A DNA stretch of 64,000 nucleotides from Chondrosia reniformis (taxonomy: Eukaryota; Porifera; Demospongiae; Chondrillida; Chondrillidae), in NCBI GenBank assembly GCA_947172415.1, contig OX359194.1, forward strand, positions 3,844,001 through 3,908,000, given 5' to 3'. Below, one piece after another: positions 1-64,000 of this stretch (within the stretch, counting starts at the first letter, position 1; the number at the start of each line of letters is the position of its first letter). Made by a program: the position numbers and the translations under genes. The notes under the pieces are model-generated. The model did not search any database and had not been told where the DNA came from. It saw only the letters and a list, made by a program, of their open reading frames with translations.

Positions 1-500
1 GTCCGCCAAGTTGGATGTTTTGCCTGTTCAGCCTTGTTGAGCAAATCTCACGCAGCCATTGATATACATCAACGGCCACGTGTTTAGATACCTCCGCCTC
101 TTCCATTGCATCTGTAACGCTATACTCCCTCACCCACCAATGGATCAGAATTAGCCACTTCTGGAGGCTGATTCTTGTCCTCTCAAAGAACGTTTTATCG
201 CGGATAGCAATGCTCTTCCTGCATGTAGTTGATGGACATCGCCAACAATACCCATCAACCACATCCCGACGAACTTCCCAGTTCATGGGCTGCGAATTGC
301 CTGGAGTGCTGCAGTTGGGACACTCCTTACTAGTTGCAAGGAGTTTTTTCCCTGTGTGTTGTGAATATACCATTATAAATAGATATTTACTGTGTTCATT
401 TCACTCCTCTATATTTAATTTACAGTTCTTTACCTTCCATATAGCTAATGATGCCATCATTACCAGCAAAAAGAACAGATCCAAGACTGAAAATCAACAT
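1..500 (-). CDS. Merlin (IS1595-like) transposase, N-terminal part, two exons
   Basis: Partial gene; the C-terminal half lies beyond base 1. Exon 1 (500-434) begins with ATG and encodes 22 residues plus one base. A GT-AG intron (433-352) follows, and exon 2 (351-1) continues in phase. The protein starts MLIFSLGSVLFAG and has a zinc-binding CPNC...CWRCPS module, then the stretch SLQKWLILIHWWVREYSVTD and VYQWLREIC. These align residue by residue with the complete Merlin transposase at 7849-8751 (WAILMYWWARQYPVTD, VYQWLREVC), but that copy has no intron. The part present is open. DDE/DDN transposases of this superfamily are related to bacterial IS1595/IS1016. Whether the whole gene is intact cannot be judged here. 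Confidence 0.72.
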
Positions 501-761
501 ACTGCAACCGTTGGCTCGCCAAAATAATAATTAGATTCATTTTCGGGTCTATCCAACTCCACTTCCTTTATACTTCCTTTATAAAATCGTTTAATTATTT
601 TTTTAGATTGAATTATTATAATTATAAGCATAACGTAAATTATGTAAATTAGTCAGTGTGTTGTCAGGTGTGATGACGTAATGGATGGGTCACATGTCAG
701 TGACATCATAAGTGACGTCACTGCAGTGATAACGCCGTGGTCCGGCTACTGCACCTGATCC
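1..761 (-). mobile_element. Merlin DNA transposon, right-hand end (continues past left edge)
   Basis: This is the terminal part of a Merlin-type element whose transposase gene runs leftward off the window. The right end resembles the termini of the complete Merlin copy at 7468-9079: it finishes in the GGATCA motif (read on the minus strand, outer base near 761), and TGACGTCA-type palindromes lie just inside. The other terminus is outside the window, so terminal-repeat length and target duplication cannot be scored. The boundary at 761 is inferred from similarity to the second copy. Confidence 0.6.
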
Positions 762-777
762 CATTTATCAAGGAGGA

Positions 778-940
778 GTAAAATTTACGGGTGAATTTTA
801 ACTTGACAAACAAGAAAACGTACGGGTGAATCTTGACAAACAAGAAAACTTATAGGGTGAATCTCCTAAGAAGACTTACACGTGAATCTCCACTTGACAA
901 ACAAGAAGAATTTCGGATGAATCTCTTGACAAACAGGCGC
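778..940. repeat. Short degenerate tandem repeat
   Basis: Four to five imperfect copies of a roughly 35-45 bp unit built on ACGGGTGAATC and TTGACAAACAAGAA. It lies just outside the Merlin end. No coding potential was seen between 762 and 1120. Confidence 0.7.
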
Positions 941-1379
941 TACAAGGCTGCCTAGGAAACTAGAGAATGAGCGTCCATTAAAGCGTATATGAGGAAGGAG
1001 ATAAGCGCCCACCAATACTTGGAATAGAATCGTCATGCAACATGGTGTCGATTGGTGACGTCATTATTGCAAATGGATACTCCTTTTGGTGATTTGTCGC
1101 ATCGGTTGGTACAGAAAGGAGGGTGTTACTAAAGGCCTTTTCACATTGCGATGCGCATTTGAATTAGGATCGAATTCGCATCGGTTTAATGCACTTTCAA
1201 AGCGTTTCGACTCGTTCACATTTACTCTAACCAAAAGCCTAACTGTATACAATTGTTTTGCGTTTTAATCGAGTTTCGGTTAAAAAGATGGCTATCGGTC
1301 AAGTTGTAGTGCTTTATCTTTACTCTTGCTCTCGTACCTTCGCCTGTGTCTAAGGCATCGCACTGATCGTCGACGAAGG

Positions 1380-2630
1380 ATGATAAGACGTATTCAAGGC
1401 CGCAGACGATTTTTATTGGAAAATCGGCAAAGAAGAAAGAGAATGTAAGTTTAAAATAAAAACCAATAAAATATGAGCTTACTCGAAGATTTAATCTCTC
1501 TTTGCCACAGAACTTTGCTGGCACATTCTTTAGGGCTTAGTAGGAATGGCCTACCAAGGACACGGTCAGTCTGGTCTCGGCCACGTAGTAAGAACTGGTG
1601 GGAATCAGTGACTCCACGATTATTTGGTGACAGCTGGTGGAAGGAAAACCTGCGAATGTCACATGCCACATTCACAATTTTATGCAATGAGAGAGGCCTT
1701 ACATTTCAAGACAGGCCACCAGATTTCGCAATCCCGTTAGTGTTGATAAGTGTGTGGCTATCACGTTGTGGAGACTGGCCACCAATGTAGAATACAGTAC
1801 GCTCAGTGGACTATTCAGTGTTGGTATTTCAACTCTTGGAACAATAGTTAACGAAACATGTAATGTCATAGCAACAAGGTTGACAAGGAAGTACGTAAAG
1901 ATACCACAGGGTGAGATGATGAGGAATAATGTTGATGGTTTTGAAACCTGCTGGGGATTCCCTCAGGCAGCTGGTGCCATTGATGGCAGTCACATCCCCA
2001 TCATCAGACCAAAGGAAAGTGCCTCTGACTATTATAACAGAAAAGGCTACTATTTGATTGTATTGCAGGGATTGGTTGATTTTAAGGGAATATTTATGGA
2101 TGTGAATATAGGGTGGCCTGGAAAGTTCCACGATGCATGTGTTTTTGCTAATTCAATTGTTTACACCAAGGGTAACAATGGTACACTTCATCCAGATTGG
2201 AAAAAGAACCTTTCTGGGGTCGATGTTCCACTGGTTATCCTTGGTGATCCAGCTTATCCAGCTCTACCTTGGCTAATGAAGCCCTACCAAGAGACTGAGA
2301 ATACACCTGCTGATAAGAAACTCTTTAACTATAGACAGAGCAGGGCTCGCATAGTAGTGGAGAATGCCTTTGGTTGTCTTAAAGGTAGATGGCGTTGCCT
2401 ATTGAAAAGAATCAACTGTGACCTCTCCAATGTACCTAATATTGTTGCAACGTGTAGTGTTACACAATGTCTGTGAAAAATATGGAGACAACTGTTTAGA
2501 AGAATGGTGGCAACATAATGAGTACCAGCAACACCCTATCACTAGCCACACTGGGTACAGCTCAGCCAATGAAGAAGCCAACACTGTTAGAGATGCTATA
2601 AAGGATTATATCACTTCCACTACTCAATAG
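1380..2630 (+). pseudogene. PIF/Harbinger (HARBI1-like) DDE transposase, frameshifted
   Basis: About 395 codons. Exon 1 is 1380-1444 (ATG start, arginine-rich). The intron ends at a CCACAG acceptor and exon 2 begins at 1511 in phase. The DDE_Tnp_4 landmarks are visible: GAIDGSHIPI (first Asp), KFHDACVFANS, LGDPAYPALPW (second Asp) and the stretch RARIVVENAFGCLKGRW that holds the catalytic Glu, followed by VVLHNVCEKYGDN near the C-terminus. The reading frame changes twice, near 1755 and near 2440, so the gene is a pseudogene with otherwise well kept motifs. The family cuts and pastes DNA with help from a partner MADF/Myb protein, here encoded opposite at 2686-4778. Confidence 0.85.
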
Positions 2631-3603
2631 GAAATTTATGATGTAAAGAGCTAATTAATTAATGTTGCATGAAGATCTATGGATTTTAACTGCTGGTGGT
2701 AGTAGGTGTGTCTGGATCAGATTCAGTGGACATGCATGGTGGATATGGAGGAGCTGCGGGCCACATTATCTGCTGCATGACAGAAGTAAACAAAAACATC
2801 ATCCTCTCCTCATGCTGCCTTTCTTGTTCTCTTTTGTCATCTTCTAACTTTGCCTCAAATTCTCTCATAGCCCTCTCACGCCTAGCAGCTCTCTCTTCTG
2901 CCTCTTCCTTTAAATCCCTTATAAGACTGATGTAGTCACTTCTGTCATTTAACCCTGCAATTACATTGGAGTAATTGAATCAAGTTAATCATAATGATTG
3001 AGTATAAATTACCTCTCCTCCTAGTACGCCTCTGGAGCCGACTTGGACCAGGTGCACCCAGTGCCACATCTGCAACCAGTGCTAGCGCTAGACTCAGTTT
3101 GCCCAGTGATACCACTAGAGTGACCCATCTCTCTCTGAGTGCTAGCATTAGACTGAACAGTCTGGCCAGTGCTAGCACTAGACTGAGTGGTTTGGTCATC
3201 CATGTTAGTACTGGTACTGGTATTGCCTTCTATGTTCGTATCTATATACATACAAGATATATATATATATATAGTGCAAGTTACAAATTTATACACGGAT
3301 GCAAGTGACTCCCAAAATAATCACACTGAGGTAGATAATATAATACAGATGCAAATGACTCCCAAAATAATCACAATCAGGTATATAATTAAACGCTACA
3401 AGACTTTACCACACTGAAATTCTCAACTTCTGCATACAGAGTAGTAGTCTCTACAGATCATATAAGGTTAAACACATGGCCTTCCAATTACCTTTTCACA
3501 CCTTAGTATAGACTCAAGATGATGCATCTGCATGCCATTATCAGCAACAATTACAGTCTCATGTAGGGGGTCTCAGCCAATAATCACCACGGATTTGACT
3601 TGC

Positions 3604-3823
3604 CTTCAGTGTGAGGTAGGAGTACTGTTGGTTGCTTGGATACATTCACCAAAAATAACAGGGTTAGAGACAATTGGGTAACTTGCACACAAGGCTCATT
3701 ATGAAATAAGTTAAAGGCCCCAGCCTTTATGTCCCTGTGTGCAAGTTACCCAATTGTCTCTAACCCTGTTATTTTTGGTGAATGTATCCAAGCAACCAAC
3801 AGTACTCCTACCTCACACTGAAG
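3604..3823. repeat. Near-perfect long hairpin, 88-bp arms, 44-nt loop
   Basis: The left arm 3604-3691 and the right arm 3736-3823 are reverse complements over about 88 bp with no mismatch that I can find; 3692-3735 is the loop. The arm starts CTTCAGTGTGAGGTAGG. It lies within an intron or broken part of the Harbinger accessory gene. It is one of three long hairpins in the window, with no sequence shared between them. Confidence 0.9.
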
Positions 3824-4107
3824 CCACCAGCTTGCGCAATCGTAACTTTGAATTCTTCATTATATCTTGATTATTTTGCTCATTTAATTAAGCAAAACTT
3901 CGCCAGACATTTCTTATACACATGTACCATGATATATGTTGATTTCACAGTTATCTGACCAATTGATAATTTTTATTAATATAACACATTGGTTCAATAT
4001 AAATTTCCCATAGGTTTTCTATAGTCCTATGGCCTTTTATATGCAGACTTTGTCCTCTGTTTTCTAACAAACGGAGGCCTAAATCAAAAATCCCTTAATT
4101 TAAAATG

Positions 4108-4257
4108 AGTTTTATGCCCTAAACTTTATGATGATATGCCCATTTTGTTTTTAGGTTCTTTCTTGGAGCCATATGAATTAATTAATTATATTATATTATT
4201 TATTTATTTATATTATATTAGATTACCTTAGTATATTGTAACTTGCACTGTATATAA
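4108..4257 (+). repeat. Dispersed MITE-like repeat A, copy 1
   Basis: Nearly the same sequence occurs at 43673-43829, running from a TGATGATATGCCCATTTTG block through an AT-rich centre to GTAACTTGCACTGTATA. Shorter related pieces occur at 33873-33955 (reversed), 42600-42660, 29335-29360 and 3272-3292. The palindromic tip TACAGTGCAAGTTAC suggests a non-autonomous DNA element. Confidence 0.7.
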
Positions 4258-4778
4258 CTGCCTGCATATATAAGTTTGGGGAAGGAAATTACCATACCAT
4301 TATCATCAAGATCTTTTAAAAAGATCAGGAGGAGAGCTTTCCTGATTAAACACATCCTCTGTAAAAGTATTACATGAATAGTAAAAATAAATAGAGTATC
4401 ATTGTGCATGCATGCATGTACATACATATACATACCTTCTGCCTGATCATTAACAGCTGATTGCAGCAACTGAACAGGCTGTGTTGCAGCTCTTGTTCCC
4501 AGGATGGCATCAAAGTCATCATAAAAAGGACAGCTGTGCCTGTCTGTACCACTTACATTGTTGCCATTCCTGACCTTGCAGTACCGTTGGACCATGTTTT
4601 TAATTTTAGTCCTGCATTGCTTTCAGCTTTTACTGTACCCCAGTTCTTCCATTTCCCTAGCTATTCCCTGGTATATTGTGGCATTTCTTTGAGCCCTATC
4701 CATTTGTGCTTGGACATTTGCTTGCCCCCAAAGACCAACGAGTGCAGCAGTTTCTGTTATTGTCCAGTATCCCGCCAT

Positions 4779-5127
4779 TTCGCTTTAAATCGTAGGGAAA
4801 TTCGTTAATAAACGCAGACAGCAACGGTATAATAACAATCGTCCTTAAATGTATACGTATATGTAACTTAAATTGGCAGCGTAAACGGGCAGCACGAACG
4901 ATATTACACCGTTGGAAAATAAGAACGTTTCATGACGCAATCTGTAAATTTTTCGTTTCCTTAATGCCCTTTAACCGCACCCAATGCACCTCCGGAGGTC
5001 AATTAGGTCGATGCGCATTAAGGCAGATCAAGGAATCGAATGAGCATTGAAATTTTATCGTGTGAAACCGATTAATGCACATTAATGCGAATTAATGCGC
5101 ATTATCGTTGCAAGTGTGAAAAGGCCT
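4779..5127. other. Harbinger right-hand non-coding end
   Basis: This holds the 5' flank of the accessory gene and the right terminal inverted repeat. The last 120 bp is rich in short motifs of the type CGCATTAATGC, which could be subterminal protein-binding sites; this is inference. No gene is seen. Confidence 0.5.
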
Positions 5128-5439
5128 TAAAACCTGGAATGGAATGGGACGCATTGGAACGGAAGTCAAGTGTTCTGGAACGGTTTTCACATGGAGTCAC
5201 GTGTTCGTAACGAACGTTTCCTGGAATGGCTACAGAAAGCGTCTATTATTAATTTAGTAAAAAAATTAATAGTTTCCACAATTACTATTTAGCAGAAGAA
5301 AAGCACGTGTATTTAGCACAAGGTAGCAGCTTGAACATGTCTCTCCTTCACAATGGCAAGAAAAAGTTGAATATAGAAGAAGTGGAAGTCTTCTCAAATC
5401 TCCTAACACTACTACTAAGGCCACTCTATCACCACCAAC

Positions 5440-7190
5440 AAAGCCCAAAGGAGGAGAAATGTATTTTTTCTGCTCTAATAAAGATTGCACTAAAGCAGGT
5501 TGGGTAACTTCATTTTCTATAAAAAAATAAGTAACAATGATTTTCTAAAATTCTTAATTAGTAACAATTGAAATTAAATTGATAAATTAAGGTCATACAA
5601 AAAGTTTCTTGCTTTACATACATCCACTGCTGAGCATACTGCATATGTAGAAAAATAATAATATTAACTTCACTACATATTATATTTGTATATACAATAA
5701 ATGTAGATGACTGGAAGGCAGATCAATATCGTTGGCACTGTCAGGGAACCAGCAAGCTACCACGGTCAAGCCCTATTTTACTAAAACGCTATTACTGTAT
5801 AGAAACACCAACCGGGTCTCAAGATACATTTAAAAGGCACGCTTATCAGCTAATTAATGACAGCTCGAAAACCATAATTCATTACTTGGGAGATGAATCA
5901 ACTGTTATTCCCTTCGAACATGGCAATAGTAAAAACAGCAAGTCTCCATTCATAAGAACTCTCCCATCATATTTGAATTCTATGCACAAATTGTCAAAAG
6001 AAACAAAGCCTAACATACTGTACAAAAAAGAAATGGCTACAGTACTTAATCGGATAGATGACACAACACAATCCATGATTCTTGCACCTCGTAACATGAA
6101 ACAGCTGCAAAACCTACACCACAAAAGCCTACATAATAAAAGGTTATCCCAATATACACCAAATGGCTTATGATTTAAATAGAAAATAGTAACCTACCCT
6201 GATCCGGAAGTAGTGTTCGGATTGAGGGAAGTTGTTTCAGAGCTGGAAAACATGCTTGCTCTGGCTGATACAGGACAACCTCTCTCCTACCACACTACTT
6301 TTAATCTAGGAGATTTTTAACTGTCGTGCCTGATTTTTCGTCACACTGCCTTTACCAAAAATCCCTGTATTCCTTGCCTATTTTTCTTGCACGAAAGAAC
6401 ATTTACTGCAACTCACAAGATCTTTTTTGATGAATTAAAAAGAAATATTCCATCATTGAATGCAGGCTCTGTCACCATAGTAACAGATCAAGAGAAAGCC
6501 ATAGTAAATGCGATATCGTCTGAGCTGCCACAAACAAATGTTGTCCACTGTTGGAATCACATCTTAAAGGATGTCTGTAGGTGGCTAAGGGGCCATGGTG
6601 CTGCCAGTGATGACATTACCATATACATGGAGCGCATCAGACACCTATTACGTCAACCTACACTGGAGAAATATGAAACCGAGATGACAACACATAAGGC
6701 ATTGTGGGATGACACTTTCTACAAATACTGGATCCAGACTTTCCACAGGTTGGTTCCGAAAAACCTTGGGAGATGGGTTTTGGAGGAGCTGGGCATATAC
6801 AATCAATACAGTGGAGTCACCACTAACCAGTCCAAATCAATGAATAGGGTTATCAAGGACCTCCAGGAATGGAAAGAGGCTCCGGCAGATGTTTAGCTTC
6901 TTTCACTCTTTCACCTCCAAGCATACTACTATAATGAAATTCAACGTGGTATGTGTGGTTTGGGTGAATACAGGTTGAAAACCATCCATGCCTAACTATC
7001 AAAAGACCCTGGAGAAGCTGAATATATGAAGTGCCAAAGCCCAGATGAAATTGTGAAGCTCCTAAAAGATGAGGAATTCTCCACCCGTTGTGATGCTTCA
7101 CCCACTCTATCAATATCACCATCATTGGTTGATTCAGAAGCTGATTATCTGAGCACCCACACAGATGAATCTACAGAAGGTAATGGTTAA
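5440..7190 (+). pseudogene. M1 MULE-like transposase, decayed
   Basis: This is the fossil relative of the M2 gene at 10513-15053. Recognisable pieces in order are KPKGGEMYFFC near 5450, an exon at 5705 beginning DDWKADQYRWHCQGTSKLPR, and the long stretch with APRNMKQLQNL, YPDPEVVFGL, LHERTFTATHK, VVHCWNHILKDVCRWL and TNQSKSMNRVIKDLQ. Compared with M2 the first catalytic position reads YHTTF instead of YDTTF, and the last reads TNQSKSMN instead of NNQSESLN, so two of the three acidic residues are lost. There are also several stops, including one near 6176 and one near 6320. The tail is cut by the Merlin insertion at 7468. Confidence 0.78.
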
Positions 7191-7467
7191 CAAAATGAAG
7201 GAAAGCGCAATTATAATGTATAGCATGCAAGTGTATGTAATATATATTATATTTCCCAACTTACTGTAGGTTCAGGTGGCATTCTTCATAGCCTCACTTT
7301 AAAACAAACTAAATTTGAGAATAATACACGAAGTAAGTGCTTAAAAATTCAAATCAACATGGATACATGAAATGCTCATGTAGTATAGCATGGTTTTACT
7401 GTTTCCAAAATTAAGGTGCAGAAACCTGCAACGGAGAGGAAGACCACAATGAGGAGATTAAGGCTTG
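7191..7467. other. M1 remnant between transposase and Merlin insertion
   Basis: This probably holds decayed M1 exons after the transposase core (short open pieces near 7270-7340 and 7410-7460). Nothing firm can be assigned. Confidence 0.35.
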
Positions 7468-9079
7468 GGATCACCTATAATATCCGTGCAGCGGCCATTG
7501 TTGAATCGTGACGTCACATTACGTCATCCCAACACCTCAAATATTACATTCCACAATATCACATGACTATTGCGTCATTGTTTTACGGCTCACGGTGAAT
7601 ATCATTATTGTAGCATTGATATTATACTAATTAAGATTTCTAAAAACAATAATTACACAATATCACGTGGAATATTATTATGTCAGCTGAATTTAGCGCC
7701 AAATTCGTATCCTTGGATCGTTTTCATCTTTTGTAGTTGTGTCTTGCTATTTTCTTGCTGATTTGCCAGTGTTTTAGCACTTTTTTTAACAAGGATTTGT
7801 AGCAGTTCTTCACCAGTTTTGCTTGCTGATTTTTGGTACCTTGCAATAATGCCCCTTCTCACCATTGGCTCAACCGTCTTCGGACCCATCATGGGATTGA
7901 TAATATTCTTCCAGAATCATCTCTTGCTATCCAATCAAAAGGAATGTCCACAATGTACAACAGCACAGACACTGGTAATGATGTCACTGGAACCTCGGGA
8001 TGACATCAGTGATAAGTTTCACTGGAAATGTAGACGCTGCAATAAGCGGATTTCTTTGCGTGACAGTTCATTTTTCAGCAAGTCCAAGCTGAGTTTGCAA
8101 AAATGGGCCATCCTTATGTACTGGTGGGCTAGACAATATCCTGTCACTGATGCTGCAGAAGAAGCTGAGGTGACAGAGGCAACAGCTTGCCAGGTATACC
8201 AATGGCTGAGAGAGGTGTGTTTAACTAAGCTGATCAACACGCCCATTGTTCTTGGAGGCTCGAATGTGACCGTCCAAATCGATGAATCTCTTTTTCGGCA
8301 CAAGCCGAAGTACCACAGAGGAACAGCTCCAAGAAATGAACAGTGGGTTTTTGGCTTGTTTGACACATCACAACAACCAGCATTAGGGTACATGGAAGTT
8401 GTACCTCGTAGAAATGCTCAGACACTCCTCCCTATCATCCAAGGCCATACAGCACCAGGAACAACAATATATTCGGATGAATGGAGAGCTTACAGTACGG
8501 TACACCAGCTCCCCAATATATCCAGTCACTCTACTGTTAACCATAGCCTTCACTTTGTGGATCCATCCACAGGAGTTCACACCCAACATGTGGAAAGCTA
8601 CTGGGCTAGAGTCAAGTGGCGATTCAAGTCTATGAAAGGTGTTAGCTCCAACCAGCGTCCTAGCTACTTAGATGAATTTATGTGGGGAGAGACCAAAGAG
8701 CGGGCATTCACCCAAAAAATGGCTGAAATTGCCATACAATATCCTGTTTAATAAATTTGATACTTTACAAACTTCCTGATTTTAATCCTTTTAGTCCTTG
8801 TTTTTCACACTGATTTCCATTAAACTATGGTGAAAAGAAATAGTCGGTTTCTATCCAGCGTACATCGCCTGCATTCGATAGAACGGCTTCTGACTTTGTC
8901 CACTTAGTCCGCTTGTAGTACGCGAAGGAGCCTGCAGCTTCTCGTTTTCACCGTGAGCCGTAAAACAATGACGCAATAGTCACGTGATATTGTGGAATGT
9001 AATTTTTGAGGTGTTTGGGATGACGTAATGTGACGTCACGATTCAACAATGGCCACTGCACGGATATTATAGGTGATCC
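7468..9079. mobile_element. Complete Merlin DNA transposon, 1612 bp
   Basis: It has terminal inverted repeats of about 130 bp, 7468-7600 and 8948-9079, which differ at only a few positions. The tips read GGATCACCTATAATATCC, and the repeats contain GTGACGTCAC and end near GTAAAACAATGACGC. The element holds one intact transposase gene. I cannot find the 8-9 bp target duplication expected for Merlin; the flanks are GGCTTG and GATAAAT. It interrupts the M1 element. High similarity of the ends and an open gene suggest a young insertion. Confidence 0.88.
7849..8751 (+). CDS. Merlin (IS1595-like) transposase
   Basis: Single open frame of 300 residues. The first ATG is at 7849; the frame is open slightly upstream but only from a TTG. 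An N-terminal zinc-ribbon-like module (CPQC...CRRCNKRISLRDSSFF) is followed by the helical stretch SLQKWAILMYWWARQYPV. The DDE-type core then shows QIDESLFRHKPKYHRG (first Asp), WVFGLFD, TTIYSDEWRAY (second Asp) and TQHVESYWARVKWRFKS, where a Glu/Asn completes the triad. Length and motif order fit DDE_Tnp_IS1595-type eukaryotic Merlin proteins. No break is visible and the terminal repeats are well kept, so the copy looks potentially functional. This is inference from sequence. Confidence 0.9.
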   Translation: MPLLTIGSTVFGPIMGLIIFFQNHLLLSNQKECPQCTTAQTLVMMSLEPRDDISDKFHWKCRRCNKRISLRDSSFFSKSKLSLQKWAILMYWWARQYPVTDAAEEAEVTEATACQVYQWLREVCLTKLINTPIVLGGSNVTVQIDESLFRHKPKYHRGTAPRNEQWVFGLFDTSQQPALGYMEVVPRRNAQTLLPIIQGHTAPGTTIYSDEWRAYSTVHQLPNISSHSTVNHSLHFVDPSTGVHTQHVESYWARVKWRFKSMKGVSSNQRPSYLDEFMWGETKERAFTQKMAEIAIQYPV

Positions 9080-9483
9080 GATAAATATTAAAATACCACA
9101 AACCAGAGCTGCTTCTAACAACAAATTCAACCGTGCATGTACAGTGTTCATATTGCAATTAACTTTTCAAAGGGAGAGATTTACTTGGTCACAGGAGGAT
9201 GTGCCTATCATTAACCATGCAGGGATAACTTTAGGGGAAATACAACATACCGTGACAGGCTTAAACCCTAGCTAAATCGCTGAAACAGAGGAATACATTT
9301 AACGTGTTCTTAATCTTAAAAATGCCCAAGGATTATTAAACGATCCAGATATTATCTGAATACTTATTAGATAATAACTAACCTTCCACGAATAATTCAT
9401 TGCGAGAATGTTTGCAGACTTCACAATCCTACACGAGCAGAGAGAACATTTTCCGTAGCCATTCCAGGAAACGTTCGTTAACG
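9080..9483. other. M1 3' segment up to the M2 insertion
   Basis: An open stretch to about 9275 includes FTWSQEDVPIINHAGITLGE, possibly a decayed helix-rich exon of M1. The part from about 9445 on is the inner end of the M1 right terminal repeat (GCCATTCCAGGAAACGTTCG, the inverse of 5210-5235). No intact gene is seen. Confidence 0.45.
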
Positions 9484-9623
9484 ATGACTTCAGGGTGTTA
9501 CTAAAATGTGGAACGGAACGGAACGTTCCGCAAAGAGGAAATACACTTTTTCCCACGGAACGTATCATTACCGCATATACTCGCATAGCGTATAGACATA
9601 TTATTGCGCAATTATTGGAAAGC

Positions 9624-9727
9624 AACTCTGTCAGATATTCGTCCTGAAGAACTCTGTCAGGTATTCGTCTTGAAGAACTCTGTCAAGTATTCGTCTTGAA
9701 GAACTCTGTCAGGTATTCGTCCTGATG
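9624..9727. repeat. 26-bp tandem repeat, four copies
   Basis: Four tandem copies of a unit beginning AACTCTGTCAGATATTCG lie in the subterminal region of M2. The array is missing from the internal duplicate of this region at 10289-10475, which joins the flanking sequence directly. Subterminal repeats of this kind are often transposase-binding sites; that role is inference. Confidence 0.85.
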
Positions 9728-10288
9728 TTCACCTTGTAAGTATTACTTTATGAAATACATTAAGTGACTCTACTAAGGTACTAAATATTTCCATAGGTTC
9801 TTTTTTGTCCTTTTTTGGGACATTTCTCATTCATATTGAATGTTTTTTTTCTAGAACTGTAGCATCATTTTTTGTTTAACCCAATATTAATCTCAGTTAT
9901 TCCCACCCCATATGTTTCAGTATTTTTTCTCATTAGACTGTGTACTTATTTCTTCACCTTTTTGCCATATACTGGGTGGTTTTTGTTAGCTCAGTTGTGC
10001 ATATTCCAGGTTCTGTATTTAATTAATTAATTTTAATGCTGGGTAAATAACACATCCTTCATGTTGAGAATGTCTGTTGGAATCAGCTAGTTTATTAGCA
10101 TTACATAAATAATCAAACCACAAGTAATTATAATCATACGCAGGAAATGTACATATAGTCATTTTAGTAATTAAAGACTATCTATTAATATATAGGTATG
10201 TTCGTATACACATGACCTGCTTCTATCGGCAGTAATCTCCGTACACATTTGTGTTGCGTTTATGTTGCGTTTGTGTGGTGTAACTCTG

Positions 10289-10475
10289 GGGTGTTACTAA
10301 AATGCGAAATGGAACATTCCGCAAAGAGGAAATACTTTTCACCACGGAACGTATCATTACCGCATATACACGTATAGCGTATAGACATATTATTGCACAA
10401 TTATTGGAAGCAAAACCTTGTAAGTATTACTTTATGAAATATATTAAGCATCTCTACTAAGCTACTAAATATTTC
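10289..10475 (+). repeat. Second copy of the M2 left end
   Basis: It repeats 9493-9805 in the same orientation, from GGGTGTTACTAAAATGCG through ACGGAACGTATCATTACCGC and ATAGACATATTATTG to CTACTAAATATTTCCA, without the 26-bp array. The element therefore carries two left ends about 800 bp apart. The interval 9806-10288 has no gene that I can see. Confidence 0.85.
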
Positions 10476-10512
10476 CAGAATACAAATATTGTTTTTTGCA
10501 AACTGTTCCCAT

Positions 10513-13500
10513 TCAAGTTTGCATTTGAAAGTTTTTGTAACCTTGAAGGATTTGATCTAAAATCCATAAGCGTATCTCGGGCATGTCATTCTGTAGAGAT
10601 ATAAAGTCTTCTTCTGAATTATTGAGTATGCACACATATAAAGTGCCTAGCTGTAGTAATATACCATTCACCTGTGTGTAGTTGTAGCTGTTTACATTCA
10701 TAATCTTATGGATTCCGTACTAAAATTATAGATTTATACAGCTGTAACATATATATAATATATATAGAAGTCTCTTTAAAATTGTGCTTTTATCAGACTG
10801 AGTATGTCAACTTACCAAACAAGTAAAAACTCCACAATCCACTGAATTGGTTTGCAATGGAATAGTTGACTGGAGTGGAGTATAGTATGTGGATGTATTT
10901 GGTTCATTAATGTATGTTAGCCTTCACTATAATATAAAGGAGACTCACAGACTTATTACTAGTGGGACAGGAATGTTTCCAACTGATGTTTCTTCCCAGT
11001 CTACTGTTAATTTGATTCCCTATTTCTTTCATGAAGTCAGTAATAAGCTTCTTATGCATATGACTACCCAATGAATCAAACCATTCAGCAAGTTTATGTA
11101 CAGCATCAAAAACCTATAAATGAACAATGATTGCTATGAGCTATTATTGCAGATATGTATATAATGGGGTTACCACAAGTGTCCAGTGGCTATTGTGGCA
11201 TATTGGGAAAAAAAACACATCATGGTGGTTCATATCCTTCTGCATGGAGAAATGATTGTGTGTTTTGATAGGTCAGTCAACTGTTCACTTAGTATGAAAC
11301 AATGGGGTTGTTAGATTGTATTTACCTTTTGATACCAAGTGCCAAAATTTCCTTGGGCCAACAAGGGAAAGAGTAATGGATTAGAAACAAAAGCTTGAGG
11401 TTTTCCTGTAGTGGACTGCATATAGTAGTTATAACTAATTTATACCCCTTTGATATTAGATTTGATTATAGCTTACCTTTATTGAATAGACTTGACAGCA
11501 CACTTTAAAAAATGCATAGACTAAGTCATCACTAAACCAGCTACTTTGCAATGCTGATAGAACCCCACTGGCAGTCAATGTGCATCCATATTTAGCCAGC
11601 TTTGTTGCTTTATCTCCAGTCCCATGCTGTTGAATTGTTTGTGCTTCAAGTACCAAGTCATAAACCTGTATGGCCAGGCCCATATACTATATAACATAAC
11701 CTCTAACTGAAGGATCATGAATGCCGTCATACCTCTTTTGCATTTTCTGGTGAAAGAATCCACCACTTTGTAGTAGTTAGGTCAACAGTTGTGAACTGTG
11801 TTGATTTTGCATCTGAATGTAAGCATGGTTATTTAAGGAACATGCCGCCAAGACTATGTATCAGTAATGCATGCATATACGTACCTTCTTTGGGATCACC
11901 AAGTTTGCAGTAAGTGTCCATTTGCATCTGATCAGGTTCAGGCTGATCTTTCACTGTGCATGAATGTTATATAGATTCAGCTTTGATAATCTTATACTAT
12001 TTGTATTGATATAGAAGCATTGCATAAATTAAACCAGTGAATATCAACGTATACCTTCCATTATCTGTTTGGTGTCACTCTCAATGACATCTATTGTAAC
12101 ATTTTCTCCTGTATAATATAAGAGAGTAAGTATGTCAATGTGCATGTATAATAATATCAAATGTAGCTTTACTTTCACATGTCCTTAGCAAGCACTTCCT
12201 GTGTCTTCTGTTAGGCCCACCAAATTTAGTTTTGTCTTTACAGTTAATGCAAGAACCACAGTCTGTATATGTCAAACAGGCAGTACACAGTCCACAGGCA
12301 AATGTCCTCTTTTTAGGCAGGATAGTAACAGCTGCATTTTCCAAAAATTGTAGTTATTTCTATATAATTGTTACTTCAATATACTTGTGTGTACATTTAT
12401 GCTTACTGGGTTCTATGTAAGTGTCCTCATCATCTGGTCGAGGTCTCTTTCTGCCAGATTTCTGATAAGACTTTCCTCTTTGCTGTCTTTTTCTAAGCTG
12501 AGTAAGATTAGGGTAAATCCTATCACGGTTCAATGATACTAAGTTCATTGACAATTTCGTGGCTAGTACATGGTAACATTCCTTGATGGCATTACAGCTA
12601 CATTTCTCCTTGGGGAATATGGTAACTATCCGGACATTTCCTGTATGACATTTAAAAGTCACCTGTAAATTTTGACCATGCATTTAGATTGCATGTAACT
12701 ATAACTGTTAACATACCAGTAGTTCCTTTTACGTTGAATACACCCATCTTAGCATTGAATGCAATGTCCCCATTGCTGATGATTTGTCTAGCCCTTGCCA
12801 ACTGAGATTGTGGCTGATCAGTTAACCAGTTGGTTTTGTCTATGTGGTGCACATAGTTAAGGTTTTACAAATTTACATAGTGGTAATATGTGTATGGTGT
12901 ATGGATTATACCCTTAAAGATGGCCTTTTTGGTATCTTGGAAGAGCTCTTGGGATCCAGAGTCAAGTGATGTTGTTACTGCTGTCATAATTAGTAAAAAT
13001 AACTTATATGAATATTTGAATTTATCATGCATGTATATACCAGAACTAATACTGTCGCTGCTTTCATTCTGTTGGTAATCACTGCTGTTTTCCTTGTTAT
13101 CCTGAGGGGAGACTATTATAAGAATGCCATATCATGCTTATCATCACTTAAGTAACCAATAGATAAATATAAATACACATTACCTTCTTCAGTAGTAAGT
13201 GTCTTGTGTATTCTTTCCACAATATCATCAGGTGCCACACAGTTCATGAATGTTATATTACTTGGAGAAGTGGAAAGACTCTTGTACTCTGGTGACAGCT
13301 GGAATCCTCCAAGGCCAGCCAAACCCCGTTGTATCTCATTGTAGTAATATGATTGCAGCTGGTAAAGGGAGAGTACCAGGCAATCTAGTGGAGTCTCTTT
13401 CCAGGCTTGGAGGTCTTTGATAACCCTGTTTAGAGATTCAGACTGGTTGTTGGTTACTCCACTAAATGGGTGGTAAATGTTTCTTTCTTCTAGGGTCCAT

Positions 13501-15053
13501 CTGCTGATTTGTGGCATTACTGTGGCAATATTTTGTTGCCAGTATTGTACATATGTAGCATCCCACCTTCTTGAAAGCACTTTAAACAGTGCATCTTGTG
13601 CATTTTTATTTGACTGGTGAAGTAACTGCCTCAGATGGTCTAAATAGATCTCTTTCTCCACACTAGGTGCACCATGGGATGAAAGCCATCTACGCACATC
13701 TCTGAGGATATGGTTCCAGCAGTAAACAGGGAATAAGGATGGAAGTTCCTTTTGGAAAGCATTTGTTATAGCCCTCTCGCGGTCCAGGACTATGGACACC
13801 TGAGAATTTTTTGTCAGCTGTGGTACTAATTTCTTTAAAATGCGTACAAATGTCACATGTGTATCTGTGAACTTCCTCTCGTGTATCATGAACAGAGCTG
13901 GTAATATAGGCACATTTGTAAAAAATGTATGGCGAAATAAAAAAGCAGAGAGGTAGAAATCCCCCAACTGAAATGTGGTGTCATAGGATAGAAGCTGTCC
14001 CTTGCTATTGAGAGCCAATGTAGTATCAAGCTCTTGTATTATCTCCTCCATCCCAAATACTACCTCTAAATCAGGGTATGTATGAATGCTTCTAATAAAG
14101 CCATTTAAATCATAGGCTATTTCGTGGAGATTATACAAAGCATCACTAGAAATACGAGATTTGTGCAGTGCAGCAAATCTCATATTCCTTAGTTGCTTCA
14201 TATTTCTTGGTAAATTTGTTGGTGTTTGTTCTGGTGGACATGTGCAGGAACTAATGGCCTTTTTATAGAGTACATTAGAAGGAGTAAGGCCTGCACTCTG
14301 CTCCTTCAATGATGTCATTACAGAAGGAAGGGTCCTCACATATTCCTTCTCTGTGCCTTCCTTGCTATTCCTACATTAGTGTTGATATACATATGTATAT
14401 GTATATACCGTACCGTAAATTTTGCAATATACAGTATATACACATCTTGTGTTGCCTGTATAGCATGGATTGTAGCATAAATTATACCTGTGAGGATATC
14501 CTTTAGCAACAGAGTCTTCACCAATGTACTCTATCAGATGGTATGCAGGGTTGGATAATAACTGCCAGTCTATCTTTTTAAAATTTAAATTCAACCCTTC
14601 TGCTGTTTCTGCAACAAAATAGCATTTCTTTAAAACTGGTTTTTTTCTTGGTAGTTTCACCACACCATTGTTTCGCCATCTGTACTGATCTACTCTCCAA
14701 TCATCTATAATGTATTAATCATATCATTTATGCATACTACTACTACTTCTTATTTATATATAGGACAGTAAAACACTACATCTTGGCAAGTATGTACAAG
14801 GACACAGGCTCAGAACTTAAAGAAATGTTTTATTTAATAATATATGTACTTATCTTAATATTTTTTAAAATATCAGTTTAGTGCATGTATTAACTATACC
14901 TGTTTTTTTAGGATCATCAGAGTAAAAAAGAAATATCTCACCTCCCTTTGGTTTAGGAGGGATACAGCCTATTGATTTTTCCTTGTCTGGCTTGGATAAT
15001 ATGTCAATGACAGCTTCTTTCACTAGAGGATTTTGACAGACCCTGAAAGCCAT
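10513..15053 (-). CDS. M2 transposase gene: MULE core, SWIM finger, CXXC finger, C-terminal extension
   Basis: Multi-exon gene read leftward, with at least twelve exons. It starts at MAFRVCQNPLVKEAVID (15053); an upstream in-frame GTG exists but no ATG. Exon 1 ends at DDPKKTG, exon 2 begins DDWRVDQYRWRNNG (a WRKY/GCM/FLYWCH-like zinc-binding look, tentative), and then the long MULE exon 14370-13194 follows. Two acidic/Ser-rich exons, one exon with QSQLARARQIISNGD, a SWIM exon, a CXXC exon and at least five further exons follow, down to a stop at 10513. I checked splice phase at most junctions and they agree. The exception is the junction near 12.7 to 12.66 kb, which is one base out, so there is either one frameshift or a mis-set site. 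The function of the C-terminal part (TTKWWILSPENAKEVYD, KLAEWFDSLGSHMHKK) is unknown to me. Confidence 0.75.
12173..12331 (-). CDS. M2 transposase exon with CXXC zinc finger
   Basis: The exon joins the SWIM exon and the next exon (12109-12056) in phase. It encodes RTFACGLCTACLTYTDCGSC followed by INCKDKTKFGGPNRRH and RKCLLRTCE. This is a complete zf-CXXC pattern: two CGxCxxC clusters, the KFGG box and the closing C-x-x-R-x-C. In host proteins such as KDM2, CFP1, TET and DNMT1 this domain binds unmethylated CpG. Finding it in frame behind the SWIM finger of a transposase suggests that the element reads CpG methylation; that role is inference. Confidence 0.85.
12407..12662 (-). CDS. M2 transposase exon with SWIM zinc finger
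   Basis: The exon starts at 12662 after a TTTACAG acceptor and ends at 12407 before GTAAGC. The motif EKCSCNAIKECYHVLATKL has the SWIM spacing C-x-C-x(n)-C-x-H. SWIM fingers are a usual C-terminal module of MULE transposases. A basic tail (RKRQQRGKSYQKSGRKRPR) that looks like a nuclear localisation signal follows, then an acidic patch leading into the CXXC exon. Confidence 0.85.
13194..14370 (-). CDS. M2 transposase exon with MULE DDE core
   Basis: A single 1177-bp exon with the acceptor at 14371 and the donor GTAATG at 13193. It contains the MULE domain: LSYDTTFQLGDFYLSAF (first catalytic Asp), ALFMIHERKFTDTH, VSIVLDRERAITNAF (second Asp), VYCWNHILRDVRRWL (C-x-H-type motif) and FSGVTNNQSESLNRVIK (catalytic Glu region). 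All three acidic positions are kept, unlike the M1 fossil. The frame is fully open. Confidence 0.88.
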
Positions 15054-15394
15054 GCTACCCGTATTTTGGCGCCTAATTCGACTATATTCCACCCCTTTTC
15101 ATTGTCAAAAGTATTCACTTAAATGTAGAATATCAAGTTGAATGTTAATTACATAATTATGACTTATCAATTTGCTGTATATCGATACATAATCAGTAAA
15201 TATCTTACGAAATTGCTAACGTTTTGTAACGCACCACGTGCTGCGGAACGTTTCGTTTCGTTCCGCATTTTAGTAACACCCATGACTTCACGTGAAAATC
15301 GTTCCAGAACACGTGACTTCACGTGAAAACCGTTCCAGAACACGTGACTTCCGTTCCAGCTCGTCACATTCCATTCCAGGTTTTAGTAACACCC

Positions 15395-16002
15395 TCTTTA
15401 ACTTATCCGCCGGATGAGTTATCGGCGGACCGCCTATTGCGTGTCAGGACTCCCTAGAGACCGCCAGCCCCCACGCCTAGAATTTCCTTTAGTCAGTAAT
15501 CCAGCCCACTCTCTCTGGTAAGCCGCGTCGACTACACGCACGGATCGCTTGTCAAAGGATAGAAAACTTGATCCCAGTCGTCAGCTGTCCATCCTTGCCT
15601 GAGATAGTTTCTGACGGTCTAAGCGTCTTGTAAACCGTAGTAAGTGGTGCATAGTAATATAAGAACGTGCCATTCTCTTGTTGTTGTAGTTAAAATCGTT
15701 TTGACATTCACTTAAGGAAGGCATCAACCATATTCCATGCAATCTGCTTTTTACCTCGCCATGTTAGTGTGTCTCAGCCCCTCTACGTTAAATATTAAAT
15801 CGGGCTTACGACTTGATAGATTTATGAAATGGAGCAAATTACAGTTTATGTACTCAGTATTCTTAGAAAGGGTCACCTTTCGACTTTTAGATCGTCTAAA
15901 GACGCAGTTTTTCTTGCTTCTTCTTGCTGTCAAACGTTTCGACCCTGGGGTCTTCCTGCAGTCGGATAAGTTCGACGCAGTTAGAAGGAATCCTTACTCT
16001 AG
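15395..16002. promoter_or_regulatory. GC- and CpG-richer 5' region of the WH1-CRIB gene
   Basis: This lies between the transposon nest and the host gene. It is visibly richer in G+C and CpG than its surroundings, with a short inverted repeat near 15405-15430 (TTATCCGCCG / GTTATCGGCGG). A good splice acceptor (TTTTTACAG, ending at 16264) sits 15 bp before the gene's ATG, so a non-coding first exon in this stretch is likely. The open frame at 15737-16030 has no family resemblance that I recognise and part of it lies in the hairpin arm. Promoter use is inference. Confidence 0.4.
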
Positions 16003-16194
16003 TATCACTGTAACGGGAGCAATAATATAATGAAGTTCTTTTGTCAGGGTGTCTTAGGGTTCCAAAGTAGTTTGCTCAGTAGCTTGCTGTTAAGGTCCGT
16101 GTGAGTACACAGTTTGGATTCCATACGTAGCTCTTTGGAACCCTAAGACACCCTGACAAAAGAACTTCATTATATTGCTCCCGTTACAGTGATA
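16003..16194. repeat. Long hairpin upstream of the WH1-CRIB gene
   Basis: The left arm 16003-16067 and the right arm 16133-16194 pair almost perfectly (one 3-nt difference), with a loop of about 65 nt. The arms contain AACGGGAGCAAT and CAGGGTGTCTTAGGGTTCC. The hairpin ends 86 bp before the ATG, probably inside a 5' UTR intron. Confidence 0.88.
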
Positions 16195-16279
16195 TTAAAT
16201 GCGTGCATGTTAGTTGCCGAAATTGTGTTATTGTATTCACGTAGTGAGTATTCTCTTTTTACAGAGGTACAAGTTGAAG

Positions 16280-19200
16280 ATGTCAGCTCCAAAATATTCG
16301 AAGATCTCTACGAGCGGTAGTAATAGTAGTAGTTGTAGCAGTGTTTATGAAAATGTTACAGAGAAGGATGTGTATCGTATTGAGGTATCCTTGTCAAGTA
16401 GGAAGACCTCCGTAAATGTCATACCTTCATTCTCAAGGTTAGTGGATGTTATAGTGATAAATATCTGTTAAAAGACTCAAAACTATACCCACTTCAAGTA
16501 GAGTATACATATGTAGCATGATATGTATACTTCTCTATTATGTTCATTTCATCTAAAATATAAATGCATGCTGAAAGGTACAGAATAAGAGTCTGATTGT
16601 ACCATGTTAGTAAAAAAATATAGCTTATAATTTATATAAGTAGCACCTCCAATTGTGTATTATGCAGCTGTGGGTACATTTTACCATAAAGATTCTTCTG
16701 ATAGAGGACTATTAAATACAAATGTATATAAATTTATATTGAAAATGATTAAAGCAACTTAGATATTCAATTTTCTGTAACTAATTATGCACTAAACTCA
16801 AGATATCATTGATATATGTAATTCAGGTGTCTATATAGTAATTCTCAATCTCCACTTTCCACTCATACTGTGTACGACACTTTTTTGATTACAATTATGG
16901 AGGTAAATAGCTTAAACGTATCATTGTATTCCTTTCTTTGAGCAGATTATCTCAGAGTAGAAACATACCTAAAAATTTACTTATTAACATGAATAGCTGA
17001 GACATTTTAACCACCAATTGGTGTTACATATTAGATATGCTGAATTGATTTCTTCCATGCCCCACCTAGTCTTTCTCGTCTACTTTAACACTATGTGGTC
17101 TGCTTCCTTAAGCATCCATTAAGTATTCCTAAGTCTCCTCTTTGATAGACAGACATTTCTTTGGAATGTTTACAGGTTTTTTGCATTGCTCTGGTATTTT
17201 GGGTACAGTTTGTGCTACACCTAAAGGTGTAATATAAATATATATATTAATAGGCACATACTAGGTGAGGATTTGTGAAATGATACTATTACCTAATCAA
17301 ACATTGGAGTTAAAGATCAGCTCTTTTTGCATATGTGCATACACACCTTGGTAAAGATGTTGGTATAACAATAGTTATATTTACATTCACAGCTTTATGA
17401 ACTGGAATTTATATGTTATTGTAAAGAGCCATCTTTCATACTGGTTTTTGTACACACACGCATATATATATACAACGCTTTTATGTATTACTATTCGTGT
17501 ATTTCACAAAACTAAATGCTATTTATAGTTCCTTGCTGTCATTTCAGGTTGTTTGTCCTAAAGGAACAATATATAGCTCCACCCACTTCTTCCTCTGACA
17601 AACCTGTGCCAGTTGTGAAAAAAGAGGAATGGAAATTGGTCTGTACTGGTATACCTTGTGTTGTCACTGAGAAACGTTCATCAAAACTGAACTCTCCTTT
17701 CATTGTAAAGGTAGGAACAAATGTGCATAGTGATAATTACTAACTATATGTCTATATGTAATTCTTGTTATGTCACTGTGTGTTTATCAATGAAAAATCT
17801 AATATACCATTTCCCTACATGCTACGTATACCTATTTGTAAAAAGCCTATAAGGGAACTAAACCTGAAGAGAGCTTTGGATGAAGATAAAGCAGTCTTTT
17901 CTTTCTTTCTTTCAATGTAATATGTATATATGTGACCCTAATAGGACAACTGGCCAATGGAAAGGCAAATGTAAACTTCAGATGTATATGAAAACATTTA
18001 CCTACCTTAGTATATTATTCAGTTTAGTTAATACTGACACAAGTATAATGTAAACTCGAGGTAATTAGTAGTGATTCAAATATATAGTAGCCATTTTACC
18101 AATATATATGTGTAAGAACAACTTTACATGTATTCATGTAAACTGATACAAATGACATATTGATCCATTAAATTCCCACTTAGCTATTCTATACTAGTAT
18201 TTTGTTCATCGATAAATCAGCTTTCCCAGATTAAGTGAAACCTGGCCCTTCTCAGCTCTCTGTTTGTTAGGCAGTTTTGTTTGCTTTTGGCAAAGTTGGC
18301 ATGTTAACACTTTAATGTTGTAACAATGGCATAATAAGTACTACATAGTTGCACCAACAGTATTCTGATTAATATGGTCAGTCTTTTATATTTACACAAT
18401 AATTTTGCTGTTAATTGTTCCATTAAACGCTCTAATCTGTTTATTTCTAAGGATGGCTGTTTCAGATTAGTTACAGTCCTTTTATTTGGAAGGAAGTCAC
18501 CCTTTATTACTAAATAAACAGGCACCCTATAGTAACAGCGTCCTCCCTATCCCACTGAAAGAGTGTACCTGAAGAATACTGCATTTGGGACTTGTGGTTT
18601 AACCAATGCTCTGTAAGATGCACAGGTGTTTTGTACACAGCCTTGTTTCCCTTGTGTTTGTATTTATACAAGTTATCAAAACCTCGCACTGAATAGCTAA
18701 CTCAGCCAGTTTTGGAATCACTGAGGTCTTGGTAGCATATATGTATACTGGTGGATGTTGATATACCTGTTTGAGTATTGTGATATATGCTGACCAGACA
18801 TTTGGGATAAGCTTAAAATTTTCAAATAATACTAGTTACATACGTACATAAAGATAGTTGGAGAAGCACTGTATAATAATGATTAATCTTGAAAGGCCAA
18901 CTCAACCTTGCATCATATGTCAATGTATAATTCCAGGGTTCAATTAATTTTATGTCAGCTTCAGTGACTATGTATCAAACCAGTTTGTTCAATTATACAC
19001 TCTTCTAGAAGTTTGTAGAAGTTATTAAGATCTTTCTGGGTCATATTAAGATATTCCTGTAGGTGGTTTTAGCCATTTATAGGTCATGAAATTATCTTAT
19101 GCTCTTGTATACACTTACTCATTGTAAATAGACAGAATCATGAAGTTATGAATGGAATATGAAAAGGATGACTACGTACTGCAAAAAGCTCTTATGTAAT

Positions 19201-22200
19201 TGAACATGTACATATGTAAATGCAGAGTCAGGCGATGCTTTAAGATCAGCTTTTGATCTTAAAGTCCCCTATTTTTCATGTACATACATAAATATGTAGC
19301 TAGTATCTAGACATGCAGTTCGTTATAGGTTAGCTACATACATACATTTGCGTAAAAGGTATTGCTATATAAACACATAAATGATGTCAAATTAGCAATT
19401 TGAAAGGAATCTGCAGCAGTTACCCGATATATACGGTGTCAAATATTTTACCAGATACAGTGTATAGCAATCATATTATGTAATATTTAGGTCATAATAG
19501 CTGAGGCTGAGAGTGGATTGGCTACCTGGGACTGTACCATAGATGCTACCTCAGAATACAGAGCATCTCAGATTAGTTTCCACACTTTTCGGGGTCACCA
19601 TGGTTCAATGTTTGGGATTCAGTTCCTCAATGAGAATGAAGCTAGAAGAATGTTTGGTCTCCTCAAAAACCTTCTTTCACAAGAAAGTAAGTTTCTTTTT
19701 ATAGGTAATGTCCAAAGTTATGTAGTTGGAAAGACTCCAATTTATTAAGACATTAGTATAGTAGTCATATCCATTTGTAAGAGATCATTCTTTAAATTCT
19801 CTTTAAATACTCAAAGTATTCATGAGCAGTAATAAGATTATACAAATGCTTAGAGGGGTAGCTATAGGTTAATGTAGCTGTTTGCACTGAGTGTTATTGT
19901 CGAGGTCTTCTTCCTCTTTTACAGAGAGTGTTACTTCAGGGAGACTTGAAATGTTGACTGAAGATGTTGAAGATGATGTTGAAAAGTGTCAGCTAAGAAG
20001 AAGTGGTTCCATCTCAAAAAAAGAAATATCGAAGCCCTGTAACTTTGTTCATCTAGCAGGCATCACAACAAACAGGTCAGCAAATGTAAATCTGAGTTTG
20101 TCTGCCATGTTGGGTTTTTACATACGTGATTGTCATCATAAAATTCACTAACACATATACAGTTTTATGTATGGACGTACGTCCTTGTAACATTAGTATC
20201 TATATTTGTATATTTGTATGATAGGACTGTTACAGGGTTTCTTTCGGAAATGCGAATTTTGTATTTCTTTGCAAGCTAACCCCAACTCGCGAAACTTCTT
20301 CAGCCAAAAAGCCCAATTTTTATATTAACTGGGAAGAAATATTTGTGGGTTTCACGTGTCCTAGCTGTGTCTCACTCTCTGCAACACTGATTCAAGCCTG
20401 TTGATGGGCTCCTACTACCGAACGGCCCTTTGTGCAACACCATCAGCCCTGCTACCATGTAAGATGTGAACGAGGAGGTGCGTAAGGCCAGCACATCCTC
20501 AACTCCTTCGTATACAGTCATGCATGTGCACGTGATTTTGATCCCCATGTAAAGATACATTAAGTCATTTTCTATATTTAGTACAAGTGGCAGTACAACT
20601 TAATCAACTATTAACCATTCGAACTTACGTTTGTAACGTTCGGACATACATCTGAGTTTTTAAACGTACGTTTGTAACATTCAGACGTATGTCGGAGTTT
20701 TTAAACGTACGTTTGTAACATTCAGACGTATGTCTGAGTTTTGAAATGTACGTCGGAATTTTGTTACATTTGGCTTGCCATAAGGTCGCTAGTGAACAGC
20801 AGGCTAAGATCACGCCGTATGCATCCCTGTATGGCAACGCGGCAGCTATGTTCCGATTCTCCAAAGAATTAGACTTTGCCATCAAGGAGAGCAGCGTTCA
20901 GTTGTGGAAGATGAAGTACCAGATGGGGATTCAGCGAGAAGATCCTTAGCGTTACCAAGGGCAAAAGATCACTGAAAAGCAGACAAAAAGCCAGTACTCT
21001 ACTAGGGGAATGAAGAAGAATCTTCTTTCCCTTCCCACAGTTTCCACCAATTACGACGAAGTATCATTTTCGAGTATGGAAGACTCAATGTGGAATAGAT
21101 TACTTGGAGAGATATGAAAAAATGACAATTGTGGAACTTTTAGTACACATTGTTATTATTTTCTTTTTACTCATTAAAGAACCAATGAGCTTACTCATCC
21201 AGCATTTAATTTTATATGGTACCCTTATATCAGCTTTTAAACAGTTTGGGGTACCTTATTGAAAATTATTTAATAATGATAATAATGTCTGATAATGGTG
21301 TAAAATACGTATGTAAATTGATTGTTTTTCAGTATTCATAGAAAATGCTGCTATAAGTTAAGTAGATGACAATGTTAAGCTTATAGAATGGCACTAATAT
21401 GTCTTACTCTGGTTAGGTTATAGCATGAGATGGGTACTGCTATGGAAGAACAGCAAAAGATGGAAACAAACTTAAGCTTACCGAACTCTACCCTTTTGTA
21501 AATACGTAAATATATGTAAATACAGTGTTTTGATTCTTGTATTTTATATGCCTATAAGTGAAAATACTCATGGGGCACCAGAGCATTCCAAACTCGAACC
21601 ACTTGCTGGTTCTTAATTGTCAGCCTTTATCATGGTGATCACAGAGAATTGCACCAATTCCAGTTCATCATTTGATTGCTGTGAATTTCATGTCTGTATT
21701 TCTTATAAAACTTGTTCTTAGTTCAATTTGTAATTCACCTGAAGAGAAGAACTAATCATCACTAATTAATTAAGGAGAGCCCAAGCATTTACCATGTTGT
21801 TGATAGAGATAAAGAAATAAATATACATAATATGCGTATATAATGGTTGTCAAAAGAAAGCCTAAGCCTAAAGTGAAAGCAATATAGTGTAAGTGCAAAA
21901 GTTTGTTAAAGAATTTACCTATAGTAAAACAATATCATATATTGATATCTATATAAATAAGTCAAAAGTACGTAGGTACAACCTATGTACATGTACATCA
22001 TTTATGGTACTGATTGGTTTTATTTAGTGTGTACGTACATAATGTTGGATACTTGTTTAGTACATACACATTCTCTGTTAAAATCAACAGAAGTGCGAGA
22101 GTAATCCAGTATGTACATGCTTTATGTACGTTGTAGATATTGCATCACCATTACTAGAACTAATTGATTTTCCATTGTTCCATGTAACATTACTGGACCA

Positions 22201-25200
22201 CTAGACTACTAAAATGCAGTTTTTATTAAACAGTGCCTTTCTAATGTAACCTTTATACATCTGCTTACATGTGAATATCACATACCTCTCAGGATCTCCC
22301 TAGTGGATCATGTTTTGGCGTGGTTATCCTGACAGGTGTCCCATTACTACTGCACTAGTTGATCAGCCAGAATGGCACCTCCTACGAATTATTACGATCT
22401 CACTTGTGTTCATTAACAACCTGTCTGTTCTAATGTCTTGTCAGTAAATGGGCTATGTTAATGGTCATAAGTGAATATTCTTAATATGCTAAACAGGAAC
22501 AAGATTTGGAGTCTACTATGACAGAGTGTGCTAAAATCTCCCTTTGTATGTACATATGGTGTGTTTGGAAATGACGCTTCCATTTGCAGCAAAATTTATC
22601 TGAAGTTTAGTCGACTGCAGAAGTTTGATCTAAGTTAAAGCAGTCATATTTCACACTCTGCTATATTAGTTTTAATATTGCCGATATCGAGGTGACTATT
22701 TGGATAAAGCTGCAATCAAATGAAAAGAGAGAATGGACCAACGGTATTATGCAATCAATGACATCACCATTCCATTCCGCCTTGCTATACGACTTATGTC
22801 CAAGTGTTGCTAGTGTTAGGGTAAGGATTAGTGGTAGGATTAAGGTTAGAATATTTAGCCTGATGGGTGAGCCGTAATCCTAATCATAACCCGAATTTCT
22901 TCTATCTCTGCCAAATTTATCTTTGATATGGTTCATCTTTTACTCTTTTAAGCATCTTGAGACACAGTTGCTTCTCTTAGGATTTGGATATTGCGACTCT
23001 GGGGGAGTTCTTCAATGACTGATGGTGGCTGCTGGAGGTTGCCTCTTGAGAAGTTTCCTGCCATTTCTGCTTCCTGTCATGTGACACTCACCAGCAAGAG
23101 AAAACAGGAAGTATGAATATTAAATTACCTCTAGGGTTGATGTTATATAATGTCTTGATCAAGATTAATCTTTACCTGACATTTCTGGATTCTGATCGCT
23201 TCTTTGACTCTTCTGGGGGTCTTCCTGTCTTTAATCTTGGCCTTGTCCCAAGCAATGCCGTTTCCAGTCTTAAGGTAGTGAAGAGCTGTACTGTTGTTCT
23301 CATCCCCCCATTCTGACAGCTCACTTTTGTTCAGCCCATCTTTCTTTCAATTTATTGTTCGTACTTTCTGTTTTTTTTCTCTTCCTGGTGAGGGTCACAT
23401 AACAGGAAACAGAAGTGACAAAATATATATATACAAGAAGCACTCTCCTACAGGCAGTAGCCACCATAGTCGCTGAAGAAGACCCTATGGTCAAAATGTC
23501 TGAATCTTAAATGAGCCAATTTCATATATATATGCTCAAAAGACTAAAAGATGTGTAAATATAAATATTGGTCATCATCCATTCATACCCGTAGACTTGT
23601 ACCTTATTTCACACTATGACTTGTGTATACTGTCGACTCACTCCTCCTGACTAGTGGTCCTCCCATCTAAAATGCATACACAGTTTGGTGTGTATACACA
23701 AACTGTTACAACTAAAGATAATAATGCCCATTGGGTGTATATACTTGAATGAACATTGCGTAGGACATTCAGTAATGCATATACTGTACTTAAATACATG
23801 TTTAGATATTTGTGTATGTATGTATGTATGTATGGAAGGATGTGTAGTCATTGTTCAATAAAAAGAGGAACTTCTTTAGTATTTGTAATTCATACCTTAC
23901 TAACAACCTCCTGTTTGATCCCTACATTACCTCCATATGCACATGCCTATGTGGTAAGACATATTTCTAGTTGCAACATTGATCTGCTTGTTTCTATAAG
24001 TTGAGTTATCAGCAGCAAAATTATAATTGTTTTAAGCAGTCCTGTGGTATATTGTAAACAAAATTTTATTGCTAAATATTCATTCATGTATGTACATATG
24101 TATCTATGTTATACCCATTTAATCAAATTTTAAGGCTGGGAGTGAACCTTATGTACACACGTATGTACATAGGTATGTATTAATGCATACCTACCTAATC
24201 TTAGTCTCTTTATCTAGATTACCCTCTTTCTAAAGTTTTAGGGTAATTAGACTAGTCCATTATTATGCATGTCAATGTATTTCACAAAGTAGTTATTTTA
24301 TGTACAAATGTTATAGCATACCTTTGTATGCAGAAATTCTGTACATACAGAGGTACAGTTACTGTAAGTACTAAGCAAACATTATCACAGTGGTTCCTTT
24401 TTGTGTAGAACTGAGTTGTGTGAAAAGGAATTGACTGACACAATGAAGAGGATGAACCAGAGAAGCATGTCCTTAACCAACCTCTCATCTGATGAGCCAC
24501 AAGAAGAACCACCCAAAGTTTCTTCAGGAACACCAAGTATGTTTAAAAAGTTTTCACTACGAAGATCAAAGAGGAGTTCTTCTAAAAGTGACAAAGAACC
24601 AAAAAGGTCAAGCTCAGTGTTTGCAGCTTCATCAACAACAGATTTCCATAGCAGTTTTGGAGATGTTTCTCATTTCGGTATGACACCTAGAAAAGCAATC
24701 ATGGAGTCAATGACACCTAGCAAGCCTCAGTCATTGAATGAATCTCTTCCTGCAGATATTGATATAATGTTTCGCAAGAAAAGGACAGTTGACTTACCGA
24801 CTTCAGATAAATCTTCACAACTTGGATTGCCATCACAACCAAAGCCATCACCTGACTTGGTTTTGGAGACTAATCCAAAACCAGCTAGTCCAACTATGTC
24901 TATCAGTGATTCAGGTCAAAGTTCAGGTTCATCTGCAGCTCCAAGCTCATCAAACCAACAGGGTGGAGTATCTGCAGCTTTGGCTTTTTCAACAAAGACC
25001 ACCCATTGGTACAACCCCCTTCCAAACAAGTTTGCTCCTGTATCCTCTTCTTTACTGAGTCTTACTAGCAATTCTGGAGAAGGAAAGCCTAAGAGAAGAC
25101 TTGATTCAAACAGATCCAGAGTTAGTATCCCAGAAGGAGGGTTATCTTCTTCATTGTCTGTCTTTGATCTTGAGGATGAGTCGCCTCTGATGGTGGAGAG

Positions 25201-26086
25201 ATATGCACGTAAAGGTCCAGAGTCTTTTGGTGAGACACCTGAAGTACCTGTCTTGGATCCTGATGAATATTGTAATGAAATTGCCAAAAGTGGCATACGA
25301 TCAACCCATGGACAGACGAGTTATAGTAAGTATATGAAGTCGGCAAATCAATATAGGCATATGGATGCTGGCATACTGAGAAGACCCGCAACCAGCACCG
25401 GAATCAATACCAGTCCAAGTGTGAGTCGTGCAGGTCACCCTGACAACCCTAGCCTTCCACCAAATGGGGGTGGAACCCTGCCTCGAAGTCATTCCACTTA
25501 TGCAACAATGCCATCATATAATTCCAGTAGCACTCAGCAGGTTGGTCAAAACACTAATAGAACCACCACTACTCTACGCTATCATCCTTCCAGTGTGTCG
25601 CGTAGCACCAGTTTTCCTGTAGTGGACCACTCCTACTCTTCTGCCAGCCTAAGTCAGCCTCCAAATATGGCAGCAAATACCCTAGGGGTCACTGCAAACC
25701 ACTCCAATAGTGACACTACTTATCGTAGTACTTGGTCGAGTAACTCCTACTTTAAGCCAATAGGACCCGGAAACTCTTCACATGCCGTCACACCTGACTC
25801 TCTAAATGATCACCATGGTAACCCACAATCAAATTATTCTCATTCTTCCTCAAGTTTTGTGAAATTTGGATCTACCCCAACTACGTCATCCTATTCTGAC
25901 CAGATAAATGGAAGCAATTTGTCAGGTACTGCTACTATGGTTGCCCATTATGCAGAAAGAATGTCGCAAGCTTTACAGATGTTTGACGACTTGGTGATCA
26001 CTGATCCACCTTCCCAACACCACCAACAAAAGAAACCTCTTGATTGCAGCTTCAAGGGACACGTTTTAAAAAATTCAGAAGTTTAG
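16280..26086 (+). CDS. WH1-CRIB protein, WASP-like N-terminus with Ser-rich tail
   Basis: Five exons in consistent phase: 16280-16437, 17548-17710, 19491-19686, 19925-20075 and 24409-26086, giving 781 residues. All introns are GT-AG. Residues about 70-172 match a WASP-type WH1 (EVH1) fold, with ATWDCTID, ISFHTFRGHHGSMFGIQF and NENEARRMFGLLKNL near the WASP equivalents FHTFAGD and ANEEEAKKF. Residues 207-220 read ISKPCNFVHLAGIT, a CRIB motif for binding Cdc42/Rac. The 559-residue last exon is Ser/Thr-rich, has a basic patch (FKKFSLRRSKRSSSK) and a short helix near the end (AHYAERMSQALQMFDDLV). No proline-rich block, WH2 or acidic VCA segment is present. It therefore probably links Cdc42 to WH1 ligands rather than activating Arp2/3 directly. 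It is not a canonical WASP orthologue. Confidence 0.85.
16438..19490 (+). other. Introns 1 and 2 of the WH1-CRIB gene
   Basis: Intron 1 is 16438-17547 and intron 2 is 17711-19490. Both are AT-rich and without recognisable genes or elements. Short open frames here have no family features. Confidence 0.6.
20622..20762. repeat. 42-bp minisatellite, about 3.5 copies
   Basis: Tandem copies of a unit containing ACGTACGTTTGTAAC and TTCAGACGTATGTC. It directly precedes the pogo-like scrap and may be its subterminal region. Confidence 0.8.
20765..21025 (+). pseudogene. Pogo-like transposase scrap (N-terminal domain)
   Basis: The reading ITPYASLYGNAAAMFRFSKE followed by ESSVQLWKMKYQMGIQ aligns with the N-terminal DNA-binding region of the pogo-like transposase at 38447 (IGRYATQYGVAAAARLFLKK, TTVRSIKAAYVEEVQ). 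A stop follows and no catalytic domain remains. It is a short relic in intron 4. Confidence 0.5.
22925..23510 (-). mobile_element. Penelope-like element scrap with inverted terminal copies
   Basis: On the minus strand, 23290-23130 reads LHYLKTGNGIAWDKAKIKDR then KTPRRVKEAIRIQKC. This resembles the segment that follows the GIY-YIG nuclease in Penelope-like retroelements. Flanking it, 23375-23500 (plus) and 22940-23100 (minus) are similar to each other in opposite orientation (CTGGTGAGGGTCACAT; GCAGTAGCCACCAT), like the inverted pseudo-LTRs of this class. The plus copy holds CTGAAGA...GGTCAAAATGTC, a weak echo of a hammerhead core. No reverse transcriptase remains. Confidence 0.55.
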
Positions 26087-26576
26087 TACTTATTTTGAAT
26101 CACCCTCTCTGCAAGGTTGCATATATAACAATGCTACACTATTCTTGTATAAAAGCATGCATGTTGATTTGATAAATTATTGTATTCACAATGGAAATTA
26201 TTAAACTGATAGTGTACAAACAGTACATATGACCCATGCATCTCTACTTCCCCCATCATTGAGGTTATATGTATATCACATCTATATGTAGAAAATACGA
26301 TAATATACTCTCCACTACATAACCAGGAAGGGAAATTCTTGCTAACTGCAATATAGACTAAATGTGTCCCTTAAAACTTACTTGAGACAGGGCAATGTCT
26401 GGATATTTCATGTATTATATTCAAGAGAATGCAGAAATAACATTGGATGTGTATATATAGTCATAATGCTTTATAATGAAACTTTTCATTGAATGTTCAA
26501 CAACAGTTCTAGGAAAATCGCTTCATGCACAGTTATAAGAAATATCACCTTTCATTTCCAGTCTATATAATTAAAG
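26087..26576 (+). other. 3' UTR and flank of the WH1-CRIB gene
   Basis: AT-rich and non-coding. The first clear AATAAA-type signal on the plus strand lies at about 26579-26586, at the lip of the long hairpin, so the message may end inside or just before that hairpin. This is inference. Confidence 0.4.
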
Positions 26577-26950
26577 TTAAATAAAAACATTCAAAAATGA
26601 AGTTAAAAGTAGGGATGGCACTATAACAGTGATTGGCATATCTAGAAAAGGTAATAAAACAAGACAGTGATCATAATATGGTAAGGCTAACATTGCAGAA
26701 GTGGCATACTGAAACTTAACTATACACATCACTTCTATGTTTGGGTGCATCATGGATACACTAGAAGTAGGGATTGATGCGCCCAAACATAGAAGTGATG
26801 TGTATAGTTAAGTTTCAGTATGCCACTTCTGCAATGTTAGCCTTACCATATTATGATCACTGTCTTGTTTCATTCCCTTTTCTAGATATGCCAATCACTG
26901 TTATAGTGCCATCCCTACTTTTAACTTCATTTTTGAATGTTTTTATTTAA
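26577..26950. repeat. Very long hairpin, about 175-bp arms, 23-nt loop
   Basis: The left arm 26577-26752 and the right arm 26776-26950 are reverse complements with only a few mismatches, for example around 26655-26665. The arm includes GTAGGGATGGCACTATAAC and AAGTGGCATACTGAAAC. It starts 490 bp after the WH1-CRIB stop codon. There is no coding potential and no similarity to other repeats in the window. Confidence 0.93.
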
Positions 26951-28676
26951 CTTGTATTGCCTCTTTTTTCTTATTAACATAAATTTTTTTTGGCAATCGA
27001 AAATCCCATCGTTGCTGATTTATGACGTGTTAATTGATAATATATTGAATAGGGAGGCCATGTTTTTTTCAGCCATCCATACTTACTCTCTGATAATGGA
27101 CTACCTCCAGACTCAAGCTCAGTGCTTGTATATGTGACTATATATATATCTGGAAAGTATGACCTGGTGGCCTTTGTGATGACTTATATATTGCAACGAA
27201 GCAGTTGAACTATGTACCTGGATGGACAGCTTGGTAGCCTAGCTAATTACATAAGGAGTATGTTTGTAGTATATAACTGGAATGAAAGGACATGCACCAA
27301 CAGTACTAATATCTCAAATTACTTCTGCTGGCCTTTAAAAATTTCAATTTAAGAAAAGAGTATAAGCTGTTATTTGTGAGACAAATTAAACTTTAAATGT
27401 CTCCTTGCCAAGCTTGCATGGAATCCTTAAATCCAAATTAGCATACTTGTTCATTGTGTATATCACACATGCATGGCATCTATAACTGTGGTGATGATGT
27501 ATATATGTACATTTATGTTTAATATTGTTCTATAATATCATCATCTGTGTACATGTATTGATCTGACATTGCATTAATTGAATACAATGTTCATTTAAAT
27601 AATCAAGATGACCTTTCCTTTATATCCATATATATGGCTTCAAGGATATAATCAATTACAGTCGATTAATCTCAATTCAACTCCATCATCACATGCACAT
27701 GGCAAATCCATAGGACTTTTATGGCAATATGCAACTTACAACAAAGTTGATTATAGAGATATTGTTCCAAAAAATACAAAACGAGATATTGTAGATTACT
27801 TCAATAGTGTATGACTACATCACTTTTAGAAAAGTCATTGAAATGACCATTTTCATGCATTTGTCATGTACCAGTAAGGTACATGTTAAACCTAATGGCA
27901 TACTGTCACTTCCCAAACCACTCTTGAATAACAAATATTCAAATGGTATCACTACTCTACCTTCTACTGCATATAGAGTAGGCTTTAGGGCCTTGTTTGA
28001 TTCAAAATGCGGATTTTAAGAACTAACATGACAGTCCTAAGTGTACAGCTTGTAATGATCCTAAACAAACAAACATAATATAAACACAAAATTCTTTTGA
28101 GAACTACTACAACAGACTAATGATTGACCAGTGACAACTAAAATATATATATGGCAATTATTAGCTATATACTATAGGAACATAGATCTTGTATATATAC
28201 TTATACCTGACATGTCAGTAGCCATACATGACTGTCCATGCAAAACAAATTAACATTTTTACTATATGACCAATATTGAAAGAGCTTCTATAGTAATATG
28301 TAAAAAGAGCTTTATAAAATTTTACTTCCGTTTAGAGCTACTTATATACCATATTAACAACCATATTACCTAATGATAGAAATGTTCTTAGGAATGATTG
28401 ATAACTTTAATCAATTAAAATGATTGAATATGAATTTGGAACCCTTATACAGATATGTAACAATGTGATCTGTTATTAATTCAGCTAATCTACTTAGGAA
28501 AGAATTAGAAGAACAAGATATAAGCTCAGAAAGTCGAGCAGATGAAGATGAAGAGTTGTATATATATATATATAGCAGCTGATTTATAATATTAGATACT
28601 AAGCATACATGTATTATGAAACAGTGACTCATGGGCCCCAGCTTTTCTTTCTAAAAAGTACATACATGTGTCACTC
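26951..28676. other. AT-rich intergenic stretch with one possible orphan exon
   Basis: No gene is assigned. At 28483-28557 an open segment after a TTCAG acceptor reads NLLRKELEEQDISSESRADE, acidic and helix-like, and could be a small exon; no partner exon was found. A 38-bp sequence at 28313-28350 (TTTTACTTCCGTTTAGAGC) recurs at 29287-29325. Confidence 0.35.
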
Positions 28677-29283
28677 TAATAATAATAATAAACGCCCCGA
28701 CGGTGTCACCATGACCCCATGGTCAGAAGGCAAGTTCCTTGTCTGGGACGCCACTTGTGTCGACACCTTTTGCGAGTCCCACAAGCACAAGTGTGCCTCA
28801 GAGTGTGGAGCAGCTGCAGCACATGCTGAAGGAGAAAAGGCCGGCAAGTACTCCAGCCTTGACCGTGCCTACTCCTTCCAGCCCATTGCGATTGAGACCT
28901 CAGGCTCAGTTGGCCCCAGCACCATGTCTTTCCTGAGGGCTCCTGGCCATCGTTTAAAGACGACCACAGGAGAGCCTCAGTCTACTGCATTTCTATTGCA
29001 AAGGCTCTCTGTAGCCATCCAGACTGGGAATGCCATCTCAGTGTTGGGCTCCCTCGGGCCCACCTCTTGACTTGGACTTATTTTTTTTATAAGTAAACGT
29101 GTTATAAGATCACTTTTCATGTATAATTATTTAATGTTTGTGTATCCTGTATTATTCCATCTAGTATTTTATTGTATATGGACACTTAGGCCTTTTCTTT
29201 TCTTAATCCTGTTACCTCATTCATGCCCTAATTACCACCATAATAATAATAATAATAATAATAAATAATAATAATAATGATGA
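28677..29283 (+). mobile_element. 5'-truncated LINE 3' end between (TAA)n tracts
   Basis: An open frame to 29070 reads RPDGVTMTPWSEGKFLVWDA, then PIAIETSGSVGPSTMSF, RLKTTTGEPQSTAFLLQRLS and GNAISVLGSLG. This is the C-terminal nuclease-like (PD-(D/E)XK-type) tail common to LINE-encoded reverse transcriptases of marine invertebrates. It begins abruptly after an AATAATAATAATAA tract (28677-28692) and its 3' UTR ends in a longer TAA array (29240-29283). Base composition is GC-richer than the flanks. The reverse transcriptase is missing, so this is a dead 5'-truncated copy. Confidence 0.75.
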
Positions 29284-29289
29284 TATATA

Positions 29290-29900
29290 AAATTTTGCTT
29301 CCGTTTAGAGCCACTTATATGCTTATATAAAGAATATTGTAACTTGCACTGTATAAATACGTTTATGACATCATCGATTGTGTAATAATCTCAAGCAAAG
29401 GTACGACACGAACAAAATGGCATATTTCCAGTCGTTATTAAGATAGGATTTATCGCACGAAGAGGACCGAAATAGCAGCAGCAACAGTGGAAAAGGTTAG
29501 AATAAATGCTATTAAAAGAAAACCGCACTTTTGACTCTCCGGCCAAGACATTTTTAAAACGAAAACATTTCTACACAGTACGTTTTTGTATGTTTCTAGC
29601 CGCTTACCGCTTTAAGAATTATCTAGACGGAAACTGACTGTTTGTGCAATCTTTGACACATACTCATTAGACGTATAGACGTTGCGTACACCAAAGCATT
29701 TTTCTATAACCACAATGTTAACTGATATTGACTATCGCAATTTTTACTCTTTCATTCGATTTTAAAGCACCGCCTGAACTTTCTATATTAAAACTGCTAC
29801 ATAAGAACCCTCCATATAGTGGAAATCTCCGGCTCGAGTGTTAATGAAAGAAGAAGTGTAAATTCTATCTCTATTAACAGTGCAACCCACATAATTCGAA
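29290..29900. other. Intergenic stretch, no gene seen
   Basis: It starts with a copy of the repeat-A tip (GTAACTTGCACTGTATA near 29340). The rest shows no open frame of note and no recognised repeat. Confidence 0.5.
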
Positions 29901-29903
29901 TTC

Positions 29904-30056
<153 letters not shown>

Positions 30057-30121
30057 TACTCCTTATCCATTGCGGATGTTGGGCGGGATCTAGAAACAGG
30101 ATACTATCACATGGTGGCAGA

Positions 30122-31202
30122 TTAGGAGTGGTGGATAGCGGCTCGCCATGTGGCACGGTCCTTCACCACCTCCTGCCAGTTGGTCAGCTTGGATAGGTCT
30201 CTGCTGATGAGGTCGATCCATCTCAGGGGGGTTCCCCCTTGTGGTCTCTTCTTCCCTTTTGGTCTGCACTTCAAGAGTTGCTTCTGGGGGCGTTCATCTT
30301 GCATTCTCTTCACATGACCAAACCACTGCAGGCGTTTCTTCCTCAGCTGTTTATCAATTGGCAGTTCTCCAGTCACCTTCAAGATGTCAGCATTCCTTTG
30401 CATGTCCCACAGTGTGATTCCCAGGATGTCACGGAGGCATCTCATGTGGAAGGTCCTCAGCTTCCTGATGTCTTGCTGTGTGACAGGCCATGTCTCCGCA
30501 CCGTACAGAAGGATTGGCATCACTAATGTGAGGAGAGCACGAAGCTTGGTGGTCTTGCTGAGATTACAGCTTCGAAAAACCTTCCATCTCCACATCTGGT
30601 ACACTGTACCAGCCTTCCTCAGTCTCACCATCACCTCTCTTTCTACTTTGGCAGTTTGACACACTTCGCTCCCAAGGTAGGGGAAGGATTCCACTTCCTC
30701 TAGCTGCTGGCCTTTGAGCTTCAGTGGTGGTTGATTGGCTGTCTCACCCACTGTGAGGATCTTTGTCTTCTCGCCATTGATGTGCATTCCCCATCGCTCA
30801 CATGCCTTGTCCAGGGTGGTAATCATATGCTGTAGCTCATTCCTAGTTTCAGCAATCAAGGTCACGTCGTCAGCATACAGTGCATCTTGGACGCAGCTTG
30901 AGGCTGATGCCTTGTCCCGATATGAGAGGAACAAACCTCCACCTGTTGCATACTCAATGTGGAATCCACCTCCCAGTGTTTTTGTCATCTCCTTCAGGAT
31001 CCTGTCCATGAAACAGTTAAACAGTAGGGGTGACAGGACACACCCTTGCCTTACTCCCGATCTTACTTCAAAGGCTTCTGATGTGCCGTCCCCTGTTCTG
31101 ACTTGACACCATGTACCAGTGTAGAGAGGCTGAATGATGTCTACTAGTTGATGGGGCACCCCGTACGATTTCAGAACAGCCACCAATGCACTGCGATCCA
31201 CC
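30122..31202 (-). mobile_element. 5'-truncated LINE, C-terminal half of reverse transcriptase
   Basis: Open frame on the minus strand, about 360 residues. It begins mid-domain at DRSALVAVLKSYGVPHQLVD, then shows the reverse transcriptase motifs SGVRQGCVLSPLLFNCFMDR, ALYADDVTLIAE (catalytic Asp pair), FPYLGSEV and LLYGAETW. The ending LRKKRLQWFGHVKRMQDERP is typical of RTE- or I-like LINEs; the clade call is tentative. There are no internal stops. The start coincides with a (GT)n tract (31203-31256) and the 3' end lies about 65 bp from the (CA)n/(CTC)n array, so both ends touch CA/GT repeats. It lacks the N-terminal endonuclease and cannot be autonomous. Confidence 0.85.
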
Positions 31203-31217
31203 ACACACACACGTACG

Positions 31218-31255
<38 letters not shown>

Positions 31256-31256
31256 T
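31203..31256. repeat. (CA)n microsatellite at the LINE 5' junction
   Basis: Imperfect CA/CG repeat of about 54 bp directly at the truncation point of the LINE piece. Confidence 0.95.
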
Positions 31257-32317
31257 ATACATAAACACCGAAAAATAGTTTTACTAAGGAAATTCAAACC
31301 TTGCAATCTACAACTGCTGAAGACATTGAAGACTGGTCCTAGCTTGATGTTTCCACATTAGATGCAAACTGGGATAGCAATTCTGTATCTGAACACACCA
31401 CAAGTTTAAACTTTAACAGCAAATCTGAAGCAGGACAAAAAATATAATCAGCAGTCCTTAGAAAATACAAAGAAAAAGGCAGAAAATTAATTCTGACTCA
31501 GATGACACTCCAGACTCTAGGGCTCAAACGGTGAGACAAAAATTGCTAAACTGGCCACCTAGAACTCAGGATGATAGTGCCCTTGAGGATAATACATCCA
31601 GTGACTCACTGGAGGAAGATTGTTATGCTCATCCTAGAGATCAAAGATATTGATTTTAATTAAAAAAAAACTAGAAAAACGAAACTAACTGGTTACTCAC
31701 ATTTTTCAATAGTAATTTTGGTATCCCAGGCATTCTTACAAAAGGCATATAGGAGATGATTTTCATAAAGAGATTGGAATTTTATCAATTTTCAGACATC
31801 CTATTCAGCCACAGGAAACAAAGAGCTTAAGAATATAAAATCTTGTAATGCAGCAATTTCCACTGATTCCAATGATACCAAATGTGATGTATTTTAGAGT
31901 AAGGTATTCTTTTTCTAACCATCTGCATCTAATGGCTTAGTATGCAACCAACACAGAATAAACTGTTATGAATACATGACACAGCCACTAACACCGAACA
32001 TGTACAATTCCATTTCAATCAATAAAATTATAATGTAGCTACAGTAAGTATAATAATTCAAATCAGTTGAACAAGTTGCATAAAACTAAGTTACTACAAT
32101 ACTAACGCTGCTTCTCATGATCCTGAGCTACAGGTTGCTCACAACTTTTAGCCAGATTTGGCCTCTCTTCATGTTCCTTTCCATGGGTGCCATTATAATA
32201 ATTATTAATGGCACCGCTTATGTTGTAAACGATTTTCTGCATATACATATACAGAAGTCATTAAATTATTTTTATTATTTATCATTATGCATAAAGTCGA
32301 ATTTGATAAGATAAGGA
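31257..32317. other. Intergenic stretch, no gene seen
   Basis: AT-rich. A stretch at 31300-31650 reads like decayed coding sequence (acidic, with several stops) but I cannot name it. Confidence 0.4.
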
Positions 32318-32712
32318 TAATCAAGTATTTTGAGTTTAAAAACGTTTGGGGCACCAGGTGCCCCCAAGTAAACTCAAACTATACTTGGCTGGTACTAATT
32401 AGATATCCGGTTAACTGATTTCCGGTTGACTCTTGTACTCTTGTATGCTGTCAATTTTTCAAGGCCTTATATCATAGAAAATGTTTTTGTGCAAGCGTTA
32501 CGTTACATAGTATTAATAAATGTGGTTTGTAAATCCTTTTTGTTGGTTCAACGTTTGACGCAAAGGAAGAGAAAGAGAATTTTAAGCTGGAAAACAGAAA
32601 CCAGTAAAATGTGTGCCATTTTTTGACGGATAAGGTTACAAACAGGAAGCCATACGTTAAAATAATTTCTGAAAAGAATATAGGGGCGCCTTTGGTGCCC
32701 CAAAAAATTGTT
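32318..32712 (+). repeat. Dispersed hairpin-headed repeat B, copy 1
   Basis: It begins with a foldback (AAGTATTTTGAGTTT ... AAACTCAAACTATACTT) whose core is GGGGCACCAGGTGCCCC, continues with CTTGGCTGG, TCAATTTTTCAAGGCC and GGAAGAGAAAG, and ends in a second GC-rich foldback (AGGGGCGCCTTTGGTGCCCC). Related copies are at 33357-33560 (partial), 33597-33985 (interrupted by repeat A) and 43895-44208. It has no coding capacity; probably a MITE-like element. Confidence 0.8.
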
Positions 32713-32876
32713 TTATACATGCGCAACGGAGCACAAGTATATAACGAATTAACATGACGGTTTATAATGAGTTTTGTGCTATATGTAGTAAGTCAAATAA
32801 ACGTTAATCATTTACAATTTTCATGTACACTTAAGTATACTAAGTAAGACTCTAATGAATTATATAAATCGCTTTA

Positions 32877-33312
32877 CAGTGCAACTTCACTTATCCAAAC
32901 CCCTGTGGTTAGTTGAATTGAAACAAATGTTTGGATAATTGAAACGTTCGGATAACTGAAGACTTGTTCTACCATTGATTATAATAACATAAATATGTTT
33001 ATGCATTACATGTAAGGCACAAATAAGGATTAATATTGTGCTCTTTATCCGCAATTACCGTCAACGAATACTTTTCCAACATCTTAATACAGTGGGCCCT
33101 GGTTTAACCGACCTTGAGTTAACTGAAAACCTTATTTAACCGAACGAAATCGACTGAAACCGATCTAAATCGTATTCCCCGTAATACTTTAGGCCCTCGT
33201 ATATCCGAACTTGGTTTATCTGTATCCGTATACGCTGAAATGGCAGATGCTAGGCTCATTTGGATAAATGAGGGTTCAGATAAACGAGGTTCGGATAAGC
33301 GAGGTTGCACTG
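32877..33312. mobile_element. pogo/Tigger-like MITE, 436 bp
   Basis: Terminal inverted repeats CAGTGCAACTTCACTTATCC / GATAAGCGAGGTTGCACTG, flanked by TA on both sides. It contains a second tip-like sequence at 33090 (CAGTGGGCCCTGGTTTAACC), suggesting a nested or rearranged copy. No open frame. Confidence 0.85.
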
Positions 33313-33356
33313 TATAACATTAATTTCATAGTTTTAGTTATATAATATACATACAA

Positions 33357-33560
33357 CTAGTTTGAGTTTAAAAACTCAATCATGGAGTGCCTGGCACCCC
33401 CAAACTCCAACTACTTGGTTAAATATCTGATCAATTCAACCAATTCTCATACATGGTCGTCTCTTGCATGTATACGTCGTCAATTATGCATGCATATCTC
33501 CTAGAAAACGTTTTTATTTAAGCTTAATTTGTGTTACAGAATTTGTGTTACAGAATTTGT
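33357..33560 (+). repeat. Repeat B, partial copy
   Basis: It shares the head foldback (GAGTTTAAAAACTCAA, GCCTGGCACCCCCAAACTCC) and the CTAGAAAACGTTTTT block with the full copies. It ends in a short triplication of AATTTGTGTTACAG (33525-33565). Confidence 0.7.
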
Positions 33561-33596
33561 GTTACAGAATTCGTCTGTTCAATTAAAACAAATATT

Positions 33597-33985
33597 TCGA
33601 GTTTAAAAGTAAACTCAAACTACTTGGCTGGTTCTCATAGATCCGGTTAACCGATTTCCGATCGACTCTTGTTGGCCGTCAATTTTTCAAGGCCATATCT
33701 CATAGAAAACGTTTTTGCGCAAGCTTTACGTTACATAGTATTAGTAAGGGTGGTTTTTAAGTCCATTTTTTGTTCGTTCAATGTTCTACGCTAAGGAAGA
33801 GAAAGCTAATTTTAAGCTAGAAAACGAAAGCTAGCCAAACGACCGCCATTTTTTGACAGATTTACCGTACAGTGCAAGTTACAAAATACTTAGATAATCT
33901 AAATAAATAAATAATGTAATTAAATAATTCATATGGCTCCAAGAAAGGAATATATATGACAATATAGGGGCGCCTGTGGGGCCCT
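33597..33985 (+). repeat. Repeat B, copy interrupted by repeat A
   Basis: It matches copy 1 from AAACTCAAACTACTTGGC through AAGAGAAAGCTAATTTTAAG and ends in AGGGGCGCCTGTGGGGCCC. A reversed repeat-A piece (33873-33955, starting TACAGTGCAAGTTAC) is inserted before the terminal foldback. Confidence 0.75.
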
Positions 33986-34004
33986 AAAAATTAATATTAA
34001 TTCG

Positions 34005-34310
34005 ACACAAATTAAGAATTAAGAAAAAGCTAATTTTAAACTATAGATAACGAAAACCAACTAAACATCTCAAGAATTAAGTTTTTAACTAGATATAACG
34101 AAAGTCAACCAAACGTCTTAAGAATTAAGAGAAATTAAGCTTATTTTAAACTATATAGATATAACGAAAGCCAGCCAAACGTTTTAAGAATCAAGAGAAA
34201 TTAAGCAGGCTTTCATTATATAGATATAATGAAAGCCAGCCAAACGTCTTAAGAATTAAGAGAAAGTTTTAATTTTAAACTAGATAACGAAAGCAAGCCA
34301 AATGTCAATG
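34005..34310. repeat. Minisatellite, about 60-65 bp unit, five copies
   Basis: Imperfect copies built on AAGAATTAAGAGAAA, TTTTAAACTATATAGATA and AACGAAAGCCAGCCAAACG. The unit contains the repeat-B phrase GAAAGCCAGCCAAACG, so the array probably grew out of the tail of the neighbouring repeat B. Confidence 0.85.
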
Positions 34311-34552
34311 TATCATGCAGGGTTATATTACTATATTTTGAGCGCTGCATCTTTAACTGGCAATGTAAAGTAGTACTACAAAACTGTATCTGTAGGAAGT
34401 CGTATATAATAACGCATAAATGCTAATCCGCTAAAATAATATATTGCACACGTAGTCAATACCCCCGAAATTCAAACTACCACGAATAAGACATGCATGC
34501 AGACGAAAATTAAAAGAACTCCATAACTTACTGGACTATTGAAATTCCTCTT

Positions 34553-34854
34553 TCACGGCTGACGTCTCGCGCAACGTTTTTTGGTAGGGCCAGTGTCAGC
34601 GCCAGCGTGCATGATCTTGGGTTCTGGTAATACGTGTATAGTAGTTTCTGAGTCGAGATCTTGAACGTCTTGAACGGACCTTTGTCCATTCTGCCAGCTG
34701 CAACCCAGTGGGATATACTACAAAATTTAAAATAAATGTATAATATTTAATTATACTATATTAAACGAAAAGATGACTTTACGTCTTCAATATCAGGCAT
34801 CTCCTGTATTTCAGTAATTTCGGGCATTTCCTCAAAATCCATATCCTTGGTCAT
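34553..34854 (-). CDS. Possible small two-exon gene, 78 residues
   Basis: Exon 1 (34854-34783) starts ATG and encodes an acidic stretch MTKDMDFEEMPEITEIQEMP. The donor is GTAAAG. The acceptor TTTTGTAG precedes exon 2 (34717-34553), which is in phase and reads YIPLGCSWQNGQRSVQD to TGPTKKRCARRQP and a TGA stop. The segment is richer in G+C and CpG than its surroundings, which supports a real gene or first exons. I do not recognise a family. The basic end could be a nuclear localisation signal. Two other frames of exon 2 are also open for part of its length, so this is tentative. Confidence 0.35.
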
Positions 34855-34869
34855 CTTACTCAAATAATG

Positions 34870-36395
34870 GCAAAAATTTGCATTCCTCAACTTTTATATC
34901 GTCGCTATATACTTGGAACCCTAACTTTTAATTAATCGCCATTTTTCCAAAACATTTAGGATGATATCTAGAAAGTATCAGAACAAATTTTTTTACAATC
35001 CTTCACACATATATTTAGGTAAGTATGCTAATTATTTATGTAGTTAAAAGTTTTAATTAATAGCACAATCATATAGCATTATGGAGGATGTCACATTATA
35101 TAGAGACACCATTTTTATGATGCCAGCTAAAATGGCACCAATTTAATTATATAGTGACGATGCTTACATTATATATTTTTATATATAATGTTGACCCAAT
35201 CGTTCTGGAAGCTTTTCTGCCAAACATGCTGGCAAAAAATCGTCCTTATGTGCCTAGGTTAAGCATACACACAAGATTTTTGAGTGAATTACAATTATTT
35301 CTGCTTCAAAACAAATAACTCCAGGATTCCTCATTACATTCCTTTTTGGATTTGTCAAAAATGCACTTCAAAAGATATTCCTGTATTTATATTATAAAAT
35401 CTGTTCCTTCCACTTTTAGGAATATATCATGATCATCACAAAGAGTACCTACATGTCCTTTAAAATGGACTGCCAAAAATGTTTAAAAAGACATGAGATC
35501 TGGCACAGGTATGTACGTATGTAAGCATGATGCAATAGTCAAATGCATATTACACACAAGATGTATGAGAGTTAGTAAGTCTAGATCTGTCTTCTATATA
35601 GTTTTCCCTTTTCCCCTCTAATGTCAACTATATATGCATACAGTGTATATACTGCTGCTTCTTTAAATTATATATAATTGTCAGCACCCTTTTATTATCA
35701 TTATGTAAGGTGTCTGACCCTCACATTAAACACTTACAAAACAATGCTATTGAAACCACACCTAACTCAAAATCCCCAATGCACTACCAGGTATATGGGT
35801 AATATGTTCCATTTAGACTCGAATTCAGATCTCAAAGTACATATATGCAGTTTAGGCTAGCTCATTAGGCTAGCCATTTTAATATTACAGTTGCTACAGC
35901 TGTTATGTAGTGGTTGTCACTGTTTCCATTCCTGTTGTAATTCTGTAATTCTGTGTTTTACCATAGGCTCAATTAAGGATGACGTTTACTAAGAAGCTGA
36001 AGAGCACAATGGCTTTTAATTTGTTGCTCCGGACCTTCTCACCAGCAACAGCAGCAGTCTCTTAAGTTAGACTTGATGTTTAAAAGGTGAGGTTCACTTT
36101 AAATTAGGACTGTCACAGTACTAGTGTTTTATGTCCACTAAAGGGCACTGCCTGTGATATTCTTATTTTAGTGTGAAATTCATCATGTTAATATTGCATG
36201 TAAGAAGCCTTACAAGATAAGGCATATACTTTGACTAAGAAGCCATACCAAAGAACACAATGGCTTTTTAGTTTGTTGCATACACTAAGAAGACAGTCAA
36301 GGTAAAAAATACACAAGATCTATCTATGTATCTTGTAGTTGCATGTACATATTCTTTCTGTTGAGCTTGATTGAACTTTACCTATTATGACTGAC
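34870..36395. other. Intergenic stretch with isolated exon-like segments
   Basis: Possible exons on the plus strand: 34963-35021, starting MISRKYQNKFFYNPSHIYL before GTAAGT, and 35420-35508, reading EYIMIITKSTYMSFKMDCQK then KRHEIWH between CTTTTAG and GTATGT. Their phases do not join directly. Another open phrase, DPIVLEAFLPNMLAKNRPYV, is at 35193-35255. I cannot assemble a gene from these. Confidence 0.25.
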
Positions 36396-36397
36396 TA

Positions 36398-36931
36398 CAG
36401 TGCAGCCCACTTAATTCGAATTGCTGGGGACAATGGAAAAATTTGAATTATCAGGTTATTTGAATTATCAGGGATTTAAGTTGATCTCAATCTAAGTATA
36501 ACAAAAAGGGATGTGTTTATGATATTTATGCATATATTGATAAAGTTTTACTATGAACTTGTAAAATCTGTTATTACACTCTGAGATAAGGAGTTAGAGG
36601 ATGCTTTAGTTAGTGCAATATCTAAGTCTTTCAAAATGCGAAATGTGGATTCAGGGTTATCACTATTTTGCAGGAGATATGCCTGGATATTTTTGTCAAC
36701 AAAAGTATAGCCATATACGTAATATGACACCTGTTACGCACGCTGTGCTAATTTGCTAAAAATCACACTGAAATATGATGCATCCTGTGTGGTAACTTGT
36801 GTCAGCAGATTCGATTTAAGCGAGTTTTTTCCGTACGAAATAATGTATTAGCTGCATACAGGGAAATAGAAAAACGTTCGAATTAAACGGTAATTCGAAT
36901 TAAGCGAATTCGAATTAAGTGGGCTGCACTG
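36398..36931. mobile_element. pogo/Tigger-like MITE, 534 bp
   Basis: Terminal inverted repeats CAGTGCAGCCCACTTAATTC / GAATTAAGTGGGCTGCACTG with TA on both sides. Inner copies of AATTCGAATT occur near both ends. No open frame of note. The tips resemble those of the MITE at 32877. Confidence 0.9.
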
Positions 36932-36933
36932 TA

Positions 36934-38322
36934 TTACAATGTATATATATATATATATAACTTGCATATGTGCATGTGATTCCAGGTGTGTTCTTATAAT
37001 TTTGACAATTAATAAAGTATTAGGCAATGCAGACTGTAAGGTCCTTAAAGTAATAATTCTCGTTAGTAGTTCAACTAACATGACCTGTGCAGGTGTATGA
37101 CCTGCATAAACATTTAAATTGAAAACTCAGCTGTTATATACTGTGTATGTTCACAAAAGATGGGACTTACTAGCACCTGTACTAGCATTTACTATGAGTA
37201 TATAGTTGTCATGGTACATTTGTTTTCATGTTATGCACTGCTAGGCATTAAATCTCACAACATTAATTATCATCAGTGATGTTTTGTAATACATTGGATG
37301 TTGTCATGATGAATCATTCTGTGATACTTTGCTGATGATAATTAATTTCCTTTCCAAGTCCTTTCCTTTGCAAGACTGATGATACCCTGTAGAATCCAAT
37401 CAATATTATCAACATTACATAATCTCATTAGTATGCATGCTGTACAATATAAATCGTGTAATCCAATAGTAAAATCTGTATCACTAGTGTTTGTTTTTAG
37501 GGGCTATTGTTGGTGTCGAAGTAGTAGTGAGAAACCCCAAGTGAAGATTTTGACCAAAGCTATGATGAATGGCAAAGCTCAGAGGAAATTCAAGTTCTTC
37601 ATTGTGGTTAGTTTTTTACTGTTAGTCCAGCTGTATGTTTTCTGATAGCATTGTTAGGCTAGACTGTTATCTCTCTTTTGCTCGTTAAGAATTTGATTTT
37701 CAATGTGGCTTCAAATAAGGTTTATGATTTCTACATTCAATGACTTAATGTATCTTAATGTATTTATATTGAGTGTCAGCTTCACTTGTTTCCATATTGT
37801 GATTCATAGGGTCAGTTCATGCAGTTAACTTAGGAGTGGCTAAGCCCTACGATATGTATGCAGATCTTCCCTTATGTATTACTAATTAATAAGTTGATCA
37901 TGGTATAATCATGAATAAGCACATACCAAAGTAGTACACTTAGAGATGATATTTTTTGTCTGTACATAAATGTCTGCTACATACAAGTGTTCACAGCTGC
38001 TGTGAAACACTTCTGTTTCCCTATTGCTGTGGAAAGCAATTGTGGTAATGAAGGTGAGTTAACTTGTGATTAAATCAAACATGCATAAATATTATATACC
38101 ATATTTTTGGAGCCATCTTATGTTCAACCCTATTATGACGTTCACATTACGCTCAAAGTCCTAATATGGATTGGTTATGTGTTTAATGATGGAGTTGACT
38201 TATGATTTATCATCTGTAATTTTTAATTATTTCCTGAAGCCATATACAGATAGAAAGAGATGACCTTATTGTATTGCATAAACTAATTGTGACCTTTCTG
38301 TGCAACTGTTTACAAACTGTAC
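36934..38322. other. Intergenic stretch, one exon-like segment
   Basis: 37501-37606 lies between TTTTTAG and GTTAGT and is open (YCWCRSSSEKPQVKILTKAM). I found no partner exon and no family. The rest is AT-rich and plain. Confidence 0.3.
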
Positions 38323-38446
38323 TACCGTAATTCGGGAAATTTTCGTTGTTAAAATATTTTAACACGAAATATTATTAACAACGAATAATAACATGTTGTA
38401 CAATCTACGTATATATGTAAACGCAACACAGCTGAGCGCGGCCAAA

Positions 38447-40118
38447 ATGGCTCTATTGCGATACCTGCAGCGCAAGGACGGTTTACCGGACCCAAAGGGC
38501 TCACTTTCGTCCAAAGTACCAGCAGCAACAATCGTTCATCCGAATCAGGAAGTGCAGGCAGCGTCGGAGACGGATACGCAGGTAAGGGAGGGAAGGAAAC
38601 GTGGCGCATACCATCACTACAGCCCCGGAGATCGGGCCACCATTGGGAGGTATGCTACACAATATGGTGTGGCTGCAGCAGCAAGGCTCTTTTTGAAGAA
38701 GATGAAGAGAATGGTATGCGAAACTACCGTACGATCGATCAAGGCTGCGTACGTGGAAGAGGTGCAACAGAAGAGAGGTGGTCCTGTTGCCGGAGACATA
38801 ACTGTACTACCTTTACAAAAGCGCGATAGACCAGTTTTGCTTGGCTCTAGTGTTGACATAATGGTTCAAAAGTATCTGAAGAAGGTGAGAGATGAAGGAG
38901 GGTTGTGTCTGCTAGAATTGCATGGCAGCTGCAAGGGGCATTTTGTTGAGTTGTGATAAAACAAAACTGGTGGAATTTGGTGGACATGTGCAGCTCAACA
39001 TACACTGGGCCTATGAGCTATTAAAGCGTATGAAGTTTGTCCAGAGAAAGGCAACCACTGCCAAAAGCAAACATGCTCCAGTGGATTTTGCAACACTTAA
39101 GAAGTCGTTCCTTGCTGATGTGGTTGCTACTGTCACAATGGAGGAAATCCCTGCAGAAATTATTTTGAATTGGGACCAAACAGGTATTAAGATTGTACAA
39201 TCCTCTGCATGGACAATGGAACAAAAGGGCGCAAACCGAGTAGAGATGGATGGCGTCAATGACAAACGTCGGATCACAGCCATTTTTTGTGGTGCTCTTT
39301 CAGGTGATTTCCTTTCAGTGCAGTTAGTTTACAAGGGGAAGACGTCACGGTGCCACCCTCACTTTGAGTTCCCCTCCGGATGGCACATTGCTCACTCACC
39401 AAAGCATTGGTCAACTGAGCAGACCATGCTGCAGTATATTGAGCACATTATTCTGCCTTATGTGAAGCAGGTGCGTGAAAGACTGCACCTGGGTGATGAT
39501 AAACCAGCGGTCGCAATTATTGATAATTATAAGGGGCAGATCACAGAAGCTGTCACCAGCCTTCTTGAGACCAACAATGTCCATGTTTGCTTGCTACCAC
39601 CCAACACCACTGATCTTCTTCAGCCCATGGATATTGCGGTCAATAAACCAGCAAAGGACTTCCTGCGCAAAGAGTTCCAGCAGTGGTACTCGGAGCATGT
39701 AATGAAGCAGCTGGAAGGGCAGGACATCACTGATATTGAGCAAGCAAAGCTTCAGCCTATTGACCTGGGCTTGCCAGGCCTAAAGGAGATTGGAGCTAAA
39801 TGGCTGGTGGACATGGCAAGCTACATCAGTGATAACCCCCAGTTCATAGTCAATGGGTTTATACGTGCAGGAATTACAGGAGCTTTGGATGCCCACTACA
39901 ATGTAGACCAGCCTAATGCAGGGACTGGTGACAGTGATGAGACAGAAGAGGAAGAGACAGATGATGAAGAGGCAGTGATTAATTTAATTTCAGAAGAGGA
40001 AGAGATTGATGATGAAGATGAGCACGAGTCAGATGAGGAAGACAATGTTTATGAAGATGATCATGGGGCAGTGGTTGAGTTAGAGTCAGAAAAAGAGAGT
40101 GACTGTGAAAAAGCTTAG
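38447..40118 (+). pseudogene. pogo-like (DDE_1) transposase A, frameshifted
   Basis: ATG at 38447. The N-terminal part has YSPGDRATIGRYATQYGVAA, a helix-turn-helix-like region, to about 38895. The frame then shifts over a short interval (VVSARIA in one frame, AAARGILLSCDKTKLVEFGG in the next). The catalytic domain is open and complete: ILNWDQTGIKI (first Asp), AVAIIDNYKGQIT (second Asp), TDLLQPMDIAVNKPAKDF (third Asp), as in DDE_1/pogo/Tigger proteins. The C-terminus is very acidic (ETEEEETDDEEA and similar). The usual family length of 500-560 residues fits. Only about two frame changes separate it from an open gene, so this copy is a recent loss. Confidence 0.87.
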
Positions 40119-40310
40119 TGACTGGCAACTTCTAGACATAGCTACCATGGACTTAAATTCACTTAGTTACTGATGTATAATGCACTTTTAATTTTCTAGC
40201 ACAACATGAAACACTCTCCATCATGACAGATCTAGAATTAAGTGTGAGTAAATTCAAATAGAACACAGACAACAGTGTGCATGCATATGCATGGTTTAAT
40301 AGGTTGTAAG

Positions 40311-40658
40311 CTACTTCAATAACTGCTTGAGTTTCTTCACTTCTTTAGACTTAGCTGTAAACTTCACTAAACACGGAATCTCGAGGCCTCCTTGAGGTAG
40401 ATCGAAGGAATACCATCGTCTTCCAGTGACAGTACACTGAATGCTTCCTTCTTGCCTCAGAAAGAGTGAACAAATGCGGGAAATCTTCTTTGGCAAGTGT
40501 CTGATCACCGTCGCGTCTTTCTTCACCGCCACAGCGTACCTGTCCTTAGCGTTTCCTGGTTCTCTTTCACAGTCAAGCACTTCCCCAACAGCCGCAATCC
40601 ATATGTCGCGATACACGTGAAAGCCGCGAACACAGAGATCCCTTTCGTAATCCTCCAT
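40311..40658 (-). CDS. HIRAN-domain protein carried by pogo-like element A
   Basis: Intact 115-residue frame, ATG at 40658, running toward the transposase (192-bp gap between stops). The sequence shows the HIRAN pattern RGFHVYRDIWIAAVGEVLDC, then GNAKDRYAVAVKKDATVIRH, LPKKISRICSLFLRQEGSI, CTVTGRRW and GLEIPCLVKF, ending in Lys-rich KSKEVKKLKQLLK. HIRAN domains (HLTF/Rad5 N-terminus, also free-standing) bind DNA with free 3' single-stranded ends. A diverged homologue occupies the same place in the other pogo-like element (50559-50170). The role in transposition is unknown; end recognition or repair of the excision gap would fit. The domain call rests on motif resemblance by eye. Confidence 0.8.
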   Translation of the reverse strand: MEDYERDLCVRGFHVYRDIWIAAVGEVLDCEREPGNAKDRYAVAVKKDATVIRHLPKKISRICSLFLRQEGSIQCTVTGRRWYSFDLPQGGLEIPCLVKFTAKSKEVKKLKQLLK

Positions 40659-40937
40659 TTCTCAACGTAATTATGTAATGTGTATAAATTTTCGTGGTTA
40701 TATATTTTAGTGGTAGCCCCCAGACCACGAAAATATTTTAACATGAAAATTTTTTCCACGAAAATTTCCCGAACTACGGTGTGTATAATTGTGGTCAATA
40801 GTGTGATAAAATGTTTAGTTAGCTTTTATGAAACCACAACTGTCTAATTTCATGTGCAATGTATATGAAGAGGAAGATTTTAAAGCTACATCTAGACCTT
40901 GAAAGCTTTTGTTTCAACAATAATATACTGAAATGTA

Positions 40938-41008
40938 TACCCAATTCCTAGTACAAGTTTAAACACTTGTTTCGCCCAATACCAGGGCTCATCAGCTAGG
41001 ATGGGGTA
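40938..41008 (-). ncRNA. Hammerhead ribozyme, type I
   Basis: Read on the minus strand from 41008. Outer helix I TACCC pairs with GGGTA and inner helix I CCTAG pairs with CTAGG, separated by an internal loop. The core CTGATGA is at 40995-40989. Helix II is GCCC/GGGC with a 7-nt loop, followed by GAAA. Helix III is ACAAGT/ACTTGT with a GTTTAA loop. The cleavage triplet is GTA, with the predicted cut between 40952 and 40951. All invariant core positions are present and all three helices pair without mismatch, so this fits the hammerhead consensus fully. Such ribozymes occur in Penelope-like and other retroelements and in retrozymes. No flanking gene identifies the carrier here. Confidence 0.88.
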
Positions 41009-41410
41009 ATGTGGCTTAACTTTTGCAGTGTTGGGCTTCGAAAAAAAAACAATACTGTATATAGGTCTGGAACTTTGCATGGTCAATGGTCTAGTGGATG
41101 TTCTATATTATTTTATATATTTTTATACAGTACAATATTTTTATTATTATTATTATTAGGCATGCCTGGCTTATCTGGAAACTTGGGATAAAGGATAGCT
41201 GATTTGGGAACAGAATTATGATTGTCAATTGTGATCTTCAATAAATGCATTTATTAATGTGCTTTTAGATTTGAAGGTCGAAAGTCAAGAGTCATGTTTA
41301 CTTATCTGACTCTTGATCAAGACTTTTAAGGAATTCTTGAATATAGACTTCATCAATACCATATTGAAGCAATTCTTCAGTATCATTCTGAGTTTATATA
41401 CGTATTAGTT

Positions 41411-41715
41411 ATACCACGGCACTGAGGTGTATATGGGTTTTATATGTATGAGTCACAAGGGTGAGTACGTAAAAAACCCATATACACCGAAGTGCCGTGG
41501 TATGAGTGATATATACTCTATAGCTTCTTATCGTTATTTTGGTGGGACTTTCAGGATGGCTCATTGGGCGTCTGGTTAGTTTGGCTTAAACACTGACGAC
41601 TTTATAGAATGCTCTTGCCCTGACTACTCCTGCCCTGACTACTCCAACTGCCCTAAATATAAGGAGAATTGTCTACCCTCCAAGTAGAAATGTCTTAGTT
41701 TACCATATTTGGGCA
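41411..41715 (+). repeat. Dispersed repeat C, copy 1
   Basis: It begins with a hairpin (ACCACGGCACTGAGGTGTAT and its inverse around a 35-nt loop), then GAATGCTCTTGCCCTGACTA and AAGGAGAATTGTC. Copy 2 is at 44213-44520. Probably a non-autonomous DNA element. Confidence 0.8.
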
Positions 41716-42044
41716 GGGATATAACAGGATTTAAGAAAATGATGCAGTATATAGCTTCTTAAATCCTGTTATATCACGGGTATGAAATTTAAACACAGGC
41801 GGTTGCCCCGGCAACGGAGTATATGTATATACATAAATCCTTTAAACAACCATAATACAGCCTGAGTACAACCTTTACTGTTTGCCACTATAGTAGTGTA
41901 TATAGTAGTCACTTAGTCTTGTATATACTCACTTGCCATTTTTAAGAGGTCTGGCATAGGCCGAGAACTCTTCCACCCTCACTTAAACGACTCCTTATTT
42001 GGGCAATCAATAACCTCAAAAATGCAATAAATAAAGTTATTAAA

Positions 42045-42330
42045 GTAGTAATAGATAATGAATTTCTTTTTCTGTGCCATCAATCAGATTCGCCAGGAGA
42101 CTTACAACCACTACAGTACTGGTTGTCGACTTGCGCATTGCGTTATACAGCGAACATAGATAAGCGTCTTCCCGAAACCAGTTGGAAGCGAAACAAAAAC
42201 GTCTTTCCCTTTGCCAAACTCCAAAACAGTCTCCAACTGCTTGGGTTTTACGTTTGCATATCCTTTTCTTGAAGCCGCTTCCCGAATTAAGACAGAAAGC
42301 GCTATCATCCGAAGGTCATCCGTTGTTTGA
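42045..42330 (-). pseudogene. RecQ-like helicase scrap (Walker A exon)
   Basis: The minus-strand reading SRKGYANVKPKQLETVLEFG then KGKDVFVSLPTGFGKTLIY has the Q-motif and Walker A of a RecQ-type DEAD helicase. The frame leaves the family right after TLIY, at a possible GT donor. A weak continuation (VVVVSLLANLIDGTEKEI) appears at 42105-42050. No later motifs are present, so this is a fragment of a host or element-borne helicase gene. Confidence 0.55.
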
Positions 42331-42599
42331 TCTGAATTCACACCTGGCTTACGTCATCGATTAACATTCCTCAGTGTTTGTATGCATTCCAGAACATTAA
42401 CGAATTCACATATGCATATAGCTCCACTGTGTTGCGCTACAGTGCATAATTAACTAGGCAGGCATATGCAATACGCAAACACATGCCTTGCAATGGACAA
42501 TGGAAAATCGATCGAATTGGCTTAGCTGCTTGCTCAAGGTGCTGTATATTCAGGAAAAAATATAAAAAGCACCTGATGTGGGCCTCGAATTTGTGGCTA

Positions 42600-42660
42600 T
42601 ATACAGTACAAGTTACAATATACTAAGGTATATATATATATATACTTGCACTGTATATAC
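42600..42660. repeat. Repeat A, short palindromic copy
   Basis: CAGTACAAGTTACAATATAC and its inverse TATACTTGCACTGTATA around a TA tract; the tips of repeat A joined head to head. Confidence 0.65.
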
Positions 42661-42714
42661 ATAGGAAAATCTCGAACAGAACACGATCACGCTCGCAACA
42701 AGTGTACATCTTAC

Positions 42715-42942
42715 TTGACTTTGTGTCCTTTGTGCGACATCCGCAAATGTTTCACTTTTTAAGGGTGCTTCGGAATTAGATTTTGAATCCTTTGTTTTCT
42801 GGCGACCTTTACCCTTTTTAGATTTGTAGTTAGTAGTCTGTATAAAAGAATAAAATTAATTGAAAGGTAATTTCATATGAAATTTTTTAACCTTTCTCTG
42901 TTTAGGGGCCAGTTCTTCAGTTTCCTTGTTCTCTTTTTCCAT
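42715..42942 (-). CDS. Possible 5' exons of a small lysine-rich gene
   Basis: Exon A (42942-42892) is ATG plus 16 codons, MEKENKETEELAPKQRK, ending before GTTAAA. Exon B (42837-42715) follows a TATACAG acceptor, is in phase, and has 41 codons including NYKSKKGKGRQKTKDSKSNS and SETFADVAQRTQ, ending before GTAAGA. No further exon in phase was found; a repeat-A copy lies just downstream. The family is unknown. The composition suggests a nuclear or RNA-associated protein, which is only a guess. Confidence 0.35.
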
Positions 42943-42959
42943 AGTAAAATCTAACTTAC

Positions 42960-43672
42960 ACCAATTCAGACTAAAAACTGATGAAATGTATAGCATATGA
43001 TAATATGAATATCATTATGCTATGATATGAATATCATTATGCCATGATAAAAACTATAAAAGGATCATGGTCGGTTGCATAAAATCATTATGACTATTAG
43101 TGAAGAGAAGCAAAGTTTGATATAATACTGAAATGCAAGGATTTGCATGCTTACTCTGTAGAGATAACAGCACTAGCTAATTTTGTCTTAGACAAAGTGA
43201 AAGGAAAACAATTTTCAGTGCACGAATGTGATGTAAGGGTTTGGTTAACAGTATTGGACTTTGAATTTCAGCAGTTTGATGGCAAGAGTTTCCTGATTCA
43301 ATCCCATATCATCTTGGCTTACACATTAATGGATGCAGCTTTTAATCTGTTTGATATTTCCTTATTGCTTAATCTCAAGCAAATGTTCTACATTTGCCTC
43401 TACATTTCATATACATACATTTGCAATGAAGTAACATATCCAGTCTGGCCCTTTTTAGTGGAAAAGAAGAGATCAACTAGTGAATTCTGGGGAAAATGTC
43501 TTGCAGTGTCTATGAGTGGAGTGATGATGAAAGCTAACACTGATCATCTGTATTATAAATTTTTACATAATTGGTTGCTAACATATTTATAACATTACAT
43601 TTTTTGACTCTAATTCTTAGATTTATAATGCTTTGTTGCATGGTAATTGATATATATATATACATATATATA
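42960..43672. other. AT-rich stretch, weak open frame only
   Basis: Plus-strand frame 43143-43592 is open for 149 codons but has no ATG start, is hydrophobic and AT-driven. Only its end (SEFWGKCLAVSMSGVMMKAN) looks protein-like. I do not call it a gene. Confidence 0.3.
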
Positions 43673-43829
43673 GTTTTATACCCTAATCTTTATGATGATA
43701 TGCCCATTTTGTTTCTAAGTCCTTTCTTGGAGCCATATGAATTAATTAATTATATTATATTATTTATATTATATTATATTATATTATATTAGATTACCTT
43801 AGTATATTGTAACTTGCACTGTATATACC
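43673..43829 (+). repeat. Repeat A, copy 2
   Basis: It matches 4108-4257 over its full length, differing mainly in the number of ATATT units in the centre. Confidence 0.8.
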
Positions 43830-43894
43830 AACATAAGTTGAAACATTTGTTACTTATGAAATTCAGTTAGCTGCTGCTAAGCATTATAAAAGAA

Positions 43895-44208
43895 CAAGTA
43901 TTTTGAGTTGAAAAATTCGTTGGGCGCCAGGCACCCCTAAGTATAAACTCAAACTACTTGGCTGATTCTCATAGATATCCGGTTATATAACTGATTTCTG
44001 GTCGACTCTTGTTGGCCATCAATTTTTCAAGGCCATATCTCACAGAAAACATTTTTTGCACAAGCTTTACGTTACATAGTATTATTATAAGGGTGGTTTC
44101 TAAATCGTTTTCGTTAGTTCAACATTCGACGCAAAGGAAGAGAAAGCTAATTTTAAGCTAGAAAACGAAAGCCAGCTGAGCGTCTGCCATTATGGTGACA
44201 GATATATA
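43895..44208 (+). repeat. Repeat B, copy 4
   Basis: It matches copy 1 from the GGGCGCCAGGCACCCC head to GAAAGCCAGCTGAGCG. The terminal foldback is missing; a copy of repeat C begins a few bases later. Confidence 0.8.
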
Positions 44209-44212
44209 TAAT

Positions 44213-44520
44213 ACCATGGCGCTGAGGTGTATATGGGTTTATACACCAGAGGGCGAGTGCGTATAAAATCCATATACACCGAAGCACTGTGATATGAGTG
44301 ATATATACTCGGTCGCATCTTATTATTATTTTGGCAGGACTTTTAGGATGGCTCATCAAGCATCTGGGTGGTTTTGCTTAAACACTGATGACTTCATAGA
44401 ACATAGACAGTTGGAGTATATAGTCAGGGCAAGAGCATTTGAATGCTCTTGCCCTAACTAATCCAACTGTCCTAAATGTAAGGAGAATTGTCCACCACCC
44501 AAGAAGAAACATTGAAGAAT
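44213..44520 (+). repeat. Repeat C, copy 2
   Basis: It begins with the hairpin ACCATGGCGCTGAGGTGTAT / ATACACCGAAGCACTGTG and runs to GAGAATTGTCCACCACCC. It also has an inner inverted pair AAGAGCATTTGAATGCTCTT. Confidence 0.8.
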
Positions 44521-45435
44521 TAATTACAGATTTAGGAAATGTTTCAAAATTACTACAAAGTTTATTAATATATAGTTAATAAACGTCTTTACTGCAGTAG
44601 AGCAAACTTGAACAAGTTTCGGTTAAATTCGTAGACTTTCCTCAGCCAATAGTAATTATAATATTCAACTATCATATATCAAACGTAGCAATGAATCCTT
44701 ACTCTGTTGCATGTTACATTGGATATATTGTTTTGAAAACCCTTTTTTGATAGTCTTCCTCTTCAAAAAATGCAACTGCATCATAGAATTTATTTTCAAT
44801 TTTTGTATTTTAATCATGACTGCATGATGACTCAAGTAACCAAAACCAAAACTCCTACACCTGGTAAAGCATTCTATGTTTTTTATATATTTGTGCATAG
44901 ACTAGTCGAATCATATACAGATCGACCCTCATTTATCTATGGTTAATGTTGGATTGAGGTTGCCAACGCACATCGTTTTTGATGTCCATATCTAAATTTT
45001 GTATGTAGAGTGTTGCTAAAATTTGAAACAGACAATGAGGATATTTTTAAATTTCCTTTATCTTTAAGGGGCAATGATGAGGCATTGAATGAAGACTGGT
45101 ACTTCAATGTAGTTAAGTTAGTAGATGCATGAATGCAGCTGGAATGTTTTCTTTATTAAGTGCCTTGATCAAGTTGTGTGTCCATTGTGTTGAAATTACA
45201 ACAAACTATAAAATTATAAAAATAAAAAATATATGGCAGAGCAACATTACGTCAGTGAAAATGATAGATTAGATTATATGGATGTCTATAAAACTCTTGT
45301 CCTGCATCCCCTTCAGAATTTTTCACACTCCTATATAGGGATAAGTGGGAACTTAACAGTATATTTTATAAAAGGATAGTGATACAAAGCATGCAAATGT
45401 TGATATCAGATTTTGTGTCTATGTGTGGAGAAGAA
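44521..45435. other. Intergenic stretch, no gene seen
   Basis: AT-rich sequence without recognisable coding segments or repeats. Confidence 0.5.
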
Positions 45436-45439
45436 AGTA

Positions 45440-46010
45440 TACATATATATTTGAGTGCTGCCAGTAGAAATCACTTCAGCTCCAGCTCCGATATGTTTTT
45501 CACCTGCTTAGCACCCATGCAACTTCTGCCAATGAATCCTCCTGCAACAAGTAATCATCTTCTTCATCCGGCCTCCCTTGCCATATACTTTACTGCCTCC
45601 ACTGCCACTCTTCCCTATAGCCTCCTATCATACACCTTGCTTAACAACACTCTGAACCAAAAAACAGTTCAACGTAATCTTGCCAACCACACCGCTGGCA
45701 GATCCCCCATTTCTAATAATAATGACACACAAACCTCTAAATTCCAAAAGCACCTCCAAATCTCAGCTCCAGAATGAGAACATATCAGCTTCTTGAACAC
45801 CCTGATACCTACATCGCCCACTTTTACTCTGCCCCACTGAAATCAAGCCCCCAGAACCTTCTTCCCTGCCACCACCTTGTCTGTACCGTATCCTTAAGTC
45901 TGAGAGCTCATCCACCACACAGCTTAAGTACTTGTAACAGCTCACCATTGGAATCTTCTTGCCATCCACCATGTACCTTTTCTCAATTCTTATCTGATTC
46001 TTCTTCCTGA
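45440..46010 (-). pseudogene. LINE reverse-transcriptase C-terminal scrap
   Basis: Minus-strand readings such as KKIPMVSCYKYLSCVVDEL (compare the YKYLG box after the reverse transcriptase palm), GQSKSGRCRYQGVQEADM and AEIWRCFWNLEVC are spread over more than one frame with several stops. GC content is higher than in the flanks. It is a decayed LINE tail; the clade is not assigned. Confidence 0.5.
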
Positions 46011-46024
46011 TATGCTATATATAA

Positions 46025-46717
46025 TTATAATATAGAACGGACAACTTCAAAATGATTTAGAGGATGTTGAAGGTATATTGACATTTGACTGAAATTGTCT
46101 ACTATAGCATTATCAAGGGCATGGGGACAATATCTTGCCCACATTTTACTAGGTACATCATATGACAGTACACTTGTCTGTAATAAATGAGAAAACACCA
46201 ATATCTCTACATAAGTGCCCCAAGTTTTATCTTTATCCATTTGGGTTTTGTAAATGTACTCATTCACACTGGTTTCAGTTATATGAGGACCAATTAATAG
46301 ATGGCCTATAGTGTACATGTGACTGATAATTATCTCATGTATTTTCATGTGTTGGTTTTCTACTCCTGTTAAAACATAAGAAAAAGTTCTAAATAGACAA
46401 TTTCCATCTCCTTGAATGCTTTTGATGTTATATGGATTAGGAGGACCAAGAGGGGTGTTAAGACTACCAGGAGAGACTCTATCCATCTTTCTAAATGAAA
46501 GCTTAAGTTTTGAGCATGCATTACATCTCCACTCTTCATTTTCTTGGAAGTATTTTAATGGACTTCTATAAATGATATAATTGGTGGTTTTTCTACAAGT
46601 TGCATCATTTTTTTGGGCTTTGACAACTTTGCTATTGTTGACCTTTTTCTTTTTTGCTGGAGGCTTAGTTGTTTGAATAAAAGCATTATTTAAAATTGGA
46701 GATAATGATTTACTCAA
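46025..46717 (-). pseudogene. OTU cysteine protease domain of the Helitron protein
   Basis: It continues the helicase block after one frame change. After a basic linker (KPPAKKKKVNNSKVVKAQK) and a possible finger (WRCNACSKLKLSF), the OTU domain shows NIKSIQGDGNCLFRTFSYVL (catalytic Asp-Gly-x-x-Cys) and ends with the catalytic His in LNHFEVVRSI. OTU peptidases are known in some Helitron/Helentron proteins; their substrate there is not established. The domain itself is open. Confidence 0.8.
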
Positions 46718-46718
46718 G

Positions 46719-47595
46719 TCATGGAATTAGTTTTGCTACTGGTACCTTAATATCATCTCTAGAAATTAATTTATATTTCGTAGAACGTCTAGAAAAAGCT
46801 GGTATTGAAAATAAAGGAAGATCCTTTCTATATGTTTGCCTAAGTCGATTTACTTCTTTCAAACAGTTTATACTGACTTTAACTGACTGTGAATTAAAAG
46901 TAGTCAGATAAATACCTGCAAGTGATCTTACACGAGACAAAGCAACATAAGCTATACCAGGAGCAAATATTAAATTTGACAAATCAACGATTGCACAGTC
47001 AAGTGACAGGCCTTGACATTTATGAATAGTAATAGCATAAGCTAAAATAAGTAGAAATTGTTTCCTGTCAATGTGGAAATTTTGAATAAGTGTAAAACGA
47101 CACTTAACCATTTCTACATGGTAAGCTTTGTCAAGGTGATCAAATTTTACAGTGATGTAATCACAGTTAATAGCTTGAACAGAACCCAAGGAACCATTGA
47201 CTAATCCAATTTTGGTATCAATATTACGTCGTAACATAACACGAGCTCCTACAGCTATAGAAAGGGTAGCTACTAAACCTGCTGTTAAACTGCAGTTAGA
47301 TTTTAGTTTTTGTAATCGTTTTACTCCATTTTTTGTCCACTTAGTTGTACTCATTGTCTCATCAACTTTGTCAATACATGGAATCTCATGCATTTCAGAT
47401 GTTAGATGTGTTGGCATTGTAATATTAAAATCATCACACTGTTTTCTAGTGGGAAAAAGACAAATAGGTCTCTTTTTGATGGTTTGAAGTTCTTCAAAGA
47501 GCTCTATTATAGGTTTCTCAATAACCTTTTGTTGAAGTACTGTTTCTATGTTTTCTGTCAACTGACCACACCTTATAGCGTCTAATAGACATGAT
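46719..47595 (-). pseudogene. Pif1-like Helitron helicase, C-terminal half
   Basis: The reading LLDAIRCGQLTENIETVLQQ begins at the satellite boundary. The later helicase motifs are clear: GARVMLRRNIDTKIGLVNGS, then QFLLILAYAITIHKCQGLSL (motif V) and GIAYVALSRVRSLAGIYL (motif VI). This is the Pif1/RecD-like helicase used by Helitrons for rolling-circle transposition. The frame ends at a TGA near 46720 where the OTU block continues in the +1 frame. Motifs I-III are absent, so it cannot be active. Confidence 0.82.
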
Positions 47596-47597
47596 GT

Positions 47598-48808
47598 ACA
47601 AGTAATTAGTTGTATGTATAGGTACTAGTTGTATTTACTAGTTGTATGTACTAGTTGTATGTACAAATTGTAAGTACTAGTTATGTACTAGTTGTAGGTA
47701 GCAGCTGTAGGTACTAGTTGTATGTACAAGTTGAATGTACCAGTTCTATGTACTAGTTTTAAGTACTAGTTGTAGGTACTAGTTGTATGTACTAATTGTA
47801 TGTCCAAATAACTAGTTGTATGTACTACTTATAGGTACTAGTTGTATGTACTAGTTGTATGTATTAGTAGTATGTACTAGTTGTGTGCACTTGTAGCTCT
47901 CTGTGTGTACTAATTGTGTGTACTAGTTGTATTAACTAATTGTGTGTAATTGTATGTACTAGTTTTATGTACTAGTTTTATGTACTAGATAGTAGTAGCA
48001 TATACTAGTTGTGTACTAGTTATAAGTTCTAGTTGTATGTACTAGATGTGGTAATTGTTGTATGTATATACTAGTTATATTTAGTAGTTGTAATAACTAC
48101 TTGTATGTACTAGTTGTATGTAAAAGTAACTAGTTGTATGTACTAGTTGTATGTACTAGTTGAATGTACTAGTGATTAGTTGTTTGTACTACTTGTATGT
48201 ACTAGTTGTAAGGAGTAGCTGTATGTACTAGTTGTATGTACCAGTTGTGTGGACTAGTAACTATCTCTATGTACTAAAAATCTGTAATACTTGTATACAT
48301 ATAATATTTGTGTTGTTATATTTACTACTTGTACATACTTGTTGTGTGTAATTGCTGTATGTACTACTTATATTTACAAGTAGTAGTTACTAGTTGTATG
48401 GACTAGTTTTATGTATTAGTTGTATGTACAAGTAATTAGTTGTATGTATAGGTACTAGTTTTATGTACTAGTTGTGTGCACAAAATGTATGTACTAGTTA
48501 AGTACTGGTTGAAGGTCCTATTTGTATGTAGTAGTTGAATGTACTAGTTGTATTTACTAGTTGCATGTACTAGTAACTAGATGTATTTACCAGTTGTATA
48601 TACTAGTTGTATGAAGTAGATGTAGTTACTAGTTGTAAGTACTAGCTGTATGAACTAGTAGCTATCTGTATGTCGTAGTTGAATGTACCAGTTGAATGTA
48701 CTAGTTGGAAGTACTCTTAACTAGTTGTATGTTCTAGTTGTATGTACTAGGACTAGTCATATGAACTAGTTGGAGGTTCTAGTTGTATGTACTCAATTCT
48801 AAGTAATA
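47598..48808. repeat. ACTAGT satellite, block 1
   Basis: Tandem, degenerate units with consensus ACTAGTTGTATGT (13 bp; 10-12 bp variants common). Frequent variants are TAGTTGTAGG, GTGTGTAATTG and ACTAGTAACTAG. Near its right end it carries the marker phrase TACTCAATTCTAAGTAATAG, which recurs in the other blocks. The block ends where pogo-like element B begins. Confidence 0.95.
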
Positions 48809-48811
48809 GCC

Positions 48812-50073
48812 AAGGCTCACACAGATGCAGAGGTTGCCAAACACTTGCATCCCGAGAACCACTCTGCGTGCCTGGAAGGGATTGGAGCTGCAACCTAAAG
48901 ATAGAAAGATAAGCCAGAACAGAAAAGGGAAGCATGTTCAAAAGGGAGCACATTCTGGACGACTATTGTCTTATAATGAAGACATTGAAGATCAGTTGCT
49001 TCAATGGATATTAGAAGCTCGGGACCAGCAGCTGCCAATTCAACGTAAAGCTATCCAAAGGACAGCATTGGCACTGATCCAGCCTCAAAAGTCACAGTTT
49101 CGAGCATCGGAAGGGTGGTTGCAGAAGTTTCTGAATCGCCATTCGTTATCCCTTCGGCGGACCACGTCAATTCAGCAGAAATTGCCTGCTGATTTGGAGA
49201 GGAAATTGGAACGATTCATGCAGGATGTTAAGGCTCTGAGAGAATGCTACAAATTTCCAGATCATCTTATTATCAACATGGATGAGACACTGATATTTTT
49301 TGATATGCCAAGAGCACAAACCATTGCCAAGACTGGTGCCCGTGAAGTGCGAGTGAGAGGCACAAAAGGAGGAAAAAGAGAGTAACATTTGTTGTTACGT
49401 GCTCAGCCGCAGGACAGATGCTGAAACAAATGGTGATATTCAAGGGAAAAACAGCACGTTCCCTGAAAACAGTAAAAAAGAGGAGTGACACTGTCATTGG
49501 ACATCAGAAGAAAGGCTGGATGGACCGTGCTCAGATGCTTACATGGATCAGGAGGTCCTTTTAAAGTACACCAAGAAGAAGCACTGTCTCTTGGTGTTTG
49601 ACTCCTTCAAGGCTCACTTCGTGGATGATGTCTTGCAAGCTTTGAAAAGAGCAAATGCATCAAATGTAGTGCTTCCAGGTGGCTGCACTAGCAAAGCACA
49701 GCCTGTGGATGTGTCCCTAAATCGGCCAATCAAAGACACAGTGAGAGGCCTGTGGGAAGAGTTTATGACCAGCAACATGGCACAAGGCCCAGTCAGTGAG
49801 GCACCCGCTCCGACAAAGGATGATGTAGTGGATTGGATCATCAGGGCTAATGCACTACTTGACTCACAACCACAGTGTGTCACTAAATCATTCAAAGTGT
49901 GTGGGATCTCAAACAATCTAGATGGGTCCGAGAACGCCCTGGTTCACTGTGCAAAGGAACTTCCTGCCTTTACCATACCATATGGTAATGACGACAGCGA
50001 TGAAGACATTTTCAACAGTGACAGCGATAGTATTAGTGACAGTACTAGTGATGATGAAAATGAGGACAAATGA
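48812..50073 (+). pseudogene. pogo/CENP-B-like (DDE_1) transposase B, broken
   Basis: The first codons (AKAHTDAEVAKHL, then PRTTLRAWKGLELQ after a frame change near 48855) form the Psq-type helix-turn-helix. A CENP-B-type DNA-binding domain follows: NEDIEDQLLQWILEARDQQL, EGWLQKFLNRHSLSLRRTT. The DDE_1 core shows LIINMDETLIFFDMP (first Asp), a frame change near 49381, VTFVVTCSAAGQMLKQMVIF, another break near 49540, HCLLVFDSFKAHFVDDV (second Asp) and TSKAQPVDVSLNRPIKD (third Asp). The tail is acidic and Ser-rich (DEDIFNSDSDSISDSTSDDE). It has three or so breaks and lost its 5' end. Confidence 0.85.
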
Positions 50074-50169
50074 CTATGAACTTACCATTGGCATGCACAA
50101 AATTTTCCTTGCATGCATTAAACTGTTAAAATGTATTACATGTATTTAGTTTCCTATCCTATATATGAG

Positions 50170-50559
50170 TTAATGAAAACCTTTAATGCATGAAAACTGT
50201 TGAGCATCAAAGAACCTCCTAAGTTTCTGAATGTGCTTTTGTTTTCCAGAGAAGGTTAACTTGCATGGAATCTCCATTCCTCCTCTTTCATGACAGTATC
50301 GCCTCCTGTCTGTCACCCTACCAGTGATACTGCCATCATGCTCTAAGAAAAGGAAGGAAACTCGCTAAAATTCTCTTGGAAGGTGCCCAAGAACGTCGTT
50401 TGAATCTCCACCTCCGTACACTGCAACAGCGTGGATGTCGTGTTCATTGGCCCGTTCTTGGTAGCAGACGAATTCTTCCCCGACTGTCGGCGCCCAGGAA
50501 TCTTTGTAAATGTGATACCCTCGAACTGCTGTCCATATGGTGAGTTCAAAACCCGCCAT
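50170..50559 (-). pseudogene. HIRAN-domain protein carried by pogo-like element B
   Basis: ATG at 50559. It reads AVRGYHIYKDSWAPTVGEEF, then ANEHDIHAVAVYGGGDSNDV, LGHLPREF, one in-frame TAG (50367-50365), then RVSFLFLEHDGSITGRVTDR, GGMEIPCKLTFSGKQKHIQK and LRRFFDAQQ, to a stop at 50170. It aligns along its whole length with the intact HIRAN protein of element A (RGFHVYRDIW, AVAVKK, HLPKKISR, GSIQCTVTGRRW, GLEIPCLVKF). The stop sits where element A has an isoleucine (KISR). Otherwise the frame is open, so the domain was kept under constraint until recently. Confidence 0.8.
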
Positions 50560-50727
50560 TTCGTCTCAAAAAATGCCCCTAGGTTTAGCCGTCCGCTCTA
50601 ATGTTTCGTCGAAATAATCTTAATATTCATCACCCTCGGCCAGCTTGTTCATTCCAACTCTATTTGTGACCAAGTAACGAATTTTCCTGGACAAAGTTAG
50701 TGACGAATCTTTAGAGAGAATACGGTA

Positions 50728-52652
50728 GTTATATTTACTAGTAGTAGTTACTAGTTGTATGTACTAGTTGTAGTTACTCGTTGTATGTAATAGCTTTATG
50801 TACTAGATGCTAGTGGTAGGTACTAGTTGTAATTACTAGCTGTGTGTACTAGTAACTATCTGTATGTACTAATTGTATGTAATAGTTGCATGTACTAGTT
50901 GTTTGTAGTTTTATATACAACTTGTATGTACTAGTTGTGGGTAATTGTAGTATGTACTAGTTATATTTACTAGTTGTATGTACCAGTTGAATGTACGTTC
51001 TAGTTGTATGTACTAGTTATATGTACTAGTAATTAGTTCAATGTAATAGTTATATGTACTGGTTGAATGTACGTTCTAGTTGTATGTACTAGTTGTATGT
51101 ACTAGTAACTAGTTTTATATACTAGTTAGATATACTAGTAGTATGTACTAGTTATATGTATTAGTTATATGTACTACTTTTATGTACTAGTTTCATGTAC
51201 TAGTTGTAACTACTTGTAACTTTCTTTATATACCAATTGTATGTACTAGTTATAGGTACCTATTACTTGTATGTACTAGTTGTGTCAATGGTGCTATGTA
51301 CTAGTTATATTTACTAGTTGTAGTTACTAGTTGTTTGTACTAGTTGCATGTACTAGTAACTAGATGTGTGTACTACTTGTATGTACTAGTTGTTTGTACT
51401 AGGTGCATGTACTAGTAACTAGATGTATGTACTAGTTGTATGTACTAGTTTACTATACTAGTAACTATAGGTATGTACTAAATGTATGTTCTAGTTCTAT
51501 GATCTAGTTCTATGTAATTATATGTACTACATGTATGTTGTAATTATTGTATGTACTAGTTGTATGTACTAGTTGTAGGTACTAGTTGTATGTACTAGTT
51601 GTATGTACTAGTTGTATGTCCTAGTAACTAGTAGTATGTACTAGTTATATGTACTAGTTGTTTGTATTAGTAACAATCTGTTTTACCAGTTCTATGTACT
51701 AGTTTTATGTACTATTTGTATGTAGTTATATGTACTATTCGTATATACTAGTTATATTTACTGGTGGTAGTTACTAGTCATATGTACTAGTTATATGTAT
51801 TGTTGTAGGTAGATATGTAGGTAGATATGTGTACTACTTGTATGTACTAGTTGTGTGTAATGGTTGTATGGACTAGTTATAATTATTACTAGTTGTGTGT
51901 TCCAGTTGAATGTAGTTATATATACTAGTTGTAGGTACTAGTTGTGTGTAATTGTGTATGTACTAGTTATATTTACTAGTAGTAGTACTAGTTGTAGGAA
52001 CTAGTTGTCTGTACTGGTTGTGTGTACTAATTGTATGTGCTAGTTGAATGTACTAGTTGTATGTAGTAGTTGAATGTACTAGTTGTATGTACTAGGACTA
52101 GTTATATGAACTAGTTGGAGGTTCTAGTTGTATCTACTCAATTCTAAATAATAGTTTCATGTTCTAATTGTATGTATTAATTGTAAGTACTATTTATGTT
52201 CTAGTTGTATGTTCCAGTTGTATGTAGTAATTCTTTATACTAGTTATGTACTAGTTGTAGGTACTGGTTGTATGTACTAGTTTTATGTACTAGTTATGTA
52301 CTAGTTGTAGGTACTAGTTGTATGTACTAGTTTTATGTACTAGTTGTGTGTACTAGTAACTCGTTGTATGTACTAGTCATATGTACTAGTTGTAGGTACT
52401 AGGTGTTTGTTCTATTTGTAAGTAGTAGTTGTGTGTAATTTTTGTATGCACTAGTTATATATACTAGTTGTAGCAACTAGTTGTGTGTACTATTTGAATG
52501 TACAAGTCCTATGAACTAGTTCGAAGTACTAGTTTTAAGTACAAGTTGTAGGTACTAGCTGTTTGTACTAGTTTTATGTCTTAGTAAATAGTTGTAAGTA
52601 CAAACTGTATGTACTAGTTATGTACTAGTTGTAGGTACTAGTTGTAGGTACT
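50728..52652. repeat. ACTAGT satellite, block 2
   Basis: Same unit as block 1. The marker phrase (TACTCAATTCTAAATAATAG, then TTCATGTTCTAATTG) is at about 52135. The block ends at the LINE junction. Confidence 0.95.
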
Positions 52653-55263
52653 AGTTCTACCAAATGCCAGAAAGTACTCCGAAGAAAGCTTAGGAGGGAG
52701 TTCCATTCATTAAACCTGAATGTGCTGATCAGAGCTCGGGAACAGACACTGGGGAAACTCAGGGTCTGGACCCTACAAGAGCGAAGATCGGCTGAACGCA
52801 GGAAATTCCAGGAACAAAACCACCTTAGGAATACCCAAAGGAAGTTCCGGATGAATGGCAATGTTCCAACCTCCAATGAAGCTCCCTCAATTGAGGTAGT
52901 AAGAGACTTTTGGACAAAGATTGTAGGTACTGTTGGTAAGGTCAACAAAGACGACCCAGGGGTGAAAGAATGGCTAAAGGAAACCAAAAAGAGGGTGGGT
53001 AGAACCTCCTCTGAAGGTCCCGATAGCATTGATGAGACCAAACTGAGGAAAGCAAAAAGCTGTTCAGCCCCTGGGCCGGATAGCATCCACACTTTTTGGT
53101 GGAAAGCACTCCCCTCTGCACAGTCTGCCTTGGCAGATGTACTACGGAGGGTGGTGAGCGGAGATCTGTCAGTCCCAGACTGGCTTACAAGGGGTCGCAC
53201 TCTACTCATCCCCAAAAAGGTGACCCGAAAAGTGCGGCCAACTACCGACCTATTGCGTGTCTCAACACAATGTACAAGGCTGTTACAGCATTCATTGCAT
53301 CAGAATTACTCACTTACACCTACACTAATGATCTTTTACCTATGGCTCAACGAGCCATGAGGAAAGGGAGGTGGGGCTGTGTGGACTGTCTATTGCTGGA
53401 TCAATCAATCGGTCTAGATGCCAAAATTATGGGCAAGCCACTTAGTGTGGCATGGATCGATTATGAGAAGGCATATGACAGAGTCCCTCACAAGTGGGTG
53501 ATGAAGGTGCTAAAAACCATCAAGTGCCCAGGTTGGATCCGGAGGTCTATAGAGCTCTTCTCCAAACACTGGGCTACTGTGCTTGAGTTGAGGACTGCGG
53601 GGAAGGAGGTTAGGAGCACCCCTGTTAAATATAACAGGGGACTCTTCCAAGGAGACTCCTTATCGCCACTCCTCTTTTGTCTGGCCATAGCTCCCATATC
53701 CCAAGTTCCTAACAGAACCAAGGGATATACCCTCTGGCATAATGGGGAAAGGAACACCATGTCACACTTGCTGTACATGGATGACCTTAAGATATATGCT
53801 GGAGGGCCTGATTAACTCAGGGAAGCCATGGAATGTGTGGAGAAAACCTCAAATGCCATTGGCATGTGGTTTGGAGTGAGAAAGTGTGGAACAGCTCACA
53901 TGCAAAAGGGGAAAGTTCTGGCTGGCCATGACAACCCTGAACGCAGTGAAGAATCCATAAGGAGCCTTGAAAAAGGTACTACCTATAAGTACCTAGGGCT
54001 AGAACAACTGTTTGAGGTAGATGACAGCAAGGTCAAAGCTTGCTTGATCAATGAATTGAGGAGGAGACTCCACAAAGCGTGGGCTCTCACCTCAATGGTA
54101 AGAATGTTGCAGAAGCCTCTAACATGTTGTGTGCCTCTCTATTGAGATACTCTTACCCAGTTTTGAAGTGGACTCAAAGTGAGCTTCCAAAACTGGACAG
54201 GATGGTGAGAAAGATCATGAGAAAGTACCAGTGTCATCACTATAACTCTGCCATTGAAAGAGTGAATTTGCCTCGCTCTCAAGGTGGTAGAGGGCTCTGT
54301 AGTTTTCCTTTGGATCACGACAGGGCTGTTGTGAATCTGGCGAGATACCTCCATACTGCCAATGATCCACTCATAGTTGTTGTGGTTAAACACCAAAAGT
54401 GGCTGGAGTGCTCAAAGCAAAGGAGGACGGTCTTGAAAGAAGCCAGATTGATACTGAGAAGCCACGGAATAGAACTAGAACCGGAAATGTGGCTGAAGAC
54501 AGATCCCTCACAAAATAGAGTAAGAGAATGGAGGAGAATGGCACGTGAGCTCCGGGAGGCTCAGACTGAAAGGTTAAAAAGTAACCTAGCCGAATAGTCT
54601 CACCAGGGCTCATACCACAGACAAGTCACAAATAGGGATTCTTATGTGTGGCTTTCTGAGGGGAGACTCAGACCTCAAACTGAGGCTCTGATTCTCGCAG
54701 CCCAAGATGATGTGCTGCACACTAGGTGGTACCAAAATAGGATTCTGAAGAATTCTAGCCTCCTAATGTGCAGAGAATGTGGCAAGGCTATGGAAACGGT
54801 CAAACACATACTAAACATGTGTGAGCCCAAGGGATTTTCTCTCTACAAAGAGAGACATGACCGGGCATTACTGATAGTGTTGTGGAGACTGTTGAAAGAA
54901 TATGGATTCAAGCAGGAAGAGCCTTGGTACAAACTAGAAGCAAAACCAGTCTATGAGAATAGGGCTGTCAAAATCTTGTGGGATCCTAGTATCCCTACAG
55001 ATGATGAAATGACAGAAAGAAGGCCAGACTTAGTGGTTGAGGATCGCCTATGTAAGTCCATCTACATTATTGAGATGTCAGTTCCTGCTGACAGCAATAT
55101 TAATGGAAGATGGCAAGAGAAGTTCCAAAAGTACCAGAAGCTGGCGGCTGATATGAGGAAACAATTTAGGGGCTACCGAATTAAGGTAGTCCCGATGATA
55201 ATTGGTGCTTTGGGGACAGTGGAGACGCTCCTGGAAGACCTTAGGGGAATTCCAAAGCTGTAA
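52653..55263 (+). pseudogene. LINE polyprotein: reverse transcriptase, CCHC finger, RLE nuclease
   Basis: Landmarks in order: SCSAPGPDSIHTFWWKALPS, a frame change near 53212, SAANYRPIACLNTMYKAV, VAWIDYEKAYDRVPHKWVMK (first catalytic Asp), NRGLFQGDSLSPLLFCLAIA, SHLLYMDDLKIYAGG (YMDD box). An in-frame TAA near 53813, a frame change near 54085 and an in-frame TAG at 54595 follow. After the thumb region (NLPRSQGGRGLCSFPLDHDR) the CCHC finger is CRECGKAMETVKHILNMC and KERHD. The nuclease has RRPDLVVEDRLCKSIYIIEM and EKFQKYQKLAADM, a PD-(D/E)XK pattern. Two frameshifts and two stops make this copy inactive. Clade placement within RLE elements is not settled. Confidence 0.85.
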
Positions 55264-55640
55264 AAAAGTGCAGTAGAAGTGATGAGAGCCATGCAGAGAA
55301 CTGTTCTCTGTTCGGCTGTGAGGATAGTGAGGCGACATCTATCTGTTGAGGGATTGGGGCCTGGACGATAAGTAGTCCTGTCCCAGTCCTTGCCTGTCGA
55401 CCTCTGGAAAGCAGTGGTGGATTGGTGTATGGAGGTACTCCCTCCTATTATGACGGTCAACTTTGGCCCGACGCGCATCTGTCTGCTGCTGCCGGAAGGA
55501 GGCAAAGCCGAGGCTTCTGGCTAAAAACCCTAAGAAAGGAAAACATAACTGACTGAGGGTTGTCCAAGCCAGATACTCCTTGCCTTAGTACACTAAGGCA
55601 AGAAGTAACAAGGTTCTCCGTAAAGCCTTTTGTTTCTAGA
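52653..55640 (+). mobile_element. RLE-type non-LTR retrotransposon (R2-superfamily-like) in the satellite
   Basis: This is a 3.0-kb GC-richer block with satellite at both edges. It encodes a reverse transcriptase, a CCHC finger and a C-terminal restriction-like endonuclease, the plan of R2/R4/CRE/NeSL-type LINEs. The coding sequence starts at the 5' junction without N-terminal zinc fingers, so it is 5'-truncated. The 3' UTR runs from 55264 to about 55640. The 3' junction is TTTTGTTTCTAGAGTTTC before the satellite. Confidence 0.83.
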
Positions 55641-58600
55641 GTTTCTAGTTGTATGTACTAGTTGTATGTACTAGTTGTGTGTAATTGTTGTATGTACTAG
55701 TTATATTAACTAATTGTAGTTACTAGTTGTATGATCTAGTTGTGTGTACTAGTTGTATGAAATAGTTTTATGTACCAGACACTTGTTGTATATACTAGTT
55801 GTGTACTAGTTATAAGTACAAGTTGTGTGTACTAATTGTGGTAAATGTTGTATGTACTAGTTATATTTACGAATTGCAGTTACTAGTTGTTTGTGCTAGT
55901 TGTATGTACTAGTTATATGTACTAATATGTAGTTGTATGTACTTGTTATATGTACTAGTTCTTTGCACTAGTTATATTTACTATTGTATGTAGGTATATG
56001 TACTAGTTGTATGTAGGAGTTGTGCGTATATGTTGTCTGTACTATAAGTACAGACAACATATACGCACAACTCTACTCTACAACTAGTTGGAAGTTTTAG
56101 TTGTATTTACTCAATACTAAGTAGTAGTTTAATGTTCAAATTGTATGTACTAATTGTAAGTACTAGTTATGTGCCAGTTGTATGTTCCAGTTGTATGTAC
56201 TAATTGTATGTACTAGTTATGTACTAGTTGTAGGTACTAGTTGTATGTTCAAATTGTATGTACTAGTTATGTACTAGTTGTAGGTACTAGTTGTCGGTAC
56301 TACTTGTATGTAGTAGTTGTGTGTAATTGTTGTGTGTACTAGTCGTATTTACTAGTTATATGTACTAGTTGTATGTACTAGTTGTGTGTACCAGTTAATT
56401 GTACTAATTGTATGTACTATTAACTAGTTGTATGTACTGGTTGTATGAACTAGTTCTATGTACTAGTTCGATGTACTAGTTTTAGGTACTAGTTGTGTGT
56501 ACTAGTAGCTATATGTATGTGCTAATACTAGTTGTTTGTAATTGTTTATGTACTAGTAATATTAACGTGTAGTAGTTACTAGGTGTATGAACTAGTTGTG
56601 TGTACTATTTGTATGTACTAGTTTTATGAACTAGATGTATACTAGGTATAAGTACCAGTGTTATATACTAGTAGTGTTAATTGTTGTATGTATGTACTAG
56701 TTATATTTAGTAGTTGAAGTAACTAGATGTATGTACTAGTTGCATGTGCTAGCAACTAGTTGTATGTACTAGTTGCATGTCCTAGCAACTAGTTGTATGT
56801 TCTAGTTATATGTAGTTGTTGTATGTACTAGTTGTATGTACTAGTTGTGTGGACTAGTAGCTATCTCTATGTACTAATTTTCTGTACTAGTTGTATGTGT
56901 ATACTAGTTGTGTGGAGTTATATGTCCTACTTGTATATGCTAGTTGTGTGTAATTGATGTATGTACTAGTTAGTAGAAGTTACTAGTTGTATGTACTGGT
57001 TATTTGTACAAGTTGTATGTACTGGTTATTTGTACCAGTTGTATGTACTGGTTATATGTCCTTCTTTAAGCATTAATTGTATGTTCTGGTTGTATGTACT
57101 TCTTGTAAGTTCTCGTCACTAGTTGTATGTTCTAGTAGTATGTACTAGGACTAGTTATATGTACTCTGTGGGGGTTCTAGTTGTATGAACTCAATTCTAA
57201 GTAGTAGTTTCATGATCTAATTGTATGTACTATTTGTAAGTACTAGTGATGTGCTAGTTGTATGTTCCAGTAGTATGTACTAATGGCATGTACTAGTTAT
57301 GTACTAGTTGTAGGTACTAGTTTTAAGTATTAGTTGTATGTACTAGTCGTATGTACTAGTTATTAGTACTAGTTGTATGTACTAGTTGTATGCACTAGTT
57401 GTGTGTACTAGTAACTATCTGTATGTACTAATTGTCTGTACCAGTTTAATGTATATACTAGTTGTCTATAGTTATATATACTACTTGTATATACTAGTTG
57501 TGTCTAATTGCTGTATGTACTAGTTATATTTCACTAGTAGTAGTTCATAGTTGTATGTACTTATAGTTATTATTAGTTGTGTGTACTAATTTTATGTACT
57601 ATTTGTATGTACTAGTAATTAGTTGTATGTATAGCTACTAGTTTTATGTGCTAGTTGTATGTTCTAGTTGTATGTACAAATTTTATAAACTAGTTATGTA
57701 CTAGTTCTAGGTACTAGTTGTATGTACTAGGTTTAAGTAGTAGTTGTGTGTAATAGTTGTTTATACTACTTATATTTACTGGTGGTAGTTACTAGTTGTA
57801 TATACTAGTTGTGTGTACTAGTAACTATCTGTATGTACTAATTGTGTGTACTAGTTGTATAAACTAGTAACTAGTTGTATGCAAAGGTACTAATTGTATG
57901 AAAAATCTAAGATACCATGTATGTACTAGTTGTATGTACTAGTTTTATGTATTAGTTCTATGTTCTAGTTGTAGGTTCTACTTGTATGTACTAATTGTAT
58001 GTTCTAGTAACTATTTGTATCTACTTGTTATATGTACTAGTTGTATGTACAAGTTGTGTGTTATTGTTGTATGTACTAGTTATATTAACTAGTAGTAGTT
58101 ACTTGTTGTATGAAGTAGTTGTGTGTACTAGTTTTATATACTAGTTATATGTACTAGATATATACTAGTTGTATATACTAGTTGTGTACTAGTTATAAGT
58201 ACTAGTTGTATGTACTAGTTGTGGTAATTGTTGTATGTATTTATTAGTGATATTTAGTAGTTGCAATAATAAGTTGTTTGTACTAGTTGTATGTAAAAGT
58301 AACTAGCTGTATGTATTAGTTGTATGTACTTGTTGTATGTACTAGTAACTAGTTATATGTACTAATTGTCTGTACTAATTGTATGTACTTGTTGTATGTA
58401 CTAGTTATATGTACTAGTTGTATGTACTAGTTGCATTTACTAGTCGTGTGGACTAGTAACTATCTGTAAGTACTAATTGTCTCTAGTAGTTGTATGTATA
58501 TACTCTTTGAGTAGTTATATGTACTACTTGTATATACTAGTTGTGTGTAATTGCTGTATGGACTAGCTATATTTACTAGTAGGAGTTACTAGTTGTATGT

Positions 58601-59468
58601 ACTAGTTGTAGTTACTAGTTGTGAGAACTAGTTGTGTGTACTAGTTGAATGTACGAGTTGTATGTACAAATTGTATGTACTAGTTATGTACTAGTAGTAG
58701 GTACTAGTTGTATGTACTAGTTGTATGTAGTACTTATATGTAATGTTGTATGTACTAGTTATATTTACTAGTTGTTGTTACTAGTTGTATGTACTGGTTA
58801 TTTGTACCAGTTGTATATACTAGTTATATGTGCTAGTTGTAGTACTAGTTGTATGTACTAGTTGTATCAACTAGTTGAATGTACTATTTGTAGTTACTAG
58901 TTGTATGTACTAGTTGTTTCTCCTAATTGCATGTACTAGTAACTAGATGCATCTACTAGTTGTATGTACTATTTGTATGTAGTTATACGTACCAGTTGTT
59001 TGTACTAGTTATATTTATTGGTGGTAGTAACTATTTGTATGTACTAGTTCTTTGCACTAGTTGTATGTACTAGTAACTAGTTGTATTTACTAGTTGTATG
59101 TGCTAGTTGTATGTACTAGTTATATGTACTAGTAATTAACTATATGTACTAATTGTATGTACAAGTTGTATGTATTAGTTGTATTTAGTTTTGTGTACTA
59201 CTTGTATGTACTTATTGTGTGTAATGGTTGTATGAACTAGTTATAATTATTACTAGTTGTATGTTCTAGTTGTATGTAGTTATATATACTAGTTGTATGT
59301 ACTAGTAGTGTGTAATTGCTGTATATACTAGTCATATTTACTAGTAGTACTTACTTGTTGTATGTACTACTTGTAGTTACTATTTATATGTACTAGTTGT
59401 ATTTACTAGTAATTAGTTGTATCTATGGGTACTAGTTGTGTGTACTAGTTGTATGTAATAGTTGTAGT
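55641..59468. repeat. ACTAGT satellite, block 3 (largest)
   Basis: 3.8 kb of the same degenerate unit. Marker phrases at about 56107 and 57190 are 1.08 kb apart, and both are followed by the same variant order (TTTCATG.TCTAATTGTATG, TATGTTCCAGT). This points to a higher-order period near 1.1 kb. It contains a perfect 26-bp hairpin at 56018-56072. Confidence 0.95.
56018..56072. repeat. Perfect 26-bp hairpin with 3-nt loop in the satellite
   Basis: Arms 56018-56043 and 56047-56072 (AGTTGTGCGTATATGTTG ...) are exact reverse complements around ATA. The arm sequence is a satellite variant turned back on itself. Confidence 0.95.
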
Positions 59469-59469
59469 T

Positions 59470-59712
59470 GTAGGAGCCAAGGATTCACAGAAGATCAAGA
59501 TAAAGAAAAAGACAAAGACTCCCAGGATCACTGATGAAGGGTGGAATTCCCAGAAACGGCTGTCTGACCCAGTGGAGAAGAAGATGAAAGAAGGGAAAAG
59601 AAGGAAGAAAAGACTACTGTATCTTCATCTAAAGCTCTCTTTAGGTTTAGTTCCCCTATAGGCTCTTTTTACAGAATAGGCATATAGCATGTAGGAAAAT
59701 GGTATCTTAGAT
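59470..59712 (+). repeat. Repeat D with hammerhead-like motif, copy 1
   Basis: A non-satellite insert starting AGCCAAGGATTCACAGAAG. The first 130 bp recur at 63873-64000. It contains CTGATGA at 59531, a GGG/CCC stem, GAAA and a GTC triplet (see findings). It reads as a Lys-rich open frame, but there is no evidence that it is translated. It ends near TTTTTCTTGTATATAC, where the satellite resumes. Confidence 0.75.
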
Positions 59713-59714
59713 TT

Positions 59715-60203
59715 TTCTTGTATATACAAATTGTATGTACTAGTTGTATATACAAATTGTATGTACTAGTTGTGAACTAGTTGTAGGTACTAGTTGTATG
59801 TACTGGTTGTATGTAGTAGTTTTGTGTAATTGTTGTATGTACCAGTTATATTTACTAGTTGTATGTACTAGTTGAATGGACTAGTTGTATGTTCTAGTCG
59901 CATGTACTAGTATCTAGATGTATGTACTACTTGTGTGTACTAGTTGTAGGAACTAGATGTAGTTACTAATTGTAAGTACTACTTGTATGTACTATTAACT
60001 ATCTCTATGCACTAATTGTATGTACTCGTTGTATGTACTAGTTGTATGTACTAGTTTTATGTAGTTATATATACTAGTTGTGTATAATGTTGTATGTACT
60101 AGTTATATTTACTAGTTGTAGTTACTAGTTGTATGTACTGGTTATTTGTACCAGTTGTACGTACTAGTTATATGTTCTAGTTGTTGTACTAGTTGTAGGT
60201 ACT
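59715..60203. repeat. ACTAGT satellite, block 4
   Basis: Same unit, 0.5 kb between two inserts. Confidence 0.93.
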
Positions 60204-60600
60204 AGTGTGGGGCTGCCTGTGGCAGCACCTTATATTGTTTTCATTTGCCGATTACGTTGTATGGCTTCATGTTACGGAAATATATATAATACAGGTTGAT
60301 AGGCAACTATTATTACACTTTATTTATACATCGATACATCGATATATATTTAATACAGGTTCATATATACGCAACTATTATAATACTTTATAATACTTAA
60401 TTTATACATCAATACATGGTTTTACAAATGGCGGCGTTCAGGAAGCTTTAGTTAACGAATCTTTTCTGTCGCTATTTATAATGTTCAGGACACTTAAGCA
60501 TCCTCAATCGTTAGTATTACGAATATATATTTATAAAATGCCAATGATACGGCGAAGTAGTATGAGTTGATTCGGGGTGCAGCAGCCCCACGAGTTTTTA
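60204..60600. mobile_element. Small non-autonomous DNA element with GC tips
   Basis: A non-satellite insert with inverted ends GTGGGGCTGC / GCAGCCCCAC; each end also folds locally (GGTGC near both tips). Inside are two direct copies of an AATACAGGTT...GCAACTATTAT phrase (60289 and 60351) and otherwise AT-rich sequence. No coding capacity. Confidence 0.7.
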
Positions 60601-60607
60601 AATTCGA

Positions 60608-62118
60608 AATACTAGTTGTAAGTACTCGTAACTAGTTGTATGTTCTAGTTGTATGTACTGGGACGTGTTATATGAACTAGTTGAAAGTTCTAGTTGTATA
60701 TACTCAATTCTAAATAGTAGTTTCATGTTCTAATTGTATGTATTAATTGTAAGTGCTAGTTATGTTCTAGTTGTGTGTTCCAGGTGTATATACTAATTGT
60801 ATGTACTAATTATGTCCTAGTTGTAGGTACTAGTTGTATGTACTAGTAACTTGTAGTATGTACTAGTCATATGTACTAGTAATATGTAATAGATCTATGT
60901 ACTAGTTGCAGGTACTACTTGTATGTACTAGTTGTTTGTACTAGTTATATGTACTAGTTTTATGTACTAGTTGTATGTTTTAGTAATTATCTGTATGTAC
61001 TAATTTCTGTACTAGTTGTATGTATATAATCTTCTTGTAGTACTAGTTGTGTGTAATTGCTGTATGTACTAGTTATATTTACTAGTAGTAGGTACTAGTT
61101 GCATGTACTAGTTATAGGTACTGGTTGTATGTCCTAGCTTTAATTACTAGATACTAGTGGTGTGTACTAGTTGTATTTACTATTTGTATGTAATAGTAAC
61201 TATCTGTATGTACTAATTGTATGTAGTAGTTATATGTACTAGTTGTTTGTACTTATATATACTACTAATATGTACTAGTTGTGCGTAATTGTAGTATATA
61301 CTAGTTTTATTTACTTTTGTATATCCTAGTTGTATGTACTAGTAACTAGTTGTATTCACTAGGTAGATATACTAGTTGTGTGTACTAGTTATATGTACTA
61401 GTTATATGTACTAGTTGTGTGTACTAGTTGTATGGACTAGTTACAAATACTGGTAACTTTCTGTATATACCAATTGTATGTACTAGTTGTATGTACAAGT
61501 TGTATATGCATACTTGTATGTACTAGTTGTGTGTAATGGTTGTATTGTACTAGTTATATTTACTAGTTGTAGTTACTAGTTGTTTGTATTTGTTGCATGT
61601 ACTAGTAACTAGATGTGTGTACTACTTGTATGTACTAGTTGTTTGTACTAGTAACTATCTGTATGTAATAGTTGTTTGTACTAGTAACTATCTGTATGTA
61701 CTAAATGTATATACTAGTTGTATGATCTAGGTCTTTGCAATTATATGTACTACATTTATGTACTAATTGTGTGTAATTGTTGTATATATTAGTTATATTT
61801 ACTAGTTGTATATACTAGTTGTATGTACTAATTGTATGTACTAGTAACTAGTAGTATGTACAAGTTATATGTAATAGATGTATGTAGCAGTTGTATGTAT
61901 TAGTACTACTTGTATGTACTCGTTGTATTTACTACTTGGATGTAGATATGTGTACTACTTGTAGGTACTAGTTGTGTGTTATGGTTGTATGAACTAGTTA
62001 TAATTTACTAGTTGTAGTTACTAGTTGTATGTACCAGTTGAATGTACTCATTGTATTTACTGGTTATGTACTAGTTATATGTACTAGTTGTATGTACTAG
62101 AAACTGGTTGTATGTAAT
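60608..62118. repeat. ACTAGT satellite, block 5
   Basis: Same unit; marker phrase TATACTCAATTCTAAATAG at about 60697. Confidence 0.94.
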
Positions 62119-62121
62119 AAT

Positions 62122-62290
62122 TGACTTAAATTCAATTGAATTATAATGGGACCACTTAGCCAAGGCAGCCTACTTTACAGAGTTTCCATAAAATAAAAGT
62201 TAAATAAGCATGCAGTAAAACAAGAGTTCATAGAAAAAGAAGAAAACACCAATCAGTCACTAAGAGATAATTTAGCTTTTCTGTTAGATT
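62122..62290. repeat. Repeat E, copy 1
   Basis: A non-satellite insert beginning AATTGAATTATAATGGG and including CACTTAGCCAAGGCAGCC. About 85 bp recur at 63305-63392 after a (TTGAA)n tract. The source element is unknown. Confidence 0.7.
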
Positions 62291-62292
62291 TT

Positions 62293-63292
62293 TGTATGTA
62301 CTAGTCGTATGTATGAGTAATATGCACTAGATCTATGTACTAGTTGTAGGTACTAGTTGTGTGTACTATTTGTATGTACTAGTTGTGTGTACTAGTAACT
62401 ATCTGTATATACTAATTGTCTGTACTAGATGTATGTATATACTATTTGTGTGTAGTTATATATATGTACTACTTGTAAGTACTACTTGTGTGTAATTGCT
62501 GTATGTGCTGGTTATATTTACTAGTAGTAGTTACCAGTTGTATGTACTAGTTGTAGTTAATAGTTTTATGTACTAGTTTTATATACTAGTTTTATGTACT
62601 AGTAATTAGTTGTATGTATAGGTACTAGTTGTATGTACTACTTGTATGTACTAGTTGTATATACAAATTGTATGTACCAGTTATGTATTATTAGTATGGA
62701 CTAGTTATATGTACTAGTTGTATGTACTAGAAATATGTACTAGTTGTAGGTATTAGTAACAATCTGTATCTACCAGTTCTATGTATTAGTTGTATGAAAT
62801 ATGTTTATGTAGATATATGTACTAGTTGTATATACTAGTTCTATGTACTAATTCTATGTACTAGTTGTAGGTTCTAGTTGTAGTTACTAGGTGTATGTAC
62901 TAGTTATATGTACTAGTAACTATCTGTATGTATTAATTGTTATGTACTAGTTGTGTGTATTAGTTGTATGAACTAGTTATAATTATTACTAGTTGTATGT
63001 ACTAGTTGTATATACTGGTTTATGTACTAATTTTATTTACTAGTTGTTTGTACTAGTTTAATGTACTAGTTGTATGTACTAAGACTAGTTATAGGAACTA
63101 ATTGGAGGTTGTAGTTGTATGTACTCAATTCTAAGTAGTAGTTTCATGTTCTAATTGTTTGTACTAATTGTAAGTACTAGTTATGTGCTAGTTGTATGTT
63201 CCAGTTGTATGTACTAATTGTATGTACTAGTTATGTACTATTTGTAGGTACTAGTTGTAAGTACTAGTTGTATGTACTAGTAACTGGTTAGT
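62293..63292. repeat. ACTAGT satellite, block 6
   Basis: Same unit; marker phrase GTACTCAATTCTAAGTAGTAG at about 63120. The array ends at a (GAATT)n tract at 63293. Confidence 0.94.
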
Positions 63293-63872
63293 TGAATTGA
63301 ATTGAATTGAATTGAATTGAATTATAATGGGAACACTTAGCCAATGCAGGCTACTTTACAGGGTTTCCATTAAATAAAAGTTAAATATGCATGCACAAAT
63401 AATTAGGTATTCCAGAATATGTAGTGACTTCTCCAGTTTTCAGGCTAAAAGTTTGCAGTTATGCAATAGGCTTATTAAGCAGGGTTACAAATACTTTAAG
63501 CTAAAATCAACCTTTAAAACCTTCCTATCCCGGCAGCCTCTAGTTAGAATCTAGTATAAGCAAAAAGTAGCTAGTATGCTTAAGGACTGTCTTGTGTTAC
63601 CCCATATTGTGTTACCCCACCTCCTAAGAAATGTTACTACTAGAAGACCTAAGGGTAGACTTACGTAATATGTCCTACTTTTGTCTATAGTTATGCTGAG
63701 TCTGTTTTACCTGTACAAGCAAGTTTACTAATAGATTTATAATTAATTCATAAACGTTAATTGGACCTACATTCCTTTCATAAAATTAGATTTCATCATG
63801 TGTCTTAGTTAACACCTTATTTAAATTTTGGCGCCAAATTAGTCTATATAAGGCCCCTAGATTTAGCATAGA
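63293..63872 (+). other. Unique sequence right of the satellite with a TATA-like box
   Basis: It starts with a (TTGAA)n tract and repeat E copy 2 (63305-63392). The rest is not repeated in the window and has no open frame. TCTATATAAGGCCCCTAG at 63842 is a good TATA-box match about 30 bp before repeat D, so it could be the promoter region of a retroelement whose transcript starts near 63872. This is inference. Confidence 0.4.
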
Positions 63873-64000
63873 GAGCCAAGGATTCACAGAAGTTCAAGAT
63901 AAAGAAGAAGACAAAGACTCCCAGGATCACTGATGAAGGGTGGAATTCCCAGAAATGGCTGTCTGACCCAGTGGAGAAGAAGATGAAAGAAGGGAAAAGA
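63873..64000 (+). repeat. Repeat D, copy 2 (runs off right edge)
   Basis: It matches 59472-59600 with few differences (for example GAAATGG for GAAACGG in the hammerhead-like core). It continues past the window. Confidence 0.8.

What the first reader, a model, noticed from the sequence alone, without database searches (positions are those of the whole stretch)
38325..50725. Two diverged pogo-like transposons each carry a convergent HIRAN-domain gene
Seen: element A (38325-40779) and element B (48810-50725) both have a DDE_1 transposase on the plus strand and, between its stop and the right terminal repeat, a minus-strand gene of similar length (115 and about 129 codons). The two small proteins align end to end (RGFHVYRDIW/RGYHIYKDSW; AVAV; HLP; GSI; GLEIPC/GGMEIPC) although the transposases differ strongly. 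Known: HIRAN domains bind DNA with free 3' single-stranded ends (HLTF). Inference: the HIRAN protein is a shared, long-kept accessory factor, perhaps for end binding or repair after excision. I know of no description of a pogo-type element with a HIRAN partner.
Basis: partly seen in the sequence, partly recalled or inferred. Interest (0 to 1): 0.85.

Follow-up and report, generated by a model that had tools for sequence, protein, structure and literature searches.

The report
Pogo transposons carrying DNA-end-binding HIRAN partner
In this unnamed eukaryotic genome most members of one clade of pogo/Tigger-type jumping genes carry a second gene, for a small HIRAN-domain protein that was inherited together with the transposase and kept by selection, and that likely grips the free 3' ends of DNA cut during transposition; it would then be a helper that lets the element handle its own breaks in the face of the host repair machinery.

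The parts
38324..38358 (+). left terminal inverted repeat of element A, beside a TA
   Evidence: ends compared
38393..38956 (+). transposase N-terminal part of element A (187 codons), out of frame with the DDE part
   Evidence: the same two parts form one 584-codon frame in the C14 copy
38922..40118 (+). DDE_1 catalytic part of the element A transposase (35 residues between second and third D, acidic tail)
40311..40658 (-). intact HIRAN gene of element A, 115 codons, convergent with the transposase
40746..40780 (-). right terminal inverted repeat of element A
   Evidence: the TA seen at the left end is not intact here (CA on the strand read inwards)
48825..49385 (+). element B transposase, N-terminal part with HTH_Tnp_Tc5 and the first catalytic D
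49543..50073 (+). element B transposase, DDE_1 part, in another frame (35 residues between second and third D)
50170..50559 (-). HIRAN gene remnant of element B, 129 codons with one in-frame TAG
50678..50727 (-). right end of element B, starts TACCGTATTC like A-lineage ends; inner border approximate; no matching left end found

Best explanation
These are two-gene pogo/Tigger-type DNA transposons whose second gene encodes a free-standing HIRAN-domain protein that likely binds the free 3' ends exposed when the transposase cuts, and would thereby shield the transposition complex from host remodelers and end resection until the element is rejoined. Shown by calls: the gene pair lies inside the terminal repeats, the two genes diverged together, and the HIRAN gene was under purifying selection between lineages. 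Predicted: the HIRAN fold and a partly kept pocket. Inferred: 3'-end capping, by analogy with the isolated HLTF HIRAN domain, which acts as a dominant negative and keeps HLTF from removing Cas9 from cut ends (PMC11237066). In the main clade the two genes start back to back (142 and about 110 bp apart in the two elements measured), so they would share one promoter region, and the transposase often ends in a PCNA-binding motif, so the pair would act near replication forks, where HLTF-type remodelers work.
Against: 20 of 68 clade transposases, and 10 of the 44 that are 880 bp or longer, have no detected HIRAN within 2 kb; one of them (C9:2148586) has an open frame of 577 codons, and one lies in a fetched locus (second transposase of L041) where I saw no HIRAN frame. 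So the gene may be dispensable. Only 11 of 39 A-like loci have it in the A layout. HLTF Y93, which stacks on the DNA (PMC4666394), is not kept; Y72 aligns with A/V, although a neighbouring Y is invariant; that loop has pLDDT about 63. N90, half of the HLTF double mutant, is not kept. The nearest SNF2 match lies 20 kb from a HIRAN match, so I could not show that this host has HLTF. A-lineage transposases lack the PIP-box. No binding or transposition data exist.
Confidence: 0.48

Rival explanations
1. Fork targeting: the HIRAN protein binds 3' ends of nascent strands and brings the PCNA-binding transposase to replication forks, choosing when and where the element inserts, rather than protecting cut ends.
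For: [quoted passage not shown]
Against: A-lineage transposases have no PIP-box (0 of 48 full-length relatives) although this lineage keeps HIRAN, so the pairing does not need PCNA. PIP-boxes are recorded for pogo, Tigger and Lemi1 in general.
Confidence: 0.25
2. Regulator or packaging factor: the small protein binds the transposase or the terminal repeats and works as a DNA-binding or nuclear import helper or as a repressor, with no use of the 3'-end pocket.
For: Small second proteins that help the transposase are known from other superfamilies (recalled: Myb-like protein of PIF/Harbinger). Correlated divergence fits a physical partnership.
Against: The kept N, D and H of the pocket are not explained by protein-protein contact alone, though they could also be kept for the fold.
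Confidence: 0.2
3. Passenger gene: a host HIRAN exon was captured once and has been carried along without use.
For: 20 of 68 clade loci and 27 of 39 A-like loci have no HIRAN nearby; internal deletion copies lose it freely.
Against: dN/dS of 0.11-0.20 between lineages and presence in transposase lineages only 18-28% identical to each other.
Confidence: 0.05

Closest known systems
pogo/Tigger superfamily (IS630-Tc1-mariner group)
   Same: DDE_1 catalytic domain, CENP-B and Tc5 type helix-turn-helix domains in the C clade, TA beside the ends, PIP-box in the C clade
   Different: elements of this group are usually described with a single transposase gene (recalled); here a second gene encodes a HIRAN protein. 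A text search of two pogo surveys (PMC7325037, PMC7386202) finds no 'HIRAN'
HLTF / Rad5 HIRAN domain
   Different: free-standing protein of about 115-140 residues without SNF2 or RING part; Y93 not kept; found inside transposons
Two-gene DNA transposons such as PIF/Harbinger with a Myb-like helper (recalled)
   Same: transposase plus small helper in one element
   Different: another superfamily and another helper fold; here a predicted end binder rather than a sequence-specific binder

Membership tests
pogo/Tigger superfamily | DDE_1 (PF03184) catalytic domain | tested here: met
   A 3.8e-15, B 5e-8; L003 2.2e-38, L034 6.6e-40
pogo/Tigger superfamily | DDxD catalytic triad | tested here: met
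   three D found; 35 residues between second and third D in A and B, 32 in L003, L034, L021; the C14 copy of A has Y for the first D
pogo/Tigger superfamily | CENP-B_N / HTH_Tnp_Tc5 DNA-binding domains | tested here: inconclusive
   HTH_Tnp_Tc5 in B (1.7e-15) and in L003, L034, L021; no such Pfam match in the A-lineage N-terminus
pogo/Tigger superfamily | terminal inverted repeats flanked by TA | tested here: met
   TACAGTsGAACCTC ends in the C clade, TACCGTA-type ends in A and L015; A's right TA is not intact. The end patterns used began with TA, but the ends of L025 and L015 were also found without them. Element B: left end missing
pogo/Tigger superfamily | C-terminal PIP-box (recorded for pogo, Tigger and Lemi1 in PMC5371812) | tested here: inconclusive
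   C clade 39 of 79 strict, 62 of 79 relaxed; A lineage 0 of 48
HIRAN domain (PF08797) | match to the curated model | tested here: met
   12 of 13 members at E <= 0.01, best 7.8e-10; A alone 22.4 bits, under the 24.7 cut-off; 70 genome matches over the cut-off
HIRAN domain (PF08797) | HIRAN fold | tested here: met
HIRAN domain (PF08797) | binding of single-stranded 3'-OH ends | not testable with these tools
   pocket residues N91, D94, H110 kept, N90 and Y93 not

The most novel reading that the evidence does not exclude
Transposons have domesticated the end-recognition domain of the fork remodeler HLTF as a free-standing 3'-end cap: a natural dominant-negative HIRAN that keeps host remodelers from stripping the transposase off its own breaks, paired in the main clade with a PCNA-binding transposase so that transposition is run from replication forks. 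The pairing is old, spans transposase lineages under 30% identical, and occurs in genomes beyond this one.
Probability: 0.3. Interest if true: 0.85.

Novelty: new variant of a known kind. Interest (0 to 1): 0.72.

Why it matters
Cut-and-paste transposons of this group are generally thought of as one-gene elements that leave end handling to the host (recalled). A kept partner with the fold of a 3'-end binder would be a transposon-encoded factor acting on the break itself, could give a natural tool to hold off HLTF-type remodelers (of interest for Cas9 end processing), and offers a direct test of how pogo elements use the replication fork. It also extends the HIRAN domain to eukaryotic transposons.

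Full report
What is in the window. Element A spans 38324-40780: inverted ends of 35 nt, 86% complementary, a DDE_1 transposase on + (E 3.8e-15), and a minus-strand frame of 115 codons at 40311-40658 that matches Pfam HIRAN at 1.1e-4, 22.4 bits, below the curated cut-off of 24.7. The transposase of the window copy is broken (two frames), while the 96% copy on contig C14 reads as one 584-codon frame; that copy has its HIRAN frame split and Y in place of the first catalytic D. Element B has the same gene order but is a ruin: two transposase frames, a HIRAN frame of 129 codons at 50170-50559 with one TAG, and only a right end (TACCGTATTC..., 50727) that starts like A-lineage ends; I found no left end.

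How common it is. The window lies in an unnamed 117.4 Mb genome of 15 contigs. The HIRAN model gives 70 matches and the A protein 149; with extra hits I merged them into 164 HIRAN loci (every match and every one of the 53 one search matches that I checked is in the merged list). Counts are lower bounds because the tool scores only the best candidates (115 of 378, 104 of 215, 150 of 319). A search with the L034 transposase gave 117 matches, merged into 97 loci. Of the 68 at 45% identity or more, 48 have HIRAN within 2 kb; of the 29 below, none. The 45% line was drawn after I had seen the table. With the hits alone the count was 44 of 68. Among 95 other DDE_1 places, which partly overlap those 29, 1 has HIRAN within 2 kb and 2 within 2.5 kb; Fisher p for 48 of 68 against 1 of 95 is 6e-24, treating copies as independent. 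Conversely 78 of 164 HIRAN loci lie within 2.5 kb of a detected transposase and 86 do not; at most 1.6% of the genome lies that near. Against obligate pairing: 10 of the 44 clade loci of 880 bp or more have no HIRAN nearby, among them C9:2148586 with a 577-codon open frame.

Layouts. C clade: HIRAN in front of the transposase on the other strand (47 of the 48 loci). In L021 the two start codons that I took are 142 bp apart, in L003 about 110 bp. D family (mostly contigs C3 and C4): 15 loci have a second HIRAN behind the transposase on its strand, and one locus has only that one. Copies from both sides match the same 52-residue query at mostly 90-98%, which suggests that HIRAN lies in a long terminal repeat; the DNA was not read. 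A lineage: HIRAN convergent behind the transposase in 11 of 39 A-like loci (9 of the 22 above 150 bits), and in front in one more; B has the A layout. Seven fetched elements besides A have both genes between two ends that begin with TA, 2247-2971 bp long: L034, L039, L023, L025, L040, L021 and L015. The patterns used began with TA; the ends of L025 and L015 were also found without them. Short elements with HIRAN and no transposase exist too: L032 and L011 (791 bp each), L008 (458 bp), and many A-derived MITEs keep only the ends.

Inheritance and selection. Over 20 loci with both genes (162 of 190 pairs had enough overlap; near copies are included and raise the value), HIRAN and transposase identities correlate with r 0.84; none of 5000 label permutations reach it. 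In midpoint-rooted trees A, L015, L038 and B stand apart from the C and D elements for both genes; L009 and L020 do so in the transposase tree and are too short for the HIRAN tree. Between the deep lineages HIRAN is better kept than the transposase (A against B 45% and 25%, A against L034 36% and 24%); within the A lineage it is not (A against L015 64% and 69%). Of 23 HIRAN pairs 9 are saturated; the 5 usable between-lineage pairs, which share members, give dN/dS 0.20, 0.11, 0.19, 0.17 and 0.16; the 9 near-copy pairs give 0.31 to 2.15. The transposase shows the same pattern: 0.12, 0.13 and 0.08 between lineages, 1.11 for A against its C14 copy, 9 of 13 pairs not computable. This is what is expected of a gene that mattered while elements moved and that decays in dead copies. 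The method (Nei-Gojobori) is crude at these distances.

Transposase. C-clade proteins look like ordinary pogo/Tigger transposases (DDE_1 and HTH_Tnp_Tc5 in three of three scanned, CENP-B_N in two). Of 79 full-length relatives 39 have a strict PCNA-interacting motif in the last 25 residues and 62 a relaxed one; the rest of these proteins, about 40,700 residues, holds 0 strict and 32 relaxed. Of 10 loci of this genome scanned downstream of the transposase, L034, L023, L017 and L040 show it before a stop; some of the others are cut short. A-lineage relatives have acidic tails and none of 48 has the motif. PMC5371812 (passages seen) says that pogo transposase was found to interact with PCNA and that the motif is conserved in Tigger and Lemi1, so the motif itself is not new.

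Other genomes. 3276 protein clusters match the HIRAN profile at E <= 1e-5; the 120 listed are mostly about 130 residues long. One of them, P0005, is at best 69% identical to anything found in this genome, so the family lives elsewhere too. Six long contig lengths are shared by the HIRAN and the transposase lists, 0.005 expected; sharing a long contig does not prove adjacency, and one of the six may be this genome or near kin. The only listed transposase hits that bear an organism name are from Oscarella lobularis (2 of 120), a sponge (recalled), so the host may be a sponge or relative; I did not settle this.

Mechanism. PMC11237066 (abstract passages and the HIRAN section read) reports that the HLTF HIRAN domain binds the released 3' end of a Cas9 break, that HLTF needs it to remove Cas9, and that the isolated wild-type domain acts as a dominant negative, inhibiting Cas9 removal and end resection, while the N90A-N91A form does so much less. 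The transposon protein is such an isolated domain, encoded by an element whose transposase also makes breaks. I therefore propose that it caps 3' ends in the transposition complex. Shown: gene pair, correlated divergence, selection. Predicted: fold, part of the pocket. Inferred: end binding, shielding, benefit to transposition. Fork targeting and plain regulation remain rivals.

Novelty. No paper that my searches listed describes HIRAN in a eukaryotic transposon by its title or the start of its abstract (listings only), and a text search of PMC7325037 and PMC7386202 finds no 'HIRAN'. The library holds open-licence papers only and no preprints, and Repbase was not available. I rate it a new variant of a known kind.

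Noticed in passing
window 46025-47561 (-): Pif1-type helicase (2B domain) and OTU protease frames side by side, as in Helitron remnants of animals (Helitron recalled).
   Followed up: no
window about 48600-48800 and 50730-50880: Tracts of degenerate ACTAGTTGTATGTA repeats flank element B and turn up around other elements such as L038, L039 and L040.
   Followed up: no
genome contigs C3 (about 2.75-4.18 Mb) and C4 (about 3.3-3.9 Mb): A family of elements with a HIRAN gene on each side of one transposase, clustered on two contigs; most of their transposase frames show one TAA.
   Followed up: partly
L032:3660-4450, L011:5099-5889: 791-bp elements that keep both ends and only the HIRAN gene; L032 and two HIRAN copies of L011 break at the same model position 65.
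   Followed up: partly
L041:4399-4748: A-lineage ends and transposase start lie between the HIRAN and the transposase of a C-clade element, as in a nested insertion.
   Followed up: no
window 33088 and L036:3229-3678: Another repeat family with TACAGTGGGCCCTGGTTTAACCGAC ends.
   Followed up: no
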